The position numbers and the translations under genes were made by a program. 64,000 nucleotides of DNA. Source: Allostella vacuolata. Lineage in GTDB: Bacteria; Pseudomonadota; Alphaproteobacteria; ATCC43930; Allostellaceae. Shown piece by piece: positions 1 through 64,000 of the stretch. The stretch lies in the NCBI GenBank assembly GCA_006739055.1, contig AP019702.1, positions 2,691,388 to 2,755,387 on the forward strand. The letters are read 5' to 3'. Position 1 is the first letter of the stretch. Each line of letters begins with the position of its first letter. The notes under the pieces are model-generated. The model did no database searches and was not told the origin of the DNA. It was given only the letters and a program-made list of their open reading frames with translations.

Positions 1-378
1 CCGCCCGGCGGCGGCCAGGACGGCCACCAGCTCGCGCAGGTCGACCGGCTTCACCAGGTACTGCACGGCGCCGGCACGGTAGCCTTCCAGCCGATCCTCG
101 ACCTGTCCGCGCGCCGTCATCATGACGATGCCGCAGCGCTCCGCCGATGCCAGCTCGCGCGCCAGCGACAGGCCGTCGCCGTCCGGCAGTCCGAGATCGA
201 GCACGACCATGTCGCAAGGATGGGTGGCCAGCCAGGCGACCGCGGCGGCCTGGCTCGGGACGCCGGATGCGGCGAAGCCCGACAGGTTGAGATAGGCCAC
301 GATGGTGCCGTTCAGCTCGTGCTCGTCCTCGATCACCAGCACGTGCATGCGCGGTACCTTGCCGGATGCCGTCGTCAT
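1..378 (-). CDS. Response regulator receiver protein (3' end beyond window)
   Basis: Only the N-terminal ~126 residues are present; the gene runs off the left edge. The REC domain is complete in its key residues: acidic pair in VIEDE, phosphoacceptor Asp in VLDLGLPDGDG, Thr in MMTARG and Lys in YLVKPVD. The LDLGLP form is typical of OmpR/PhoB-type regulators, so a winged-helix DNA-binding domain is expected outside the window. The chosen ATG at 378 overlaps the kinase stop in an ATGA tetramer (375-378), which implies translational coupling; a second ATG at 348 is possible. It is the cognate partner of the upstream kinase by position. The signal and target genes cannot be read from the sequence. 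Confidence 0.9.
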   Translation of the reverse strand, partial: MTTASGKVPRMHVLVIEDEHELNGTIVAYLNLSGFAASGVPSQAAAVAWLATHPCDMVVLDLGLPDGDGLSLARELASAERCGIVMMTARGQVEDRLEGYRAGAVQYLVKPVDLRELVAVLAAAGR

Positions 379-1784
379 CGGCCCGCCGACGAGAGCGGCA
401 GCGAGAGGCGGAACCGGCTGCCGACGCCGGGCACGCTGTCGACCGCGATGGCGCCGTGATGCAGGTCGGCAATGCGCCGCACCAGGAACAGCCCGAGGCC
501 CGAGCCCGGGATCGTGCTCTCCGGCCGGACCCGGAAGTTCTTCTCGAAGATGCGCTCGAGATGCTCCCGCGCGATGCCGATGCCGTGGTCCCGGACGGTG
601 ATGGTCGCCCGTGCCGCCTCGGCCGAGACGGCGAGGTGGATGGGCCCGCCCGCCGGCGAGTATTTGATCGCGTTGTCGATCAGGTTGAGGACGGCCAGGC
701 GAAGCAGCGTCTCGTCGCCATCGACGTGGAGCTGCGGGGCCACGGCATCGAACTGCAGCGGATGCGCGGGCGAGTGCAGGGCCGTCTCCTGCACCTGGCG
801 CATCAGGCGGGCGAGCGGGAGAGGCTCGAGGCGCAAGGGGAACTCGCCTTCCTCCAGGCGGTCGCTCGCCAGCCACTGGTTGAAGAGGGAGTCGAGGCGG
901 TCGACCGCCCGCTCGATCGCGGGCAGCGCATCGGCGTCGGGCAGCGCATCGACCTGGGTGGCCAGCTGCAGGAGCTGGGCCTTGCCCTTGACGATCGCCA
1001 GCGGATTGCGGAATTCGTGGGCGATGAGTGCGGCGAACTGCCGGTACTGGCGCAGCGTCGCCTGCTCGCGTTGCACTGCCTGCTCCAGCAGCGTCGCCTG
1101 CCGGGAAAGGGCGTCCGCCGCCGCTTCGAGCCGCCGCCGCTGCCAGAAGAGCGCGCGCACGTTGCGCTGGGCGGCGTTGACCCCGACGAGCCCGACCAGG
1201 TTGACGAGGAGAAGCCAGATGAACAGGCGGAAGGCGTCGTCGCCCGCCGGTTGCGGGGTGCGCAGGAGCGACCAGCCGACCCACCCGCCCACGGACATGA
1301 CGGCGCTCAGCAGCAGGATCCGCAGGTAGGGCAGGGGAGCGAAGAAGTAGATCAGGGCGACTCCGCCGACGATGGTGGTCGGGCCCATGAGGCCGACCCC
1401 GGGATGCGTCGCCATCATGCCGACGGTCACGCCGACGAGGACCAGGCCGTAGATCGTGAGGGTGCGATCCAGGATGCGGGGCGACTGCAGCCGGGCGATG
1501 AAGGCGACCATGCCGGCCCCGGTCAGGAACACGACGATCCGCACGGCGATGATGGCGGCCAGATGATGCTCGCCATCGAGATAGCGCGACAGTTCCGTGA
1601 CGAGGTTGAGGGTGGCCGCCAGGATGACCGCGCCCACCAGGATCAGGGTGCGCAGCCGCTGGTCGGCGAGGCCCTGGAGGCGGAAGTCCCGCTCCAGGGC
1701 CGGATCGTGAAATCGCGCCGGCCAGGGCTCGATCGGCGCCGGCTCGATCGCAGACGGGCCGGTCGGTGCCACGGCAGGGGGCAT
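375..1784 (-). CDS. Membrane sensor histidine kinase
   Basis: A 469-residue sensor kinase. Residues ~45-205 are strongly hydrophobic and can form about six membrane helices with no large periplasmic loop, so it probably senses within the membrane. A coiled linker (~210-245) leads to the HisKA domain with the H-box HEFRNPL (His256). The HATPase domain has N-box NLIDNAIKY (Asn371), G1 DHGIG (~399-403) and G2 GSGLGL (~428-433). All catalytic motifs are intact. It lies 22 nt after the SMP-30 gene and overlaps the response regulator start by 4 nt, so kinase and regulator are one unit. The sensed signal is unknown; the upstream sugar or lactone genes only hint at it. Confidence 0.92.
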   Translation of the reverse strand: MPPAVAPTGPSAIEPAPIEPWPARFHDPALERDFRLQGLADQRLRTLILVGAVILAATLNLVTELSRYLDGEHHLAAIIAVRIVVFLTGAGMVAFIARLQSPRILDRTLTIYGLVLVGVTVGMMATHPGVGLMGPTTIVGGVALIYFFAPLPYLRILLLSAVMSVGGWVGWSLLRTPQPAGDDAFRLFIWLLLVNLVGLVGVNAAQRNVRALFWQRRRLEAAADALSRQATLLEQAVQREQATLRQYRQFAALIAHEFRNPLAIVKGKAQLLQLATQVDALPDADALPAIERAVDRLDSLFNQWLASDRLEEGEFPLRLEPLPLARLMRQVQETALHSPAHPLQFDAVAPQLHVDGDETLLRLAVLNLIDNAIKYSPAGGPIHLAVSAEAARATITVRDHGIGIAREHLERIFEKNFRVRPESTIPGSGLGLFLVRRIADLHHGAIAVDSVPGVGSRFRLSLPLSSAGR

Positions 1785-1806
1785 GAAGAGACCTATCGGC
1801 CGGACA

Positions 1807-2817
1807 TCACCCGCCCCGCGCGCCCTGGATGTTGACGTAGAGGGCGTAGAGCGACTTGCTGGCGGTCATGAACAGGCGGTTGCGCTTGCGACCGCCGAAG
1901 GCGACGTTGGCGCAGCGCTCCGGCAGCAGGATGCGGCCGATCGGCTCGCCGCCCGGGTCGAACACGACGACGCCGTCGAGCCCCGCCTGGCCCATGCCCC
2001 AGCCGCACCACAGGTTGCCGTCCACGTCGCAGCGCATGCCGTCGGGGGTGCCCGGGCCGGCATTGATGTGGATGCGCCGGCGGGCGAGGCGGGTGCCGTC
2101 GTCGACCACGTCGAACGCCTGGATGTTGCGCGGCACCTCGCGCGAGCCGACGACGTAGAGGATGCTCTCGTCGGGGGAGAAGCAGAGGCCGTTCGGGCCC
2201 TGGATGCCCTCGGCGACCACGGTGATGGCGCCGGTCCGGCCGTCGACCCGGTAGACGTTGGTCGGCAGCTCCGGCTCGGCCCGGTCGCCCTCATAGTCGC
2301 TGATGATGCCGAAGGGCGGGTCGGTGAACCAGATCGACCCGTCGGACTTCACCACCACGTCGTTGGGTGAGTTGAGGCGCTTGCCGTCGAAGCGGTCGGC
2401 GATGACGGTGATCGCGCCGTCGATCTCGGTGCGGACGACGCGGCGGCCGCCATGCTCGCAGGTGACGAGCCGCCCCTCGCGGTCGCGGGTGTTGCCGTTG
2501 GCGTTGTTCGAGGGGCTGCGGAAGGTCGAGACGGCGCCCGTCTCCTCCTCCCACTTGTACATGCGGTCGCCGGGCACGTCGCTCCACAGCAGGAAGCGGC
2601 CGTCGCCGAACCAGACCGGCCCCTCGGCCCAGCGGCAGCCGGTGTAGAGGCGCTCGACCCCGGCCAGCGGCAGCCGGTACCGGGCGAAGCTCGGGTGAAG
2701 CTGCTGGACCAGCGGGTCCGGGTAGCGGCGCTCCGGCTGCCAGGGGGCGCCCGAGGTGTCGGGCGCCTCCGGCAGGTCGAGCGGGGCCGGGCCTTCAGGG
2801 CTCTTGTCGGCGGTCAT
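1807..2817 (-). CDS. SMP-30/gluconolactonase-like lactone hydrolase
   Basis: A 336-residue six-bladed beta-propeller of the SMP-30/Gluconolactonase/LRE family, which hydrolyses sugar and other lactones using one divalent metal. Expected metal ligands are visible: Glu65 in AEGPVW, Asn152 in NSPNDVVV, Asn in GPNGL and Asp259 in GTPDGM. There is no signal peptide, so it is cytoplasmic. The ATG at 2817 is preferred over the one at 2823 because AGGGAGG lies six bases upstream of it but abuts the other. It starts 20 nt after the aldo/keto reductase stop and ends 22 nt before the kinase. Reductase plus lactonase suggests sugar or polyol oxidation; the substrate is not known. Confidence 0.85.
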   Translation of the reverse strand: MTADKSPEGPAPLDLPEAPDTSGAPWQPERRYPDPLVQQLHPSFARYRLPLAGVERLYTGCRWAEGPVWFGDGRFLLWSDVPGDRMYKWEEETGAVSTFRSPSNNANGNTRDREGRLVTCEHGGRRVVRTEIDGAITVIADRFDGKRLNSPNDVVVKSDGSIWFTDPPFGIISDYEGDRAEPELPTNVYRVDGRTGAITVVAEGIQGPNGLCFSPDESILYVVGSREVPRNIQAFDVVDDGTRLARRRIHINAGPGTPDGMRCDVDGNLWCGWGMGQAGLDGVVVFDPGGEPIGRILLPERCANVAFGGRKRNRLFMTASKSLYALYVNIQGARGG

Positions 2818-2837
2818 GGGCATCCTCCCTCGGGACT

Positions 2838-3818
2838 TCAGGCGCGGCCGGTGATGCGGTCGATCTCGGCCATGTCGTCGGCGCTCAGGTTCCAGCCGAT
2901 CGCCTGGACGTTCTGGTCGAGCTGCTCGGGCTTCGTCGCCCCGGCGATGACGCTCGACACCGGTGCCTGGCGGGCGAGCCAGCTGAACGCCAGCTCCAGC
3001 ATCGTGTGGCCGCGGGCGGCGGCGAAGTCGCCCAGCCCCTCGACGATGGCCCAGTTGGCATCGGTCATGTAGCGGTCGGCCAGGCGCTGGGTCACGGTCA
3101 GGCGGGCGCCGGCCGGGAGCTCCGCGTTGCGCCTGTACTTGCCGGTCAGGAGCCCGCTCGCCAGCGGGAAGAACGGGAGCAGGCCCATGCCGAAGCGCTT
3201 GGCGGCAGGGATCAGCTCCTTCTCGATGCCCCGCACGACCAGGCTGTACTCGTCCTGGCAGGACACGAAGGCGTTGAGGTTGTTGTGGAGCGCCGTCCAC
3301 TGCGCGTCGGCCACCTGCCAGCCGGGCAGGTTGGAGCAGCCGATGTAGCGCACCTTGCCCTGGCGGATCAGGTCGTCGAGCGCCCGCAGCGTCTCCTCGA
3401 TCGGGGTCCGCGGGTCCGGCTGGTGGAGCTGGTAGAGGTCGATCCAGTCGGTCTTGAGGCGGCGCAGGCTGTCCTCGACCGCGCGCATGATGTAGCGCCG
3501 GGCGCCGCCGATCAGCACCCCGTCATCGGACATGGCCATGCCGAACTTGCTGGCCAGCACGATGTCCTTGCGACGGCTGCCGAGGATCTCGCCGAGGCAG
3601 GTCTCGGACCCGCCGCGGTTGCCGTAGATGTCGGCGGTGTCGAACAGCGTGATGCCGAGCTCGATCGCCCGGTCGACCACCTTGCGCGAGGCTTCGAGGT
3701 CGATGCGGCCGCCGAAATTGTTGCAGCCGAGGCCGACCGCCGAGACCAGCAGGCCCGACGATCCGAGATTGCGGATTTCCAAGGGGTTCACTCGCTTCTG
3801 GGAGAAGAGGAACCCCAT
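2838..3818 (-). CDS. Aldo/keto reductase
   Basis: A 326-residue NAD(P)H-dependent TIM-barrel oxidoreductase. The AKR catalytic tetrad is complete: Asp60 and Tyr65 in FDTADIYG, Lys91 in ASKFG and His132 in YQLHQPD. The C-terminal cofactor region SSVIAGATKPEQLDQN is also typical, as in YghZ or Tas-like reductases. The first ~12 residues (MGFLFSQKRVNP) precede the normal family N-terminus, so a downstream GTG (codon 10) or TTG is an alternative start. It is the first gene of a minus-strand set running into the lactonase, kinase and response regulator. The physiological aldehyde, ketone or sugar substrate is not evident. Confidence 0.9.
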   Translation of the reverse strand: MGFLFSQKRVNPLEIRNLGSSGLLVSAVGLGCNNFGGRIDLEASRKVVDRAIELGITLFDTADIYGNRGGSETCLGEILGSRRKDIVLASKFGMAMSDDGVLIGGARRYIMRAVEDSLRRLKTDWIDLYQLHQPDPRTPIEETLRALDDLIRQGKVRYIGCSNLPGWQVADAQWTALHNNLNAFVSCQDEYSLVVRGIEKELIPAAKRFGMGLLPFFPLASGLLTGKYRRNAELPAGARLTVTQRLADRYMTDANWAIVEGLGDFAAARGHTMLELAFSWLARQAPVSSVIAGATKPEQLDQNVQAIGWNLSADDMAEIDRITGRA

Positions 3819-3860
3819 CCTGCCACGGAACCCGGCCGGCCGGGAACCGCCGTCGCGCCA

Positions 3861-3889
3861 CCGGGCCGGGGTGTGGAGCCCCGGCCCGG
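3861..3889 (-). terminator. Hairpin after the first RTX gene
   Basis: A perfect 11-bp inverted repeat (CCGGGCCGGGG, 3861-3871, against 3879-3889) with a 7-nt loop begins 9 nt after the RTX stop codon. It has no T-tract, so it is a candidate terminator or 3'-end stabiliser rather than a textbook intrinsic terminator. Confidence 0.55.
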
Positions 3890-3897
3890 CCGTTCCG

Positions 3898-5805
3898 TCA
3901 CAGGATGACGAAGTCGCCCGAGTTCGGGCCGCCGGATCCGGCGTCGAGCTGGGCCAGCTGGACGGTCGAGGTGACGTTGTCGAGCGTCACCACCAGGACC
4001 GCGCCGGTCGTATCGGTCATGTCCTCGTCGAACCAGATTTCGCCGCGGCCGGAAGTCGTGTTGAAGAAGACGTAGAAGCCGGGCTTGCCGTTGTCGGCGC
4101 TGCCGGCGGCGAGGAAATTGTTGAAGTCGGTCTCGTCAGCGTAGCCGCGATCGGTCGAGATCAGCAGGTTGGCCGCGTTGGGAGCACCGTCCGCGCCGCC
4201 CTTGTAGCCGACGATGCCTGAGATGCCACCGAAGACGTTGCCGTCGAAGGCCAGCGTGTCGAGCCCGGTGGTGAAGTCGACGATGGTGTCCGGATGGCTG
4301 CCCTCCATCGGCAGCCAGTCCTGGACGAACAGGTCGCCGTCGCCGCCGCCCTTCAACGTATCGGCGGACTCGCCGCCATTGAGCGTGTCGGCCTGCGCTC
4401 CGCCGACCAGGCTGTCCTCGCCCGCTCCCCCCAGCAGCAGGTAGTGACCGTCGGATTCGGCCGAGCCGTCGAACACGTCGTCGCCAAGCTCGCCATAGAC
4501 GGTCAGGGTCATGCCGGCCGACACGTTGCCGTCGGCGAAGACGACGCGGTCGCTGTCCTCGCCGAACACGACCGTCTCGACGTTCCGGATCGACAGGTCG
4601 CGCAGCACCAGGTTGGTGCGGTCGCCGAAGATGAGCATATCTTCGCCGGTGCCGCCGTCGTTGGCGTCCTGGATGAAGAGGCCGCGCGCATAGTAGATCG
4701 TGTCTTCGCCTTCCCCGGCCGAGACGTCGGCCTGGGTGTTGGCCTGGGTCGGCTGGGCTATTGACATCGGGCGCGGGGCCGACATGATCGACGGGGCGAT
4801 CCCCGAGGTGTCGGCGATGATCAGGATGTCGTCGCCGTTGCCGCCGATCAGCACCTTATGGCCGATGGCCCCTTCGGCGATGATCAGGGCGTCGTCGTCC
4901 TCGCCGCCGTCGAGCGTGTCAGAACCCAGGCTCTGGGTCACCAGCACGTCGTTGCCGCCCTCGCCGAAGATCTGGATGTCGCCGGCGTTGGCGATGATCT
5001 GCGCCTCGTCGTTGTGATCGCCGAGATAGACGATGTGGTCGCCGGTGGTCGAACTGATCGTGACCAGGTCCTGCATCCGGTCCATGTAGACGAGCTTGTC
5101 GCCGGTATCGCTGTCGCCGAGCTCCAGGGTGTCGTTGCCGTTGCCGGCGAAGATCGTGTCGTTGCCGGTGTCGGGGTCGAGCACGTCGTTGCCGGCGCCG
5201 CCATACAGGACGTCGTTGCCGGCGCCGCCGAGCAGGCTGTCGTCGCCGAGGTCCCCCGCCACCTGGTCGTTGCCGCCACCGCCCAGGACCGTATCGTTCT
5301 CCTGGCCGCCATACAGCGAGTCGTTGCCGGCCCCGCCCAGGATGCTGTCCGCGCCGGTGTTGCCGTAGACGCGGTCGGCGGCCTGCCCGGTCGCGATCGT
5401 GTCCGCTCCGCCCAGGCCCCACACCTGCACCGACTGCAGCGCCTGGTCGAGCGGGACGAGGTTGGCCTGATCGTCGAGCACGGTGTCGGTCATGCGGTCG
5501 CCCGCCCAGAGCTGCCCGCCGTTCGACAGCACGATGTTCTGGGAGGCGCCCTCCGCGTCGACGCCGATCTGGCGGATGATCATGTTCGGGATGTAGGCGT
5601 AGCGCACGTCGGCCGCGGCCAGCGGCGCGCCGGCAGCGTCCCGGGACTTGACGACAGCCAGGTCCGTGCCGATCTCGACCAGGTCGAACTGGCTGGCGGC
5701 CAGCGACGGATCGGAAATCTGCAGCACGTCCGAACGGAAGTCGAACTCCTGGCCGAGCACCTTCAGGTCCAGGTTAGTCACGCCGTCCCAACTGAAAATC
5801 ACCAT
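3898..5805 (-). CDS. RTX-type calcium-binding secreted protein
   Basis: A ~635-residue acidic protein without an N-terminal signal peptide. RTX nonapeptides (GGxGxDxxx type, such as GGAGNDSLYGG and GGAGNDVLYGGAGND) are dense at residues ~135-230 and recur more loosely to ~500. A low-repeat segment rich in Pro, Ser and Gln interrupts them near 340-365. The C-terminus ends SGDFVIL, the acidic then hydrophobic tail expected of type I secretion substrates. The ATG at 5805 is preferred because GGGGG precedes it; the upstream TTG and ATG at 5817-5820 have none. It is the only RTX protein here with neither FG-GAP nor SBBP repeats. No HlyB, HlyD or TolC genes are nearby. Function is unknown: an extracellular Ca-binding structural protein or adhesin is likely. 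Confidence 0.85.
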   Translation of the reverse strand: MVIFSWDGVTNLDLKVLGQEFDFRSDVLQISDPSLAASQFDLVEIGTDLAVVKSRDAAGAPLAAADVRYAYIPNMIIRQIGVDAEGASQNIVLSNGGQLWAGDRMTDTVLDDQANLVPLDQALQSVQVWGLGGADTIATGQAADRVYGNTGADSILGGAGNDSLYGGQENDTVLGGGGNDQVAGDLGDDSLLGGAGNDVLYGGAGNDVLDPDTGNDTIFAGNGNDTLELGDSDTGDKLVYMDRMQDLVTISSTTGDHIVYLGDHNDEAQIIANAGDIQIFGEGGNDVLVTQSLGSDTLDGGEDDDALIIAEGAIGHKVLIGGNGDDILIIADTSGIAPSIMSAPRPMSIAQPTQANTQADVSAGEGEDTIYYARGLFIQDANDGGTGEDMLIFGDRTNLVLRDLSIRNVETVVFGEDSDRVVFADGNVSAGMTLTVYGELGDDVFDGSAESDGHYLLLGGAGEDSLVGGAQADTLNGGESADTLKGGGDGDLFVQDWLPMEGSHPDTIVDFTTGLDTLAFDGNVFGGISGIVGYKGGADGAPNAANLLISTDRGYADETDFNNFLAAGSADNGKPGFYVFFNTTSGRGEIWFDEDMTDTTGAVLVVTLDNVTSTVQLAQLDAGSGGPNSGDFVIL

Positions 5806-6022
5806 GATCGCCCCCATCAAGCGGTGCGAAGAGTTAGACCCTATCCCCGGCGGGAGGCAATGCCCTCGAACGGCGAAACCGCCGCCCCTGGCGGGTGGCG
5901 GAGTCGTCGAGGCCCCGGGGAAGTCGCCACGCTCCCGTCACCGCTTTCGGCCGACGGGATGTGGCTTTCCTTGGCGGTCGCGCCTGCTAGATTGGCCCGC
6001 CAGAACAAGCCGGAGGAGCACC

Positions 6023-7198
6023 ATGGATCGCCACGAAGCCGCCCAGGAGCAGGAGAGCCATTCCGAGATCCGGGCCGCCGTGCGCGCGCTCTGTGCCCGC
6101 TTTCCCGGGGAATACTGGCGCCAGAAGGATCGCGACCGCAGCTATCCGAGCGAGTTCGTGCAGGCCCTGACCGAGGCCGGCATGCTGTCGGCCTTGATCC
6201 CGGAGGAGTATGGCGGCAGCGGGCTCGGCATCACCGCGGCGGGCGCCATCCTGGAGGAGATCCACCGCAGCGGCTGCAACGGGGCGGCCTGCCACGCGCA
6301 GATGTACACCATGGGAACGATCCTGCGGCACGGCAACGCCGAGCAGAAGGGGCGCTGGCTGCCGGGAATCGCGGCGGGCGACCTGCGCCTGCAGGCGTTC
6401 GGCGTCAGCGAGCCGACCAGCGGCACCGACACGCTCAGCCTGCGCACCACGGCGGTGCGCAAGGGCGATCGCTACGTCGTCAACGGGCAGAAGGTCTGGA
6501 CCTCGCGCGCGGAGCATTCCGACCTGCTGCTGCTGCTGGCCCGGACCACGCCGCGCGACCAGGTCGCCAAGCGCACCGACGGGCTGTCGGTGCTGGTGGT
6601 CGACATGCGCGAGGTACGGGGTAAGAGCCTGACCATCCGGCCGATCCGCACCATGTTCAACCACTGCACCACCGAGCTGTTCTTCGACGACATGGAGGTC
6701 CCGGCCGAGAACCTGCTGGGGCAGGAGGGCAAGGGCTTCCGCTACATCCTCGACGGCATGAATGCCGAGCGCATCCTGATCTCCTCGGAATGCATCGGCG
6801 ACGCCCGCTGGTTCATCGCCAAGGCCCGCGACTACGCCCGCGAGCGCGTCGTCTTCGGCCGGCCGATCGGCCAGAACCAGGGTATCCAGTTCCCGATCGC
6901 CAAGGCCTATGCCGCCAACGAGGCGGCCGCCCTGATGGTCGAGAAGGCGGGCCGCATGTTCGAGGCGGGCCAGCCCTGCGGGCCGGAGGCGAACATGGCC
7001 AAGATGCTGGCGGCCGACGCCTCGTGGCAGGCGGCCGACATGTGCGTCCAGACCCATGGCGGCTACGGCTTCGCCGAGGAATACGACGTGGAGCGCAAGT
7101 TCCGCGAATCCCGCCTCTACCAGGTCGCGCCCATCTCCACCAACCTGATCCTGGCCTACCTGGGCGAGCATGTGCTGGGCCTGCCGCGCTCCTACTGA
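6023..7198 (+). CDS. Acyl-CoA dehydrogenase family protein
   Basis: A 391-residue FAD-dependent acyl-CoA dehydrogenase. The order is N-terminal helical domain, beta domain with FGVSEPTSGTDT and WTSRAEH, then C-terminal helices with RVVFGRPIGQNQGIQFPIA and THGGYGFAEEYDVERKFRE. GGAGGAG sits five bases before ATG 6023. The position that holds the catalytic Glu in short- and medium-chain enzymes (IYEG) appears as LYQV (Gln367), so the base may lie elsewhere, as in isovaleryl- and long-chain enzymes, or the substrate may be atypical. It is followed after 18 nt by an acetyltransferase and then a SnoaL-like protein on the same strand. The acyl substrate is not known. Confidence 0.9.
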   Translation: MDRHEAAQEQESHSEIRAAVRALCARFPGEYWRQKDRDRSYPSEFVQALTEAGMLSALIPEEYGGSGLGITAAGAILEEIHRSGCNGAACHAQMYTMGTILRHGNAEQKGRWLPGIAAGDLRLQAFGVSEPTSGTDTLSLRTTAVRKGDRYVVNGQKVWTSRAEHSDLLLLLARTTPRDQVAKRTDGLSVLVVDMREVRGKSLTIRPIRTMFNHCTTELFFDDMEVPAENLLGQEGKGFRYILDGMNAERILISSECIGDARWFIAKARDYARERVVFGRPIGQNQGIQFPIAKAYAANEAAALMVEKAGRMFEAGQPCGPEANMAKMLAADASWQAADMCVQTHGGYGFAEEYDVERKFRESRLYQVAPISTNLILAYLGEHVLGLPRSY

Positions 7199-7216
7199 CA
7201 CGCTGGCCGGCGGCCG

Positions 7217-7810
7217 ATGCCCCTGATCCTGCCCGACGAGATCCGCACCGGGCGCCTGGTGCTGCGCCGGCCGGTTCTGGCGGATGCGGAAGCGATCTTC
7301 GCCGGCTACGCGGCCGATCCGGAGGTGTCGCGCTACCTGACCTGGCGGCCGCACGGCAGCGTCGCCGACACCCGTGCCCACATCTCGTACTTCGCGTCGC
7401 TGTGGGATGCGGGCGACCGCCGGTCCTATGTCATCGACGCCGCCGACTGTCCGTGCGCCGGCGGCATCGACCTGCGCCTGGCCGATGACGGGCGCAGCGT
7501 CGTCTTCGGCTATGTCCTGCGGCGCGACCGCTGGGGCCGGGGGCTGATGGCCGAGGCGCTGGCGGCCTGCGTCGACCGGGCCCTGGCCCATCCGGGGGTG
7601 TGGCGCGCCTGGGCCTATTGCGACGTCGACAACCCGGCGTCCGGCCGGGTGATGGAAAAGGCCGGCATGCAGTTCGAGGGCATCCTGCGCTGCTGGTCGA
7701 TGCACCCGAACGTGGACCCGTTCCGGCCGCGCGACTGCCGGGTCTATGCCAGGGTCCGGCCGGACAGCCCGGCGCCCGGATATGTGGGTTCCCGCCGCCT
7801 GGGCCTGTGA
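7217..7810 (+). CDS. GNAT N-acetyltransferase, RimJ/RimL type
   Basis: A 197-residue acetyl-CoA-dependent acetyltransferase. The N-terminus IRTGRLVLRRPVLADAEAIF is characteristic of the RimJ/RimL subgroup. Motif A for acetyl-CoA pyrophosphate binding appears as RRDRWGRGLMAEAL, and motif B as NPASGRVMEKAGMQFEG. It probably acetylates a primary amine or a protein N-terminus; the target cannot be inferred. It lies 18 nt behind the acyl-CoA dehydrogenase and 35 nt ahead of the SnoaL-like gene, so the three are probably co-transcribed, although no functional link is evident. Confidence 0.88.
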   Translation: MPLILPDEIRTGRLVLRRPVLADAEAIFAGYAADPEVSRYLTWRPHGSVADTRAHISYFASLWDAGDRRSYVIDAADCPCAGGIDLRLADDGRSVVFGYVLRRDRWGRGLMAEALAACVDRALAHPGVWRAWAYCDVDNPASGRVMEKAGMQFEGILRCWSMHPNVDPFRPRDCRVYARVRPDSPAPGYVGSRRLGL

Positions 7811-7845
7811 TAGGTTCGGCTTTCACCCCCATTCCGGGAGGTCCC

Positions 7846-8256
7846 ATGGCCGAAGCCGTGCTCGACCTCGTGCAGCGCCTCTACCGTCGCTATAGCGAGG
7901 GGGCGGTGGCCGACCTCTTCGAGGCGCTGCATCCCGACTTCGTCTTCATTTCGTGCGGGCCCGTCGAGGCGCTGGATACCGCCGGCACCTGGGCGGGCGC
8001 GGAGGGCTTGCGCGCCTATCTGGAGCGGCTCGGCGCGCGCTGGGTGATCGAGGAGCACGTCCCGCTGGAGTTCGTCCAGCAGGGCGACCGGATCGTCGTC
8101 CGCACCCGGGTCTGCGCGCGCAGCCGGGCGACCGGCCGCTGCACGACCATGGAAAAGGCCGACTTCTGGACCATCGTCGACGGCCGGGTGCGCTCCTACC
8201 AGGAGATCTTCGATACGGCCGCGATCGTGGCGGCGGACACGGCCGGGCCGGGCTAG
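7846..8256 (+). CDS. SnoaL/NTF2-like domain protein
   Basis: A 136-residue single-domain protein with the cone-shaped alpha+beta NTF2/SnoaL pattern: N-terminal helices (VLDLVQRLYRRYSEGAVADLFEALHPD), then strands ending in FWTIVDGRVRSYQEIFDTAAIVA. Members range from small isomerases and cyclases to ligand-binding proteins, and no catalytic residue can be assigned here. GGGAGG stands five bases before the ATG. Its stop codon TAG shares the CTAG palindrome (8253-8256) with the stop of the opposing aminotransferase, so the two genes converge with a 4-nt overlap and no terminator space between them. Confidence 0.8.
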   Translation: MAEAVLDLVQRLYRRYSEGAVADLFEALHPDFVFISCGPVEALDTAGTWAGAEGLRAYLERLGARWVIEEHVPLEFVQQGDRIVVRTRVCARSRATGRCTTMEKADFWTIVDGRVRSYQEIFDTAAIVAADTAGPG

Positions 8257-9461
8257 GCTGCCGCCCGGGCGGCCAGCCGTTCGACCTCGGCCAGCAGCGC
8301 GTCGACCTCGGCCTCGGTGTTGTAGTAGTGGGGGGAGGCGCGGACGATGCGGTCGAGGCCGCGCCGCTCCATATCCCAGCGGGTCCCGAAGACCGTGGAA
8401 CAGGTGACGTTGATGCGGGCGGCGGCCATCGCCGCCTGCACCGTCTCGGCCGGCCGCCCTTCCACGGCGAAGCTGACGATGCCGCACTTCTCCTGGCCGA
8501 GGTCGAGCGTGCGCACGCCGCGGACCTGGCCCAGCCCGTCCCGCATGCGCCGGGCCAGCAGGCCGGTGCGGTCGCGGATCTCCTCGATGCCCCAGTCGAG
8601 GGCATAGTCGACCGCGGCCTTGAGGCCGAGCTTGCCGGCCGCGGAGCTCTCCCAGCCCTCGAACCGGCGCGCGTCGGGGCGGAGCGCGTAGCGGTGCGGT
8701 GCCACCCAGGTGGCGGCGTGGTTGTCGAGGAAGGGCGGGTCGATGCGGTCCAGGAAGTCGCGGCGGACGAAGAGGAAGCCGGTGCCGCGCGGCCCGCGCA
8801 GGAACTTGCGGCCGGCCGCCGACAGCATGTCGCAGCCGATCGCGGCGACGTCGACCGGCAGCTGGCCGACCGACTGGCAGGCATCGAGCAGGTAGGGGAC
8901 GCCCGCCGCCCGGGTCAGCGCGCCGATGGCCGCGGCCGGGTTGACGAGGCCGCCGTTGGTCGGGACGTGGGTGATCGCCACCAGGGCCACCCGACCCTTG
9001 CGCTTGCGCCGGTCGAGCGCGCGCGCCAGTGCGCGCAGGTCGACTGCGCCCGTCTCGTCGGACGGGATCGTCTCGACCACCGCGCCCCGCCGCTGCGCCT
9101 GGTGGAAGAAGGCGATGACGTTGGACGAGTACTCCGCCTCGGCGGTCAGGATGCGGTCGCCGGCCTGGAGCGGCAGCCCGTAGAAGGCCATGTCCCACGC
9201 ACGGGTCGCGTTCTCGACGACCGCGATCTCGTCCGGGTCGGCCCCGATCAGCCGGGCGATCGAGCGGTAGATGCCGACGTCCAGCGCCGCCTCGGCCTCG
9301 TCGGCCGCCTCGTAGCCGCCGATCTCCGCCTCACGCTCGAGGTGGCCGACCACTGCCCGCAGGACCGGGACGGGCATCAGGCCGGCGCCGGCATTGTTCA
9401 GGTGGTTGACGCTGGCGGCGGCCGGGGTCTCGCGCCGGGCGCGGTCGATGTCGATGGTCAT
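8253..9461 (-). CDS. Class V aminotransferase, cysteine desulfurase-like
   Basis: A 402-residue fold-type I PLP enzyme. PLP-binding residues are clear: Asp193 and Gln196 in LLDACQSVGQ and the Schiff-base lysine Lys219 in SAAGRKFLRGPRGTGFL. HLNNAGAGLMP at the N-terminus and WESSAAGKLGL match the NifS/CsdA and isopenicillin-epimerase-like branch of the class. No active-loop Cys typical of IscS or SufS is seen and no sulfur-assembly genes are adjacent, so a desulfurase role is unproven; a selenocysteine lyase, kynureninase-like or epimerase activity is equally possible. The ATG at 9461 starts the conserved region; upstream in-frame sequence looks like intergenic DNA. Confidence 0.85.
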   Translation of the reverse strand: MTIDIDRARRETPAAASVNHLNNAGAGLMPVPVLRAVVGHLEREAEIGGYEAADEAEAALDVGIYRSIARLIGADPDEIAVVENATRAWDMAFYGLPLQAGDRILTAEAEYSSNVIAFFHQAQRRGAVVETIPSDETGAVDLRALARALDRRKRKGRVALVAITHVPTNGGLVNPAAAIGALTRAAGVPYLLDACQSVGQLPVDVAAIGCDMLSAAGRKFLRGPRGTGFLFVRRDFLDRIDPPFLDNHAATWVAPHRYALRPDARRFEGWESSAAGKLGLKAAVDYALDWGIEEIRDRTGLLARRMRDGLGQVRGVRTLDLGQEKCGIVSFAVEGRPAETVQAAMAAARINVTCSTVFGTRWDMERRGLDRIVRASPHYYNTEAEVDALLAEVERLAARAAA

Positions 9462-9696
9462 CGGGGGCGAGGCTCCGGGTAGGGGCGGAGGAGGGACGGG
9501 CGGAGTATAACGGCAACGCGCGGATTGCCATTCCCCGGCCGACCGGCCCCGGCGGATTTTCCGGGAACCAATGGCGGATCCGTGCGTTGATAGCGCCGCA
9601 GGCCGTTCACCTACGCTCCGGATGGCTGGAAGGATGCTTCCATCCGATCTAGATCTGGGCACGGGTCGAGCGGCCCAGCCAGGAGGTGCCAGGAAC

Positions 9697-10083
9697 ATGA
9701 GAATCCCATTCGCTGCCGCGTTCGCCGCGGTGTCCCTAGCGTCGGCGATGCCGGCTGCGGCCGCGGTCACCCAGGACGATTTCCTGGTGCGCAACACCGG
9801 CAGCTTGGTGGCGCTGTGCAGCGTCACGCCGCAGGACCCGCTGGCGGTCCAGGCGCTGCATTTCTGCCATGGCTATGTTGCCGGCGTGGCCGACCAGTAC
9901 CAGTCCATGGGCGCGCCGCGGCCCGGCGTGCCGCCGCCCTATTGCCTGACCGACCCGCGGCCGACCCGCTCGCAGGCGATCGGCATGTTCCTCGACTGGG
10001 TCAAGGCCAACCCGGCCGAGGCGAGTGCGGAGGCGGTGGACAGCCTGTTCCGCTTCGCCCGCGCCGCCTGGCCCTGCAAGTGA
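9697..10083 (+). CDS. Rap1a/Tai-like small secreted protein
   Basis: A 128-residue protein with a Sec signal peptide (~1-23, ending PAAAA) and four cysteines in the mature part, including FCHGYVAG and a near-C-terminal WPCK. This layout fits the Rap1a/Tai family, first known as type VI secretion immunity proteins but widespread as small periplasmic proteins. No T6SS effector gene is adjacent, so an immunity role is not supported here. AGGAGG (9681-9686) precedes the ATG. A glycine-zipper lipoprotein follows after 19 nt on the same strand, which suggests a two-gene envelope operon. Confidence 0.7.
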   Translation: MRIPFAAAFAAVSLASAMPAAAAVTQDDFLVRNTGSLVALCSVTPQDPLAVQALHFCHGYVAGVADQYQSMGAPRPGVPPPYCLTDPRPTRSQAIGMFLDWVKANPAEASAEAVDSLFRFARAAWPCK

Positions 10084-10102
10084 CCCGGAAGGAGATGACG
10101 AG

Positions 10103-10396
10103 ATGATTGCTTCGATCCGGACTTTGGGCGCGGTTCTCGTGGCGGGCGCCTTGCTGACCGGCTGCGCCGGCATGTCGCAGACCGACCAGCGGGTGCTCTC
10201 GGGCGGTGCCATCGGCGCCGGCGGCGGCGCCGTGCTGGGCGCGATCGGCGGCGACGCCGGCCTGGGCGCGATCCTGGGCGGTGCTGCCGGCCTGGCCGGC
10301 GGCTACCTCTGGGACCAGCACAAGCAGTCGGAGGCCGACGCCTACCATCGCGGCTACAACGACGCGCGGCGGCCGCCGCCGCGCCGCCGCTACTAG
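10103..10396 (+). CDS. Glycine-zipper lipoprotein
   Basis: A 97-residue lipoprotein. A type II signal ends in the lipobox LLTGC (Cys20). Residues ~33-65 form a glycine zipper (GGAIGAGGGAVLGAIGG and following) able to insert in or pack on a membrane. The tail is Arg/Pro-rich (RRPPPRRRY). GGAAGGAGATG precedes the start. Similar YMGG/OsmB-like lipoproteins are outer-membrane proteins linked to envelope stress. It follows the Rap1a-like gene at short distance. Function beyond envelope association is not known. Confidence 0.8.
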   Translation: MIASIRTLGAVLVAGALLTGCAGMSQTDQRVLSGGAIGAGGGAVLGAIGGDAGLGAILGGAAGLAGGYLWDQHKQSEADAYHRGYNDARRPPPRRRY

Positions 10397-10421
10397 GACA
10401 GGAGACGCGGCCGGGGGGCTC

Positions 10422-11159
10422 TCAGCCCTCCGGCTCGCCCGCCTCCAGCCACGCCCGGTAGGCGGTCCTGGTGGCGTCGTCGGGCGGGTACAGGCCGGGA
10501 ATCGCCCGGCCCTTGCGCACCTGGAGCTGGATGAAGCGTTCCAGCCGCTCCTGCTCGGCCGAATCCCGCGCCACCTCCTCGACCAGATGCCGCGGGATGA
10601 CCACGACCCCGTCCAGGTCGCCGACGATGGCATCCCCGGGGAAGACCGGCACGCCGTTGCAGCCGATCGGGGTCTGCACCTCGACGGGGTGCAGGTTGGT
10701 CATGCTGGCAGGGGCCGCATTGGCGGCGGCGAAGATCGGCAGCTCGATCCCGGCCATCACCGGCGCATCGCGCATCGCCCCGTCGGTGACGACGGCGGCG
10801 ACGCCGCGCATCTTCAGCCGCCAGGCCAGGATGTCGCCGAGCGTGCCCGCCCGCACCTCGCGGTCGGTCGAGATCACCAGCACATGGCCGGCCGGCGTGC
10901 CCTCGATGGCGACGCGCTGGGCGCTGTCGGGATCGGTCGGCCGGGGCGGCTGGCAGATGTCCTCGCGGCCCGCGATGTAGCGGAGCGTGACCGCCGGCCC
11001 GGCGAAGCGCGCCGCACCCGGGTTCATCGGCCGCACCCCGTTGATGGCGAGGCCGCGGAAGCCGCGCTTCAGCAGCTGCATGGTGATGGTGGCGGTGCTC
11101 GCCTGCAGCAGCAGGTCGGTCACGCCGTCCGGCAATGGCATGGGTTCGATGGCCGTCAT
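10422..11159 (-). CDS. RraA-like / HMG-type aldolase family protein
   Basis: A 245-residue member of the RraA fold (formerly called menaquinone methyltransferase). The family includes regulators of RNase E and class II pyruvate aldolases acting on 4-hydroxy-4-methyl-2-oxoglutarate and oxaloacetate. Signature segments are present: GTLGDILAWRLKMRG, VTDGAMRD with the substrate Arg and metal Asp, and GDLDGVVVIP. Retention of the Arg/Asp pair favours aldolase or decarboxylase chemistry over a purely regulatory role. It is last in a tight minus-strand set (amidohydrolase, acetyltransferase, RraA-like) with an 18-nt spacer, consistent with amino-acid or oxoacid breakdown. Confidence 0.85.
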   Translation of the reverse strand: MTAIEPMPLPDGVTDLLLQASTATITMQLLKRGFRGLAINGVRPMNPGAARFAGPAVTLRYIAGREDICQPPRPTDPDSAQRVAIEGTPAGHVLVISTDREVRAGTLGDILAWRLKMRGVAAVVTDGAMRDAPVMAGIELPIFAAANAAPASMTNLHPVEVQTPIGCNGVPVFPGDAIVGDLDGVVVIPRHLVEEVARDSAEQERLERFIQLQVRKGRAIPGLYPPDDATRTAYRAWLEAGEPEG

Positions 11160-11177
11160 GTCCGCTTCCTCCGCCCT

Positions 11178-11726
11178 TCAGGGGTCGCCCGCTTGCCGCG
11201 GGTCGGTGGTGTCGCCGGCGCCGAGCGCGCGCTGCATCAGCACGCTGTCGACCCAGCGACCATGCTTGTAGCCGATCGCCGTCAGCAGGCCGGCGCGGCG
11301 AAAGCCGAGCTTCGCATGCAGGGCGATCGAGGCCAGGTTGGCGCTGTCGCCGATCACCGCCACCATCTGCCGGAAGCCGGCCGCCTCGCAGCGCCGGATC
11401 AGCTCCGCCAGCAGGGCGGTGCCGATGCCGGCGCGCTGGCGCCCCGGGGCGAGATAGACCGAGTTCTCGACCGAATGGCGGTAGGCCGGGCGCGGACGGT
11501 AGGGCCCGGCGTAGGAGTAGCCGGCGACCTGCCCGTCCAGCACCGCCACGATGTAGGGGTAGCCGCGGCCGGCGATCTCCGCATGGCGGCGGGCCATCTC
11601 CTCAACGGACGGCGGGGTCTCCTCGAACGAGGCCAGCCCGTGCAGCACATGGTGGGCGTAGATGGCGGCGATCGCCGGGATATCCTCAGCGCCGGCGTCG
11701 CGGACCCGGACGGTGCCCGCGCTCAC
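11178..11726 (-). CDS. GNAT N-acetyltransferase, phosphinothricin acetyltransferase-like
   Basis: A 182-residue acetyltransferase of the PAT/MnaT group. Diagnostic stretches are IAAIYAHHVLHGLASFEE near the N-terminus, AGYSYAGPYRPRPAYRHSVE, the acetyl-CoA loop APGRQRAGIGTALL, and GFRRAGLLTAIGYKHGRW. Relatives acetylate phosphinothricin, methionine sulfone and similar amino acids. The GTG start at 11726 overlaps the amidohydrolase stop as GTGA (11723-11726), showing translational coupling. The partner gene suggests amino-acid detoxification or catabolism; the substrate is inferred only from the family. Confidence 0.85.
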   Translation of the reverse strand: MSAGTVRVRDAGAEDIPAIAAIYAHHVLHGLASFEETPPSVEEMARRHAEIAGRGYPYIVAVLDGQVAGYSYAGPYRPRPAYRHSVENSVYLAPGRQRAGIGTALLAELIRRCEAAGFRQMVAVIGDSANLASIALHAKLGFRRAGLLTAIGYKHGRWVDSVLMQRALGAGDTTDPRQAGDP

Positions 11727-12643
11727 GCGGCGAGCTTCCGGGCTTCGAGCGCGTTCAGGCGCGTCATGACCAGGCGCATCTCGCCGGCGATGCGGGCCAG
11801 GGCCGGCTTCCGCGCATAGTGCCGTTCGTCCATGTAGAGGTCGCGGTTGATCTCGATCTGCAGGACATGGACGCCGTCGGCCGGGCGGCCGTAGTGGGTG
11901 GTGGTGAAGCCGCCGGCATAGGGGGCGTTGTGGGTCACCCGGTAGCCGAGGCCGCGCAGGGCGCCGGCCACGGCATCGACCACCGCCGGGGCGCAGGCGG
12001 CGCCATGGGCGTCCCCCAGGATGAAGTCGGCCCGGCGGCGGCCCGGGTCGTAGTCGAGCGGCCCGCCGATCGACGGCATGGAGTGGCAGTCGATCAGCAC
12101 CGCATGGCCGTGGGCATGGCGGCACGCGTCGATCAGCCGGCCGAGGTCGCGATGATAGGGCTTGTACAGGCGCTCGATGCGGTCCAGCCCCTCGGCCACC
12201 GACAGCTTGCCGGCATAGATGTCGGAGCCGGTGGCGACGATGCGCGCGATGGTGCCGAGCCCGGCCTGGACCCGCGGCGAGCGGGTGTTGCAATAGGCGG
12301 GCAGGGGCCCGTCGAACATCGCCGGGTCCAGCTCGTAGGGCTCGCGGTTGACGTCGACATAGGCGCGCGGGAACTGGGCGCGGATCATCGGCGCGCCCAT
12401 CTCGGCGGCGGCCGCGAACAGCTCGTCGACGAAGCAGTCTTCCGAACGCCGGAGTGCGAGCGGGTCGAGCCGGCTCGCGGCCAGGAACGCCGCCGGGTAG
12501 TGGCGGCCGGAATGGGGCGACGCGAACACGACGGCGCCGCCCGCGCCCGTCGGCCGGTCGATGAGGTGCCCGATCGTTCCGATGGCCACGGGATCGCCTG
12601 AGGAGTCCATGCCGGGCGATGATGGCAAACCCGATGGCGGCAT
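11723..12643 (-). CDS. N-formylglutamate amidohydrolase family protein
   Basis: A ~306-residue zinc-dependent hydrolase of the FGase family, which in histidine catabolism splits N-formylglutamate to glutamate and formate. Characteristic motifs are ASPHSGRHYP, RAYVDVNREPYELDP, DCHSMPS and QIEINRDLYMDE, covering the likely metal and substrate carboxylate sites. No other hut genes are present, so it may act on another N-formyl or N-acyl amino acid. The start is either 12643 or the ATG at 12610; neither has a good ribosome-binding site. It leads an operon with the overlapping acetyltransferase and the RraA-like protein. Confidence 0.85.
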   Translation of the reverse strand: MPPSGLPSSPGMDSSGDPVAIGTIGHLIDRPTGAGGAVVFASPHSGRHYPAAFLAASRLDPLALRRSEDCFVDELFAAAAEMGAPMIRAQFPRAYVDVNREPYELDPAMFDGPLPAYCNTRSPRVQAGLGTIARIVATGSDIYAGKLSVAEGLDRIERLYKPYHRDLGRLIDACRHAHGHAVLIDCHSMPSIGGPLDYDPGRRRADFILGDAHGAACAPAVVDAVAGALRGLGYRVTHNAPYAGGFTTTHYGRPADGVHVLQIEINRDLYMDERHYARKPALARIAGEMRLVMTRLNALEARKLAA

Positions 12644-12707
12644 GTCACGCCGCTTCGTGCTGTCGACGAGGCACAGGGACGGCTCCCGCCGCCGCTCGAG
12701 GCGACAT

Positions 12708-12743
12708 CGTCCCCGGCCGGACTTGGGAGTCCGGCCGGGGACG
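12708..12743 (-). terminator. Perfect 16-bp hairpin after FG-GAP/RTX gene
   Basis: CGTCCCCGGCCGGACT (12708-12723) pairs perfectly with 12728-12743 across a 4-nt loop, five bases beyond the RTX stop codon. It also lies between converging transcripts' flanks. There is no T-run, but the stability is very high; probable terminator or 3' stabiliser. Confidence 0.65.
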
Positions 12744-12748
12744 GTCGC

Positions 12749-15217
12749 TCAGACGATGGCGAAGTCGTCGGCCGAGAGCTGGTTCTTGAAGATGCCGGCC
12801 AGCACGATGCCCTGGCCGTCGCCCAGGTCGAGGAAGACGCCGTCCGGCCCGTCGACCAGCCGCGCCAGGATGTCGGCGAAGTCGGCGAGGGCGATGCCGT
12901 TCAGCAGCCCGTCCGGCCCGACGGCGAGTTCGATGACGTCACCGCCCTGGAGGTCGTAGTCGGTGACGCGGTCGAGGCCGCCCGCCTCGCCATAGGCGAA
13001 GCGGTCGGCACCCGGGCCGCCGGTCAGCGTGTCGTTGCCGAGGTCGCCCGACAGCCGGTCGTCGCCCTGGTCGCCGAACAGCTGGTCGTCGCCCTGGCCG
13101 CCCCAGACCTGGTCGTTGCCCTTGCCGCCATAGGCGAGGTCGTCGCCCAGGTCGCCCAGCACCCAGTCGGCACCGTCGCCGCCCAGCACCGTGTCGTTGC
13201 CCTGGCCGCCCCAGACCACGTCCTCGTCGGCCCCGCCGGACACCAGATCATCGCCGGCATTGCCGTTCAGCCGGTCGCGGCCGCCGCCGCCCTCGATCGT
13301 GTCGTCGCCGTCCATGCCGAAGACGGTGTCCGCCCCGCCGGTCCCCCAGAAGCCCTCGCTCCCGGGGCCGCCAGTGACCGGGTAGTACGGCGGCGGCCGG
13401 AATTCGCCCGTCACGGTGAGCGCCACGTTGCCCGTGTCGGTGCCGCCTCGCCCGTCGGATATGGCGTAGACGAAGCTGTCGCTGCCCACGAAGGAGGGGT
13501 TCGGATGATAGCTGAAGCCACCCTCGGCGTTCCAGACGAGCACGCCGAAGTCGGGCAGGTCGGCAATTCCGGTGATGGTCAGCGGATCGCCGTTGGGGTC
13601 GCTGTCGTTCCCGAGCAGGCCGGGCTGGCCGATCGTGAGAAGCGTGTTGCGCTCGGTCGTGTAGGCGTCGTCCACGGCTTCCGGCGGAAGCTGGCCCAGC
13701 AATGGCGGCGGCGGCGGCGGAACAACCGGAGGGATGCCGTACAGCACATAGCTCTGACCGGCGAAATCGCGGGCGTAAGGGGCGCCGATGATCAGGTCCC
13801 GGCCGCCATCATGGTTGATGTCGCCGACCGAGCTGACGGCCGAGCCGCTGGCGTCGCCGGTCGCAACGCCGGTGATGACGAAGCCGTTGTCGCCGTCGAT
13901 GTCGGACAGGTCGATCGCAGCGGCGAACGGGCCGTACTTCCCGAACACGACGTAGCTCTGACCGGCGACGCCGTCCGTCCACGAACCGACGATCAGGTCG
14001 TCGATGCCGTCGCCGTTCACGTCGCCCGCATCGCTGACCTGGAAGCTGGCGACGGAGTCGTTGGAATCCGTGCGCAGGACGAAGCCGTCGCTGCCGTCGA
14101 GCTCGGACAGTTCGACCGGGCTGTAGGAGAGGCCCGTCCTTCCGAAGACCACATAGGCGGCGCCATCGCCGGCGCGCACGACATTGAAAGCGGTGGTGCC
14201 GATGATGACGTCGTCGACGCCGTCGCCGTTGACGTCGCCCGCATTGCTGACCGAGTAGCCGCTGGCGTCCTTCGAGACGGCGCCGCGGATGACGAAGCCC
14301 TCGTTGCCGGGGCCGTCGCTGCCGATCGTCGACAGGGCGATGGACCCGGCGGACCAGTCCGACCGCCCGAACACGACGTAGCTGGCGCCGGTATCGACCC
14401 GCGGGCCAGTATCGAAGGCGCCGGGCATGCCGACGATGATGTCGTCGACGCCGTCACCGTTGACGTCGCCGGCGGCGCTGACCGAGAAACCCGCGAGGTC
14501 GAGGGTCGTCCCGCCGGTAAGGACGAAGCCGTCGAGGCCGCCGCCGGCGGCCAGCCCGGACAGCTCGAACGTCTGCGGGAACCCGCCGTCCGATTGCCCG
14601 AACACCACATAGGCGGCGCCATGGAAAGAGTCCGCCAGCGGTGCGCCGATGATGACGTCGTCGACGCCGTCGCCGTTGACGTCGCCCGCATTGCTGACGG
14701 AGAAGCCGGCTCCGGCGCATAGGCCGTTCCCGTTCAGGACGAAGCCGTCGACGCCGCCGCCGCCCGGCAGGGCGGACAGGTCAAAGTCCGCGAACGGCCC
14801 GGTGTGGCCGAACATGACGAAGGCTGCACCGGAGTCGGTCAGGTTGGGGTCGTCGCCGGGCGCCCCGATGATCAGGTCGTCGATCTGGTCATCGTTCACG
14901 TCGCCGGCGGCACTGACCGAGAAGCCGCTGCCGTCGCCTCCGGAGATGCCGTGAATGGCGAAGCCGTCGCTGGCGCTGAGCTCGGAGAGTTCGATCGGGT
15001 GGGCAAGCCCGCCGATGCGGCCGAACACCACATAGGTGATACCGGCTTCCGACGTGGCACCCGGTGCCCCGATCAGCAGATCGTCGATGCCGTCGCCGTT
15101 GATGTCGCCCGCATTGCTGACCGAATAGCCGCTGTTGCTGCTGGTCCCCGTCCCGTTGAGGGCGAAGCCGTTGCCTCCGTCCAGGGACGAGAGCGGAAAA
15201 GGTGACTCGAACGCCAT
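12749..15217 (-). CDS. Seven-bladed FG-GAP propeller / cadherin-like / RTX secreted protein
   Basis: An 822-residue secreted protein. Residues ~1-500 contain exactly seven FG-GAP units, each with a Ca-binding core of the type AGDVNGDGIDDLIIGA, which predicts an integrin-like seven-bladed beta-propeller. A Pro tract follows, then a cadherin-like/VCBS domain (DDAYTTERNTLLTI to GGTDTGNVALTV). About a dozen RTX nonapeptides follow (GGQGNDTVLGGDGAD and similar). The conserved tail ends in NQLSADDFAIV, a type I secretion-like signal. There is no Sec signal. The ATG at 15217 has GGGGGG four bases upstream; the longer in-frame extension lacks a site. It is paralogous to the genes at 18030-20609 and 20911-23549. 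The role is probably a Ca-stabilised surface adhesin or matrix protein (inference). Confidence 0.85.
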   Translation of the reverse strand: MAFESPFPLSSLDGGNGFALNGTGTSSNSGYSVSNAGDINGDGIDDLLIGAPGATSEAGITYVVFGRIGGLAHPIELSELSASDGFAIHGISGGDGSGFSVSAAGDVNDDQIDDLIIGAPGDDPNLTDSGAAFVMFGHTGPFADFDLSALPGGGGVDGFVLNGNGLCAGAGFSVSNAGDVNGDGVDDVIIGAPLADSFHGAAYVVFGQSDGGFPQTFELSGLAAGGGLDGFVLTGGTTLDLAGFSVSAAGDVNGDGVDDIIVGMPGAFDTGPRVDTGASYVVFGRSDWSAGSIALSTIGSDGPGNEGFVIRGAVSKDASGYSVSNAGDVNGDGVDDVIIGTTAFNVVRAGDGAAYVVFGRTGLSYSPVELSELDGSDGFVLRTDSNDSVASFQVSDAGDVNGDGIDDLIVGSWTDGVAGQSYVVFGKYGPFAAAIDLSDIDGDNGFVITGVATGDASGSAVSSVGDINHDGGRDLIIGAPYARDFAGQSYVLYGIPPVVPPPPPPLLGQLPPEAVDDAYTTERNTLLTIGQPGLLGNDSDPNGDPLTITGIADLPDFGVLVWNAEGGFSYHPNPSFVGSDSFVYAISDGRGGTDTGNVALTVTGEFRPPPYYPVTGGPGSEGFWGTGGADTVFGMDGDDTIEGGGGRDRLNGNAGDDLVSGGADEDVVWGGQGNDTVLGGDGADWVLGDLGDDLAYGGKGNDQVWGGQGDDQLFGDQGDDRLSGDLGNDTLTGGPGADRFAYGEAGGLDRVTDYDLQGGDVIELAVGPDGLLNGIALADFADILARLVDGPDGVFLDLGDGQGIVLAGIFKNQLSADDFAIV

Positions 15218-15402
15218 GAAACCCCCCGATCGGCAAGAGCTGGATGGATCTGCCAAGACGCCAGATCGTCCTGCCCTTGCACGCAAGTATCAGTCGCAAA
15301 GGTAGCGCGGGCCGGGCCGTCCGGATACCGGAATTGGCGGGTGCATGCCCGCCATCTGCGAAGATCCCGCCGTCTGGCCTCGACTACCGGGGAGCGGCTG
15401 CC

Positions 15403-15717
15403 TCAAGCGCCCAGGCCCTCTCCGGGATCCAGGAACGGGCGTGCTGCCTGGATCGCCGCCGAGCAGCCCGGCGCCGCCTCGATCAGCAGCGCGTGGGGCT
15501 CGGCAAGCCCGATCCAGACGCTGAATGCGCTCGAAGTCGCCCACCATGGGTCGTCGATCGCCCGATCGATGATCCGGGGTGCCTGGTCCGCGGCGCAGGT
15601 CGCCACGGCCCGGACGAGGTCCTGCGGGGCGCCCCCTGCGGCGAGTGCATCGGCGAGGTCCCGCTGGAGAGGCTCGACCAGGAAGAGCGATATCAGGGCG
15701 GCGATGAGAGCTTGCAT
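15403..15717 (-). CDS. Small hypothetical protein
   Basis: A 104-residue protein I do not recognise. The N-terminus MQALIAALISLFLVEPL is hydrophobic and could be a signal peptide or membrane anchor. The rest is Ala-rich and mildly acidic, with single cysteines in VATCAAD and PGCSAA. An AAGGA lies about eight bases before the ATG at 15717, which supports translation. It starts 77 nt after the terC-like gene on the same strand and may be co-transcribed with it. It ends GLGA. A secreted or membrane-associated small protein is the most that can be said. Confidence 0.55.
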   Translation of the reverse strand: MQALIAALISLFLVEPLQRDLADALAAGGAPQDLVRAVATCAADQAPRIIDRAIDDPWWATSSAFSVWIGLAEPHALLIEAAPGCSAAIQAARPFLDPGEGLGA

Positions 15718-15794
15718 GGCGCGGTTCCTTGTCTTGCGTTTCGACGCGGCAGGCCGGGGCACCGGATGCTCCGTCCAGCGCCCCGGCGGCGGCA

Positions 15795-16844
15795 TCAGGG
15801 GTGCGGCACGTCCCCGATGGCGCGCGGCTGGGACCGCGTCCGGACGATGCTCCAGACGATGCCCCCGGCGATGATCGCGAAGGTGATGCCGAGCGACAGC
15901 GCCGCGGGGAACTTCTCCAGGCCCAGCAGATCGGCGACGAAGACCTTCCCGCCGATAAAGACGAGGACGATCGCCAGCGCCGGCTTCAGGTGCTGGAAGC
16001 GGTGGATCATCGCGGCCAGCGCGAAATAGAGCGCGCGCAGGCCGAGGATGGCGAAGATGTTGGAGGTGTAGACGATGAACGGGTCGGTGGTGATGGCGAA
16101 GATCGCCGGCACCGAATCCACCGCGAAGATCACGTCGGCGATCTCCACCATGACCAGGGCCATGAAGAGCGGGGTCATGAACCGGACCGTCTTGCCGGTG
16201 CGCGGGTCCGGCTTCCGGACGAAGAAGTGCGGCCCGTGATGCTCGTCCGTGACCTTGAACCGCGATTTCAGGAAGGAGATGACCGGGTTGTTGCCGATCT
16301 CCGGATCCTTGTCGCCGATCCAGAGCATCTTGATGCCGGTGAAGATCAGGAAGGCGGCGAAGATGTACAGAACCCAGGAGAATTCCGCGACCAGCATCGC
16401 GCCGACGCCGATCATGATCGCGCGCAGCACGATGACCCCCAGGATGCCCCAGAAGAGCACCCGGTGCTGGTATTTCCGCGGCACGGCGAAGAAGGAGAAG
16501 ATGAGGGCGATGACGAACACGTTGTCGAGTGCCAGCGTCTTCTCGACGACGAAGCCGGTCACGTAGTTCATGCCGGCTTCCGCGCCGAGCTGCCACCACA
16601 CCAGGCCGCCGAAGGCAAGACCGAGGCCGATATAGCCCGATGACAGGACCAGGCTCTCGCGGACCTCGATCTCGCGGTGGTCGCGATGCAGGACGCCGAG
16701 GTCGAAGACCAGGAGTGCTACGACGATGGCGAGGAAGCCGAGCCACATCCAGGCCGGCTTGCCGAGCCAGTCGGCAAACAGGAACGCGAATTCCACGGGG
16801 TAATCCTCCTGCCGGTCGATGACCGGGTTGGTGCTGTCCGACAT
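15795..16844 (-). CDS. TerC/Alx family integral membrane protein
   Basis: A 349-residue TerC-family protein with about nine hydrophobic segments. The family signature is intact: VEKTLALDNVFVIALIF in the first half and MVEIADVIFAVDSVPAIFAITTDPF in the second, carrying the acidic residues thought to bind a metal ion. Relatives (Alx, MeeF/YceF, TerC) export manganese or metallate secreted proteins, or confer tellurite resistance. The start MSDSTNP at 16844 is chosen because upstream in-frame sequence is low-complexity. It is transcribed divergently from an OxyR-like regulator across 186 bp that contains an OxyR-type site, so oxidative or metal-stress control is plausible. Confidence 0.9.
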   Translation of the reverse strand: MSDSTNPVIDRQEDYPVEFAFLFADWLGKPAWMWLGFLAIVVALLVFDLGVLHRDHREIEVRESLVLSSGYIGLGLAFGGLVWWQLGAEAGMNYVTGFVVEKTLALDNVFVIALIFSFFAVPRKYQHRVLFWGILGVIVLRAIMIGVGAMLVAEFSWVLYIFAAFLIFTGIKMLWIGDKDPEIGNNPVISFLKSRFKVTDEHHGPHFFVRKPDPRTGKTVRFMTPLFMALVMVEIADVIFAVDSVPAIFAITTDPFIVYTSNIFAILGLRALYFALAAMIHRFQHLKPALAIVLVFIGGKVFVADLLGLEKFPAALSLGITFAIIAGGIVWSIVRTRSQPRAIGDVPHP

Positions 16845-17007
16845 CGCGAGAGGATCGCTGTCTCTCGCCAGAGGGGCCCGGACTGTGGGGCTGATGCATC
16901 CCGCCGCCGGCGGGATTGCTACGGGTCGAACCTCGGGTCTCCAAGCTGACCCGGCGCGCAATCTGGCGATCGCCCGTTCATAGTGCCAATTGATTGTTGA
17001 AATATCC

Positions 17008-17028
17008 GCGATAGGAACCAGCTATCGC
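17008..17028 (+). promoter_or_regulatory. OxyR-type operator, ATAG-N7-CTAT
   Basis: GCGATAG (17008-17014), seven bases, then CTATCGC (17022-17028) form a perfect 7-bp inverted repeat containing the OxyR/LysR core ATAG-N7-CTAT. It ends two bases before the ATG of the oxyR-like gene and contains its only weak AGGAA ribosome-binding site, so bound regulator would block its own expression. It lies 164 bp or more from the divergent terC start. Confidence 0.7.
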
Positions 17029-17030
17029 CC

Positions 17031-17960
17031 ATGCCGTACCGGCCGACGCTGCGACAACTGGAGTATGTGCTGGCCCTGGCCGAATGCGGGCATTTCGGCA
17101 AGGCTGCCCGACGGTGCCACGTGGCCCAGCCGACGCTCTCGGTGCAGATCGGGCTGGTGGAGGACGGCCTGGGCGTCCAGCTCTTCGAGCGGACCTCGGC
17201 CGCGGTCCTGACGACGCCGGTGGGGGAGCGGTTCGTCCACGGCGCCCGCGTCACGCTCGCGGCCATGAACGACCTGATGGACGCGGTGGCGCAGGATACC
17301 CGGTCGCTCGGGGGGACGGTTCGGCTCGGGACCCCGCCCAGTTTCGGCCCGTACTTCCTGCCGACCTTCCTGCCGCCGCTCCATCGCAAGTATCCGGACC
17401 TGAAGATCTACATCGTCGAGGACCTGCCTGCCGCGATCGAGACCGCCATCGCCGAGGGCACGCTCGACTGCGGGGTCGGGCCCTCCTGTGACGAGCCCTC
17501 GCTCGCCTACATCCCGATCGGCACCGAGCGGCTCTATCTCGGCGTGCCGGCCGATCATCGCCTGGCGGACAGGCCGGCCGTGGCCGCGGCCGATATCCGC
17601 GGCCAGCGCCTGCTGGCGCTCGGCAGCGGGCACCGCCTGCTCGAGAACGTCCGTCACCTCGCCGACGTGTCCGGCGCGGTGATGGTCGACGACTATGTGG
17701 GGACGAGCCTCGACGCGATCCGCCAGATGGTATCGATCGGGATGGGCTGCTCGCTCTTTCCCGAGCTCTACGCGCGGGCGGAGTTCCGCAACGCCGAGGA
17801 TGTGCGGCTGCTGGAGATCGAGGGCTGGGCGGAACGGCGCTCGGTCGGCCTGTACTTCCGGGCCACGACCGGGCGAAGGGGCCACTTCGAAGAACTGGCG
17901 GCCGAGGCCCGCCGTGCGGCCGATGCGCTGGCCATCGGCGCCGGGGCCGGCGAAGGTTGA
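17031..17960 (+). CDS. LysR-type regulator, OxyR-like without redox cysteines
   Basis: A 309-residue LysR-family regulator. The N-terminal winged helix (LRQLEYVLALAECGHFGKAARRCHVAQPTLSVQI) is very close to OxyR, and the effector domain follows the OxyR layout (FGPYFLPTFLPPLHRKYPDLKIYIVED). In OxyR the redox pair lies in a GHCLRDQAMGFC-like segment; here the aligned segment reads GHRLLENVRHLA, so Cys199 is Arg and Cys208 is Ala. Peroxide sensing by disulfide is therefore not expected, though the operator type seems kept. It is divergent to terC. Regulation may respond to a metal, a small ligand or another cysteine; this is inference. Confidence 0.88.
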   Translation: MPYRPTLRQLEYVLALAECGHFGKAARRCHVAQPTLSVQIGLVEDGLGVQLFERTSAAVLTTPVGERFVHGARVTLAAMNDLMDAVAQDTRSLGGTVRLGTPPSFGPYFLPTFLPPLHRKYPDLKIYIVEDLPAAIETAIAEGTLDCGVGPSCDEPSLAYIPIGTERLYLGVPADHRLADRPAVAAADIRGQRLLALGSGHRLLENVRHLADVSGAVMVDDYVGTSLDAIRQMVSIGMGCSLFPELYARAEFRNAEDVRLLEIEGWAERRSVGLYFRATTGRRGHFEELAAEARRAADALAIGAGAGEG

Positions 17961-17971
17961 TCGACGACCCG

Positions 17972-18002
17972 GCCGGACGGGGGGCGGGAGCCCCCGTCCG
18001 GC
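17972..18002. terminator. Bidirectional hairpin between converging genes
   Basis: GCCGGACGGGGG (17972-17983) pairs with CCCCCGTCCGGC (17991-18002), loop 7 nt. It sits between the stop of the oxyR-like gene and the stop of the converging RTX gene and probably serves both. Confidence 0.6.
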
Positions 18003-18029
18003 GCGGTGTCACCGGCCGGCGACGGTTCC

Positions 18030-20609
18030 TCAGACGATGGCGAAGTCGTCTGCCGAGAGCTGGTTCTTGAGGATGCCGGCCAGCACGATGCCCTGACCAT
18101 CGCCGAGGTCGAGGAACACGCCGTCCGGCCCGTCGACCAGCCGCGCCAGGATGTCGGCGAATCCGGCGATGGCGATGCCGTTCAGCAGCCCGTCCGGCCC
18201 GACCGCCAGCTCGATCACGTCGCCGCCCTGGAGGTCGTAGTCGGTGACGCGGTCCAGATCGCCATTCTCGGCGTAGGCGAAGCGGTCGGCGCCTGGGCCG
18301 CCGGTCAGGGTGTCGTTGCCGCGGTCGCCCGACAGCCAGTCGTTGCCCTGGTCGCCGAACAGCTGGTCGTTGCCCTGGCCGCCCCAGACCTGGTCGGCGC
18401 CCTTGCCGCCATGGGCGAGGTCGTCGCCCTGGCCGCCCAGCACCCAGTCGCTGCCTTCGCCGCCCAGCACCGTGTCGTCCCCCTGGCCGCCCCAGACCAC
18501 GTCCTCGTCCGGCCCGCCGGAGACCAGGTCGCGGCCGGCATTGCCGTTCAGCCGGTCGCGGCCGCCTTCGCCCTCGATCGTGTCGTCGCCGTCCATGCCC
18601 CGGATCGTATCGGCCTGGCCGGTGCCGCTCAGAAGCTCGGCCCCGGGACCGCCATCGACCGGCCGGTTGGGCAGGGGCGAGGTCGGCTCGACCAGGATGG
18701 TGACGGTGGCGCTGTCCTGGCCTCCCTGGCCGTCGGCGACCTGGTAGGTGAAGCTGTCGGTGCCGATGAAGCCGCCATGGGCGCGGTAGGAGAAGCCGCC
18801 GTCCGGGTTCCAGGTGAGAACGCCGTGGTCGGGCGTGTCCACCAGCCCGCTCACCTGCAGCGGATCGTCGTCGGGGTCGCCGTCATTGCCGAGGACGCCC
18901 GGCCCGGCCACCGTCAGCAGCTGGCTGCGCTCGACCGCATAGGCGTCGTCGCCCGCCACCGGCGCGCGGTTGCCGATCCCCGCTGGCGGCGGTGGGGGCG
19001 GCGGCGGCGGCGGTGGAGGCGCGATCCCGAACACCACGTAGCTCGCGCCGGCATCGGTGCGGCTGTCCGGAGCGAACCCGCTCGCTCCGATCATGAAGTC
19101 GCCGGTGCCGTCGCCGTTCACGTCCCCGGCGGAACTGACCGAAATGCCACTGAGGCTGCTGTTCGAGACGCCGTTGAGGACGAAGCCGTTGCCGCCGTCG
19201 AGGGCGGAGAGTTCGAGCGCCGAGCCGAAGGGATCGCCGGCGGAACGTCCGAACAGCACATAGCTGGCGCCAGCGCCAGGGCGGGCCGGATCGCCTGGAT
19301 TGGCCCTGTAGGCCCCGATGATGAGGTCGTCGATGCCGTCGCCGTTCACATCCCCGGCGGAACTGACCGAAAAGCCACTGTAGTCGCCGCCCGTGACGCC
19401 GTTGAGGACGAAGCCGTTGCTGCCGTTCAGCGCCGAGAGCTCGATCGCCGAGCCGAAGGGATCCGGGTCTGCAGTGCAGCGGCCGAACACCACATAGCTC
19501 GTGCCGGCCTGGGCCCTGTTGTTCGGGTCGGCGCTCTTCGCGCCGATCAGGATGTCGTCGATGCCGTCGCCGTTCACGTCCCCGGCGGAACTGACCGACC
19601 AGCCGCTATAGTCCTTGTTCGTGACGCCGTTGATGACGAAGCCGTCGCTGCCATCCAGCGCAGAGAGTTCGATCGCCGAGGCGAAGGAATCCCCCGTGCT
19701 GCGGCCGAACACCACGTAGCTTGCGCCGGCGTTATTGCGGCTGTCCGGATCGGCATTCCTCGCCCCGATGACGAGGTCGTCGATGCCGTCGCCGTTCACG
19801 TCCCCGGCGGAACTGACCGAAAGGCCGCTCTGGTCGCCGCTTGCGCCGCCGTTGAGGACGAAGCCGTTGCTGCCGTCGAGGTCGGAGAGTTCGATCGCCG
19901 GGCCGAAGGGATCGCTGGCGCAGCGGCCGAACACCACATAGCTGGCACCGGCAGCGACGCGGGCCGGATCACCCGGATCGGCGCCATAGGCCCCGATGAC
20001 GAGGTCGTCGATGCCGTCGCCGTTCACGTCCCCGGCGGAACTGACGGAAATGCCGCTGTAGTCGCCGCTTGCGCCGCCATTGATGACGAAGCCGTCGCTG
20101 CCGTTGAGGGCGGAGAGTTCGATCGCCGAACCGAAGGGATCCGGGTCCGCGGTGCAGCGGCCGAACACCACATAGCTCGCGCCGGCCCCGCTGCGGGCCG
20201 GGTCGCCTGGATCGGCCAGTCTTGCCCCGATGATGAGGTCGTCGATGCCGTCGCCGTTCACGTCGCCGGCGGCACGGACCGAAGCGCCGCTCCTATCCTC
20301 GTTCGTAACGCCGTTGATGAGGAAGCCGTTGCTGCCGTCCAGCGACGAGAGCTCGATCTCGGGCTCGAACGCCCCGACATCCGCGGTGCAGCGCCCGAAC
20401 ACCACATAGCTCGCGCCGGCATAGGTGCGGGCCGGATCACCCGGATCGACGCCATAGGCTCCGATGATGATGTCGTCGATGCCGTCGCCGTTCACGTCCC
20501 CGGCGGAACTGACCGACGCGCCGCTCCTGTCGTAGAGCGCCGCGCCGTTGATGGCGAACCCGTCGTTGCCGTCGAGGGCGGAAAGCTCGACTACCGAAGG
20601 AAACGCCAT
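18030..20609 (-). CDS. Seven-bladed FG-GAP propeller / cadherin-like / RTX secreted protein
   Basis: An 859-residue paralogue of the 12749-15217 protein with the same order: seven FG-GAP units (residues ~1-520, most written VSSAGDVNGDGIDDLIIGA), a Pro-only linker, a cadherin-like domain (APVAGDDAYAVERSQLLTV to DSATVTILV), an RTX block, and the shared tail NQLSADDFAIV. Units are ~69 residues and nearly identical at DNA level, indicating recent internal duplication. Each unit has a conserved Cys-containing loop (VVFGRCTAD). The ATG at 20609 is preceded by GGGGGG and a 3-nt spacer. It is tandem with the disrupted paralogue upstream. Secretion by a type I system encoded elsewhere and Ca-dependent folding are inferred. 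Confidence 0.87.
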   Translation of the reverse strand: MAFPSVVELSALDGNDGFAINGAALYDRSGASVSSAGDVNGDGIDDIIIGAYGVDPGDPARTYAGASYVVFGRCTADVGAFEPEIELSSLDGSNGFLINGVTNEDRSGASVRAAGDVNGDGIDDLIIGARLADPGDPARSGAGASYVVFGRCTADPDPFGSAIELSALNGSDGFVINGGASGDYSGISVSSAGDVNGDGIDDLVIGAYGADPGDPARVAAGASYVVFGRCASDPFGPAIELSDLDGSNGFVLNGGASGDQSGLSVSSAGDVNGDGIDDLVIGARNADPDSRNNAGASYVVFGRSTGDSFASAIELSALDGSDGFVINGVTNKDYSGWSVSSAGDVNGDGIDDILIGAKSADPNNRAQAGTSYVVFGRCTADPDPFGSAIELSALNGSNGFVLNGVTGGDYSGFSVSSAGDVNGDGIDDLIIGAYRANPGDPARPGAGASYVLFGRSAGDPFGSALELSALDGGNGFVLNGVSNSSLSGISVSSAGDVNGDGTGDFMIGASGFAPDSRTDAGASYVVFGIAPPPPPPPPPPPPAGIGNRAPVAGDDAYAVERSQLLTVAGPGVLGNDGDPDDDPLQVSGLVDTPDHGVLTWNPDGGFSYRAHGGFIGTDSFTYQVADGQGGQDSATVTILVEPTSPLPNRPVDGGPGAELLSGTGQADTIRGMDGDDTIEGEGGRDRLNGNAGRDLVSGGPDEDVVWGGQGDDTVLGGEGSDWVLGGQGDDLAHGGKGADQVWGGQGNDQLFGDQGNDWLSGDRGNDTLTGGPGADRFAYAENGDLDRVTDYDLQGGDVIELAVGPDGLLNGIAIAGFADILARLVDGPDGVFLDLGDGQGIVLAGILKNQLSADDFAIV

Positions 20610-20910
20610 TGGCCCCCCAATGAATTTGCGTTCGGGGCAGAATGCCTACCCCGAACTGTCGCTCAGACTATCGTCCGAGAGGATAGGGACGCAAGCTGGA
20701 GTTGCTTATCGTGGATGCCTTATAAATTTAATAATACAAGGCCATCGCGCGCATCGAGCGGCTGTGCGGGGGATGGCCGAAGAGCGACGCGCCAGGCCGG
20801 GGCAGGATGTCGCGATGGCTCGCGCCGGAACTCCGGGTCCCTGCCGCGGACGGAGGCATTTCGAGACGCGCCCCTCTCCGCCCGGTTGCCCGAACGGAGA
20901 GGGGCGAGGG
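20610..20910. other. Intergenic region with AT-rich island between tandem RTX genes
   Basis: No gene is supported in these 301 bases. They hold the hairpin after the upstream RTX paralogue (20869-20906) and, near 20715-20745, an AT-rich stretch (CTTATAAATTTAATAATAC) that is striking in this very GC-rich DNA. It lies ~110-140 bp upstream of the ATG at 20609 and is probably promoter or regulator-binding DNA, but I cannot fix -35/-10 boxes. Confidence 0.5.
20869..20906 (-). terminator. Hairpin after third FG-GAP/RTX gene
   Basis: CGCCCCTCTCCG (20869-20880) pairs perfectly with 20895-20906 across a 14-nt loop, starting four bases after the stop codon at 20911-20913. No T-run; candidate terminator like those after the other RTX genes. 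Confidence 0.6.
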
Positions 20911-23549
20911 TCAGACGATGGCGAAGTCGTCGGCCGAGAGCTGGTTCTTGAAGATGCCGGCGAGCACGATGCCCTGTCCGTCGCCGAGGTCGAGGAAGAC
21001 GCCGTCCGGGCCGTCGACCAGTCGCGCCAGGATGTCCTGGAAGCCGGCGATCGGGACGCCGTTCAGCAGCCCGTCCGGCCCGACGGCGAGCTCGATCACG
21101 TCGCCGCCCATCAGGTCGTAGTCGGCGACGCGGTCGAGGCCGCCACCTTCCGCGTAGGCGAAGCGGTCCGCACCCGGGCCGCCGGTGAGCGTGTCGTTGC
21201 CGCGGTCGCCCGACAGCCAGTCGTCGCCCTGGTCGCCGAACAGTTGGTCGTCGCCCTGGCCGCCCCACACCTGGTCGCGGCCCTTGCCGCCATGGGCGAG
21301 GTCGTCGCCGGTGCCGCCCAGCACCCAGTCGGCATCCTCGCCGCCGAGCAGCATGTCGTTGCCCTGGCCGCCTTGCACCACGTCCTCATCGTTGCCGCCG
21401 AACACAAAGTCATCGCCGGCTCCGCCGTTCAACAAGTCGCGGCCGCCGTCGCCCTCGATGGTGTCAGCCCCGTCCATGCCATTGATCGCGTCGGCCCTGC
21501 TGGTCCCGGCCAGGCGCTCGTCGCCGAAGCCACCGGTGATGGGCGGGCGGGAGGTGTCGGGCGCCGGCTCGACCGCGATGGTGACGGTGGCTGTGGCGGA
21601 GCCGCCTTCGCCGTCGGTCACCTGGTAGGTGAAGCTGTCGGTGCCGAGGAAGCCGCCATGGGCGCGGTAGGCGAAGCTGCCGTCTGGGTTCCAGGTGAGG
21701 ACGCCGTGGTCGGGAGTATCGACGAGGCCTGTGACGCGCAAGGGGTCGCTGTCGGCATCGCCGTCGTTGGCCAGCACGCCCGGCCCGGCCACTTCCAGAA
21801 GGTGGCTGCGCTCGGCCCGGTAGGCATCGTCCCCGGCCACCGGCGCCAGGTTCGGCGGCGGAGGAGGAGGTGATTCCGGAATCGGCGGCGGCGGAGGAGG
21901 GTGGAGGTGGAGGTGGAGGTGGAGGTGGAGGGAGGTGGAGGTGGAGGTGGAGGTGGCGGCGTCTCGCCAGTCCCGAACACGACATAGCTCGCGCCGGCGT
22001 TGGAACGGCTGCCCGGATCGGCACCGTAGGCCCCGATGATGAGGTCGTGGATGCCGTCGCCGTTCACGTCGCCGGCGGAGCTGACTGAAAAGCCGGCCTG
22101 TTCACTGGCGCATATGCCGTTGATGACGAAGCCGTCGCTTTCGTCGAGGGCGGATAGCTCGATCGCTGAACCGAAATCTCCCGCAGATCCGGTGCAGCGG
22201 CCGAACACGACATAGCCCGCGCCGGCATTGGAGCGGCCGCTCGGATCGACCCGGGAGGCGCCGATGAAGAGGTCGTCGACGCCGTCGTCGTTCACGTCGC
22301 CGGCGGAACTGACCGAAATGCCGCTGTAGTCATCGGTCGCGACACCGATGATGGCAAAGCCGTCGCTGCCGCTGAGCGCGGAGAGTTCGATCGAGGAGCC
22401 GAACTCCCCCGCGGCCTCGGTGCTGCGGCCGAACACGACATAGCTCGCGCCGGCATCTCGCCGGTCGTTCGGACTGGCGCTCTTCGCGCCGATGACAAGA
22501 TCGCCGATACCGTCGCCGTTCACATCCCCGGCGGAACCGACCGACCAGCCGCTCCGGTCGCCGGCCGAGAGCCCGTTGATGACGAAGCCGTCACTGCCAG
22601 CAAGGGTCGAGAGCTCGATCGCGGACGCGAAGTCACCACTTGTGTCCGTACAGCGGCCGAACACGACGTAGGTCGCGCCGGCGGTGATACGGTCGCCCGG
22701 ACTGGCGTCCTTCGCTCCGATCAGGAGGTCGTCGATGCCATCGCCGTTCACGTCCCCGGCGGAACTGACCGAAAAGCCGCTGTGGTCGTAGCTGGAGGCA
22801 GCGTTGATGACGAAGCCGTCGCTGCCGGACAGCGCCGAGAGCTCCAGGGCGGAAGCGAAATCCCCCAGGGCTTCCGTACAGCGGCCGAACACCACATAGC
22901 TGGCGCCGCCGTAATATTGACCGTGCGGCTCGGCATACTTTGCCCCGATGACGAGGTCGTCGATGCCGTCGCCGTTCACGTCCCCGGCGGCGCTGACCGA
23001 CCAGCCGCTGTAGTCGCCGGGCGCGACGCCGTTGATGACGAAACCATCACTGCCGTCCAGCCCGGAGAGCTGGATCGACGGGCCGAAGTCTCCCGACGCC
23101 GCGGTGCAGCGACCGAACACCACATAGCTTGCACCGGCTTTGTCCCGGTTGTTCGGATCGGCAAACCGCGCCCCGACGACAAGGTCGGCGATGCCATCGC
23201 CGTTCACGTCGCCGGCGGAGCTGACGGAAGAGCCGCTCTGGTCGCCGGCTTTGTCGCCGTTGATGGCGAACCCATTGCTGCCGTTGAGGGAAGAGAGTTC
23301 GATTGCGGACCCAAAGTCCCCCGCCACCGCGGTGCAGCGGCCGAACACCACGTAGCTCGCACCGGCCCTGTCCTGGTTGTTCGGATCGGCGTACCGCGCC
23401 CCGATGATAAGGTCGCCGATGCCGTCGCCGTTGACGTCCCCGGCGGAACTGACGGACCAGCCGCTCTGGTCGCTGGCTGTCGCACCGTTGATGACGAAAC
23501 CGCTGCTGGCGGGCAGCGCGGACAGTTCCAGGATCGCGGGAAACGGCAT
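20911..23549 (-). pseudogene. FG-GAP / cadherin-like / RTX protein, frame broken in Pro linker
   Basis: Third paralogue. The 5' part (23549 to ~21925) reads MPFPAILELSALP and seven FG-GAP units, then enters the Pro linker. The original frame continues as Ser/Thr and Arg junk and stops at 21618. The cadherin-like domain (APVAGDDAYRAERSHLL), RTX block and tail NQLSADDFAIV continue in another frame from ~21895 to 20911. One base is missing overall: the (CCACCT)n run is out of phase at its middle by two bases and has one extra C at its end. Corrected, it gives ~880 residues, like its neighbours. Either a real mutation, a programmed or slippage-prone site, or a read error in a GGTGGA repeat. Unlike its paralogues it has no poly-G ribosome-binding site. 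Confidence 0.8.
21901..21954 (-). repeat. (GGTGGA)n hexamer microsatellite encoding the Pro linker
   Basis: About nine GGTGGA-like hexamers with a phase break (GGAGGGAGG) near 21930. On the coding strand this is (CCACCT)n, encoding Pro-Pro. Whole-unit loss keeps frame; the phase break does not. Confidence 0.8.
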
Positions 23550-23903
23550 CGGCGTACTTTCGGTTTGGAAGTATCACGCCGGCCGAGAGCGTCACCGCCC
23601 GGATCAACCCGATCCTGTCACAGAAAGGCCGGCTCGGTATCGGGCATTCGCAGCTTTCAGTGAAGCAACCGGGGCGAGAACAGGCCACGGACGAGGCTTG
23701 GCCGGCAGAGTCCACCGTGAACGTCGTGCAACGATGGCGCGGGCGGAGTCCGCCCTATGCGTAGCGACGCTCCGGGCGCGACCGCGAGGGGAAGATGGGC
23801 TGTCCGATCCGGCGCGCCGATGGCGGCTCGCGGCAGCCCCCGGCCGCTGCCGTCGGCAAGGGCCGGGTCGGATACCCCAAGCCCTTGAAAGACCTCTGGA
23901 AAA
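23550..23903. other. Intergenic region without recognisable gene
   Basis: These 354 bases separate the start of the third FG-GAP/RTX gene from tRNA-Val. I see only a small inverted repeat (GGGCGGA/TCCGCCC near 23743-23757). No convincing ORF with codon bias or ribosome-binding site is present; a promoter for the RTX gene is expected here but not identifiable. Confidence 0.4.
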
Positions 23904-23978
<75 letters not shown>

Positions 23979-24130
23979 ACTTTTCCGTGGGGCCGACCCG
24001 AAGGTGTCGGCCGCGGGACGCGCCATGTAGCATCGGTGCGTAGGGTTGGCAACCGCATCTTCACCGCTCCGGCGCATTTCCGTCGCCGGCAGCCGGGGAA
24101 CGCTCGCCGTGCTGCCCGGTTGCTCCCTGC

Positions 24131-24295
24131 ATGGACAGGAATGGACCAGCCTCGGCAATGGCATTCGGAATGGCCGCGGGCGTCGGCATCGGTGCCGTCG
24201 CCGGCACGGCCATGGACGCGGCCGCACTCGGCATCGCTGCCGGCATCGCCATCGGTGCCGCGCTCGGCTGGGCGTGGCACGGCTGGCGGCGATAG
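24131..24295 (+). CDS. Possible small glycine-zipper membrane peptide
   Basis: A 54-codon ORF rich in Gly and Ala with a repeated GxxxG-like pattern (VGIGAVAG, AAGIAIGAALG) and a Trp/Arg tail ending GWAWHGWRR. The composition is that of a membrane-inserted glycine-zipper peptide. No good ribosome-binding site precedes the ATG at 24131 or the internal ATGs at 24158 and 24170, and the gene converges on nthB with 13 nt between stops. Presented as plausible, not certain. Confidence 0.35.
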   Translation: MDRNGPASAMAFGMAAGVGIGAVAGTAMDAAALGIAAGIAIGAALGWAWHGWRR

Positions 24296-24308
24296 GCCGG
24301 CGGCCACG

Positions 24309-24929
24309 CTACGTCGGCGGCGGGTCGACCTTCTCCAGGTAGCTCTGGAACACGCCGACATGGACGAAGGCCTCGTCGCAGGAATCCGGCCAGAGGTCGG
24401 ACGTGCGGAAGCGGACGTCGTAGGTCGGCTCCTCCGTCGCCTGCATGGTGTGGGCGGCCGCGTCGGGGAAGGGGTAGGGCGGCGACTGGGCCACCACCAC
24501 GCCCCGCTTGCCGCGGATGTAGCCCGGCATCCGCACGTGGCCGGAGACGAAGAGGTCGCGCACCCGCACCGTCTCGCCGATCGCGAAGGACTGCGGCGGC
24601 TCCGCCGGGCGGCCGGGCCCGAGCGGCCGGGACAGCGGGAAGGTGCCGTCGACCCGCGCCGCCAGCTCCCCGGCGGTGACGATCCCCTTCTCGACCAGCA
24701 GGGTCGCGGCGGCGGTCAGCACCCGCTCGTAGTAGGGGGCGGACAGGTAGTGGACCGGGGCCATGCGCTCGATCGCATGGCGATACTCGTCCATGTTGTA
24801 GAAATGGCTCTTCACCGCCAGCGCCGACAGGGCGCGGGCCAGCGGCTCCCAGGTCTCGGCGTGGGGAACGGCGGGATAGGCGATCCGCCCGAAGCCCTGC
24901 TTGCCGCCCAGGTCGTGCATGCCGTCCAT
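24309..24929 (-). CDS. nthB: Nitrile hydratase subunit beta
   Basis: A 206-residue beta subunit of nitrile hydratase, which with the alpha subunit hydrates nitriles to amides in the cytoplasm. The N-terminus MDGMHDLGGKQGFG is the family hallmark. The C-terminal SH3-like barrel is seen in GETVRVRDLFVSGHVRMPGYIRGKRGVV and the terminal TYDVRFRTSDLWPD segment. Length is close to the usual 210-230. It starts 4 nt after the alpha stop, so the subunits are translated together. Alpha-before-beta order with a cobalt-type alpha claw is noted. No amidase is encoded nearby. Confidence 0.93.
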   Translation of the reverse strand: MDGMHDLGGKQGFGRIAYPAVPHAETWEPLARALSALAVKSHFYNMDEYRHAIERMAPVHYLSAPYYERVLTAAATLLVEKGIVTAGELAARVDGTFPLSRPLGPGRPAEPPQSFAIGETVRVRDLFVSGHVRMPGYIRGKRGVVVAQSPPYPFPDAAAHTMQATEEPTYDVRFRTSDLWPDSCDEAFVHVGVFQSYLEKVDPPPT

Positions 24930-24933
24930 GGCC

Positions 24934-25557
24934 TCAGGCCCCCGCCGCCCTGCCGGCGCCGTCCAGGCGCTCGGTGCCGATCATCGAGGCCTGGGTGACG
25001 ATGCCCGCCAGCTGTTCGGCCGGCCAGCCGCGGGTGGCCGGCGGCTGCACCGGCAGGACCATGTAGCGGGTGTCGGCGGTGGTGTCCCAGACGCGGATCT
25101 CGGTCGAGCCGGGCAGGTCGAGCCCCATCTCGCGCAGGGCCGTGCGGGATTCCCGCACCACCCGGGCCCGGTACTCCAGGTCCTTGTACCAGTCGGGGGC
25201 GGCACCGATGATCGTGTAGGCGGTGCACGAGCACAGCGTGCAGACGATCAGGTTGTGGATGTCGGGCGTGTTCTCCAGCACCACCAGGTGCCGGTGGTGC
25301 TCGGGCATGCCGAAGCCGAGCTCGGCCGCGGCCGACTTGCCGTCTGCCAGCATCCGCGCGCGGAAGGCATCGTCCGTCCAGGCGCGGGCCACCATCTGCG
25401 CCCCGTTGCGGGTCACCCACTGCTCTTCCGAGTGGCGGGTGAAATCCTCGACGAAGCCGTCCGGCAGGATGCCGCGCTCCGCCAGGGCCGCTTCGAGGGC
25501 GGCTGCCCGCTGCGCGACGGGTGCTGGTTGTGACGAGGGGTCGTGGGTGTCGCTCAT
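24934..25557 (-). CDS. nthA: Nitrile hydratase subunit alpha, cobalt type
   Basis: A 207-residue alpha subunit carrying the metal claw VCTLCSCTAY (Cys106, Cys109, Ser110, Cys111). Thr107 in place of Ser marks the Co(III) type rather than the Fe type. In active enzymes two of the cysteines are oxidised to sulfinic and sulfenic acids. Downstream DWYKDLEYRARVVRESR is the conserved RxR region that contacts the beta subunit. GGAGAA precedes the ATG at about nine bases. The gene begins 47 nt after the hybrid kinase stop. No separate activator/chaperone gene (P14K or NhlE type) is found next to it. Confidence 0.94.
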   Translation of the reverse strand: MSDTHDPSSQPAPVAQRAAALEAALAERGILPDGFVEDFTRHSEEQWVTRNGAQMVARAWTDDAFRARMLADGKSAAAELGFGMPEHHRHLVVLENTPDIHNLIVCTLCSCTAYTIIGAAPDWYKDLEYRARVVRESRTALREMGLDLPGSTEIRVWDTTADTRYMVLPVQPPATRGWPAEQLAGIVTQASMIGTERLDGAGRAAGA

Positions 25558-25604
25558 GGCGTGCGTTCTCCCGTCCTGTGCATGGGTGTGGCCGGCATGC
25601 GGTC

Positions 25605-27578
25605 CTAGCGACCCGGAAAGGCGACGATCCGGTCCCCGTCCGCGATCGGCCGGCCGCGGACCGCGCGGCCGACCGCCTGGGCCAGCTCCTGCTGGGTGAA
25701 GGGCTTGGCGAGGCGGGGCAGGGGCGTCGCGGTGGGCGGCAGCTCGGCGAAGCCGGTGGTCAGGAGGATCGGCAGCCCGGGCCAGTCGGCGGCGATCGCC
25801 TCGGCCAGCTGCGCCCCGGTCATCTCGGGCATGGCGTGGTCGGTGACGACGAGGTCGACCGCGTCGCCGCCGCGCAGGATCGCCAGGGCCTGGTCGCCCG
25901 ACGCGGCCCGCAGCACCCGATGCCCCAGGTCTTCCAGCATCGCCGCGGTGTTGGTCAGGACGAGGCCGTCATCGTCGACGGCGAGCACCGTCAGCGCCGG
26001 ACCGGTCGGCGGGCTCGCCCCCGGCGACGCCGCCGGGCCGGGGGCCGGGGGCGATGCCGCGGCCGCGGCCGGCAGCCACAGCTCGGCCGTGGTGCCCTCG
26101 CCGAGCCGGCTCTTCAGGACCAGCCGTCCGCCCAGCTGCTCGGCCAGGCCGTGCACCATGGCAAGGCCGAGGCCGGTGCCCTTGCCGACCCCCTTGGTGG
26201 TGAAGAAGGGTTCGGCGGCCCGCGCCAGCGTCGCCTCGTCCATGCCGATGCCGACGTCGCGGACCCACAGGCAGACATGCCGCCGCTCGCCGGGCGGCGA
26301 TCCGGGCATCGCCTCGGCCTCGCGCGCGCCGACGACGATCGACCCGCCGCCCGGCATGGCGTCCCTGGCGTTGACCATCAGGTTGAGCAGGGCCAGCTCG
26401 AGCTGGTTCGGATCCGCCATCACCGGCGGCAGCATGAGCGGAAACCGCGCCTCGATCGGCAGCGCCGGGCCGAGCGAGCGCTGCAGCAGGTCGGTCATGC
26501 CGTGCACCAGCAGCGGCAGGTCCACCGGCTCCAGCCGCAGTTCCTGGCGCCGGGCGAAGGCCAGCAGGCGCTGGGTCAGGGACGCGCCGCGGCGGGCGCC
26601 CTGGACGGCGTTGTCGATCAGCGCCCGGATCCTGGGATCGTCCGGCAGCCGGCGCTGCACCAGTTCGAGGCTGCCCAGGATCGCCATCAGCAGGTTGTTG
26701 AAGTCGTGGGCGACGCCGCCGGTCAGCTGGCCGAGCGCGTCCATCTTCTGGGCCTGGAACAGCGCCTCGCGCGCCTGCTCCAGCGCGCGCCGGGCCTGGG
26801 CCCGCTCCGTCACGTCGCGGGTCACCTTGGCGTAGCCCACCAGTTGGCCGCGTTCGTCGCGGACCGGCTCGATGACCACGTTGGCCAGGAAGCGGGTTCC
26901 GTCCCGGCGCAGGCGCCAGGCCTCGCGCTCGTACCGGCCCTCGGCGAGGGCGGTCTCCAGCGCCCGGGCCGGCTCGCCCTGCTCCCGGTCCTCGGGGGGA
27001 TAGAAGCGCGAGAAATGCTGGCCGATGATCTCTTCCGCCCGGTAGCCCTTGATCCGCTCCGCGCCCAGGTTCCAGCTGGAGATCAGCCCATCCGGGTCCA
27101 GCATGTAGATGGCGTGGTCGGTCACGCTCTGCACCAGCAGGGCGAACTGCTGCTCGCTGCGCCGAAGGCTGTCCTGCATCTGGCGTCGCCTGGTCAGGTC
27201 GCGGGTGATCTTGGCGAAGCCCAGCAGGCGGCCGTCCCCGGTGCGGATCGGGTCGATCACGACATGGGTCCAGACGTGGCTTCCGTCGCGGCGGACGCGC
27301 CAGCCCTCGCTCTCGAACCGCCCTTCGCGGGCCGCCGTCTCCAGCGCGCGTTGCGGCACGCCGGCCCGGCGATCCTCCTCGACATAGAATTGCGAGAAGT
27401 GCTGGCCGATGATCTCTGCCGGCTCATATCCCTTGAACCGGCGCGCGCCGGTGTTCCAGGTCGTCACGATGCCGTCCGGATCCAGCATGCAGATCGCATA
27501 GTCGATGACGGAATCGATCAGGAGCCGGTAGCGATCCTGCTCCGTCGACCCCGGCCCCGGCCGTCCGTCCCGTTCCAT
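25605..27578 (-). CDS. PAS-PAS hybrid histidine kinase with receiver domain
   Basis: A 657-residue soluble hybrid kinase. Two similar PAS domains (~15-130 and ~140-255; both contain AI.MLDPDG and [10 protein letters not shown]) precede HisKA with [11 protein letters not shown] (His291). HATPase follows with [16 protein letters not shown] and GTGLGLAMV. After an Ala/Pro linker comes a REC domain (~530-650) with VDDD, phosphoacceptor Asp580 in [11 protein letters not shown] and Lys in RLAKPF. No transmembrane segment is seen. The ATG at 27578 is preferred to 27593 because GGGGGGAAG lies just upstream. It is 18 nt behind the GGDEF-EAL gene. The PAS ligand (haem, flavin or other) is not evident. 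Confidence 0.9.
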
Positions 27579-27596
27579 CGAACTTCCCCCCATTCG

Positions 27597-30536
27597 CTAC
27601 GAGGGTTCCAGCAACCGGGCCAGCTGTCCAGCCGGCATCGGGCGGTGGAAGAGGTAGCCCTGGATCTGGTCGCAGTCCAGGCGGCGCAGGATCCGGGCCT
27701 GCTGGTCGGTTTCCACCCCCTCGGCGATGACCGACAGGCGGAGCGCGTGGGCCAGCGAGATGATGGTCGAGACGATGGTCAGGCTCTCCGGGCTGTCGGC
27801 CAGGGGCGCGATGAAGGAGCGATCGATCTTGAGCGCCTGGATCGGCAGTCGGGACAGGTAGGCGAGCGAGGAGTAGCCGGTGCCGAAATCGTCGATGGCG
27901 GTCTGAACCCCGACGGCGCGCAGCGCGGCCAGCTTGGCGACGTTGTCCTCGATGTCCGTCATCACGACCGTCTCGGTGATCTCGAAGTCGAGGCCGCCGC
28001 CCGCCTGGCGGACGTCGGACCATTCGTCGAGCAGCTCGCGAACGGTGGCGAGAAACTGCCGCGACTGGAACTGCAGCGCCGACACGTTGACCGCGACCCG
28101 CGGCGGCCGCAGCCCCGCGGCCATCCATTCGCGCTGCTGGGCGAGCGCCCGCCGCATCACCCAGTTGCCTACCGGATGGATCAGCCCGCTCTGCTCCAGC
28201 AGCGGCACGAAGGTCGCCGGCGATACCGGGCCCTCGTCCGGGTCCGACCAGCGCAGCAGAGCCTCCACCCCCTCGATGCGTCCCGACCCGGCATGGATCT
28301 TGGGCTGGTAGTGCAGATCGAACTGCTCCTGGGCCGCGGCATGGCGCAGCCGCGCCTGGAGGCGCAGGGTTTCGGTCACCCGCGCATTCAGCGAGGGCTC
28401 GTAGAACAGGTAGTCGTGGCCCGAGCTCTTGGCGTTGCCGACGGCGGCCTCGACGTTGCGCAGCAGCGTCTCGACATCCCTGCCGTCGCCGGGAAACACG
28501 GCGATGCCGGCCGATCCGCTGATCTCCACCGGCATGCCGGCGATGATGAAGGGCTCCGCCAGAAGCTGCTGCGAGGCGAGCTCGAGCCGGCTGGCGACCG
28601 CGATCGCGTCGCCCTCGCCGGCCACGAAGGTGGCGAAGCGGGCACCCTCCATGCGCGCCAGATGCTCCGGGCGCTGCGATATGCCGGACAGGCGGCGGGC
28701 GAACTCGCACAGCAGGTTGTCGCCGGCCTCCCGCCCGAACGCATCGTTGATCTGTCGGAAATGACGGATATCGAGGAACAGCACGGCCACTTCCTCGCCG
28801 CGCCGGCCGGCCACGATCAGCGCCTGGCCGAGCCGCTCCTCGAACAGGGCGCGATTGGGCAGCCCCGTGAGCGGGTCATGGTGTGCCAGATAGGCAAGCC
28901 GGTCGCGGTTGGTGAGATGGTCGAGCGCGTAGGCGATGTCGCTCGCGACCTCGTTCAGCAGCTCCACGTAGCGGTCGGCGAAGAAGTCCCGCTCGCGGCT
29001 GCCCAGGGCCAGCACGCCATGGAGCCTGCCGCCGACCAGCAGCGGCGTGATGACCATCGCCCGTATGCCCAGATTCATCGCTGCCCGGCGCCGCGGGCCG
29101 CCGATGTCGGGACTGGCGAAGACATCGTTGTTGACGATCGGCCGCCGCTCGATGATGGCGCGCGAGACCTCGTCCAGCCTCTCGTCGGGGGTATCGAGGA
29201 TCGGCAACGGGTCGGCCGAAACCAGCGCTTCGATGCCTTCGCCGTACCCGGCGACGAAGCGGGTCTCGCCGCGATCCGGGTCGTAGGTGGCGATCGCGGC
29301 GAGCGCGAGGTCGCCGTCCTCGACCGTGATCCGGCAGATGCCCTCGAAGAGGAGCGCCGGCGTATCGGCGTGCCGGGCCAGCCGGTTGACCGCGGACAGC
29401 ACGGCATAGAGACGGTTCAGGCGGGCGATCTCCGCCTCCTGCTGGCGGCGGGCGATGAACTGGCCGATCTGGCTGCCGAGCGCGGCCAGCAGGCCCATGA
29501 CCTCCGGCTGCTCGGGGCGGACCTCGCGCCCGAGGAAGCTGAGGACGCCGACGATCTCGCCGCCCACGGACACGGGAAATGCCGTCGCGACCCGCAGGCC
29601 GGCGGCGGCGACATCCTCCTGGCGCTCGAACACCGGATGGGTGCGGCAGTCCGCCACCCAGATCGGCTGGCCGGTCGCCCACGCATGCCCGGTCATGCCC
29701 ACCCCCGGCGAGAAGGACTGCGTGCGCCCGCTGCCGGCAAACGCCGCCAATGCCGGGTCCGGCTCGTGCCAGACGGCGGCGTGGCGCATCACCCGGTCGC
29801 GCCGGTCCACCTCGCGCAGGATCCCGTAGGCGAAGCCGAGATGGCGGCAGATCGTCGCCAGGAGAGCCGGCGCCGCCTCGTCCAGGGACGAGGTCTCCGC
29901 CAGGATGCGGGCGACCGCGTCATGGGTTTCGAGCCGGCGCTCGGCCGCTGCCGCCAGCTGCCGGGCCGCGGCCGGATCGCGATCCTCGCACAGACGCACC
30001 GCCAGCGCCGCGAGTCCGTCGAGAAGGTCGGCATCCTCGTCCCGGGCCGGCCGCCGGTCGGGCGCGTCAGTCACGCAGCACAGCCAGCCTCGGGGGCCGG
30101 TCGCGGCTGGGATCGGCAGCAGCAGGATGGTCCCGGCGCGGGGCAGGCCCGCCGGCCAGTCGGCGCCGGCGCCGACGGGTCCGGATGTCGCGCGCAGGCC
30201 GGGATCGGGAAACGGATCCCGCTCCAGCAGGTCCGCCCGGGCCGCCGCGGCGGCCGCTGCCTCCGGACCTGTCACAGAGGCGACAGCGCCGCCCTCCGGG
30301 TCGCCGTCGAGGCGCATCCGGGCAAGCACCCAGGATGCGCCGGTCAAGCGCAGCGCCGCCGCGCACAAGGCATCCAGTATCGACGCCGGGTCCGCGCCGG
30401 ACGCGAGCGCGCGGTGCAACTCGGACAGGATCTCCAGCCGTCGCCGGTACGCCGCGGCGTCCGGCACGCCCGTGCCGCCCGTGGCACCGGAAGACGATGC
30501 GGGCGATGCGGGGCAGGCGGCCGGTGTGCCAGTCAT
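27597..30536 (-). CDS. GAF-GAF-GAF-GGDEF-EAL c-di-GMP protein, GGDEF degenerate
   Basis: A ~979-residue cyclic-di-GMP protein. The N-terminal half holds about three GAF-like sensory domains (~20-180, ~200-360, ~375-535). The GGDEF domain is recognisable (AHHDPLTGLPNRALFEERL, FLDIRHFRQINDAFGREAGD), but the active-site loop reads MEGARF (~629-634), so cyclase activity should be lost. The EAL domain looks active: EALLRW (~758-763), NVSALQF, DFEITETVV, DDFGTGYSSLAYL (~882-894) and KIDRSFI. The net prediction is a c-di-GMP phosphodiesterase, with GGDEF perhaps a GTP sensor. The start at 30536 is uncertain; in-frame ATGs lie upstream. It is probably an operon with the downstream hybrid kinase. Confidence 0.88.
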   Translation of the reverse strand: MTGTPAACPASPASSSGATGGTGVPDAAAYRRRLEILSELHRALASGADPASILDALCAAALRLTGASWVLARMRLDGDPEGGAVASVTGPEAAAAAAARADLLERDPFPDPGLRATSGPVGAGADWPAGLPRAGTILLLPIPAATGPRGWLCCVTDAPDRRPARDEDADLLDGLAALAVRLCEDRDPAAARQLAAAAERRLETHDAVARILAETSSLDEAAPALLATICRHLGFAYGILREVDRRDRVMRHAAVWHEPDPALAAFAGSGRTQSFSPGVGMTGHAWATGQPIWVADCRTHPVFERQEDVAAAGLRVATAFPVSVGGEIVGVLSFLGREVRPEQPEVMGLLAALGSQIGQFIARRQQEAEIARLNRLYAVLSAVNRLARHADTPALLFEGICRITVEDGDLALAAIATYDPDRGETRFVAGYGEGIEALVSADPLPILDTPDERLDEVSRAIIERRPIVNNDVFASPDIGGPRRRAAMNLGIRAMVITPLLVGGRLHGVLALGSRERDFFADRYVELLNEVASDIAYALDHLTNRDRLAYLAHHDPLTGLPNRALFEERLGQALIVAGRRGEEVAVLFLDIRHFRQINDAFGREAGDNLLCEFARRLSGISQRPEHLARMEGARFATFVAGEGDAIAVASRLELASQQLLAEPFIIAGMPVEISGSAGIAVFPGDGRDVETLLRNVEAAVGNAKSSGHDYLFYEPSLNARVTETLRLQARLRHAAAQEQFDLHYQPKIHAGSGRIEGVEALLRWSDPDEGPVSPATFVPLLEQSGLIHPVGNWVMRRALAQQREWMAAGLRPPRVAVNVSALQFQSRQFLATVRELLDEWSDVRQAGGGLDFEITETVVMTDIEDNVAKLAALRAVGVQTAIDDFGTGYSSLAYLSRLPIQALKIDRSFIAPLADSPESLTIVSTIISLAHALRLSVIAEGVETDQQARILRRLDCDQIQGYLFHRPMPAGQLARLLEPS

Positions 30537-30804
30537 GGTCTCACCCACGGGCGGGTTCGGGAAGCGGCCAAGCCAGCTCCCGTTGATCGGAACGCACGCG
30601 GTCGATCGCGGGATCCGGCGGACATGATACGCCATGGCTGATCGACGTGGCGGTGCCAATATTGGCACGGGCGCATCGCCGGCGGGATGCCCTCTCGCCC
30701 GACCCGACATGATAGCGGCGTGCCGGCCGGGGTTGACCAGGATGCGGCCCCGCAGCCAGGTGCGGGCTAGTGAGACCGCCTGACGGCAGGTCGGCCGGCG
30801 CGGG

Positions 30805-33800
30805 CTACCCGGTTCGGGCGGACCCCAAGGACTGATGGCCGATCAGCTTGGCATAGAAGCCGCCCAGCCTCACCAGATCGCGGTGCGTGCCCCGCTCCAC
30901 GATCCGCCCGTCGCGCATCACCAGGATTTCGTCAGCGGCGCGGATCGTCGAAAGGCGATGGGCGATGACGATGGTCGTCCGATTGACCATGAGCGCATCG
31001 AGCGCCTTGCGGATGTGTGCCTCGCTCGCCGCGTCGAGGTGCGAGGTCGCCTCGTCCAGGATCAGGATCGGGGCGTTCCTGAGGAATGCGCGAGCGATCG
31101 CTATTCGCTGCCGTTGTCCGCCGGAGAGCTGGACGCCGCGCTCGCCGACACTGGTATCGAGTCCGGATGGGAGCGAGGCAACGAAATCCTCCAGCGCGGC
31201 ACGCTGAACGGCCAGGCTCAGGTCCGCCGCGCCGGCATCCGGACGCGCGAGCAGAATGTTCTCCGCCAGGGTCGCGTTGAACAGATAGGTGTCCTGGGCA
31301 ACAAGAGAGATCTGCTCGCGAAGACTGTCGATCCTGATATCGCGCAAGTCCTGGCCGTCGATTGCGATATGCCCCTGGGCCGGATCCCAGAAGCGGAGCA
31401 TCAGGTTGGCGATCGTCGTCTTGCCGGCCCCCGACGAGCCGACCAGGGCGATCCGCGCGCCGGCAGGCACCTTGAAGGCGACATCTTCGAGCACCGCGGG
31501 TCCTGACCTGTCGTAGGAAAAGCTCACGCCCACGAACTCCAGTCCTGGTTCACCGGCCGAGCGCGGCAGGCGCTCTGGACCGTCGACGACCGGAATGGGC
31601 TCGGCATGGACGGCGTAGACGCGCCGCGTGGAGGCAATCGAGTCGGCGAGCTGTCGTGCCGCCTGGGCAAGCTCCGATACGGGGACGAACGCGGCGGAGG
31701 ACAGCAAGGCGACGAGCGGCAGAAAGGTCGGCTCGAACCCATGCGCGTGGATCATGAGGGCGGCGGCAATCAGTACGGCCGTCGCGCCGAGCGCGGAGAC
31801 CGCTTCCTGCCTGGCGGTCTGAAAGGAAAGGTCGGCATTGAGCGCGACCCGCGTGCGCTGGTACCGGGCGATCTGGCTCTCGAAGACCGTTCTGCGGGCG
31901 CGGGTCCCGCCAAAGGCGACGAGTTCACCCATTCCCTGCACGGTGTCGACGATGAAGGCGTTGAGCTCGCCCAGCTCGGCGCGGGCCCGGCCGCCGAGGG
32001 TATCGACCTCACGCCGCCCGAAAACCGGCGCCAGGGCGGCATAGGCCAGGAACGGCAGCAGCACCAGGGCGGTCGGCCAGGCGATGAGGGCAAGCGCGAT
32101 CAGGACCGTCGACGGCACCAGCAGCGCCACCATCGCCGGGGCCACGACGTGGGCGAAGAAGTATTCGATCGTCTCGACGTCCTGCGTTCCGAGCGAGACG
32201 AGATCGCCGGACCGGCGCCGGAGGAGGTACGCCGGCGCACGCTCTTCGAGTGCCCGATAGAGATCGACCCGGATCCGGGCGAGCAACCGGTAGGCCATGT
32301 CGTGCGACCGCCAGGATTCGTTCCATTGCAGGAAGGCCGCGAGCGGCACCAATGCCGCCATCCAGCAGAGGTACGCACCGAACGGGGAGCCGGTCCGGAC
32401 CGCTGCGACCGTCACGGCGCTGAGCGTGCTGACCCCGATCAGGGCATAGACGCGGCCGACACCGGACAGGACGGTCAGCACCATCTGCCGGCGCCACGGT
32501 GCAACCAGGCCGAAGAGGGTTCCGAGCGTCTCGAACGGCGAGAGACCCGCGGCAATCCGCTCTCCCTCGGTCGGCCGCGGCCTTGCCGGGGACGTCGGCA
32601 TGGTGCCGGCCGCGCGTTCGCCGTCGGCGGTCGCGACCACGCCGAAGTCGAGCACGGCATCGTGCTCGCCGAACGCGACCTGCTCTGCCATCAGCTGCCG
32701 GTATGGACCGTCGCGGCCGATCAGTTCGCCATGCGTGCCGCTGTCGGCGATCCGGCCGTCGGATACCACGATGATGCGGTCGGCATCGATCACGCTCGAT
32801 AGCCGATGGGCAAGGACGATCGTCGTGCGCTGCCGGGCGAGGTCGTCGAGCGCCGCCTGGATGATGCTCTCGTTCTCGGCATCGACCGACGACAAGGCTT
32901 CGTCCAGGACAAGGATGGGGGCATCCCTCAACATGGCCCGCGCGATCGCGATGCGCTGTCGCTGGCCGCCGGAAAGCCGGAGTCCGCGTTCCCCGATGAC
33001 GGTGCCGTAGCCTTGCGGCAGGGCGGCGATGAACAGGTGGGCGTTGGCCGCCCGCGCCGCCGCCTCGACCTGCTCCATGGTCGCGTCGGGCCGCGCGATG
33101 CGGATGTTGTCCTCGACGGTTCCGTAGAAAAGGTATGTGTCCTGCTGCACGACGGCGATCTGGTCCCGGATGTGATCGGCGGCCAGCGTGGTGACATCAT
33201 GGCCGCCGATGCGGATCGTGCCCGCGTCCGCGTCATGGAAGCGCAGCAGCAGCTTGACGATGGTCGACTTGCCCGAGCCGCTGTAGCCGACGATCCCGAT
33301 GCGCTCGCCGGCCCCGACCATGAACGAAATGCCCTTGAGGGTCGCTCCGCGCGCGTCGGAATAGCTGAACCGCACATTCTCGAACTCGATCGAGGGCACG
33401 AGGTCCGGAGCGGCGGCGGTCTCCCGCGGCGGCCGCGGAGGTGTTGCCTGGAGCAAAGTCTTGATCGCCACGCCGGCCGCGTTGGCCACCATGCCCCGAT
33501 GCAGCAGGGAGCGCAGATCGCGCATGGGGCGGAACACTTCGGTTCCCGCCATCAGGACGATCAGCAGCGCCTCGAGGCTCATTTCGCCGTGGCTCACGCG
33601 CCAGGCCCCGAGCGCGACGGCGGCGGCCGCGCCGCCCGCGATGGCGAGGTCCGCGAGCGCCCGGCTCATGAGACTGGCCTGCAGGACGAAGAGCGTGCTT
33701 TCAGCCAGTTGCTGCGCCCTCTGCGCGAGCCGCGCGCCGAAGGCGGCGCCCTGTCCGAACGCCTTGAGCGTCGGCAATCCCTGGACGGCATCGAGGAACT

Positions 33801-34389
33801 CTTCGCCGAAGGCCTTGAACGCATTCACGCGGCGCATCGTCGACCGTTCGCCCACGCGCTTGAGCAGGACGGGAAGGACAAGCGCGAGGATGGCCGCGGT
33901 CGAGATCACCGCGGCCACCGGGATGTCCCAGAATGCCAGGATGGCGAACAGCAGGATCGGCGCGAGCAAGGCGATGGCCAGTTGCGGGAGAAACTGGCCG
34001 AAGAAGATCTGCAGCTGTTCGACACCATCGATCGTCGACAGGGCGATGCTGCCCGTCCGCCGCTCGGCGAGCCAGGCGGGGCCGAGACGAACGATCTGGT
34101 CATAGAGAGTGAGCCTCATTCGGTCCTGAACACGGGCGGCCGTGCCGTGCGCCACGGTCGCACGCCGGTACTCGAGGCCCATGCGCAACAGGACGGCCGT
34201 CAGAAGCAGCATGATCGCGATCGCCAGATCGGCCAGCGGGGCATCCTCGAAGAGGCGTGCGACCAGCCAGCCGAGGATCACGAACCTGGCGATTCCCAGC
34301 CCAAGCGAAAGGACTCCAAGGGCAATGGCTCCGGCGATGCGAGCCCGGAAGCCCTTCGTCGCCGTCCATAGCTGCGCGTCGAAATGCAT
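30805..34389 (-). CDS. Fused double ABC transporter (TMD-NBD-TMD-NBD), CydDC-like exporter
   Basis: A 1194-residue single-chain ABC exporter. Each half has about six membrane helices followed by an ATPase. NBD1: Walker A GYSGSGKST, signature LSGGQRQRIAIARAML, Walker B ILVLDEALSSVD, switch His in LAHRLS. NBD2: GSSGAGKTT, LSGGQRQRIAIARAFL, ILILDEATSHLD, IAHRLS. Both ATP sites look competent, except that site 1 has ALSSVD where ATSxLD is usual. CydDC and fused multidrug exporters are the closest types. The start MHFDAQLW at 34389 is chosen by position relative to the promoter; the longer ORF covers the operator. The RpiR regulator gene lies just upstream on the same strand. Cargo is unknown. Confidence 0.88.
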   Translation of the reverse strand: MHFDAQLWTATKGFRARIAGAIALGVLSLGLGIARFVILGWLVARLFEDAPLADLAIAIMLLLTAVLLRMGLEYRRATVAHGTAARVQDRMRLTLYDQIVRLGPAWLAERRTGSIALSTIDGVEQLQIFFGQFLPQLAIALLAPILLFAILAFWDIPVAAVISTAAILALVLPVLLKRVGERSTMRRVNAFKAFGEEFLDAVQGLPTLKAFGQGAAFGARLAQRAQQLAESTLFVLQASLMSRALADLAIAGGAAAAVALGAWRVSHGEMSLEALLIVLMAGTEVFRPMRDLRSLLHRGMVANAAGVAIKTLLQATPPRPPRETAAAPDLVPSIEFENVRFSYSDARGATLKGISFMVGAGERIGIVGYSGSGKSTIVKLLLRFHDADAGTIRIGGHDVTTLAADHIRDQIAVVQQDTYLFYGTVEDNIRIARPDATMEQVEAAARAANAHLFIAALPQGYGTVIGERGLRLSGGQRQRIAIARAMLRDAPILVLDEALSSVDAENESIIQAALDDLARQRTTIVLAHRLSSVIDADRIIVVSDGRIADSGTHGELIGRDGPYRQLMAEQVAFGEHDAVLDFGVVATADGERAAGTMPTSPARPRPTEGERIAAGLSPFETLGTLFGLVAPWRRQMVLTVLSGVGRVYALIGVSTLSAVTVAAVRTGSPFGAYLCWMAALVPLAAFLQWNESWRSHDMAYRLLARIRVDLYRALEERAPAYLLRRRSGDLVSLGTQDVETIEYFFAHVVAPAMVALLVPSTVLIALALIAWPTALVLLPFLAYAALAPVFGRREVDTLGGRARAELGELNAFIVDTVQGMGELVAFGGTRARRTVFESQIARYQRTRVALNADLSFQTARQEAVSALGATAVLIAAALMIHAHGFEPTFLPLVALLSSAAFVPVSELAQAARQLADSIASTRRVYAVHAEPIPVVDGPERLPRSAGEPGLEFVGVSFSYDRSGPAVLEDVAFKVPAGARIALVGSSGAGKTTIANLMLRFWDPAQGHIAIDGQDLRDIRIDSLREQISLVAQDTYLFNATLAENILLARPDAGAADLSLAVQRAALEDFVASLPSGLDTSVGERGVQLSGGQRQRIAIARAFLRNAPILILDEATSHLDAASEAHIRKALDALMVNRTTIVIAHRLSTIRAADEILVMRDGRIVERGTHRDLVRLGGFYAKLIGHQSLGSARTG

Positions 34390-34419
34390 GTCCGGGTCCC
34401 CAGGGAACGACAATATGTC

Positions 34420-34435
34420 CGTAGTGTACACTACG
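34420..34435. promoter_or_regulatory. 16-bp perfect palindrome, likely operator of the ABC exporter
   Basis: CGTAGTGTACACTACG is a perfect palindrome placed exactly where transcription from the promoter at 34441-34469 should begin. A second half-site CGTAGTGT occurs at 34459-34466, 39 bp away (nearly four helical turns), overlapping the -35 box. The neighbouring RpiR-family protein is the obvious candidate to bind (inference). Confidence 0.75.
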
Positions 34436-34440
34436 AAGTC

Positions 34441-34469
34441 GTTATGTCGCGCCAACAACGTAGTGTCAA
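34441..34469 (-). promoter_or_regulatory. Sigma-70-type promoter for the ABC exporter
   Basis: On the minus strand TTGACA (34469-34464) is separated by 17 bases from CATAAC (34446-34441). Consensus -35, optimal spacing and a 4/6 -10 give the best promoter in the window. It would yield a ~45-nt leader ahead of ATG 34389. Confidence 0.7.
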
Positions 34470-34603
34470 CGACGTCCTGGGGCCGGATCGAGGCTGCGGT
34501 GCTGCCGCACTTGCAGATCGTCACGGAACGGGTGGTGCGGTCGGATGCCGGGGCCGGCAGCATGGTGCGCCGGCGGCCGCGCGTTGCGGCCGTACGCTGC
34601 GGG

Positions 34604-35446
34604 CTATTCGCCTGGCTGCAGCTCTTCGCGCAGATCGCGCAGGCGGCGCGACGTTTCCATGGCGCGCTCCGGACCGAGTTTCGTGAGCGAGAGAACGATG
34701 GTCTCGAGGGTCAACAGGATCGTCCCGTAGAGCGTCATGTTGCCGACCTCGGTTCGCGGGACTTCCAGAACCGCCTGCGCGCCCTGGGCCAGCCGACCGC
34801 CCGGGTTGTCCGTGATGACGACGAGCTGCCCGCCCAGCCGCTGCAGCTCGGCCTTGACGAGCAGGCTTTCCCTGAGAACCTTGCCATACGCGATGAGGAT
34901 CACGGCATCGCCCGGCCGAAGCTCCAGGAGCGCGTCCGCGAAGCCATGGCCGGAGCCTTCCATCACGAAGCTGGGTCGGCCGATGCGCGCCAGGTGCGTT
35001 GCCGTCTGCTGCGCCAGCCGATTGAGCGGCCCCGCTCCATGGAGCCCTATCCGCGCGGCATCGTTCAGCATCCGCACCGCCGCCTCCAGCCGCTCCGGCA
35101 AAGGGGAGCGGGAAAGCATGTCGAGCATCCTGGCGTAAGCCTCGACGATGAGCTGGAACGGCGTCCGGCTGCGCTCCTGCGCGAGCTCGCGCAGGGTCAC
35201 CCCCACCTTTTCCACGGGCGTCCGGACCCCCTGGTCGAGCTTCTCTGCGATCGCGGTCTTGAGGTGGGGCAGCCCGTCGAAGCCGAGCGACTGGATCGCC
35301 CGGATGACGGTCGCGTCGGAAGATTCAATCCTGGCGGCCAAGTCGAGCGCAGAACTGACCAGCACGGCATTCGGATGCTGCTCGATATAATGCAAGAGCC
35401 GGCGCGCCGCGCCGCTGAGACGCCGTCCTTCCTTCCTTTCAATCAT
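34604..35446 (-). CDS. MurR/RpiR family transcriptional regulator (HTH-SIS)
   Basis: A 280-residue regulator. Residues ~1-75 form the HTH_6 domain (VLVSSALDLAARIESSDATVIRAIQSLGFDGLPHLK). Residues ~115-250 form a SIS sugar-isomerase-like domain (ARIGLHGAGPLNRLAQQTATHLARIG, VILIAYGKVLRESLLVKAELQRLGGQLVVITD), which normally binds a phosphosugar effector. AGAGG precedes ATG 35446. The gene ends 214 bp before the ABC exporter on the same strand, and the intervening DNA has its own promoter and a palindrome, so it likely controls that exporter. No sugar-phosphate enzyme is adjacent, so the effector is open. Confidence 0.88.
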   Translation of the reverse strand: MIERKEGRRLSGAARRLLHYIEQHPNAVLVSSALDLAARIESSDATVIRAIQSLGFDGLPHLKTAIAEKLDQGVRTPVEKVGVTLRELAQERSRTPFQLIVEAYARMLDMLSRSPLPERLEAAVRMLNDAARIGLHGAGPLNRLAQQTATHLARIGRPSFVMEGSGHGFADALLELRPGDAVILIAYGKVLRESLLVKAELQRLGGQLVVITDNPGGRLAQGAQAVLEVPRTEVGNMTLYGTILLTLETIVLSLTKLGPERAMETSRRLRDLREELQPGE

Positions 35447-35824
35447 GTCACGCCTCTGCAGTCCGGTCGTTGGCGCTGGTCGATTCGGAACGCGCGGGGA
35501 ACGACCCGCAAGAGCGATGCCGGCAAGAAGACGGCAACCTGAATAACCACCCCATTCCCAGCCCGCAAGGCTGGGCTTCCGCCTGTACGGCATCGTCCGT
35601 TCGTGCCATTCCGCCGGACAATCAACGGGCGGTCGCCGCGGCGCTGCGCAGGCGCCTTCGAGGGCGCCGGTACAAAGACCGTGTGGATTGCTCCGATTGG
35701 TCGTAGGATCATCCGTCGCCGAGCCGCCCCGCGCGCTGGCCGATCGCCTCTACGTCTTCGAGAACGCTTCAGATCGCCGACCATCCAGGCCGGCCGCGAG
35801 CCCTTGCACCGGGAGACATGAGCC
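35447..35824. other. Intergenic region between divergent genes
   Basis: These 378 bases separate the rpiR-like start from the small + strand gene. There is a small hairpin (CCCAGCC 35557-35563 with GGCTGGG 35569-35575, loop CGCAA) and a GGCGCC-TTCGAG-GGCGCC repeat near 35650. ORFs through it lack codon bias and ribosome-binding sites. Promoters for both flanking genes are expected, but I cannot locate them confidently. Confidence 0.4.
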
Positions 35825-36100
35825 ATGTCGAAGATGACCGCCCATTCGAACACGCCGGCACGCCCGGGGACCGCTGTCCGGCCGGGACAGGCCCGCGCCG
35901 TCTTCACCGTCTGCCGTCACCTGGAGGGCTGGGCGGTGGAGCATGACGGCAAGATGCTGGACCACACGTCTTCCAAGGAAGAGGCCAAGGCTTCCGCCAA
36001 CAAGCGCGTGCGCCAGTTGCAGGACGCCGGCCGCCCCTGCCAGGTCAATGTCGCGGGGGAAACCGCCATGTTCGGGTTCGGCGAGCGGGTGATCCGTTAG
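35825..36100 (+). CDS. Small DUF2188-like protein
   Basis: A 91-residue protein. After a basic, Pro-rich lead (~1-25) the core VFTVCRHLEGWAVEHDGKMLDHTSSKEEAKASANKRVRQL resembles the DUF2188 pattern: a short beta-hairpin with a central Trp-Ala/Val pair, then a helix beginning with the K-E-A motif that runs through repeated Ala and Arg. GGGAGAC lies upstream of the ATG. It stands alone, followed by a strong hairpin. It is cytoplasmic; function is unknown, and DUF2188 itself has no assigned role. Confidence 0.65.
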   Translation: MSKMTAHSNTPARPGTAVRPGQARAVFTVCRHLEGWAVEHDGKMLDHTSSKEEAKASANKRVRQLQDAGRPCQVNVAGETAMFGFGERVIR

Positions 36101-36131
36101 CACCGCCGCGCATCCCTCGGGACAAAAGAAC

Positions 36132-36162
36132 GGCGCGGAAGGGGAGGCGGTCCTTCCGCGCC
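36132..36162. terminator. Bidirectional hairpin
   Basis: GGCGCGGAAGG (36132-36142) pairs perfectly with CCTTCCGCGCC (36152-36162), loop 9 nt, between the stop at 36100 and the converging stop at 36256. Probable terminator for both genes. Confidence 0.65.
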
Positions 36163-36255
36163 ATCGAGGGTCGTCTGGGAGGTGGGTACGAGCAACACGC
36201 TCGCATCCTGTAACGGGCCGGCCCGGCAACGGTTCCGGCGACCCGGCGGTTCGGG

Positions 36256-36834
36256 CTATCCGGCCATGCCGTCGGGCATCCCGGCAGCCAGGATCCACAG
36301 GCCGATGGCGGCGAAGATCAGGGCGGCCGCCATCCGGACATACTGCAGCGGGACGATCCGGGTCGCCGCTTCGGCCAGATACACCGCCGGGACGTTGGCC
36401 AGCATCATCCCGGCCGTGGTGCCCAGCGTGACCGGCACGATGCTGTCGAACTTGGCCGCCAGCAGGGAGGTGGCGATCTGCGTCTTGTCGCCGATCTCGA
36501 CGATGAAGAACGCGACCAGGGTGGCGCAGAAGACGCCGCCGGTCGAGCGGATCGGCGCGTCGTCGTCGGCCTTGTCGGGGATCAGCGCCCAGGCGCCCAT
36601 GGCCAGGAACGCGATCCCCACCACCATCTGGAATGTCGGGCCCGTCAGCCATTGCGCGACGAGGTAGCCGAGCGAGGCGGCGGCGGCGTGGTTCAGCAGC
36701 GTGGCCGCGAGGATGCCGAGGATGATCGGGATCGGTCGGCGAAACTTCGCCGCCAGCACGATCGCCAGCAGCTGCGTCTTGTCGCCGATCTCCGCGATCG
36801 CCACGACCCCGGTGGAGATCCAGAATGCTTCCAT
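36256..36834 (-). CDS. GDT1/UPF0016 family Mn2+/Ca2+ exchanger
   Basis: A 192-residue, six-helix membrane protein with the two family signatures EIGDKTQ (residues ~15-21 in AIAEIGDKTQLLAIVLAAKF and again in FIVEIGDKTQIATSLLAAKF). The internal two-fold repeat is obvious. Relatives (Gdt1p, TMEM165, MneA, PAM71) export or move Mn2+ or Ca2+ in exchange for protons. This is the second putative manganese-handling protein in the window besides the TerC homologue. The start MEAFWIS at 36834 is well placed. Its leader can form alternative hairpins at 36846-36888, so post-transcriptional control is possible. Confidence 0.9.
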   Translation of the reverse strand: MEAFWISTGVVAIAEIGDKTQLLAIVLAAKFRRPIPIILGILAATLLNHAAAASLGYLVAQWLTGPTFQMVVGIAFLAMGAWALIPDKADDDAPIRSTGGVFCATLVAFFIVEIGDKTQIATSLLAAKFDSIVPVTLGTTAGMMLANVPAVYLAEAATRIVPLQYVRMAAALIFAAIGLWILAAGMPDGMAG

Positions 36835-36845
36835 GAGAAACCCAG

Positions 36846-36888
36846 GGGCCGATGGCAGGATACGACGAAACCAACCCCTCGTCGGCCC
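36846..36888 (-). promoter_or_regulatory. Leader with mutually exclusive hairpins upstream of the GDT1-type gene
   Basis: In the transcript, GGGCCGA (36888-36882) can pair with TCGGCCC (36852-36846), or the overlapping CGACGA (36884-36879) with TCGTCG (36868-36863). The two pairings share bases and cannot coexist. It lies 12 bases before the ATG. It does not match the yybP-ykoY Mn riboswitch sequence that I know. Candidate regulatory leader only. Confidence 0.35.
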
Positions 36889-37068
36889 TGTGCCGAGAGG
36901 CGGGTATCGTCGGTCTCGCCAATTCGGATCATCACGGATCCGCCGCCCGCGCCATGGCCCTTGCGGGCCAAGTGTGTTGACGCGGGCTTCGCTGGGAACT
37001 GCGAACGGCTACTCCCCGAGGAGCGATCTTCCTACAGGCTCGCGACCCGGCGGTAAAGTCGTTTCAGT

Positions 37069-37722
37069 TCAACAGGTTATTGAGATCGATTCGCATTCTC
37101 CGGCGACCCGGAAGATGGCCGTCAGGTTGTTGGCCGGCATCGGCCGGACGGCGGCGAGGTGGAAGCCGTGCCGGCGCGCCAGCGGTTCGACCTGCTGGTC
37201 CAGGCAGCGGATTCCCCAGGCCGGGTCGCGTGCCTGCAGGCTGGCGTCGAACTCGGCATTGGACGTGGCGGTGTGCCGGCCGTCGCGGCGGAACGGCCCA
37301 TAGAGGACGAGCGGCGCGCCGTCGCCCGCCAGGACCCGCGCCGCCCCGGCGAAGAGCCCCTCGGCCGCCGACCAGGGCGCGATGTGGATCATGTTGCAGC
37401 ACAGGATCGCATCGGCCCGCGCGACGGGCCATCGATCGGCCGAGGCATCGAGCCGGAGGGCCGGGCGGATCCGCTCGCAGCCGCTGGCCCGGGCATGGGC
37501 GTCGATATCGGCCAGCGCCTCCGCCGAGCCGTCCGTCGGCTGCCAGGAGATGCCGCCGCCGAGCCGCGGCGCCATGTAGGCGGCATGCTCGCCGGTGCCG
37601 CTCGCCACTTCGAGCAGCAGCCCCGTCTCCGGCAGGACGGCCGCCAGGACTTCGAGGATGGCCTCGCGGTTGCGCGCGGTTGCCGGGGCGTGGCGCGGCG
37701 CCATGGGCGTTCCCTGAGACAT
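37069..37722 (-). CDS. DUF938 family SAM-dependent methyltransferase
   Basis: A 217-residue class I methyltransferase-fold protein of the DUF938 family. Motif I is LLEVASGTGEHAAYMAPRL; other family stretches are WQPTDGSAEALADIDAHA, LCCNMIHIAPWSAAEGLFAGAARVL and VLYGPFRRDGRHTATSNAEFD. The C-terminus has an extra segment ending SISITC. The start at 37722 (MSQGTPMAP) has only a weak site; 37704 is an alternative. It is divergent from the peptide cassette across ~180 bp, so it might share a promoter region with it, but DUF938 genes are common and the link is not established. Substrate unknown. Confidence 0.8.
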   Translation of the reverse strand: MSQGTPMAPRHAPATARNREAILEVLAAVLPETGLLLEVASGTGEHAAYMAPRLGGGISWQPTDGSAEALADIDAHARASGCERIRPALRLDASADRWPVARADAILCCNMIHIAPWSAAEGLFAGAARVLAGDGAPLVLYGPFRRDGRHTATSNAEFDASLQARDPAWGIRCLDQQVEPLARRHGFHLAAVRPMPANNLTAIFRVAGECESISITC

Positions 37723-37780
37723 GCTTGGTTCCCGATCTTCGCTGGCGATGGAAAGGTGCGGGGGGACGGCAGCAAGAGCA

Positions 37781-37857
37781 TTGACTCCCGCGATATGGTC
37801 CGTAGATCTTCTACCGCCTAGCTTGTACGGGCGCGGATTGCACGGCGTTTTCGCCGT
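37781..37857 (+). promoter_or_regulatory. Possible promoter and hairpin ahead of the peptide cassette
   Basis: TTGACT at 37781 resembles a -35 box; TAGATC at 37803 is a poor -10 at 16-bp spacing. Downstream, ACGGCG-TTTT-CGCCGT (37842-37857) is a perfect 6-bp hairpin in the probable leader. Both are weak evidence by themselves. Confidence 0.3.
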
Positions 37858-37899
37858 CGGCGCCTCGCGGGCATCCAGTCGGACGGAGGAGTTTTGCGA

Positions 37900-38034
37900 A
37901 TGACCAAGGAAATGATCCAGGCTCTGCGGGTTGCCCTGACGAAAGAAGCGCTGGCAGGGTTCGATGTCGCCGCATCGGGCGCATTGCCCGCAGCGGCAAA
38001 GGTCGGAAAGGTGCGCATGGGGAAGCCCGGCTGA
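37900..38034 (+). CDS. Putative 44-residue precursor peptide
   Basis: A 44-codon gene with an ideal ribosome-binding site (GGAGGAG, 37885-37891, spacer 8). It starts MTKEMIQALRVALTKEALAG, an amphipathic helix suited to be a leader peptide, continues through an Asp-Val-Ala-Ala and Gly-Ala-Leu-Pro hinge, and ends in the basic segment KVGKVRMGKPG. There is no signal peptide and no Cys, and the only acidic residues are Glu4, Glu16 and Asp22. It is followed after 11 nt by the HExxH protein gene and then the ATP-grasp gene. Size, composition and context fit a RiPP precursor whose C-terminal part is modified. I know no close relative; the assignment rests on context. Confidence 0.6.
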   Translation: MTKEMIQALRVALTKEALAGFDVAASGALPAAAKVGKVRMGKPG

Positions 38035-38045
38035 GTCTGCGCGCC

Positions 38046-39062
38046 GTGCCGCCGGCATTGCTCCAGCCGGATTCCAGCCTGGCTTTTCGGCCGAGCGCCG
38101 AACGCGGCACGGCGCTCGACGCCCAGATCCGGGATGCCTTCGGCGACAGCGTCCGGCGCGTGCTGGAGACGCTGGCCGCCCAGGACCTGATAGACGTCCA
38201 GGTCGTCCCGCATGTGGCCGATGGCGTGCGGCGGCACGGTCCGCCCGGCGCCATCGCCGCCTATGCCAGCTTGGTCGATGCCATCTTCGCCGAGCGTGGG
38301 GGGGAGGCGTTGGACAACGCCCAGGCGCTGGTGCAAGCCGCACTGTCGCCGGTCGCCTCGACGCCGCGGTGCGTGACCCTGCGCGACGAGCTTCTGGGGG
38401 CGGGGCAGGCCGCGCGCTACCAGCGCCTGTTCGACGACGACGAGGACGGACCGCTCGCCATCGAGCCGCTGGCGGATCGCGACCTCGAGCGTGCGGCGCG
38501 CCTGACCGTCGAGGCCCTGGCCCTTCTCGACGCGGGTGCGCCCGAGCTGGGCGGGGAGATTCGGGCCCTGCTGCGCGAGATCATCTTCGCCCGTAGTGGC
38601 TCGGCCAGGCCGGCCGAGCGCTTCAACGGGGCGTCGGTGTTTCTTGCCTGGGGCGCCGTCCTGCTCAACGTCGACGAGATGCCGGATCGCCTGACCATGG
38701 CGGAGACGCTGGCCCATGAAACCGGGCACAACCTGCTGTCCGGCTTCACCGGCGGCAGGCCGCTCGTGGAGAACGATCCGGCCGAGCGCTACGATTCGCC
38801 GCTGCGCCTCGATCCGCGGCCCATGGACGGGATCGTCCACGCGACGTATGTCCTGGCCCGCATGCACTATTGCCTCGAGCGCCTGTTGCAGTCCGGCCTC
38901 CTCTCCGACCAGGAGGGCGTGACGGCCACGGCCGCCATCGCCCAGCGTCGCCGCGCCTTTGGTGCCGGCCTGGATGTCGTCGATCGCCACGCACGCTTCA
39001 CGCCGATCGGCCGCGCGGCGTTCGAGCCGGCCCGCCAGTACATGGCCGACGTCCGGGCGTGA
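38046..39062 (+). CDS. HExxH-motif putative peptide-modification protein
   Basis: A 338-residue protein with HETGHNLL (His224, Glu225, His228) and the downstream segment SPLRLDPRPMDGIVHATYVLARM (~251-273; His265 a possible third metal ligand). This pairing is the hallmark of the HExxH domain family found in RiPP and other natural-product loci and thought to modify peptides. No signal peptide is present, so it is cytoplasmic, unlike secreted proteases. The start is GTG 38046, 11 nt after the precursor stop; no ATG is available in frame, so translation is probably coupled. The ATP-grasp gene follows after 7 nt. The reaction (protease or oxygenase type) cannot be decided from sequence. Confidence 0.8.
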   Translation: MPPALLQPDSSLAFRPSAERGTALDAQIRDAFGDSVRRVLETLAAQDLIDVQVVPHVADGVRRHGPPGAIAAYASLVDAIFAERGGEALDNAQALVQAALSPVASTPRCVTLRDELLGAGQAARYQRLFDDDEDGPLAIEPLADRDLERAARLTVEALALLDAGAPELGGEIRALLREIIFARSGSARPAERFNGASVFLAWGAVLLNVDEMPDRLTMAETLAHETGHNLLSGFTGGRPLVENDPAERYDSPLRLDPRPMDGIVHATYVLARMHYCLERLLQSGLLSDQEGVTATAAIAQRRRAFGAGLDVVDRHARFTPIGRAAFEPARQYMADVRA

Positions 39063-39069
39063 GCCGGCG

Positions 39070-40944
39070 GTGAGCCGGGGCGCCGTGCCCGCGGAGGCTT
39101 CGACAGCAGGGCCGGTGCGGCTGGGCGACAACGGCTTCCTGCCCGGCCTGAACCGGCTCGCCGCGGGTTCGGTGGCGGTCGCCGCCGTGCGCGGGCGCTT
39201 CGAGCCCGGACAATGGGCCGCGGTGATCGCCCATTGCCGCACGGTCGGCCCGGCTGGCCTTGCACCGGTGCCGCCGGAGCCGCGCCCGGCCGGGCTGCGG
39301 GACGCCGTGGAATCCCTGGCTCGCCACGTCTGCGCCTTCATGGAGGTGCCGCTCGGCCAGTTGCGGCGCACGCCGCTCGGCGAGGCGAGCGGCGGAACGG
39401 CCCTGTTGCCGACCGGCCTGGCCGGTCCGGGGGAAACGGCGCTGGTCCTGGCGATCGACCTGATCGCCCAGGCGGTCAGCGGGCCGACGCGGGAGGCCGA
39501 CGTGCAGCCGATGCGCGAGCGCCTCCTGCAGGCGCGGAAGGCCACCTATGACCGGATTCGTGGCGCGCGCCGCCATCTCATCCGGGTCGCCATCGCCCGC
39601 GGCATTCCCTGGCGGTTCTCGGAATCCGCGGGGGATCTCCTGCTCCTGGGCGAGGGCCGGCGCGCGGTGCGGTTCTTCGCATCGGCGTCCGAGCGGACCG
39701 ACGAGGCGGCGGAGCTGCTGGCCGGCAACAAGCACGTCGGCAATGCCGTATTGCGCCGAGCCGGTGTGCCGGTGGCGAGGCAGCAGCCGGTGCGCACGCC
39801 GGCCGATATCCGTCGCCTGGCGGCCGAGGTGGGCTATCCCGTGGTGATCAAGCCGATCAGCCTGCGCCTCCAGCTGGGGGTGGAGTTCGTCTTCGCCGAG
39901 GACCAGGTCGAGCGGGCCCTGGCCCGCAGCGCGAGCCACGGGCAGCCGCTCGTCGCCGAAAGCTACCTGCCTGGCCCGGAGCATCGGCTGCTGGTGGTCG
40001 ACGGCGAGGTGATCGGGTCGTACGAGCGGCCGGCGCCGCAGGTTACGGGCGACGGTGTCCGCTCGATCGCCGAACTGGCCGCGGCGGTCAGCGCCGAGCC
40101 CGATCGCGGCGACCGCAAGGCCGGCTTCCCGCTGGCGCGGATGGTGCTGGACGAGGTCGCCGTCGCCTTCCTGAAGAGCCGCGGCTGGACCCTCGACAGC
40201 ATTCCGCCGCCCGGAGTCGTGGTCGAAACCCACCCGCTGCCGTTCATCGCCTATGGCGGCGGCCGCCGGATCGACCGCAGCGCCGGCATCCATCCGGACA
40301 ACCGCGCGCTGGCGGTCCGCGCGCTGGCGGTGCTCGGGCTCGACATCGGCGGCGTCGACCTGCGCTGCCCGGACATCGGGCAATCCTGGCGCAAGGTCGG
40401 GGCCGGGATCTGCGAGGTCAATCCGCGCCCCGACATCGGCGCCCACTACCTGCCCGGCCTGGATCACGACGTGGCGGCGGAGTTCGTCGATCGGCGCGGC
40501 CCGGCCGACGGGGACGGACGAATGCCGCAGGTCGTGCTGCTGGGCGAGGGCGATCTCGATGGGCGGGCCAATGCGGCCGGACGGGCGCTCGCCCGGCAGT
40601 TCGGCTGGAAGGTCGGCGTCGCGACGCCCGGCCGGGTCGATATCGACGGCTATGTACCGCAGGTCGATGCGCCCTCGCCGGCCGATGCCTACGGGATGTT
40701 CGCCGAGAGCCCGTTCCTGGACGCGGCCGTCTATGCCACGTCTCCGGCCGGGCTGGCGGCAGGCGGGCTGGGGGCCGGCCATGTCGAACTGGTGCTGGCC
40801 AGTCCTGGTCCGGCGCGGGTATGGAAGGTGGCACTGGACCTGCTGAAGGCCGGCGGCGCGCGCGTCCTGCCCCTGCCGAGGACCGACGGCGCGGTGGCGG
40901 CGGCCGTCGTGCAGGCCATGCAGCGCTTTGCCAACCGGCGCTGA
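39070..40944 (+). CDS. Cyanophycin synthetase-like ATP-grasp protein with degenerate Mur-ligase tail
   Basis: A 624-residue protein aligned in order with cyanophycin synthetase CphA1, but shorter (CphA1 is ~870). Residues ~1-210 resemble its N-domain. Residues ~215-475 are the ATP-grasp core: GNKHVGNAVLRRAGVPVARQ, YPVVIKP, RLLVVDGEVIGSYERP and CEVNPRPDIGAHYLP (Glu449, Asn451). The glycine-rich nucleotide loop after KP, DGNxGRGV in CphA1, reads SLRLQLGV (264-271). The final ~135 residues resemble the start of the Mur ligase domain, but the P-loop is lost (LGEGDLDGRA at 491-500). Start is GTG 39070. By context it may ligate an amino acid to, or crosslink, the small peptide; activity is uncertain. 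Confidence 0.78.
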   Translation: MSRGAVPAEASTAGPVRLGDNGFLPGLNRLAAGSVAVAAVRGRFEPGQWAAVIAHCRTVGPAGLAPVPPEPRPAGLRDAVESLARHVCAFMEVPLGQLRRTPLGEASGGTALLPTGLAGPGETALVLAIDLIAQAVSGPTREADVQPMRERLLQARKATYDRIRGARRHLIRVAIARGIPWRFSESAGDLLLLGEGRRAVRFFASASERTDEAAELLAGNKHVGNAVLRRAGVPVARQQPVRTPADIRRLAAEVGYPVVIKPISLRLQLGVEFVFAEDQVERALARSASHGQPLVAESYLPGPEHRLLVVDGEVIGSYERPAPQVTGDGVRSIAELAAAVSAEPDRGDRKAGFPLARMVLDEVAVAFLKSRGWTLDSIPPPGVVVETHPLPFIAYGGGRRIDRSAGIHPDNRALAVRALAVLGLDIGGVDLRCPDIGQSWRKVGAGICEVNPRPDIGAHYLPGLDHDVAAEFVDRRGPADGDGRMPQVVLLGEGDLDGRANAAGRALARQFGWKVGVATPGRVDIDGYVPQVDAPSPADAYGMFAESPFLDAAVYATSPAGLAAGGLGAGHVELVLASPGPARVWKVALDLLKAGGARVLPLPRTDGAVAAAVVQAMQRFANRR

Positions 40945-40979
40945 ACGAACACGAACCCCGGACCGGAGTCCCGATCGCC

Positions 40980-41849
40980 ATGCCCCACCATCCCCCCGGC
41001 TTTGCCGCCGACCCGGTGCCCGCGGTGCGCGAATCCGAGGCCACCGGAGAGGTGGCCGCCATCTTCGCCGAGATCCGCGCCGTCCAGGGCCTGCCGATCG
41101 TCAATCTCGTGTGGCGGCACCTGGCCACCATGCCGGACGCCCTGGCCTGGACCTGGACGGCGCTGCTGCCGCTCTATCGCTCGGGCGCGGTCGCCGGCGC
41201 CATCCCCGGCCTGCAGGCTGGAATGGCATTGCCCGAGGTGCCGCGCTGGCCCGCCGCAGCGTTCCGAGCCGTCGGCATCGACGCGACCGAGGAGCCGCGG
41301 ATCGCCGCCGTCCTCGACAGCTACGACCGCGGCAACACCATGAACCTGCTGGCCTTCCACACCCTGCTCGCGCGGCTGGACGGGCACGAGGCGACCCCGG
41401 CGACGGCATCCGCGACCGGTAGCGTCATGGCGATCGGCGGCCAGCTGCCGCCGCTGCTCGACCTGGGCGGCATGGCTCCGGCCACGGCCGAGCTGGTGCT
41501 GGCCCTCAACCGCCTGGGGCAGGGCGGCGGCGACGGGCCGATCCTGGCCAGCCTCTACCGCCATCTCGCCCACTGGCCGGCCTACATGGCGCTGGCCTGG
41601 ACCCTGCTGCAGCCGATCGAGCGCCGCGGCGAGCTGGCGGTGGCGATCGCCTCGACCAGGGCGGCGGCGGCGGCGCAGGCGCGATCGCTGCTCGCCGGGC
41701 TCGACGGGACGATCGCCCGGCCGTCGCCGGCGGCCGAGGCGTTCGTCCGCGCCGGGCTCGGCCTCTTCGTCGGCCACGGCATCGCCCGCATGACGACCAT
41801 CGGCCGGCTGCTCCTGGCCGCCGGCCCGGCTGCCGATCAGGGGTGCTGA
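40980..41849 (+). CDS. DehI-family (2-haloacid dehalogenase-like) protein
   Basis: A 289-residue helical protein with the two tandem homologous halves typical of DehI (group I D,L-2-haloacid dehalogenases). The N-terminal mark is VRESEATGEVAAIFAEIRAVQGLPIVNLVWRHLA; LVLALNRLGQGGGDGPILASLYRHLAHWPAYMALAW begins the second half. GGAG lies upstream of ATG 40980. It is 35 nt behind the ATP-grasp gene on the same strand, so it may belong to the peptide cassette transcript. It overlaps the converging binding-protein gene by 13 nt. Dehalogenase activity is not assured; many distant relatives have no known substrate. Confidence 0.75.
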   Translation: MPHHPPGFAADPVPAVRESEATGEVAAIFAEIRAVQGLPIVNLVWRHLATMPDALAWTWTALLPLYRSGAVAGAIPGLQAGMALPEVPRWPAAAFRAVGIDATEEPRIAAVLDSYDRGNTMNLLAFHTLLARLDGHEATPATASATGSVMAIGGQLPPLLDLGGMAPATAELVLALNRLGQGGGDGPILASLYRHLAHWPAYMALAWTLLQPIERRGELAVAIASTRAAAAAQARSLLAGLDGTIARPSPAAEAFVRAGLGLFVGHGIARMTTIGRLLLAAGPAADQGC

Positions 41850-42652
41850 GTAAGATCCGCCCCCAGCCACTGCTGGGACAGCTGGGCCAGCGTGCCGTCC
41901 CGGCGCATGCCGCGGACGAGGTCGGCCAGCCGGGCGGCGAACAGCGGGTCGCCCTTGTCGATGGCGATCGCCAGCGGCTCCAGGAAGGCGGGCGGCGACA
42001 GGATGCGCAGGGCATGGCCCTCGCGGACGGCCCGCTCCAGCGCCGGCAGCGTGCCCATGACGGCATCGAGCGGGTTGCCGAGCGCCGCCAGCGCCTGGCG
42101 GTCGCCGGGAAAGGTGCGGATGTCCGGCTGGGCCAGGCGATAGGCCGGACGCGGGCCGAAGGCGGGATCGAAGGCGACCTTGCCCTCCAGATAGGCCTGG
42201 TAGGTGCAGCCCTCGCAGACGCCGATGATCTTGCCGGCGAGGCTGTGCGGGTCCTCGATCGGTGACCCGGCCGGGACCGCGAACACCGCGGGCGCCCAGT
42301 AGTAGACCGCGGGAAAGTCGAGCGCCTGCATGCGCTCGGGCGTCGGCGTCATCGAGCCGACCGAGACGTCCCAGTCGTCGCCCCAGTTGCCGGCGGTGAG
42401 CGCCTTCCGGCTCGGCGTCACGATCTTCAGCTCGACGCCCAGCCGGCGCGCCAGCTCGCGCCCGACCGAGACGTCGAACCCGACCATCTCCTGGTCGTCG
42501 TTGAGGAACGATTGCGGCGGGAAGTCGGGATCCGACGCCATGGTCATGATCCCGCTCGCGACGATCCGGTCGAGCACCGGGCCGGCCAGGGCCGTGCCGG
42601 CGCTCAAACAGGTGGCGAGTGCCGCGACCGCGGCACGGAGCAGGGGACGCAT
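41837..42652 (-). CDS. Periplasmic amino-acid-type solute-binding protein (PBP2)
   Basis: A 271-residue class II periplasmic binding protein of the amino-acid ABC or SBP_bac_3 type. Signal peptide ~1-23 (ending GTALA). Then come VLDRIVASGIMTMASDPDFPPQSFLNDDQEMVGFDVSVGRELARRLG and the hinge and domain II features GKIIGVCEGCTYQAYLEGK. Two cysteines in CEGC are unusual for the family. It starts 3 nt after the beta-hydroxyacid dehydrogenase stop, so the two form an operon. No permease or ATPase accompanies it; it may serve an importer elsewhere or be a sensor or soluble binding protein. Confidence 0.85.
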   Translation of the reverse strand: MRPLLRAAVAALATCLSAGTALAGPVLDRIVASGIMTMASDPDFPPQSFLNDDQEMVGFDVSVGRELARRLGVELKIVTPSRKALTAGNWGDDWDVSVGSMTPTPERMQALDFPAVYYWAPAVFAVPAGSPIEDPHSLAGKIIGVCEGCTYQAYLEGKVAFDPAFGPRPAYRLAQPDIRTFPGDRQALAALGNPLDAVMGTLPALERAVREGHALRILSPPAFLEPLAIAIDKGDPLFAARLADLVRGMRRDGTLAQLSQQWLGADLTQHP

Positions 42653-42655
42653 CCC

Positions 42656-43564
42656 TCAGAGCCGCGGCGGGGCGATGCCGGCCTCGGCCGCGGCGGCGTC
42701 GAGCAGCGCCGTCACGTCGCGCGAGCCGAGGCCCAGCGCGGCCCGGGCGTGCTCCATCGCGGCCCGCACGGCGATGCCGACATGGGCCGGTGCGCCCGCC
42801 GCCGCCGCGGCGCCGACCCCGATCGACAGGTCCTTGTAGGCGAGGTCGAGGGCGAAGCCGGGCTCGGTGTCGCCGCCCAGCGCCTTGGTCGGCCAGTAGA
42901 GCTTCAGGTGGTCGTTGGACGACAGCGAATTGGTCGCCACCTCGAACAGGGTCGCCGCCGGCAGGCCCAGCTTGGCGGCCAGCGTGAACGCCTCCGCGTT
43001 CAGCTGGCACAGGCACATGGCGATGTAGTTGTTGACAATCTTCAGCGCGATGCCGGTGCCGGGTGGGCCGGCATGGATGATCTTGGTCCCCATCGCCTCC
43101 AGCAGCGGGCGGACGCGGGCCAGGTCGTCGGCCTCGGCGCCGACCATGAACAGGCACTCGCCGCGCTGGGCATGGGCGGGCGAGCGGCCGACGCCGGCAT
43201 CGACGAAGCGGATGCCCGCCGCGGCCAGGCGCGCGGCCATGGCGCGGCTCGCCTCCGGCGCGATGGTGCTGGTGTCGAGGTGCAGCATGCCGGGGCGCCC
43301 GCGCGCGAGCACGCCGTCGGGACCGAGCACGACGGCCTCCACGTCCGGCGTGTCCGGCAGCATGGTCACGATGACGTCCGATCGATCGATCAAGGTCGCG
43401 AGGTCGGGCGCGACCTCCGCGCCGGCGGCGACGGGCGGCCGGGTGCGCTCGGCCAGCCGGTCGAGCACGGTCACGCGGTGGCCCTTGGCCGCCAGGTTGG
43501 TCGCCATCGGGCCGCCCATGTTGCCGAGTCCGATGAAGCCGATCCGTTCCGATGATGCTGTCAT
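42656..43564 (-). CDS. Beta-hydroxyacid dehydrogenase (3-hydroxyisobutyrate / tartronate semialdehyde reductase family)
   Basis: A 302-residue NAD(P)-dependent dehydrogenase. The Rossmann N-terminus is IGFIGLGNMGGPMATNLAAKGH (GxGxxG), followed by DTSTIAPEASR and the catalytic Lys segment GTGIALKIVNNYIAMC. The C-terminal helical domain contains LDLAYKDLSIGV. GGCAGGGGC precedes ATG 43564; the longer ORF start is not supported. The signature substrate loop around DAGVGRSPAHAQRGEC departs from the usual DAPVSGG, so substrate choice may be unusual. It is divergent from the sugar-type ABC importer. A paralogue lies at 47228-48139. Confidence 0.88.
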   Translation of the reverse strand: MTASSERIGFIGLGNMGGPMATNLAAKGHRVTVLDRLAERTRPPVAAGAEVAPDLATLIDRSDVIVTMLPDTPDVEAVVLGPDGVLARGRPGMLHLDTSTIAPEASRAMAARLAAAGIRFVDAGVGRSPAHAQRGECLFMVGAEADDLARVRPLLEAMGTKIIHAGPPGTGIALKIVNNYIAMCLCQLNAEAFTLAAKLGLPAATLFEVATNSLSSNDHLKLYWPTKALGGDTEPGFALDLAYKDLSIGVGAAAAAGAPAHVGIAVRAAMEHARAALGLGSRDVTALLDAAAAEAGIAPPRL

Positions 43565-43740
43565 GCCCCTGCCTGTCCTGCTTGCCGACGCGCCGGAGGC
43601 TACGGAACCCGGGCAATCGCCGCAATCCGCGCGATCGCGCCGCAACCTATTTACGAGGCCGCGGGATTGGCCCTCTAATTGCGTAGAGCTGGACGACCAG
43701 CCGTGCCCGAGAGGCACCACAAGGGAGAGGACGAGCAGCC

Positions 43741-45105
43741 ATGGACCAGTTCCTGAGTTCCAGCCTGAGCCGACGTCGACTTCTGCAGGCCGCGCTCGGC
43801 GCCGCCGCGGTCGGTGCCTCTTCCGGATTGCCGTGGAGCAACGCGGCCCTGGCGCAGGGCTGGGCCGACCGCCCGAAGGGCAAGGTCGACAAGGTCAATT
43901 TCGTCGTCTGGACCTATGGCGACATCTACACGAAGATCGCCCAGAAGTTCGAAGCGGACTGGGGTGTGAAGGTCGAATCGACCATCTCGTCCTTCAATGA
44001 TCATCCGACCAAGCTGGCGACCATGTTCGCCGGCGGCGAGGAGATCGACGTCTCGCAATCCTCGCCCTTCTCCTTCCCCGCCTTCATCAAGCAGGGCCTG
44101 GTCGAGCCGCTGACCGGCCTGCCCGGGATCGAGGAGTATGTGAAGGACTTCAGCGGCTTCACCAAGGAGGTCGCGGTCGTCGACGGCAAGCCGATGGGCC
44201 TGCCGTATTTTTCGGCGATCTGGGTCTGGAACTACTACGAGACGATGCTGGAGAAGCTGAAGATCGACAAGCCGTTCACGACCTACGAGGAATTCATCGA
44301 GCATTGCGTGAAGGCCAAGAAGGACGGCGTCAGCCGCTACCCGGTGATGTGGGTGGCGGGCGTGGGGCTGGAGCAGCTGCCGGGCACCTGGTACTCGATC
44401 GTCGCCAACAAGGGCGGGCGCTTCTTCGACAAGGACGGCAAGCACATGCTCGGGCCGGGCTCGATCGCCCGCGAGGTCCTGAAGTGGTGGGCCAACACCT
44501 TCGAGAAGGGCCTCGACATCTCGGACCCGGAATCGCTCAAGCTCCAGTTCACGACCTCGGCCAAGGCGTTCGGCGCCGGCAACAACCTCTATCGCGGGCC
44601 GAACCACCATTACGGCCTGAACGTCGTCAACGACCCGGCGCAGTCGCCGATCGCCGGCAAGGTCAAGGTGCACGGCTTCCCGGGCGACGGCCGGACCATC
44701 GGCGTGACCCACGTCTACTTCCTCAATTCGGCCAACCGCGACAAGGAATGGGCCTGGAAGCTGCTGCAGTACCTGGGCGGCAAGACCAAGGACGGCGTCT
44801 ATACCCAAGCGATCGGGCTGGCCAAGGACGCGATGCTGGGCTCGGGCTACAACTCGGTGATGGCGTCCGACGTGGTCAAGACCGGCTGGAAGCCGTGGGG
44901 CGAGCCCGAGAAGATCCTCGCGATGTGGGAGAAGGCGACCTACATCGGCGAGATCTGCAACTCGGTCTACCAGCCCTGGCACTTCCCCTGGACCGACCAG
45001 CTCAACATCGAGGTCCAGAAGTGCCTGACCGGCCAGATCACGGCCGATGTGTGCTGCGACAACCTGATCAAGGGCATCGACGACGCCAAGCGGAAGGCGC
45101 GCTAG
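43741..45105 (+). CDS. ABC sugar-type solute-binding protein, Tat-exported
   Basis: A 454-residue family 1 extracellular solute-binding protein. The N-terminus has a twin-arginine signal (SRRRLLQAALGAAAVGASSG), so the folded protein is exported by Tat. The mature part follows the SBP_bac_1 pattern (VDKVNFVVWTYGDIYTKIAQKFEADWGV, DVSQSSPFSFPAFIKQGLVEPL). It is followed by two permease genes at 28 and 21 nt: the order is binding protein, permease, permease, as in sugar, glycerol-3-phosphate or polyamine importers. GGGAGAGGACGAG precedes the ATG. Ligand unknown; surrounding genes suggest a carboxylic or hydroxy acid or sugar acid. Confidence 0.88.
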   Translation: MDQFLSSSLSRRRLLQAALGAAAVGASSGLPWSNAALAQGWADRPKGKVDKVNFVVWTYGDIYTKIAQKFEADWGVKVESTISSFNDHPTKLATMFAGGEEIDVSQSSPFSFPAFIKQGLVEPLTGLPGIEEYVKDFSGFTKEVAVVDGKPMGLPYFSAIWVWNYYETMLEKLKIDKPFTTYEEFIEHCVKAKKDGVSRYPVMWVAGVGLEQLPGTWYSIVANKGGRFFDKDGKHMLGPGSIAREVLKWWANTFEKGLDISDPESLKLQFTTSAKAFGAGNNLYRGPNHHYGLNVVNDPAQSPIAGKVKVHGFPGDGRTIGVTHVYFLNSANRDKEWAWKLLQYLGGKTKDGVYTQAIGLAKDAMLGSGYNSVMASDVVKTGWKPWGEPEKILAMWEKATYIGEICNSVYQPWHFPWTDQLNIEVQKCLTGQITADVCCDNLIKGIDDAKRKAR

Positions 45106-45133
45106 GCGGCGGCCGGCAAGGGCGCGGGCCGCC

Positions 45134-46090
45134 ATGGCGGACCAGGCAGCAGCCGGCGGCGCGGGGACGTTGATCGTCCCCGCCCGGCGGCCCTTCTGGA
45201 AGCGGGAGCTGCCGGTCGGCTGGCTCGCCTTCTTCATGAACACGCCGTCGATGATCGTGCTGGCGGGGGTGCTCGCCTACCCGATTTATTATGCGGGGTA
45301 CCTGTCGTTCCATCAGGTGGGCCTGGCCCAGATGCGGCGCGGGATCTTCCCGTTCTACGGCTGGCAGAACTACATCAACCTGTTCGAGGATCCGCTCTTC
45401 TGGCTGGCCCTCAAGAACACCATCACCTTCACCGCCATCGTGGTGACGGTGGAGGTGGTGCTGGCGATCGCCATCGGCCTGCTGCTGATGCAGACCAGCG
45501 TCTGGACCTCGCGGGTGACGCGATTCCTGATGCTGCTGCCCTATGCGGTGCCGCCGATCGCCAACGGGCTGATCTGGTCCTTCATCTACAACTTCAAGTT
45601 CGGCTTCCTCAACCGCGTGCTGCTGACCACGGGGCTGGCCAGCGAGCCGATCAACTGGGCGGGCCATGCGGACACCGCCCTGGTCGCGGTCGCCGTGCCC
45701 TACATCTGGCGCACGCTGCCTTTCGCGGTGCTGCTGGTCTATGCCGCACTCCAGGGCATGAACCGCGAGCTGTACGAGGCCGCCGCCGTCGACGGCGCGT
45801 CGGCCTGGCGCCGCTTCTGGCACATCACCCTGCCGCTGTTGCGGCCGATCATCGTCGTCATCCTGATCCTGCGCACGTCCTTCGCCTTCGCGGTGTTCGA
45901 GGAGGTGATGGCGATCACCCAGGGCGGCCCCGGCGACGCCACCTGGGTGTCGGCGTGGTACGGCTACAAGGTGTCGTTCGCGCCGCCCTTCAACATCGGC
46001 ATGGGCGCGGCCTCGGCCTATGTCCTGGCGCTGATCGTCGGGCTGTTCGCGATCGCCTACGTCAAGGTCATCTACCGGAGGACGACATGA
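45134..46090 (+). CDS. ABC transporter permease, MalF/UgpA type
   Basis: A 318-residue inner-membrane permease with about six helices, beginning after a ~30-residue cytoplasmic lead. The cytoplasmic EAA loop that docks the ATPase is ELYEAAAVDGASAWRRFWHITLPLLRPII, a close match to EAAxxDGAxxxxxFxxixlP. It pairs with the following permease to form the pore of the importer served by the Tat-exported binding protein. Start ATG 45134 is 28 nt after the previous stop. Confidence 0.9.
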   Translation: MADQAAAGGAGTLIVPARRPFWKRELPVGWLAFFMNTPSMIVLAGVLAYPIYYAGYLSFHQVGLAQMRRGIFPFYGWQNYINLFEDPLFWLALKNTITFTAIVVTVEVVLAIAIGLLLMQTSVWTSRVTRFLMLLPYAVPPIANGLIWSFIYNFKFGFLNRVLLTTGLASEPINWAGHADTALVAVAVPYIWRTLPFAVLLVYAALQGMNRELYEAAAVDGASAWRRFWHITLPLLRPIIVVILILRTSFAFAVFEEVMAITQGGPGDATWVSAWYGYKVSFAPPFNIGMGAASAYVLALIVGLFAIAYVKVIYRRTT

Positions 46091-46111
46091 CCGCGTCCGG
46101 GGGCTGGTCCC

Positions 46112-46999
46112 ATGTTTAAGCCGACGCCGCTGGGCCGGGTCGGGCTCCACCTTGCCAACCTGCTCGTCATCCTGTTCCTGGTCTTCCCGATCATCGCCGT
46201 CGTCATCGGGTCGGTGCAGTCGGAGAAGAGCCTGCAGGCGGACACCCGCGCGATCCTGCCGCCGGAATACACGTTCGACAATTTCCGCGTCATCCTGACC
46301 CAGGGCGAGCAGAAGGGCCGGGTCTTCGAGCAGGCGACGTACCTGCCCGACAACATCAAGGCCTTCTACGGTGCGGCCCTCAACAGCCTGATCGTCGCCG
46401 TCAGCGTCACCCTGCTGACGCTGGTGCTGGGCTCGCTCAGCGCCTACAGCATCGCCCGCCTCAGGGTGCCCTGGACGGTCTGGCTGCTGCAGATCAACAT
46501 CGCCGCCCGCTTCGTGCCGATCATCGTGCTGATGATCCCGCTCTACGTCATGTTCCGCTCGGGCGGCATGCTGAACTCGCTCTGGGGGGTGATCATCGCC
46601 CAGACCGGCTTCCTGCTGCCCTATGCCATCCTCATCCTGGCGCCCTATTTCGAAACCATCTCGCACGAGCTGGAGGAGGCGGCGCGGATCGACGGCTGCT
46701 CGCGCTTCGGCGCCTTCGTGCGCATCGTCCTGCCGCTCAGCACCCCGGGCCTGTCGTCCTGCGGGGCGATCATCTTCATCATCTCGTGGCAGGATCTGCT
46801 GATCACCATGATCCTGAACTCCCGGCGCGAGTTCATGACCCTGCCGGTGATCATCGCCAGCCTGGTCGGCGACGTGCACGTCTTCTTCAATCTGCTCATG
46901 GCGATCTGCCTGCTGGCCCTGCTGCCGTCGGTGGTGCTGGTGATGATGCTGCAGAAATACGTCGTCCAGGGCCTGTCGGCCGGGGCGGTCAAGGGATAG
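46112..46999 (+). CDS. ABC transporter permease, MalG/UgpE type
   Basis: A 295-residue permease with about six helices and the EAA loop ELEEAARIDGCSRFGAFVRIVLPLSTPGL. It forms the second half of the channel. The stop is followed at once by the only classical intrinsic terminator of the block (47027-47062), and no ATPase gene lies in this operon, so the nucleotide-binding subunit must be supplied from elsewhere, as happens when an MsmK/UgpC-type ATPase is shared. Confidence 0.9.
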   Translation: MFKPTPLGRVGLHLANLLVILFLVFPIIAVVIGSVQSEKSLQADTRAILPPEYTFDNFRVILTQGEQKGRVFEQATYLPDNIKAFYGAALNSLIVAVSVTLLTLVLGSLSAYSIARLRVPWTVWLLQINIAARFVPIIVLMIPLYVMFRSGGMLNSLWGVIIAQTGFLLPYAILILAPYFETISHELEEAARIDGCSRFGAFVRIVLPLSTPGLSSCGAIIFIISWQDLLITMILNSRREFMTLPVIIASLVGDVHVFFNLLMAICLLALLPSVVLVMMLQKYVVQGLSAGAVKG

Positions 47000-47026
47000 C
47001 GCCGGCTGGAGACGGCCGGACGCAGG

Positions 47027-47062
47027 GGGCGCCCCAGGTCATTCCTCGGGCGCCCTTTTTTT
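47027..47062 (+). terminator. Rho-independent terminator
   Basis: GGGCGCCC (47027-47034) and GGGCGCCC (47048-47055) pair across a 13-nt loop and are followed by seven T residues (47056-47062). It ends the binding protein-permease-permease operon. Confidence 0.85.
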
Positions 47063-47090
47063 GTCCGCGTCCAGATCGGATGATAGACAT

Positions 47091-47103
47091 ATTGACAGAC
47101 AAT
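47091..47103. promoter_or_regulatory. Small palindrome ATTGACAGACAAT, possible GntR operator
   Basis: ATTG and CAAT flank five bases; the run also contains TTGACA. It lies in the 165-bp region between the terminator and the next operon's first gene (47228). Its size and symmetry suit an FCD-type GntR dimer such as the one encoded at 52287, but the match to a defined consensus is only suggestive. Confidence 0.35.
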
Positions 47104-47227
47104 CGTATCGGATGGCACCTGTTGCCTCGTGCCGTCCAGCCCCGCCGCAGAGGGTCGCCCGGCACGCCATCGATCAGGCCATCGATAGGGGGGCGGTTCA
47201 CGCCCCGCCGTCCTGGGGAGGACGCCA

Positions 47228-48139
47228 ATGACGAGTTCGGGCAAGCCGCGCATCGGCTTCATCGGTATCGGCGCGATGGGCTGGCCGATGGCCAGCCGGC
47301 TGCTGGGGGCGGGATTCGCCGTCGGCGCCTACGATGTGCGCACGGACCAGCGCGACCGCTTCGTGGCCGAGGTGGGCGGCGAAGCCGACTGCTCGCTCGC
47401 CGCGCTCGGCCGCGCCAGCGACGTGGTGATCACCATCCTGCCGACCAGCGCCATCGTCGAGCAGGTGCTGTTTGCCCCCGACGGGGTCGCCTCCACCCTC
47501 CGGCCCGGCGCGGTCGTCATCGACATGACCTCGGGCATTCCGGATTCGACGGTGGACTTCGCCGGCCGGCTGGCGGGGCAGGGGGTGACCCTGTTCGATG
47601 CGCCGGTTTCGGGCGGCGTGCCGCGGGCCGGGACCGGCCAGCTGACGATCATGGCCGGCGGCGAGGACGCGGTCATCGACGCCGCCATGCCGGTCCTGGA
47701 GCCGATGGGCTCGGTCATCCGCACCGGCCGGATCGGCAGCGGCCATGCCATGAAGGCCCTGAACAACCTGGTCTCGGCCGGCGGCTTCCTGATCGGCATC
47801 GAGGCGCTGCTGATCGGCGCGAAGTTCGGCATCGAGCCCGGCACGATGGTCGACATCCTCAACGTCTCGACCGGCGTCAACAACAGCACCCAGAAGAAGT
47901 TCCGGCAGTACGTCCTGTCGCGCAGCTTCGATTCCGGCTTCCCGATCGAGCTGATGGTGAAGGATCTCAGCATCGCGCTGGAGGTGGCCCGGTCGGGCGG
48001 CGTCAACGCGCCCTTCTCCGTTCTCTGCCGCGAGCTGTGGGCGGGCGCCTCGACCCTGCTCGGCCCGCGCACCGACCACACCGCCGTCGCCCAGCTGAGC
48101 GAGAAGCTCGCGGGCCTGGAACTGCACGAAAGCAACTGA
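47228..48139 (+). CDS. Beta-hydroxyacid dehydrogenase (GarR/GlxR/3-HIBADH family)
   Basis: A 303-residue NAD(P)-dependent dehydrogenase with GFIGIGAMGWPMASRLLGAGF (nucleotide fold), the canonical substrate loop DAPVSGGVPRAGTGQL, and catalytic Lys in GSGHAMKALNNLVSAGGF. Unlike its paralogue at 42656 the loop is standard, so a tartronate semialdehyde, 2-hydroxy-3-oxo-acid or 3-hydroxyisobutyrate substrate is reasonable. GGGGAGG precedes ATG 47228. It heads a co-directional set: MmgE/PrpD, ABC importer (three genes) and GntR regulator. Confidence 0.9.
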   Translation: MTSSGKPRIGFIGIGAMGWPMASRLLGAGFAVGAYDVRTDQRDRFVAEVGGEADCSLAALGRASDVVITILPTSAIVEQVLFAPDGVASTLRPGAVVIDMTSGIPDSTVDFAGRLAGQGVTLFDAPVSGGVPRAGTGQLTIMAGGEDAVIDAAMPVLEPMGSVIRTGRIGSGHAMKALNNLVSAGGFLIGIEALLIGAKFGIEPGTMVDILNVSTGVNNSTQKKFRQYVLSRSFDSGFPIELMVKDLSIALEVARSGGVNAPFSVLCRELWAGASTLLGPRTDHTAVAQLSEKLAGLELHESN

Positions 48140-48181
48140 AGGCGCCCCCCTCGAGGCGCCCAGGGAAGGAGAGCCCGATCC

Positions 48182-49522
48182 ATGACGGTCACCCGGCAAC
48201 TGGTGAACTACCTCCTCGACAGCCGGCTCGACGCCATCCCGGCGGACGTGCAGCGCGAGGCCAAGCGCGCCCTGGTCAACGTCGTCGGCTGCGCGCTGGG
48301 CGGGGCCGACCATCCGGCGATGGACATGACCATCCGGGCGCTCGGCCCCTATGCCGGGCCCCCGACCTCGGCCGTGCTCGGCCGGCGGGAGCGCTTCGAC
48401 CCGCTGCTCGCCTCGCTGCTGAACGGGATCAGCTCCCACGTCCACGACTATGACGACACGCTGCCGAAGAACTACATCCACGCCAGCTCGCCGGTCGCCT
48501 CGGCGCTGTTCGCCTATGCCAGCGTCAACCCGGTGTCGGGGCCGGACTTCCTGCACGCCTTCATCCTCGGCTTCGAGGTGGTCTCGCGCATCGGCAATGC
48601 CACCTATCCGGCGCACTACGACGCCGGCTGGCACAGCACCGGCTCGGTCGGGGTGTTCGGCGCCGCCGTCGCGGTCGGCCGGCTCCTCGGCCTCGATGCC
48701 GAGCGGATGACCTATGCGATCGGCCTGGCGGCGACCCAGGCGGCCGGCATCCGCGAGATGTTCGGGTCGATGGGCAAGGGCTTCCACCCCGGGCGGTCGG
48801 CGCAGAGCGGCTACATGGCCGCACTGCTGGCGGAGCAGGGCTTCACTTCCGGGCGCTTCCCGCTGGAGGGGCCGCGCGGCTTCGCGGCGGTGACGGCGGC
48901 GTCCTACGACCTCGACCGGATCACCGACGGGCTGGGCCGGGACTTCGACCTGCTGGTCAACACCTACAAGCCGTTCCCGTGCGGGATCGTGATCCACCCG
49001 ACCATCGATGCCTGCAGCCAGCTCCACCACCAGCACGGCATCACGGCCGACCAGGTCGCCGCGGTCGAGCTGCGGGTGGCACCCCTGGTCAAGGACCTCT
49101 GCGACAAGAAGGTCATCAGCGTCGGGCTCGAGGGCAAGTTCTCGATCTACCACGCCGCCGCCATCGGCCTCGGCCGCGGCAAGGCCGGCCTGGCCGAGTT
49201 CACCGACGAGGCGGTCAACGACCCGGCCCTGAAGCGCCTGCGCCTGATGACCGAGGCGGTGGGCGACGCCGGCGTCAGCGAGGACGCGGTGGTGGTGTCG
49301 GTCCGTTTGCAGGACGGCCGCACCGTCGGGATGCATCTGGAGGAATCGCTCGGCAACCTGAAGCGTCCGCTGAGCGACGCGCAGCTCGAGGCCAAGTTCC
49401 GCGACCAGGCGAAGGTGCTGGCCCCGGCCGGGGTCGATGCGGCCATCGCCGGCTGCTGGGGCATCGCCGAGATGGCCGACGTCTCGACGCTGATCGCGGC
49501 CTGCGTGCCCGACGACCGTTAG
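48182..49522 (+). CDS. MmgE/PrpD family protein (dehydratase-like)
   Basis: A 446-residue MmgE/PrpD-fold protein. The family includes 2-methylcitrate dehydratase, cis-aconitate decarboxylase and iminodisuccinate epimerase. Typical segments: AKRALVNVVGCALGGADHPA, LLNGISSHVHDYDDT, GWHSTGSVGVFGAAVAVGRLLGLD, GMGKGFHPGRSAQSG-like SMGKGFHPGRSAQSG, and a C-terminal domain with KDLCDKKVISVGLEGKFSIYHAAAIGL. AGGAGAG lies upstream. No methylcitrate synthase or methylisocitrate lyase is adjacent, so a propionate role is not supported; it more likely acts on an organic acid imported by the neighbouring transporter. Confidence 0.88.
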   Translation: MTVTRQLVNYLLDSRLDAIPADVQREAKRALVNVVGCALGGADHPAMDMTIRALGPYAGPPTSAVLGRRERFDPLLASLLNGISSHVHDYDDTLPKNYIHASSPVASALFAYASVNPVSGPDFLHAFILGFEVVSRIGNATYPAHYDAGWHSTGSVGVFGAAVAVGRLLGLDAERMTYAIGLAATQAAGIREMFGSMGKGFHPGRSAQSGYMAALLAEQGFTSGRFPLEGPRGFAAVTAASYDLDRITDGLGRDFDLLVNTYKPFPCGIVIHPTIDACSQLHHQHGITADQVAAVELRVAPLVKDLCDKKVISVGLEGKFSIYHAAAIGLGRGKAGLAEFTDEAVNDPALKRLRLMTEAVGDAGVSEDAVVVSVRLQDGRTVGMHLEESLGNLKRPLSDAQLEAKFRDQAKVLAPAGVDAAIAGCWGIAEMADVSTLIAACVPDDR

Positions 49523-49596
49523 CATCGGGCGGCCGCCGGCATCGGGCGGCCGGAACCAGAACGGCGGGAACGCCGGATCAACAGGGGAGGGATATC

Positions 49597-50601
49597 ATGA
49601 AGATCGCCAAGGCACTGATCGCCGCGGCCGTGATCGCGGCGGCACCCGTCGCCGCCCGGGCCGAGGTGAGCGAACTGAAGATCCCGCTGGGCGCGGGCGG
49701 CTTCGGCTTCCTGCCGCTGCACATGATGCAGAAGCACCGGATCATCGAGAAGTTCGCCGAGGAGGCGGGCGTCAAGGTCACCGTCAGCTGGCCCAACATC
49801 GGCGGCCCGGCGGTCATGAACGATGCGCTGCTGTCCGGGTCGGCCCACTACATCTCCGCCGGCCCGCCGTCCTTCCTCATCCTGTGGGACCGCACCAAGG
49901 CCAATGTCGGGGTCAAGTCGATCGGCGCGATCAGCTCGATCCCGATGCAGCTCAATGCCACCGTGGCGCAGCTGAAGGCGCTGGACGAGGTCTCGGGCGG
50001 GCAGAAGATCGCGGTGACCTCGGTCAAGGTCTCGATCCCCTCGATCATCATGCAGATGCACGCCCTGAAGAAGTACGGGCGCGAGCAGGTGTTCCGCTTC
50101 GATCCCTTCACGGTCACCATGGCCCATCCCGACGCGCTGATCGCGCTCACCTCGGGCGGCGGCAACATCGTCGGCCACTGGGCGTCCGCCCCCTTCGGCC
50201 AGCGCGAGCTGAAGGACCCGGCGATCCGCACGATCATGAACTCCAACGACGTGATGGGCGGGTCCACCACCTTCACCATGATGTCGACCACCAGCCGCTT
50301 CCAGGCGGCCAACCCGAAGGTGCACGGCGCCGTCCTGAAGGCGCTGAAGCGCGCGCAGGAGATGATCGGCGAGGACAAGGCGGCGGCCGCCCAGGTGCTG
50401 CTCGAATCGATGGGCGGCAAGGGCTGGGACGCGGGCGAGCTGGTGGCGATCCTGAACGAGCCGTCGACCAAGTACACGACCCGGCCCGAGAACGTGCTGG
50501 CCTATGCCAACTTCATGCACGAGATCGGCTCGCTGAAGAACAAGCCGGCCGGCCTCGCCGACCTGTTCTTCGACGCGCCCGAAGTCGCGGGCGGGAACTA
50601 G
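49597..50601 (+). CDS. ABC solute-binding protein, NMT1/SsuA/TauA-like
   Basis: A 334-residue periplasmic binding protein. Signal peptide ~1-22 (ending APVAARA). The fold resembles SsuA/TauA/NMT1 proteins that bind sulfonates, taurine, pyrimidine precursors or aromatic acids: LKIPLGAGGFGFLPLHMMQKHRIIEKFAEEAG and VNGALLSGSAHY-like NDALLSGSAHYISAGPP. The internal sequence is Lys-rich for this GC-rich genome. ATG 49597 has AGGGGAGGGAT upstream. ATPase and permease genes follow at 8 nt and -8 nt, making a complete importer. Ligand unknown; the TauD-like dioxygenase downstream makes a sulfonate or aryloxy acid one possibility. Confidence 0.85.
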   Translation: MKIAKALIAAAVIAAAPVAARAEVSELKIPLGAGGFGFLPLHMMQKHRIIEKFAEEAGVKVTVSWPNIGGPAVMNDALLSGSAHYISAGPPSFLILWDRTKANVGVKSIGAISSIPMQLNATVAQLKALDEVSGGQKIAVTSVKVSIPSIIMQMHALKKYGREQVFRFDPFTVTMAHPDALIALTSGGGNIVGHWASAPFGQRELKDPAIRTIMNSNDVMGGSTTFTMMSTTSRFQAANPKVHGAVLKALKRAQEMIGEDKAAAAQVLLESMGGKGWDAGELVAILNEPSTKYTTRPENVLAYANFMHEIGSLKNKPAGLADLFFDAPEVAGGN

Positions 50602-50609
50602 GCCGGGCC

Positions 50610-51401
50610 ATGGCAGGAGGGAGCGCCGAGACACTGCTGTCGGTCGAAGGATTGACGCTGCAATACCGCACCCGGGAACATCTGGTCACCGCCACCTACC
50701 GGGTCAGCTTCGACGTCCTGCGCTCCGACCGCTATGTGATCCTGGGTCCGTCCGGGTGCGGCAAGTCGACCCTGCTGAAGGCGGTCGGCGGCTACATCCA
50801 GCCGGTCGAGGGCTCCATCCGCCTGCAGGGCCGGCCGATCGTCCGGCCCGGTCCCGACCGGGTGCTGGTCTTCCAGGAGTTCGACCAGCTCCTGCCCTGG
50901 AAGACGGTCAAGGACAACGTGCTCTTCGCGCTCACCGCGAGCGGCCGCCTCAAGGGACGCGAGGCGGCCGAGCGCGCCGACCACTACATCGCCAAGGTCA
51001 AGCTGACCGCGTTCGCCGACAGCTACCCGCACATGCTGTCGGGCGGCATGAAGCAGCGGGTGGCGATCGCCCGGGGCATGGCGATGGAGCCGCAGATCCT
51101 GCTGATGGACGAGCCCTTCGCCGCCCTCGACGCGCTGACCCGCGGCCAGATGCAGGAGGAACTGCTGCAGCTGTGGGAAGAGACCAAGGTGACGCTGTTG
51201 TTCGTGACCCATTCCATTCCCGAGGCGGTGCGCATCGGCAACCGCATCCTGCTCCTGACCCCGCATCCGGGCCGGGTCCGGGCGGAACTCGGCAGCACCG
51301 GGGTCGACGCGACCGGCGCGGACGGCCGCACGCTGTCCGCCCGCATCCAGTCGCTGCTGTTCGACGAGCAGCCCATCAACGGGAGCACCGCCCATGGCTG
51401 A
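50610..51401 (+). CDS. ABC importer ATPase, SsuB/TauB-like
   Basis: A 263-residue ATPase with Walker A GPSGCGKST (~45-53), Q-loop FQEFDQLLPWKTV, signature LSGGMKQRVAIARGMA (Met where Gln is usual, common in this subfamily), Walker B ILLMDEPFAALD and switch His in FVTHSIPEAV. It energises the importer with the adjacent binding protein and permease. ATG 50610 lies 8 nt after the binding protein stop; its end overlaps the permease start by 8 nt, indicating coupled translation. Confidence 0.93.
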   Translation: MAGGSAETLLSVEGLTLQYRTREHLVTATYRVSFDVLRSDRYVILGPSGCGKSTLLKAVGGYIQPVEGSIRLQGRPIVRPGPDRVLVFQEFDQLLPWKTVKDNVLFALTASGRLKGREAAERADHYIAKVKLTAFADSYPHMLSGGMKQRVAIARGMAMEPQILLMDEPFAALDALTRGQMQEELLQLWEETKVTLLFVTHSIPEAVRIGNRILLLTPHPGRVRAELGSTGVDATGADGRTLSARIQSLLFDEQPINGSTAHG

Positions 51402-52257
51402 CGCCGAGGTCCGCCCCGATTTCATCCGCGAGGACTTGCCGACCGGGTTCGGCGTGGTGGAGCAGCCGCTCGGCTTCCGCGAGCGCGTGTTCGCGCTGGG
51501 CTGGGTGCGCAAGGGGCTGCTGCTGGTGGCGATGGCGCTGGTCTGGGAGGGCTATGCGCGCTGGCTCGACAACTCGCTGCTGTTTCCGACCTTCGTCGAG
51601 ACGGCCGCGGCGTTCGTCGGCTCGCTGCGTTCGGCCGAGCTGATCGGCGCCACCCTGCGCTCGGTGGAGATGCTGCTGAAGGGCTATGCCGCCGGCCTGG
51701 CCCTGGCGGCGGTGGCGACCGCGTTCGCGACCGCGACCCGGGTCGGTGCCGACCTGCTCGACACGCTCACCTCGATGTTCAACCCGCTGCCGTCGATCGC
51801 GCTGCTGCCGCTCGCCATGGTCTGGTTCGGGCTCGGCGACGGCAGCATCATCTTCGTGCTGATCCACGCCGTCCTCTGGTCGGTGGCGCTCAACACCCAT
51901 GCGGGCTTCCGCTCGGTCAGCCCGACCTGGCGCATGGTCGGGCAGAATTACGGCCTGTCGCGCATCGCCTATGTCACCCGCATCCTGATCCCGGGGGCGC
52001 TGCCCAGCATCCTGACCGGCCTCAAGATCGGCTGGGCGTTTGCCTGGCGCACCCTGATCGCGGCCGAACTCGTCTTCGGGGTCAGCTCCAGCGGTGGCGG
52101 GCTCGGCTGGTTCATCTTTCAAAACAAGAACCTGCTGGATATACCCAACGTCTTCGCCGGCCTGCTGATGGTGATCGTCTTCGGGCTGCTGGTGGACAAT
52201 TTCGTCTTCCGCGCCCTGGAACAGCGCACCGTGCGCCGCTGGGGCATGCAGAGCTGA
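51394..52257 (+). CDS. ABC importer permease, SsuC/TauC-like
   Basis: A 287-residue permease of the BPD_transp_1 type with about six helices (e.g. LLLVAMALVWEGYARWL, GYAAGLALAAVATAFATA, GLLMVIVFGLLVDNFVF). The ATPase-docking loop is MVGQNYGLSRIAYVTRILIPGALPSILTGLKIGW, in the SsuC/TauC style. It overlaps the ATPase gene by 8 nt. It completes the importer whose regulator is probably the GntR gene 29 nt downstream. Confidence 0.92.
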   Translation: MADAEVRPDFIREDLPTGFGVVEQPLGFRERVFALGWVRKGLLLVAMALVWEGYARWLDNSLLFPTFVETAAAFVGSLRSAELIGATLRSVEMLLKGYAAGLALAAVATAFATATRVGADLLDTLTSMFNPLPSIALLPLAMVWFGLGDGSIIFVLIHAVLWSVALNTHAGFRSVSPTWRMVGQNYGLSRIAYVTRILIPGALPSILTGLKIGWAFAWRTLIAAELVFGVSSSGGGLGWFIFQNKNLLDIPNVFAGLLMVIVFGLLVDNFVFRALEQRTVRRWGMQS

Positions 52258-52286
52258 GCGGGAGCGGCCAGGGGACCTTCGAGCCG

Positions 52287-52976
52287 ATGCCGGACCGCCC
52301 GGGAACCGACGCCACCCTCGACCTGTCGATGCGCGTGGCGAGCGTGGCGGCGCCGGTGCGCCGGCAGGTGGCCAAGGTGCTGCGCGGCGCCATCACCAGC
52401 GGCCGCTTCGCGCCCGGCCAGCGGCTGGTGGAAAAGGACCTGTGCGAGCTCCTGGGCGTGAGCCGGCCCTCGGTGCGCGAGGCCCTGCGCGAGCTGGAGA
52501 GCGAGGGGCTGATCGAGATCATCCCCAACAAGGGACCGCTGGTGAAGCGCCTGACGGCGGCCGACGCGGCCAGCGTCTACCAGGTGCGGGCGGCGCTGGA
52601 GGCGCTGGCTGCGCGCCTCTTCGTCGACTGCGCCAGCGACGCCCAGGTGGCGCAGCTGGCGGACGCGGTCGAGACCCTGGCCGGGGCCTACGCGACGCTG
52701 GAGGTCGAGCGTATCCTGGCCGCCAAGCAGGTCTTCTACGACGTGCTGATCGAGGGCACCGGCAACAACGTGCTGCGCTCGATGCTGCGGTCGCTCAACG
52801 ACCGGATCACGCTCCTGCGCCGGGTGACCCTGTCATCGCCCGAACGGGCCCGGGAGAGCATCCGCGAGATCCGCGACCTGCTGGCCGCGATCCAGCGGCG
52901 CGATGCCGATGCCGCCTTCGAGGTGTCGCTGCACCACATCCACGAGGCGGCCAAGGTGGCGCTGAAGGGGCTGTGA
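52287..52976 (+). CDS. GntR family regulator, FCD subgroup
   Basis: A 229-residue regulator: N-terminal winged helix (~30-95; RQVAKVLRGAITSGRFAPGQRLVEKDLCELLGVSRPSVREALRELESEGLIEIIPNKG), then the helical FCD ligand domain (~100-225) with metal or acid-binding His in VFYDVLIEGTGN and SLHHIHEAAK. FCD regulators respond to organic acids. It is last in the + strand run from 47228 and probably represses that operon or the divergent and convergent neighbours; a small palindrome at 47091 is a candidate target. Confidence 0.9.
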   Translation: MPDRPGTDATLDLSMRVASVAAPVRRQVAKVLRGAITSGRFAPGQRLVEKDLCELLGVSRPSVREALRELESEGLIEIIPNKGPLVKRLTAADAASVYQVRAALEALAARLFVDCASDAQVAQLADAVETLAGAYATLEVERILAAKQVFYDVLIEGTGNNVLRSMLRSLNDRITLLRRVTLSSPERARESIREIRDLLAAIQRRDADAAFEVSLHHIHEAAKVALKGL

Positions 52977-52978
52977 GC

Positions 52979-53013
52979 CGTCCCGGGCCGGTCCTCGCGG
53001 CCGGCCGGGGACG
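52979..53013. terminator. Bidirectional hairpin between converging genes
   Basis: CGTCCC-g-GGCCGG (52979-52991) pairs with CCGGCC-g-GGGACG (53001-53013) with one central G-G mismatch and a 9-nt loop. It starts two bases after the GntR stop and ends 12 bases before the NIPSNAP stop. Confidence 0.55.
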
Positions 53014-53025
53014 ACCGCCAGGCGT

Positions 53026-53352
53026 CTACTTCACCGACGAGAAGCTGGTCGGCTGCAGGAAGCTGTTGGTGATGGAGGCCACGATCGGGCCGTCCTTCTC
53101 GGTCTCGGCGCGGGCGGCCAGCCATTCCGGGTCGACCTGGAAGGCGTTCCACTTCTGCTCGCGCTCGGCCAGCGAGTCCCAGGCGAGCAGGTAGTAGAGG
53201 TCCTGGTTGTTCTCGCCCACCAGCACCGTCCAGAAGCCGGCCTGGCGGATGCCGTGCTGCTCCCACTTCTTCAGGGTGATGGTGTCGAAGCGCTTGAGCA
53301 GCGCCGGCAGCCGGCCCGGCATGCAGTGGTAGACCCGCAACTCGTAGATCAT
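53026..53352 (-). CDS. NIPSNAP family protein
   Basis: A 108-residue ferredoxin-like dimeric alpha/beta-barrel protein. The family N-terminus is MIYELRVYHCMPGRLPALLKRF, followed by WEQHGIRQAGFWTVLVGE and LAWDSLAEREQKWNAF. NIPSNAP proteins of this size often accompany catabolic operons, but their reaction is mostly unknown. The ATG at 53352 has AGGAAAC upstream. It follows the dioxygenase gene after 42 nt on the same strand and is probably co-transcribed with it. Confidence 0.88.
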   Translation of the reverse strand: MIYELRVYHCMPGRLPALLKRFDTITLKKWEQHGIRQAGFWTVLVGENNQDLYYLLAWDSLAEREQKWNAFQVDPEWLAARAETEKDGPIVASITNSFLQPTSFSSVK

Positions 53353-53394
53353 GCGCGTGTTTCCTCTTTCGTTCTGGTGAAACCGGTTCCGTGG

Positions 53395-54282
53395 TCAGGC
53401 GGCCTGCTGCGCCACCGTCGGCGCCTCGCCGGCGATGGTGGTGCGCCGCATGTCCCGTGCCTCCCGCGTCTCGTCGTAGGGGCGGGCCCGGTGCATGGTC
53501 TGGCGGTTGTCCCACATCACCAGGTCGTACTGCCGCCAGACATGGGCGTGGACGAATTCGCGCTGGGTTGCGTGCTCGATCAGGTCGCGGATCAGGCAGC
53601 GCGCCTCCGGCATCGGCCAGCCGACGATGGTGCCGATGTGGGACGACAGGAACAGCGACTTGCGCCCGGTCACCGGATGGGTCCGCACCAGGCGCTGGCG
53701 GACCGGCGCGAAGGTCCGCTGCTCCTCCTCGCTCAGTTCGGTGAAGCCGAGCTGGGCGCGGGAGTAGAGGAGCGAATGCTCGCAGACGAGATCCTCGATC
53801 TCGGCCCGGGTGGCGTCGTCGAGCGCGTCGTAGGCGGCGCGCATGTCGGCGAACTCGGTGTTGCCGCCCGACTGGGGGATGCGCCGGGCCGACAGCAGCG
53901 AGTACTTGGCCGGCACCGCCCGGAACGAGCTGTCGGAATGCCAGAGCCGGTTGCCGAGGTTGAACATGCGCCGCCGGTCGTCCCGGGCGAACAGCCGGTT
54001 GTCGCGGTCGAGGTTGGAGATGTCGGCCAGCTTCACGTCGAGACGGCGGTCGGCGTCCTTGGTGATGTTGCCGCCGAGTGCGAGCTCGATCTCGCCGAAA
54101 TTGGTGCTGAAGGCGACCTGCTGCTCGTCGGTGATGTCCTGGCCGTGGAAGACGAGGACCGCGTGGCGGTCCATGCCGGCCTCGATCGCCGCCACCTCGT
54201 CGGGGGCGAGCGGGCGGCGCATGTCGATCCCCTCGACTTCGGCGAAGAGATGCGGATGCAGCGGGCGGATGCGAACGCTCAT
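53395..54282 (-). CDS. TauD/TfdA family Fe(II)/2-oxoglutarate dioxygenase
   Basis: A 295-residue non-haem iron dioxygenase. The 2-His-1-carboxylate triad is visible: His115 and Asp117 in RLWHSDSSF and His264 in NRQTMHRARPYD. The 2-oxoglutarate-binding Arg lies in ARDMRRTTI (~276-280). Length and motifs fit the TfdA/TauD group, which hydroxylates taurine, 2,4-D and other sulfonates or aryloxyacids so that they fall apart. ATG 54282 has GGAGGGAAG upstream; the longer ORF is not supported. The nearby SsuABC-like importer may deliver its substrate (inference). Confidence 0.9.
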   Translation of the reverse strand: MSVRIRPLHPHLFAEVEGIDMRRPLAPDEVAAIEAGMDRHAVLVFHGQDITDEQQVAFSTNFGEIELALGGNITKDADRRLDVKLADISNLDRDNRLFARDDRRRMFNLGNRLWHSDSSFRAVPAKYSLLSARRIPQSGGNTEFADMRAAYDALDDATRAEIEDLVCEHSLLYSRAQLGFTELSEEEQRTFAPVRQRLVRTHPVTGRKSLFLSSHIGTIVGWPMPEARCLIRDLIEHATQREFVHAHVWRQYDLVMWDNRQTMHRARPYDETREARDMRRTTIAGEAPTVAQQAA

Positions 54283-54383
54283 GGCGGACTTCCCTCCGGA
54301 ACGCGGGGCTTCGCGAGCCTCTCTTGTGCCCGAGCTTAGACCCGGCCGGGCCGGCGGGGGAAGGCCCGCCGGCCGGCAGCCGG

Positions 54384-55223
54384 CTACTTGAGGGGGAAAC
54401 CCAGCGCCCGCAGCTTGGCCTTCAGCAGGTCGCGGCCGCGCAGCGCCCGCAGAGTGGCGATACGCGCCAGGACGCGCTCGGTCCAGGTGTCCGCCTGCAT
54501 CTCGTTGCGCTTGGAAAAGGCGCCCAGCTCGACGTCGTAGGCCGCGCGCTGTGCCGTCTCGTCGCCGATCCTGTAGGTGCCGTGGTGCAGCACGGCGGCC
54601 TGCGGCAGGCGCGGCTTGACCTCCGTCGGCACCGCCGGGTCGGCGTAGCCGACGCACATGCCGAAGACCCCGACCGCACCGGGCGGCAGGTCGAGCAATC
54701 GTGCCACTTCCTCGACGTCGTTGCGCAGCGCCCCGATATAGACCGTGAGAAGGCCCAGGGATTCGGCCGCGACCACGGCGTTCTGGGCCGCCAGCGCGGC
54801 ATCGATCGAGGCGACGAGGAAGGTCTCCAGGTAGGGCATGCCCTCCAACGTCCGCGCCTCGGCGTCGGCGATGCGGCCGAGCCGCGAGACGTCGGCCAGC
54901 CAGACCAGGAACAGCGGGCACTGCTCGATGTGCTTCTGCCCGCCGGCGATCGCGGCCAGCTTCGCCCGGACCGCGGGGTCGGTGACGGTGACGACCGACC
55001 AGGTCTGCAGGTTGGAGCTGGTGGGCGCCGACTGGGCGGCCGCGATCAGCGTCTCCAGCGTGCCGGTCGGCAGGGCGGTCGGCAGGAAGGCTCGGGTCGA
55101 CTTGTGATCCAGCAGGAGCGCCAGGGTGTCGTTCCACGGGCCGGCGGCGGGAATGGCGGCGCGGCCGTAGCGCGCGGCGAGGGCGTCGGCCTGGGAAGGC
55201 CGGCCAGCGGAATGGGCGTCCAT
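54384..55223 (-). CDS. Nitroreductase family FMN oxidoreductase, NfsA/FRP-like
   Basis: A 279-residue flavoprotein of the NfsA/FRP branch. Typical stretches: DHKSTRAFLP at the FMN phosphate site, AAQSAPTSSNLQTWSVVTV, ASIDAALAAQNAVVAAESLGLLTVYIGALRND and the Cys-containing GMCVGYAD. The C-terminal extension ends LRALGFPLK. It reduces quinones, flavins or nitro compounds using NAD(P)H. It lies 101 nt upstream of the dioxygenase on the same strand and may share its transcript. Start at 55223 has no competing upstream ATG. Confidence 0.9.
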   Translation of the reverse strand: MDAHSAGRPSQADALAARYGRAAIPAAGPWNDTLALLLDHKSTRAFLPTALPTGTLETLIAAAQSAPTSSNLQTWSVVTVTDPAVRAKLAAIAGGQKHIEQCPLFLVWLADVSRLGRIADAEARTLEGMPYLETFLVASIDAALAAQNAVVAAESLGLLTVYIGALRNDVEEVARLLDLPPGAVGVFGMCVGYADPAVPTEVKPRLPQAAVLHHGTYRIGDETAQRAAYDVELGAFSKRNEMQADTWTERVLARIATLRALRGRDLLKAKLRALGFPLK

Positions 55224-55453
55224 ATGTGGAATCCTCGAGACAGGGCGGTATCGCCCCTGTTTGCCGCACCCGGCAGGCCCCGTCTATCCCCGTCGAACAG
55301 GGATTGCCGACATGGTCAACTAAAATACCCTAAAATATTTATGGATGATATATTGACGAACGTTGTTGGTGATTATACCCGTTTCAGCCGCACCTTCGAT
55401 GGAATTCTTCGATAGGTCGCCGCGCTGGGCAGCGCGGCCGGGGGGGGGACAGA
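55224..55453 (+). promoter_or_regulatory. AT-rich region and poly-G ribosome-binding site upstream of SBBP/RTX gene
   Basis: No gene is seen. Around 55318-55380 the DNA is AT-rich, with a direct repeat TAAAATA (55320-55338 region). A possible promoter is TTGACG (55353) and TATACC (55374), spacer 15. Nine consecutive G residues (55440-55448) end five bases before the ATG and act as the ribosome-binding site; such a homopolymer is prone to slippage. Confidence 0.5.
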
Positions 55454-58400
55454 ATGGCATTCCAGTTGGTGGTCGGCGCCGGCTCCGGCTCCTCGTCCGC
55501 ATACGGAGTCGATGTCGATGCGTCGGGCAATGCCTATGTCACCGGGTATTTGTCCGGGACGGTGGATTTCGACCCCGGCGCAGGGACCGAGCAACGGGTC
55601 CACAGCGGGTTCGGCCCGTTCAGCGCCGTGGGGCAGGACCATTTCCTGGCCAAGTATGACAGCTCCGGCGCCCTGGTCTGGGTCCGGACGGCCGACACGT
55701 CGACCGGCGTCGAAACCGGCCAGGCGGTCTCGCTCGACGCGTCCGGAAACGCCTACGTCGCCGGGTCCTTCACCGGCACCGTGGATTTCGACCCGGGCTC
55801 CGCTACGGTGCAGCTGGTGTCGACCGGCACCCAGTTCACCATCATGCCTGGCCCGGATCATTTCGTTGCCAAGTACAATGCCGCCGGCACCCTGCTGTGG
55901 GCCGTCGGTCCCGGTTCCAGTACCAGCAGCGAGGTAGCATACGGGATCGTCGCCGATGCGGCCGGCAATTCCTATGTGACCGGAGCGGTCACCGGCAGCG
56001 TCGACTTCGACCCGGGGGCTCCGACGGTCACGCTGGCCGGCGGCGTCACCGGTGCCGGCCACTTCGTCGCCAAGTACGATACCGCCGGGACGCTGCTGTG
56101 GGCGGTCGGGCCGGGTACCCCGGTCGGCATGGCCGCCTCCAGCGGCCAGGCGATCGATATCGACGCCAGCGGCAACAGCTTCGTCACCGGGCAGTTCTCC
56201 GGCACCGTCGATTTCGATCCGACCGGCGGTACGGCGGTTCTGAGCGGCGGCAGCGGCAGCCTGTTCATCGCGAAGTACAATAATGGCGGCACCCTGCAAT
56301 GGGCGGTGGGAAGCGAGGGCGGGACGACCGGCAATGGCCGCGCGATCGCCACCGATGCCGCCGGCAACGCCTACGTCACCGGCAGCTTTTCGGGCACGGT
56401 CGATTTCGACGGCGCCGCCGGCACCATGGCGGCCGTCGCCTCGCCCACCACCGGCAGCGACTTCTTCCTCGCCAAGTACGACGCGTCGGGCACGCTGCAA
56501 TGGGTCACGACCGCGTCCGGCACCGACCCGAGCACCGTGGATACCGGGCGCGGGATCGATGTCGACGCGAGCGGCAACATCACCGTCACCGGCAACTTCT
56601 CAGGCACGGTCGATTTCGATCCGGGCGCCGGGACGACGGCGCTGGTGGCGACCGGGACCGGCGGCAACTACTTCGTGGCGAAGTACGCGGACGACGGCAG
56701 CCTGATATGGGCGCAGACCGCCGACAGCTCGACCGGCGCCGAGGCGGGCAACGCCCTGGCGCTGGACGGTGCCGGCCTTGCCCATGTCGCGGGAGACTTC
56801 TCCGGAACCGTGGATTTCGAGCCGGGCGCCGGGACCACGGAGGGAGCGGCCAATCCCACCAAGCACTTCGTATCGACGTTCACGGCGCCCCCGCCTCCTC
56901 CTCCTCCGCCTCCGCCGCCGCCGCCGCCGCCCGCGCTTGACATGATCGCCGGTTCCGGCCCGGGCACCTCCTCGGCAAAGGGGATCGACGTCGACGGGGC
57001 CGGAGCCGCCTTCGTCACCGGGATCTTCTCGGGGACGGTGGATTTCGACCCCAGCATCGATACCGAAGAGCTGACGAATGCCACCAGCGGGCTCTTCGTG
57101 GCCAAGTACGATGCCGCCCGCAACCTGGTCTGGGCCCGCACGACGGAAACGTCCGGCGGTGCCGAACAAGCAAACGCAATATCGCTCGACGCGTCCGGGA
57201 ATGCCTATGTCACCGGATCGTTCAAGGGCGCGGTGGACTTCGACTGGAGCGCCGGCACCGAGCAGTTGACGGCGACCGGCTTGGACTTCGGCGTTCTTCC
57301 GGGCTCCGATCACTTCGTGGCGAAGTATGATTCGGCCGGGACGCTGCTCTGGGCCGTCGGCGGCGGTGCCAGCTCCGGCAGCGAGGCTGGGTACGGGATC
57401 GTCGCCGATGCGTCCGGCAATTCCTATGTGACCGGATCGGTTACCGGCACGGTCGACTTCGACCCTGGAGCCCCGACGGTGACGCTGGCCGGCGGCTTCA
57501 CCGGTGCGGGCCACTTCGTCGCCAAGTACGATACGGCCGGGACGCTGCTATGGGCGGTCGGGCCGGGCACCCCGCTCGGCCTGTCATCCATCTCGGTCGG
57601 ACAGGCGATCGATATCGACTCCAGCGGCAACAGCTTCGTCACCGGGCAGTTCTCGGGCTCCATCGATTTCGATCCGACCGGCGGCACGGCGCTGCTGGAC
57701 GGCGCCAGCGGCAGCCTCTTCATTGCCAAGTACAATGATGGCGGCACCCTGCAATGGGTGGTGGGGAGCGAGGGCGGGACGACCGGCAGTGGCCGCGCGA
57801 TCGCGACCGATGCCGCCGGCAACGCCTACGTCACCGGCAGCTTCTCCGGCACGGTCGATTTCGACGGCGCCGCCGGCACCATGGCGCCCGTCGCCTCGCC
57901 CACCACCGGAAGCGACGTCTTCCTGGCCAAGTACGACGCGGCCGGAACGCTGCAATGGGTCGCGACCGCGTCCGGCAGCGACGCCAACAGCACGGATGCC
58001 GGACGCGGGATCGATGTCGACGCGGGCGGCAACATCACCGTCACCGGCAACTTCTCAGGCACGGTCGATTTCGATCCGGGCGCCGGGACGACGGCGCTGG
58101 TGGCGACCGGGACGGGCGACAACTACTTCGTCGCGAAGTACGCCGACGACGGCAGCCTGATCTGGGCGCAGACCGCCGACAGCTCGACCGGCGCCGAGGC
58201 GGGCAACGCCCTGGCCCTGGACGGTGCCGGCCTTGCCCATGTCGCGGGCGACTTCTCCGGGACCGTGGATTTCGAGCCGGGCGCCGGGACCACGGAGGGG
58301 GTGGCGGACCCCACCAAGCATTTCGTATCGACGTTCACGGCGCCCCCGCCGCCGCCACCACCTCTCCCGCCACCACCCCCGCCGCCGCCGCCCCCGCCGC

Positions 58401-60718
58401 CGCCGGCCTTGTGGAAGGGCGTGATCGCCGGGAGGGGCCGGGCTCGTCCGGTGCCCAGGGCATCGCCGTCGATGAGGCGGGCGACTACTACGTCACCGGC
58501 TACCTCCAGGGCACGGTCGATTTCGACCCGACATCGGATACGCTCGAGCTGTCCTCGACGGGCAGTACCGGCACCGATTCCAATCACTTCGTCGCCAGGT
58601 TCGACCAGAGCGGCGCCCTGCTATGGGCCCGGACGGCAGAGACGACGAGCGGAACCGAGGTGGGAACCGGCATCGCCCTCGATGGGGACCGCAACAGCTA
58701 CGTCGTTGGGTATTTCGAGGGGACGGCCGATTTCGACGGGGCCGGCAGCGCGGGACCGATCGCGTCGACCGGCAGCGGCATCGCTCCCTCCAACCATTTC
58801 GTCGCGAAGTACGATTCCGAAGGCGAACTGCTCTGGTCCCGGACGTCCCATGGGTCGAGCGGCGCCGAGATGGCCAACGGCATCGCCGTCGACGGCCTCG
58901 GCAACAGCTACGTCGCCGGCCACTTCAGCGGGACGGTGGACTTCGACGATTCGGGCTCCTTCGACCTGGTTTCCACCGGGCTCGGCGACAACCTGTTCCT
59001 CGCCAAGTACGACACCTCCGGCGACCTCGTCTGGGCCAGGACGTCCGGCAGTTCGACGGCCTTCGAGTTTGCCAATGCCGTTGCCGCCGACGCGGTCGGC
59101 AACAGCTATGTGACCGGCTCGTTCGCCGGCACCTTCGACTTCGATCCCGGCACCGCCACGGTCACGCTGGGCAGCGCCGGGAGCGGCGAGCAGTACGTCG
59201 CCAAGTTCGACACCGCGGGCAACCTGCTGTGGGTGGTGCAGTCGACCAGCCTGTCCGGCAACGCGGCCTATGGCGATGCCATTGCCGTCGACCAGGCGGG
59301 CAATAGCTACGTCGCGGGCTACTTCATCGGCACCGTGGATTTCGATGGCGGCTCGGGCTCGGTGACGCCGCTCGAATCGTCCTCTGTCGGCATGAACCAT
59401 TACGTCGCGAAGTACGACGCGACGGGCGAGCTCCTGTGGGTCACCAGTTCGGACGAAGTGGCCGGGAACCAGGAGCGGGCCAACGGCATCGCCATCGACG
59501 ATGACGGCAACAGCTACGTCACCGGCCACTTCAGCGGCACGGTGGATTTCGATCCCGGCTCCGGCACCGCCGAACTGGTATCCCAGGGCACCGGAAAGGA
59601 CCATTTCGTCGCGAAGTACGATGCCGACGGCACCTTCCTGTGGGTGCGCAGCTCCGACCAATCGACGGGCGAGGAAGAGGGCAACGCCATCGCGCTGGAT
59701 GACGCGCAGCGGGCCATCGTCGCCGGCAGCTTCACCGCGACGGTCGACTTCGACGACGGGGCCGGCACGACGATCTGGGGCACGACCGAGACGGAGCCGA
59801 AGCACTTCGTCGCGGTCTACGCGGAGTATGAGAGCCCCTCCGCCTCCGCCACCTCCTCCGCCACCTCCTCCGCCACCTCCGCCGCCTCCGGCCGAGCCGC
59901 CGCCGCCGCCATGGGTGTGGCCGGGCGAGCCGGGCGCCATCATCCGCAGCTTCGGGCTCGGGAACGACTGGGTCGAGGGTTCGTCCATGTCGGACTCGCT
60001 CCTGGGCGGTGCCGGCAACGACTCGATATTCGGGTTCGACCGTTCCGACCAGCTGTTCGGGGACAATGGCGACGACTGGCTTTCCGGAAACCGCGGCAGC
60101 GACACGCTGCATGGGGGGAATGGCCAGGATGTCCTGTTCGGCGGCCAGGGCGACGACCAGCTGTTCGGGGACGACGGCGACGACTGGCTGAACGGGAACC
60201 TCGGCAGCGATACGCTGCATGGCGGCGACGGCCAGGACGTGATGCTGGGCGGCCAGGGTGCCGACCGGCTGTTCGGGGACGATGGCGACGACTGGCTGAA
60301 CGGCAATATCGGCGACGATTGGGTGTCCGGCGGGGCCGGTCGCGATACGCTCCATGGCGGGCAAGGAGCCGACACGCTGCTCGGCGGGGACGGCGCCGAC
60401 CTGCTCTCGGGAGACCGCGGCGACGACTCGCTGACGGGCGGGCTCGGCGCCGATGCGTTCCATTTCGGGGCCGACGGCGGGTTCGACCGGATCGCCGACT
60501 TCGTCCATGGCGAGGACCGGATCGTCATCGATCTCGATCCGTCCGGGCTGATCAACGGGCTGGCGATCGGCTCGCTCCAGGAATTGCTCGCCTTGCTGGT
60601 CGATACGCCGGACGGTGTCCTGCTGCCGCTCGACGATGCCAGCCCGGCCGGCCACGGCGTGTTGATCCAGGGGCTGACCCGCAGCCAGCTGACGGAGGCC
60701 GACTTCGTGATCGTCTGA
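55454..60718 (+). pseudogene. Giant SBBP-repeat / RTX secreted protein, frame broken twice
   Basis: Conceptually 1754 residues. Two duplicated blocks of SBBP beta-propeller repeats (unit core YVTGxFSGTVDFDPG...HFVAKYDxxGTLLWA) and a third block are joined by long Pro tracts. The tail has RTX nonapeptides (GGQGDDQLFGDDGDD) and ends LTEADFVIV, a type I-like signal. Frame 1 runs 55454 to ~58437. There GCCGGGAGGGGCC lacks one base against the homologous AGC-GGG, so the original frame ends in nonsense at 59113. The middle block is in a second frame to ~59838, where CCCC has one C too many. The first frame then returns through 60718. Either two sequencing errors in homopolymers or real compensating mutations; only correction gives the full protein. 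Confidence 0.8.
55851..58345 (+). repeat. Internal direct duplication (~1.04 kb copies, 1.45 kb apart)
   Basis: Sequence from ~55851 to 56890 recurs at ~57303 to 58345 with high identity (for example the stretches encoding GTVDFDGAAGTMA and FVSTFTAPPPPPPP). The offset is 1452 at the left and 1455 at the right end, so one codon was gained. This is an in-gene duplication of a propeller block. Confidence 0.8.
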
Positions 60719-60723
60719 CGGGC

Positions 60724-60755
60724 CGGCGCCGGGTGGAACTGCTTGCCCGGCGCCG
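60724..60755 (+). terminator. Hairpin after SBBP/RTX gene
   Basis: CGGCGCCGGG (60724-60733) pairs perfectly with CCCGGCGCCG (60746-60755), loop 12 nt, five bases beyond the RTX stop. No T-run follows; same style as after the other RTX genes. Confidence 0.6.
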
Positions 60756-60770
60756 TCGGCATGGCCGATC

Positions 60771-60804
60771 ATCCTCCGCGCCCCATCGAGTGGGCGCGGA
60801 GGAT
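60771..60804 (+). promoter_or_regulatory. 13-bp hairpin enclosing the ribosome-binding site of the serine hydrolase
   Basis: ATCCTCCGCGCCC (60771-60783) pairs perfectly with GGGCGCGGAGGAT (60792-60804), loop 8 nt. The right arm contains GGAGG, the ribosome-binding site for ATG 60810, so the site is fully paired in the folded mRNA. Possible translational switch, RNA thermometer, antisense target or a read-through insulator from the upstream RTX gene. Confidence 0.75.
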
Positions 60805-60809
60805 ATCCC

Positions 60810-62099
60810 ATGAAGAAGATCATGATCGGCGCCGTGGCCGGGCTGCTACTCCTGGCCGTGCCGGGCGCCCATGCCCAGGGGCTGGGCCGGGCCGAGAAGC
60901 CGGAGGATGTCGGCCTGTCGGCCGAGCGGCTGGAGCGCATCTCCAGCCGGATGCGCGCGGGCGTGGAGAAGGGCGAGCTGCCGGGCGCGGTCGTCCTGAT
61001 CGCCCGGCACGGGCACATCGCCTATCTGAAGGCGTTCGGGCTCCGCGATCCCGAGGCGAAGGCGGCGATGGGGACGGACGCGATCTTCCGCATCGCCTCC
61101 ATGACCAAGCCGATCACCTCGCTCGCCATCATGTTGCTGGCGGAGGAGGGGCGGCTGTCGATCGCCGACCCGGCCGAGAAGTACCTGCCGGAATTCAAGG
61201 ACCTCAAGGTCGGAACGGTGGCAGCTGGCGCCGACGGCAAGCCGGCCGTGATGCTGGAGCCGCAGCGGCGGCCGATGACGGTCCAGGACCTGCTGCGCCA
61301 TACGTCCGGCCTGACCTACGGCGCCGCCGGGGCGAACCCGCTGAAGCAGGCCTATGTCGACGCCAAGGTCGGCAACCGCGACGACACGAATGCCGAGCTG
61401 GTGACCAAGCTCTCGAAGCTGGCACTGCTGTTCCAGCCGGGCACCACCTGGGAATACAGCGTCTCGACGGATGTCCTCGGCCGCATCGTCGAGGTGGTGA
61501 GCGGCATGCCGCTCGACCGGTTCGTCGAGCAGCGCATCCTGAAGCCGTTGAAGATGAACGATACCGGCTTCTCGGTGCCGGCGGAGAAGGCCGGCCGCGG
61601 CGCCCGCCCGCACAAGGAGGGGCCGAAGAACGAGATGCCCGCGGTGCCGCTGGTCACCGCCGAGGCCAGGTACAAGTCCGGCGGCGGCGGCATGGTGTCG
61701 ACGGCGGCGGACTATGCGCGGTTCTGCCAGTTCTGGCTGAATGGCGGCCACCTCGACGGGGTCCGGCTGGTGTCGCGCAAGACGATCGAGCTGATGTCGA
61801 GCGACCACCTGCCGCCCGGCACCCGGATGGGGCCGGACATGGCCCGCTTCGAGGCGCTGACGCCGTCGCGCGAGATGGGCCAGGGCTTCGGCCTGGGCTT
61901 CGCGGTGCGCAACGAGCCCGGGATGAGTCCGCTGCACGGCTCCCCCGGCGATATCTACTGGGGCGGGGCCTATGGCACCTATTTCTGGATCGACCCGGCC
62001 GAGGGCCTCTTCGCGATCCTGATGATGCAGTCCCCGCGGGCGCGCCTGCCCTACCGCTACCTGATGCGCGAGCTGGTCTACCAGGCGATCGTCGACTAG
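60810..62099 (+). CDS. Exported serine hydrolase, class C beta-lactamase/esterase-like
   Basis: A 429-residue beta-lactamase-fold hydrolase. Sec signal ~1-22 (ending GAHAQ). Catalytic SxxK is SMTK (Ser97, Lys100). The Tyr motif is Y-S-V (Tyr216) in WEYSVSTD, as in EstB-type esterases rather than the YxN of AmpC. The region near the third motif reads HGSPGDIYWGGAYGTYF. An esterase, D-aminopeptidase or carboxypeptidase-type activity is therefore likelier than antibiotic resistance. Its ribosome-binding site is buried in a perfect hairpin. It converges on the next gene with a shared CTAG stop overlap (62096-62099). Confidence 0.9.
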   Translation: MKKIMIGAVAGLLLLAVPGAHAQGLGRAEKPEDVGLSAERLERISSRMRAGVEKGELPGAVVLIARHGHIAYLKAFGLRDPEAKAAMGTDAIFRIASMTKPITSLAIMLLAEEGRLSIADPAEKYLPEFKDLKVGTVAAGADGKPAVMLEPQRRPMTVQDLLRHTSGLTYGAAGANPLKQAYVDAKVGNRDDTNAELVTKLSKLALLFQPGTTWEYSVSTDVLGRIVEVVSGMPLDRFVEQRILKPLKMNDTGFSVPAEKAGRGARPHKEGPKNEMPAVPLVTAEARYKSGGGGMVSTAADYARFCQFWLNGGHLDGVRLVSRKTIELMSSDHLPPGTRMGPDMARFEALTPSREMGQGFGLGFAVRNEPGMSPLHGSPGDIYWGGAYGTYFWIDPAEGLFAILMMQSPRARLPYRYLMRELVYQAIVD

Positions 62100-62719
62100 A
62101 TCCCCGGTGGGAGGGCGCGGAAGGCGGCGGCACCCTCGCGCCAGCGCATCGCCGTGGTGACCAGGCACAGGCCGCCGAAGGTCCAGGCGAGGGCCGGAAA
62201 GAGGGCCGGCCACAGGCACATCGCGGCGAGGACGGCGATCGTCTCGGTGCCCTCCGTCAGGCCGCCCAGGTAGCGGATGCCCTTGGCGGCCAGGCGCGTC
62301 TCGACCATGCCACGCCGCGCGGCGAGCGCCGCGAAGGCGAGGAAGCTCGACCCGGTGCCGACGAAGGCCAGCAGCAGGAACGCGGCCGGCAGGGCGTTGG
62401 CAGCGGGATCGGCGAGCGCGAAGCCGAAGGGAACCGCGGCGTAGAAGAAGAAATCGAGCGCCACGTCGAGGAAGGCGCCGCGGTCGGTCGGCCCGGCCTG
62501 GCGGGCGACCGCCCCGTCCAGCCCGTCCAGCAGCCGGTTGGCGAGGATGCAGGCCAGCCCTGCCGCGAAGTGGCCGCAGGCCAGGAGCGGCACGGCGCCG
62601 ATGCCGATCGCGAAGCCGGTCAGCGTCAGCGCATCGGCCGTGACCCCGATGGCGGCCAGGCGCCGCGCGGGCCATTCCAGGACGCGGTGGACGATCGGCT
62701 GCAGCGCGCGGTCGAGCAA
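62096..62719 (-). CDS. CDP-alcohol phosphatidyltransferase family protein
   Basis: A 207-residue membrane enzyme with about five to six helices and the complete family motif D-x2-DG-x2-AR-x7-G-x3-D-x3-D (Asp65, Asp68, Gly69, Ala72, Arg73, Gly81, Asp85, Asp89 in LLDGLDGAVARQ and GAFLDVALD). Such enzymes transfer a phosphoalcohol from a CDP-linked donor to an acceptor, as in phospholipid or inositol-lipid synthesis. The acceptor is not evident. Its start is 24 nt from the thioesterase stop on the same strand, so the two may be co-transcribed. Confidence 0.88.
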   Translation of the reverse strand: MLDRALQPIVHRVLEWPARRLAAIGVTADALTLTGFAIGIGAVPLLACGHFAAGLACILANRLLDGLDGAVARQAGPTDRGAFLDVALDFFFYAAVPFGFALADPAANALPAAFLLLAFVGTGSSFLAFAALAARRGMVETRLAAKGIRYLGGLTEGTETIAVLAAMCLWPALFPALAWTFGGLCLVTTAMRWREGAAAFRALPPGI

Positions 62720-62743
62720 GCGTCGTCCCGGCCCGCGACGAGC

Positions 62744-63247
62744 TCAGGTCCCGGGGCCGATGGGGAATACCAGGCAGGTGCCGGTGCCGTGGGCATAGAT
62801 GCGGCCGGCCCCGGCGCCGACGAGGCGGCCCTCGGCGGTGCAGATGCGCCGTCCCTCGCTGACGATCCGTCCCTCGGCGAGCAGCGTTCCGACCTCCGGG
62901 CTGATGGCGCGGGTGAAGTTCACCTTGGTCTCGACGCTGGTGTAGCCGAGCCCGGCCGCCAGCGTGCTGTGCACCGCGCAGCCGATGCAGGAATCGAGCA
63001 GCGTCATGGCGAGGCCGCCATGGATGGTGCCGAGCGGATTGAAGTGGCGTTCCTCCGGCACGATGCGGAACACGGCGCGGCCGCGCTCGACCTCGACCAG
63101 GGCGAAGCCCAGCGTCGCCGCCATCGGCGCCGCCGGATAGGTGCCGGCGGCAAGACCGGTCAGGAAGTCGAGCCCGGTCAGGCCGGCCATCGTCGCCAGC
63201 GGCACGACGCCGACCGGGCGTCCGTCCGTCGCGGTCCGGTTGTCCAT
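62744..63247 (-). CDS. PaaI-type hotdog thioesterase
   Basis: A 167-residue hotdog-fold thioesterase. The catalytic region is FNPLGTIHGGLAMTLLDSCIGCAVHS (HGG and the acidic Asp of the hotdog helix). VETKVNFTRAISPEVGTLLAEGRIVSEGRRICTAEGRLV completes the sheet. It cleaves acyl-CoA thioesters, probably of phenylacetyl- or medium-chain type. Start MDNRTATDG at 63247 is chosen by family length; the longer ORF reads through the next gene. It follows the partial membrane protein gene by 14 nt. Confidence 0.88.
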   Translation of the reverse strand: MDNRTATDGRPVGVVPLATMAGLTGLDFLTGLAAGTYPAAPMAATLGFALVEVERGRAVFRIVPEERHFNPLGTIHGGLAMTLLDSCIGCAVHSTLAAGLGYTSVETKVNFTRAISPEVGTLLAEGRIVSEGRRICTAEGRLVGAGAGRIYAHGTGTCLVFPIGPGT

Positions 63248-63261
63248 CGCCAGTCGCCCTG

Positions 63262-64000
63262 TCAGTCGTTGCGGCCGATCTCGGCGAAGTCGCGCGGCCG
63301 GGTGTGGTCGTCGGCGGCGGCATCGGGCCAGATCAGCTGGTGCAGGTAGGTGCCGACCGGGCTCACCAGCTCGAAGAGCGCGGTGAAGCCGAGAGATGGC
63401 CACAGGCTGCCGATGACGAGGTACGAGACCCCGAGCGATTCGGTCGCCGACGCCACGCGATGGGTGAACCGCTTCCACAGGCTGCGGCGCCACAGCGGCA
63501 GCTCCGACTGCTCCGGATCGATGGTCGCCATTTCCAGCTGCCGCCGCTGCCGCCGGTACTCGTCCTCGCCCATGCGGCCGGTGGCTTTCAGATGGTCGAC
63601 CGCGGCGACGCGGCGTTCGACCAGGCGGCGGCCGAGGTCCGGCCCGTCCCAGGGCGATGGCGGCAGGGCGGCATCCGGGATCTGTCCGCGCAGGCCGAGC
63701 TCGACGGCCTCGCGCGCCCACACCGTCCATGCGCCGAGCCGGCGGATGGAGGCCCGGCGGTCGGGGTCGGCGAAGGCGCGCTCGGGCGACCAGCGGTTGC
63801 CGGCCCAGTCGCGGTCGGGCAGGGCCGAGCGGAAGTCGGGCGGGGCGAAGTAGTAGCGGACGTCCACCACATGGCTGCCGGTGCGGGCGCGGATGCCGAC
63901 GGCAAGCCAGGTCTCGGTGACGAGCGCGCCCAGCGTCGCCAACCGCTCGCGGGCCGCCAGCCACACGGGCGGCCCCGCCACCTCGTCGCTGAGGACGACA
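63262..64000 (-). CDS. Unknown protein with DUF2061-like C-terminal membrane domain (5' end beyond window)
   Basis: At least 245 residues; the reading frame stays open to the right edge, so the start is outside (a GTG at 63981 is only possible). The N-terminal ~150 residues are soluble-looking and unrecognised (ETWLAVGIRARTGSHVVDVRYYFAPPDFRSALPDRDW). A charged helix follows (MGEDEYRRQRRQLEMA). The last ~75 residues, SLWKRFTHRVASATESLGVSYLVIGSLWPSLGFTALFELVSPVGTYLHQLIW, resemble DUF2061 membrane proteins in which a basic start, two helices and a final YLHxxxW are conserved. Function unknown. Same strand and tight spacing with the thioesterase. Confidence 0.6.
   Translation of the reverse strand, partial: VVLSDEVAGPPVWLAARERLATLGALVTETWLAVGIRARTGSHVVDVRYYFAPPDFRSALPDRDWAGNRWSPERAFADPDRRASIRRLGAWTVWAREAVELGLRGQIPDAALPPSPWDGPDLGRRLVERRVAAVDHLKATGRMGEDEYRRQRRQLEMATIDPEQSELPLWRRSLWKRFTHRVASATESLGVSYLVIGSLWPSLGFTALFELVSPVGTYLHQLIWPDAAADDHTRPRDFAEIGRND

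Follow-up and report, generated by a model that had tools for sequence, protein, structure and literature searches.

A lysine-repeat peptide beside an aKG-HExxH protein and a CphA-like ATP-grasp in Allostella vacuolata: a candidate RiPP-type cassette

What is a 44-codon reading frame doing directly ahead of the genes for a HExxH protein and a relative of cyanophycin synthetase? The question is raised by a 64,000-nucleotide stretch of the genome of Allostella (Stella) vacuolata, a star-shaped bacterium; this whole stretch is referred to here as the window. The original prediction described a tiny ORF with a GGAGGAG site, followed at 11, 7 and 35 nt by three co-directional genes, and these positions and gaps are all confirmed, the four ORFs lying on the + strand. 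The order is peptide, HExxH protein, ATP-grasp and DehI-like protein, and a methyltransferase-like gene (frame 37072-37704; the name is provisional) flanks the cassette.

The peptide gene and its family

The peptide ORF (37900..38034, + strand) begins with ATG and encodes 44 aa, MTKEMIQALRVALTKEALAGFDVAASGALPAAAKVGKVRMGKPG. An alternative in-frame TTG at 37894 would give a product of 46 aa. In the sequence, the ribosome-binding site GGAGGAG (37885..37891, + strand) ends 8 nt ahead of the ATG. Residues 18-21 (37951..37962, + strand) form the leader motif LAGF, which in alignment corresponds to the LLGF of relatives, and residues 34-42 (37999..38025, + strand) form the core motif KVGK-VRMGK, the KxG(x)K repeat region. 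The original prediction had pointed to the tail KVGKVRMGKPG, and its reading as the business end of the peptide holds up, KxG(x)K being the shared core motif of the family.

Could the ORF be a chance reading frame ahead of two metabolic enzymes? It is short and GC-rich, and the profile of the commoner LDxxKLLGF leader type barely detects it (E 17). However, the window peptide belongs to a second leader type, and a profile of ten related peptides of that type, with the window peptide held out, ranks it 1st of 470 small ORFs in the window (E 1.1e-5) and still finds it at E 2.9e-4 among 12,110 small ORFs from all loci; visual selection of the ten members, at homologous positions, biases this profile mildly. 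The ribosome-binding site is a good one, and two other Stella genomes have homologous peptides at the corresponding position: ahead of the HExxH gene there are two small ORFs in S. humosa and one in Stella sp. ATCC 35155, all having KxGK units and a leader of the form LxGF or VGF. On the held-out profile matches a chance ORF was rejected, and this reading retains next to no probability.

Relatives of the cassette were collected by scanning GTDB genomes with no criterion other than the HExxH subfamily; the scan gave 110 relatives, 80 of them listed; together with five Stella HExxH genes, and minus one duplicate (L045), these give 84 loci. Peptides were called by patterns and profiles; L116, a doubtful member, was counted by pattern, and the HExxH coordinates of L091 were placed by hand. 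The 44-codon ORF proved to be conserved beside the enzymes, with 85 peptides called in 73 of the 84 loci listed, all but one (84/85) upstream of the HExxH gene on the same strand at a median gap of 127 nt. A strict peptide pattern occurs 57 times among the 12,110 small ORFs, 56 times upstream of a HExxH gene. Patterns and profiles called no peptide in 11 of the 84 loci listed, four of which (L043, L046, L076 and L093) have less than 150 nt before the HExxH gene; the other seven (L028, L052, L053, L054, L068, L079 and L081) have no such excuse of short sequence. ORFs that resemble the family by eye are present in L053, L079 and L081 and were left out of the count. A match in genome G001 at 2178649 and other weak matches fall inside long frames and were kept out of the precursor count.

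The family is characterized by an LxGF leader and by lysines that stand mostly at every fourth residue (KxGxK). Searched against a database, the common type finds 1023 proteins at E <= 0.01; a Pfam domain is present in none of the 120 listed, and no Pfam or NCBIfam model matched the precursor examples tested. As in a RiPP precursor, there is a small conserved peptide with a common leader and with predicted modifying enzymes adjoining. The idea of a small modified-peptide cassette is thus supported by peptide conservation and homology, and on these sequence grounds the cassette is very probably a peptide-modifying one of RiPP type. The presence of relatives in other genomes rules out an orphan cassette limited to a single genome; similar trios recur in distantly related bacteria, which makes likely a little-noticed family of ribosome-made peptides for the two enzymes to modify.

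Four Stella genomes hold 21 CphA-like matches at E <= 1e-70; four of these lie directly after a HExxH gene and 17 do not, and a pattern search found no KxGK peptides beside Stella ATP-grasp paralogues (e.g., G000:C1:4775190, L022). The HExxH subfamily was found in 7 and the small ligase described below in 5 of 385 alphaproteobacterial genomes, with 3 shared, in a survey that targeted these two proteins and scored five candidates per genome, so that absences are soft; in one of these genomes (G380) the HExxH gene is flanked by two small ligases. Among 43 genomes of the order, HExxH was found in 4, all from one genus. In the genome of A. vacuolata itself, another small ligase lies 20 kb outside the window, and in the 16 kb read around it no HExxH gene, CphA-like gene or peptide was called.

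The predicted modifying enzymes

Near relatives of the proteins belong to Stella humosa and Allostella. What kind of enzyme is the HExxH protein (38046..39062, + strand; GTG start; 338 aa)? HExxH is the classic zincin motif, and the protein might be a metallopeptidase that cuts the peptide or removes its leader, with the ligase as the sole modifier. PflC, another HExxH enzyme, also cleaves the peptide backbone, albeit oxidatively (PMC12636437). The window protein, however, scores 107.3 bits against the NCBIfam model TIGR04267, "aKG-HExxH-type peptide beta-hydroxylase", well above the cut-off of 40, and it matches ChlH (PDB 8s5f) at 2.6e-6 as a single sequence and at 6.8e-12 as a profile of 24 relatives. 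The HETGH motif (residues 224-228; 38715..38729, + strand; placed by alignment) is followed downstream by the segment SPLRLDPRPMDGIVH, and in the profile alignment the segments HExxH, SPxRxDxRP and GxxHA line up with those of ChlH, in keeping with the SPLRxDPRP-type segment noted originally. All 24 aligned rows share H224, E225, H228, R254, R258 and H265. The characterised aKG-HExxH members named in PMC13060819 hydroxylate His, Asp, Phe, Gln or Pro. A peptidase is therefore quite improbable, and the family assignment makes the HExxH protein a probable peptide hydroxylase.

The ATP-grasp (39070..40944, + strand; GTG at 39070; 624 aa) had been described as CphA1 type, and on this point the original prediction has to be revised. 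The best NCBIfam models are indeed two cyanophycin synthetase models (230.2 and 211.1 bits, approximately residues 120-570), but their cut-offs of 877 and 850 lie far higher. The match to cyanophycin synthetase 7lgn has an E-value of 8.5e-59. A structural model (pLDDT 90.3) gives its lowest E-value, 4.2e-42, with CphA1 7wae, and compares with CphA2 7ta5 at TM 0.73 and 0.78 and 20% identity, the target-normalised value of 0.78 being the top one among the matches listed. With the residue roles that PMC9427784 gives for TeCphA1, the ATP and magnesium residues K221, K261, R306, R320, D430, E449 and N451 (in TeCphA1 K220, K261, R309, R323, D431, E450 and N452) are kept in all 31 aligned rows. In contrast, the window enzyme has L267, F392 and G457 instead of H267, N394 and R458 of TeCphA1, and neither the Mur-ligase P-loop pattern nor the N-domain Cx19HxxEH pattern is present. 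The alignment divides along the same line: 13 cyanophycin-synthetase-like rows retain H267, N394, R458 and the Mur P-loop, whereas the other 18 (the window enzyme, six relatives from the database with mostly unseen neighbourhoods, and 11 other CphA-like sequences, a subset of the CphA-like set) include none with H267, R458 (one gap) or the Mur P-loop, and one with N394. The CphA-like partners aligned thus lack the aspartate pocket and the Mur P-loop. For the window ATP-grasp, which is missing the P-loop histidine as well, a true cyanophycin synthetase was rejected, and the lack of a Mur P-loop points to a CphA2-like rather than a CphA1 build. Its predicted layout, an N-like domain, an ATP-grasp domain and a truncated Mur-like remnant, is that of the CphA2 type, where the N and ATP-grasp domains are accompanied by a truncated M domain. 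CphA2 polymerises beta-Asp-Arg dipeptides; in its pocket residues the window enzyme departs from CphA1.

The fourth gene (40980..41849, + strand; ATG; 289 aa), a doubtful part, encodes a DehI-like protein that matches PDB 5gzx at 9.7e-9 and scores 17.6 bits against PF10778, the model for DehI dehalogenases, below the cut-off of 28.9. It had been counted as a cassette member, but it adjoins the cassette in three loci, all Stella, and so is no recurring part; it was rejected as a core component and is probably a genus-specific neighbour, judging by where it occurs.

Two ligase types and the lysine register

Is the CphA-like enzyme the usual partner? The pairing of an ATP-grasp with the HExxH gene had been predicted, and it stands in so far as 73 of the 84 loci listed have one; in most of them (57), however, the ligase is of a different type, a small RimK/LysX-fold enzyme, with the CphA-like type in 16. 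No locus has both, and in 11 of the 84 listed an ATP-grasp was not found. Two of the loci, L043 and L046, are really one, from draft genome G003: its HExxH gene is on contig C423, which shares 127 identical nt with contig C128. Recounted as distinct loci, the 83 listed comprise 58 with the small type, 16 with the CphA-like type, 0 with both and 9 with neither, and a peptide is present in 74. Mapped on an 83-row tree of the HExxH protein, the CphA-like label requires 5 changes, and well-supported branches force no fewer than 4 of these.

The small ATP-grasp has approximately 320 aa and matched no Pfam family in the two examples scanned; a profile of it finds D-Ala-D-Ala ligases (5.6e-5). Its structural model has a pLDDT of 92.7, and the first Foldseek matches are LysX, ArgX and RimK, all of them enzymes that act on proteins.

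On contig C128 of G003, an ATP-grasp of the small type is accompanied by two peptides of the second leader type, with KxGxxK. The contig also holds a homologue of the window's flanking methyltransferase-like gene, with 68% identity and a different orientation. Within the same genus, and beside the same kind of methyltransferase-like flank, the ligase type and the lysine register thus differ together.

A next-lysine spacing of 4 is observed 199 times vs 39.9 in shuffles, and a spacing of 5 occurs 42 times vs 34.0; a spacing of 3, over all peptides, is not enriched (27 vs 47.8). Among loci with a peptide, KxGK, with that shorter spacing, turns up in 7 of the 15 that have a CphA-like ligase, 0 of 51 that have a small one and 0 of 7 that have none (Fisher 8.3e-6, a statistic that ignores kinship); the remaining 8 of the 15 CphA-like loci are without it. 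On the HExxH tree the seven KxGK loci fall into the Stella group, a group of L063, L078 and L114, and L065. This split by ligase type hints, at the level of sequence, that the ligase acts at the KxGK lysines.

Where, then, would the ligase act? RimK extends the end of S6, and the G domain of CphA extends cyanophycin, so that the ATP-grasp might add amino acids to the C-terminus of the peptide while the lysine repeats serve as substrate of the hydroxylase. The nearest folds fit such a role, CphA1 and CphA2 for the window enzyme and LysX, ArgX and RimK for the small ligase. CphA1 activates a C-terminal carboxylate (PMC9427784), and PflC acts along a string of Gln residues (PMC12636437). The last residue, however, is not conserved (17 kinds among the 85 peptides, A in 22), and the lysine register shifts with the ligase type, also in G003. 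Extension of the C-terminus is an unlikely reading.

Alternatively, the ATP-grasp could make lactams from Lys to Asp or Glu within one peptide, followed by hydroxylation. Graspetide cores pair acids with Ser, Thr or Lys. Corallotide is the product of a graspetide synthetase together with a 2OG oxygenase, the latter hydroxylating a Lys isopeptide within repeats (PMC13097080). The graspetide synthetases PruB and PsnB are among the fold matches, and 80 of the 85 whole post-leader regions contain at least one D or E. Yet the repeat regions consist of 18.5% K and 4.8% D+E, 29 of the 83 are free of D or E, K outnumbers D+E in 75 of the 83, an acid position is conserved in neither the window-type nor the common-type alignment, and PruB and PsnB rank under LysX/RimK and CphA. 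Lactam formation is slightly less probable than C-terminal extension. Given repeats rich in lysine and poor in acids, together with a variable C-terminus, we infer that the ligase target is the lysine amines, and neither the acids nor the end of the peptide.

A proposed pathway and its relation to known systems

The preferred account is as follows. The LxGF leader would guide both enzymes to the peptide; the HExxH enzyme, using iron and alpha-ketoglutarate, would hydroxylate a beta carbon within the repeats or close to them; and the CphA2-like ATP-grasp would attach a small carboxylic or amino acid, as an amide, to the epsilon amines of the lysines. Several points count against this account: the 11 loci with no ATP-grasp found and the 11 with no peptide called, the 17 CphA-like matches in Stella that do not directly follow a HExxH gene, the mere 3 shared genomes of the alphaproteobacterial survey, the 8 CphA-like loci lacking KxGK, and the acids present in 80 of the 85 post-leader regions. 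The last step also runs counter to known chemistry. With LysX, RimK and CphA it is a carboxylate of the protein or polymer that becomes activated, to receive a free amino acid, and forming amides on lysine would reverse that direction. The account as a whole, hydroxylation plus lysine amides, has a slightly better than even chance of being right; a ligase acting on the peptide lysines, as read from sequence, falls just short of even. A bolder reading is speculative and at present doubtful. It takes the cassette for a novel RiPP class that ranges across Pseudomonadota, Verrucomicrobiota and additional phyla; its KxG(x)K repeat peptide would be hydroxylated, and exchangeable ATP-grasps (CphA2-like or RimK/LysX-like) would extend the lysines one at a time. 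If true, it would provide a ribosome-templated, isopeptide-branched counterpart of cyanophycin, with a lysine register tuned to the ligase.

Why does the cassette matter? Both aKG-HExxH enzymes and ATP-grasps are hot topics in the field of peptide natural products, and their reactions are not yet predictable according to PMC13060819. Because the minimal three-gene set recurs with either of two ligase types, co-expression could directly test where the ligase acts and which acid it uses. Should the lysine reading hold, branched, lysine-acylated peptides would have a template-directed origin. It would also account for the occurrence, outside cyanophycin metabolism, of small CphA-like genes that carry the annotation cyanophycin synthetase or D-Ala-D-Ala ligase-like. 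A search of open-access full text, with the subscription literature mostly outside it, found no paper that links the KxG(x)K peptide family, HExxH and ATP-grasp.

Several known systems share parts of this arrangement. The pheganomycin ligase PGM1 is likewise an ATP-grasp, one that couples an amino-acid-like acid with a ribosomal peptide, but it acts on the peptide N-terminus. RimK, LysX and ArgX have the fold of the small ligase that replaces the CphA-like one, but identity in the fold matches is 15-18% and the gene partners differ. CphA1 and CphA2 share the N and ATP-grasp architecture and the ATP and magnesium residues with the window enzyme, which differs by the residues and patterns that it has lost and by adjoining a peptide gene. 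PGM1 is named in PMC8939145 and PMC7794033.

Graspetides such as corallotide come close in having a ribosomal peptide, an ATP-grasp, a 2OG-dependent oxygenase and Lys-containing repeats; the oxygenase described for corallotide in PMC13097080 is nevertheless of another kind, and the window family has acid-poor repeats and ligases nearer to CphA or LysX/RimK. The aKG-HExxH RiPP hydroxylases (ChlH, PflC/PosC, PesO and BpmH) have the TIGR04267 domain and an adjoining precursor peptide gene in common with the window. The gene clusters described in PMC12636437, PMC13060819 and PMC12257519 pair the hydroxylase with radical SAM or MNIO enzymes, whereas the partners of the HExxH gene in the window are an ATP-grasp and a KxG(x)K peptide.

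Solitary precursor-like ORFs

Two Stella genomes each carry a solitary precursor-like ORF, at G000:C1:2583433-2583588 in the genome that also holds the window (loci L130 and L140) and at G002:C1:2036596-2036703 in the second (L131 and L141). Both ORFs have an LVGF leader, a single AKVGK and a tail rich in proline. Among the predicted genes in the 16 kb around them there was no HExxH, CphA-like or small ATP-grasp gene. It is possible that these peptides are substrates in trans.

Additional ATP-grasp genes

About 20 kb past the window in G000 lies a small ATP-grasp gene of the RimK/LysX fold (L156; G000:C1:2775625-2776503, minus strand), for which neither a HExxH gene nor a called peptide was found within the 16 kb read. 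Further CphA-like ATP-grasp paralogues are numerous in the Stella genomes (L022, L026, L027, L030, L031 and others), with matches at E <= 1e-70 numbering 2, 7, 4 and 8 in four genomes; several of the paralogues are in line with apparent transporter genes.

Precursor number, position and sequence

In Histidinibacterium lentulum, six consecutive precursor-like ORFs (L113:6752-7986) stand ahead of a single HExxH gene. A precursor of the second leader type (L083:15101-15271) directly follows a 640-aa protein that belongs to the small ATP-grasp cluster (L083:13114-15033), and this pair is at least 4 kb from the HExxH gene.

The Bosea precursors (L081:6691-7672) have acidic cores without KxG repeats, despite their leader being of the second type, and this one scaffold may carry other cores. 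Finally, the peptide at L048:7738-7989 has an LDxSRLLGF leader and a tail that, judged by eye, resembles a PEP-CTERM sorting signal.
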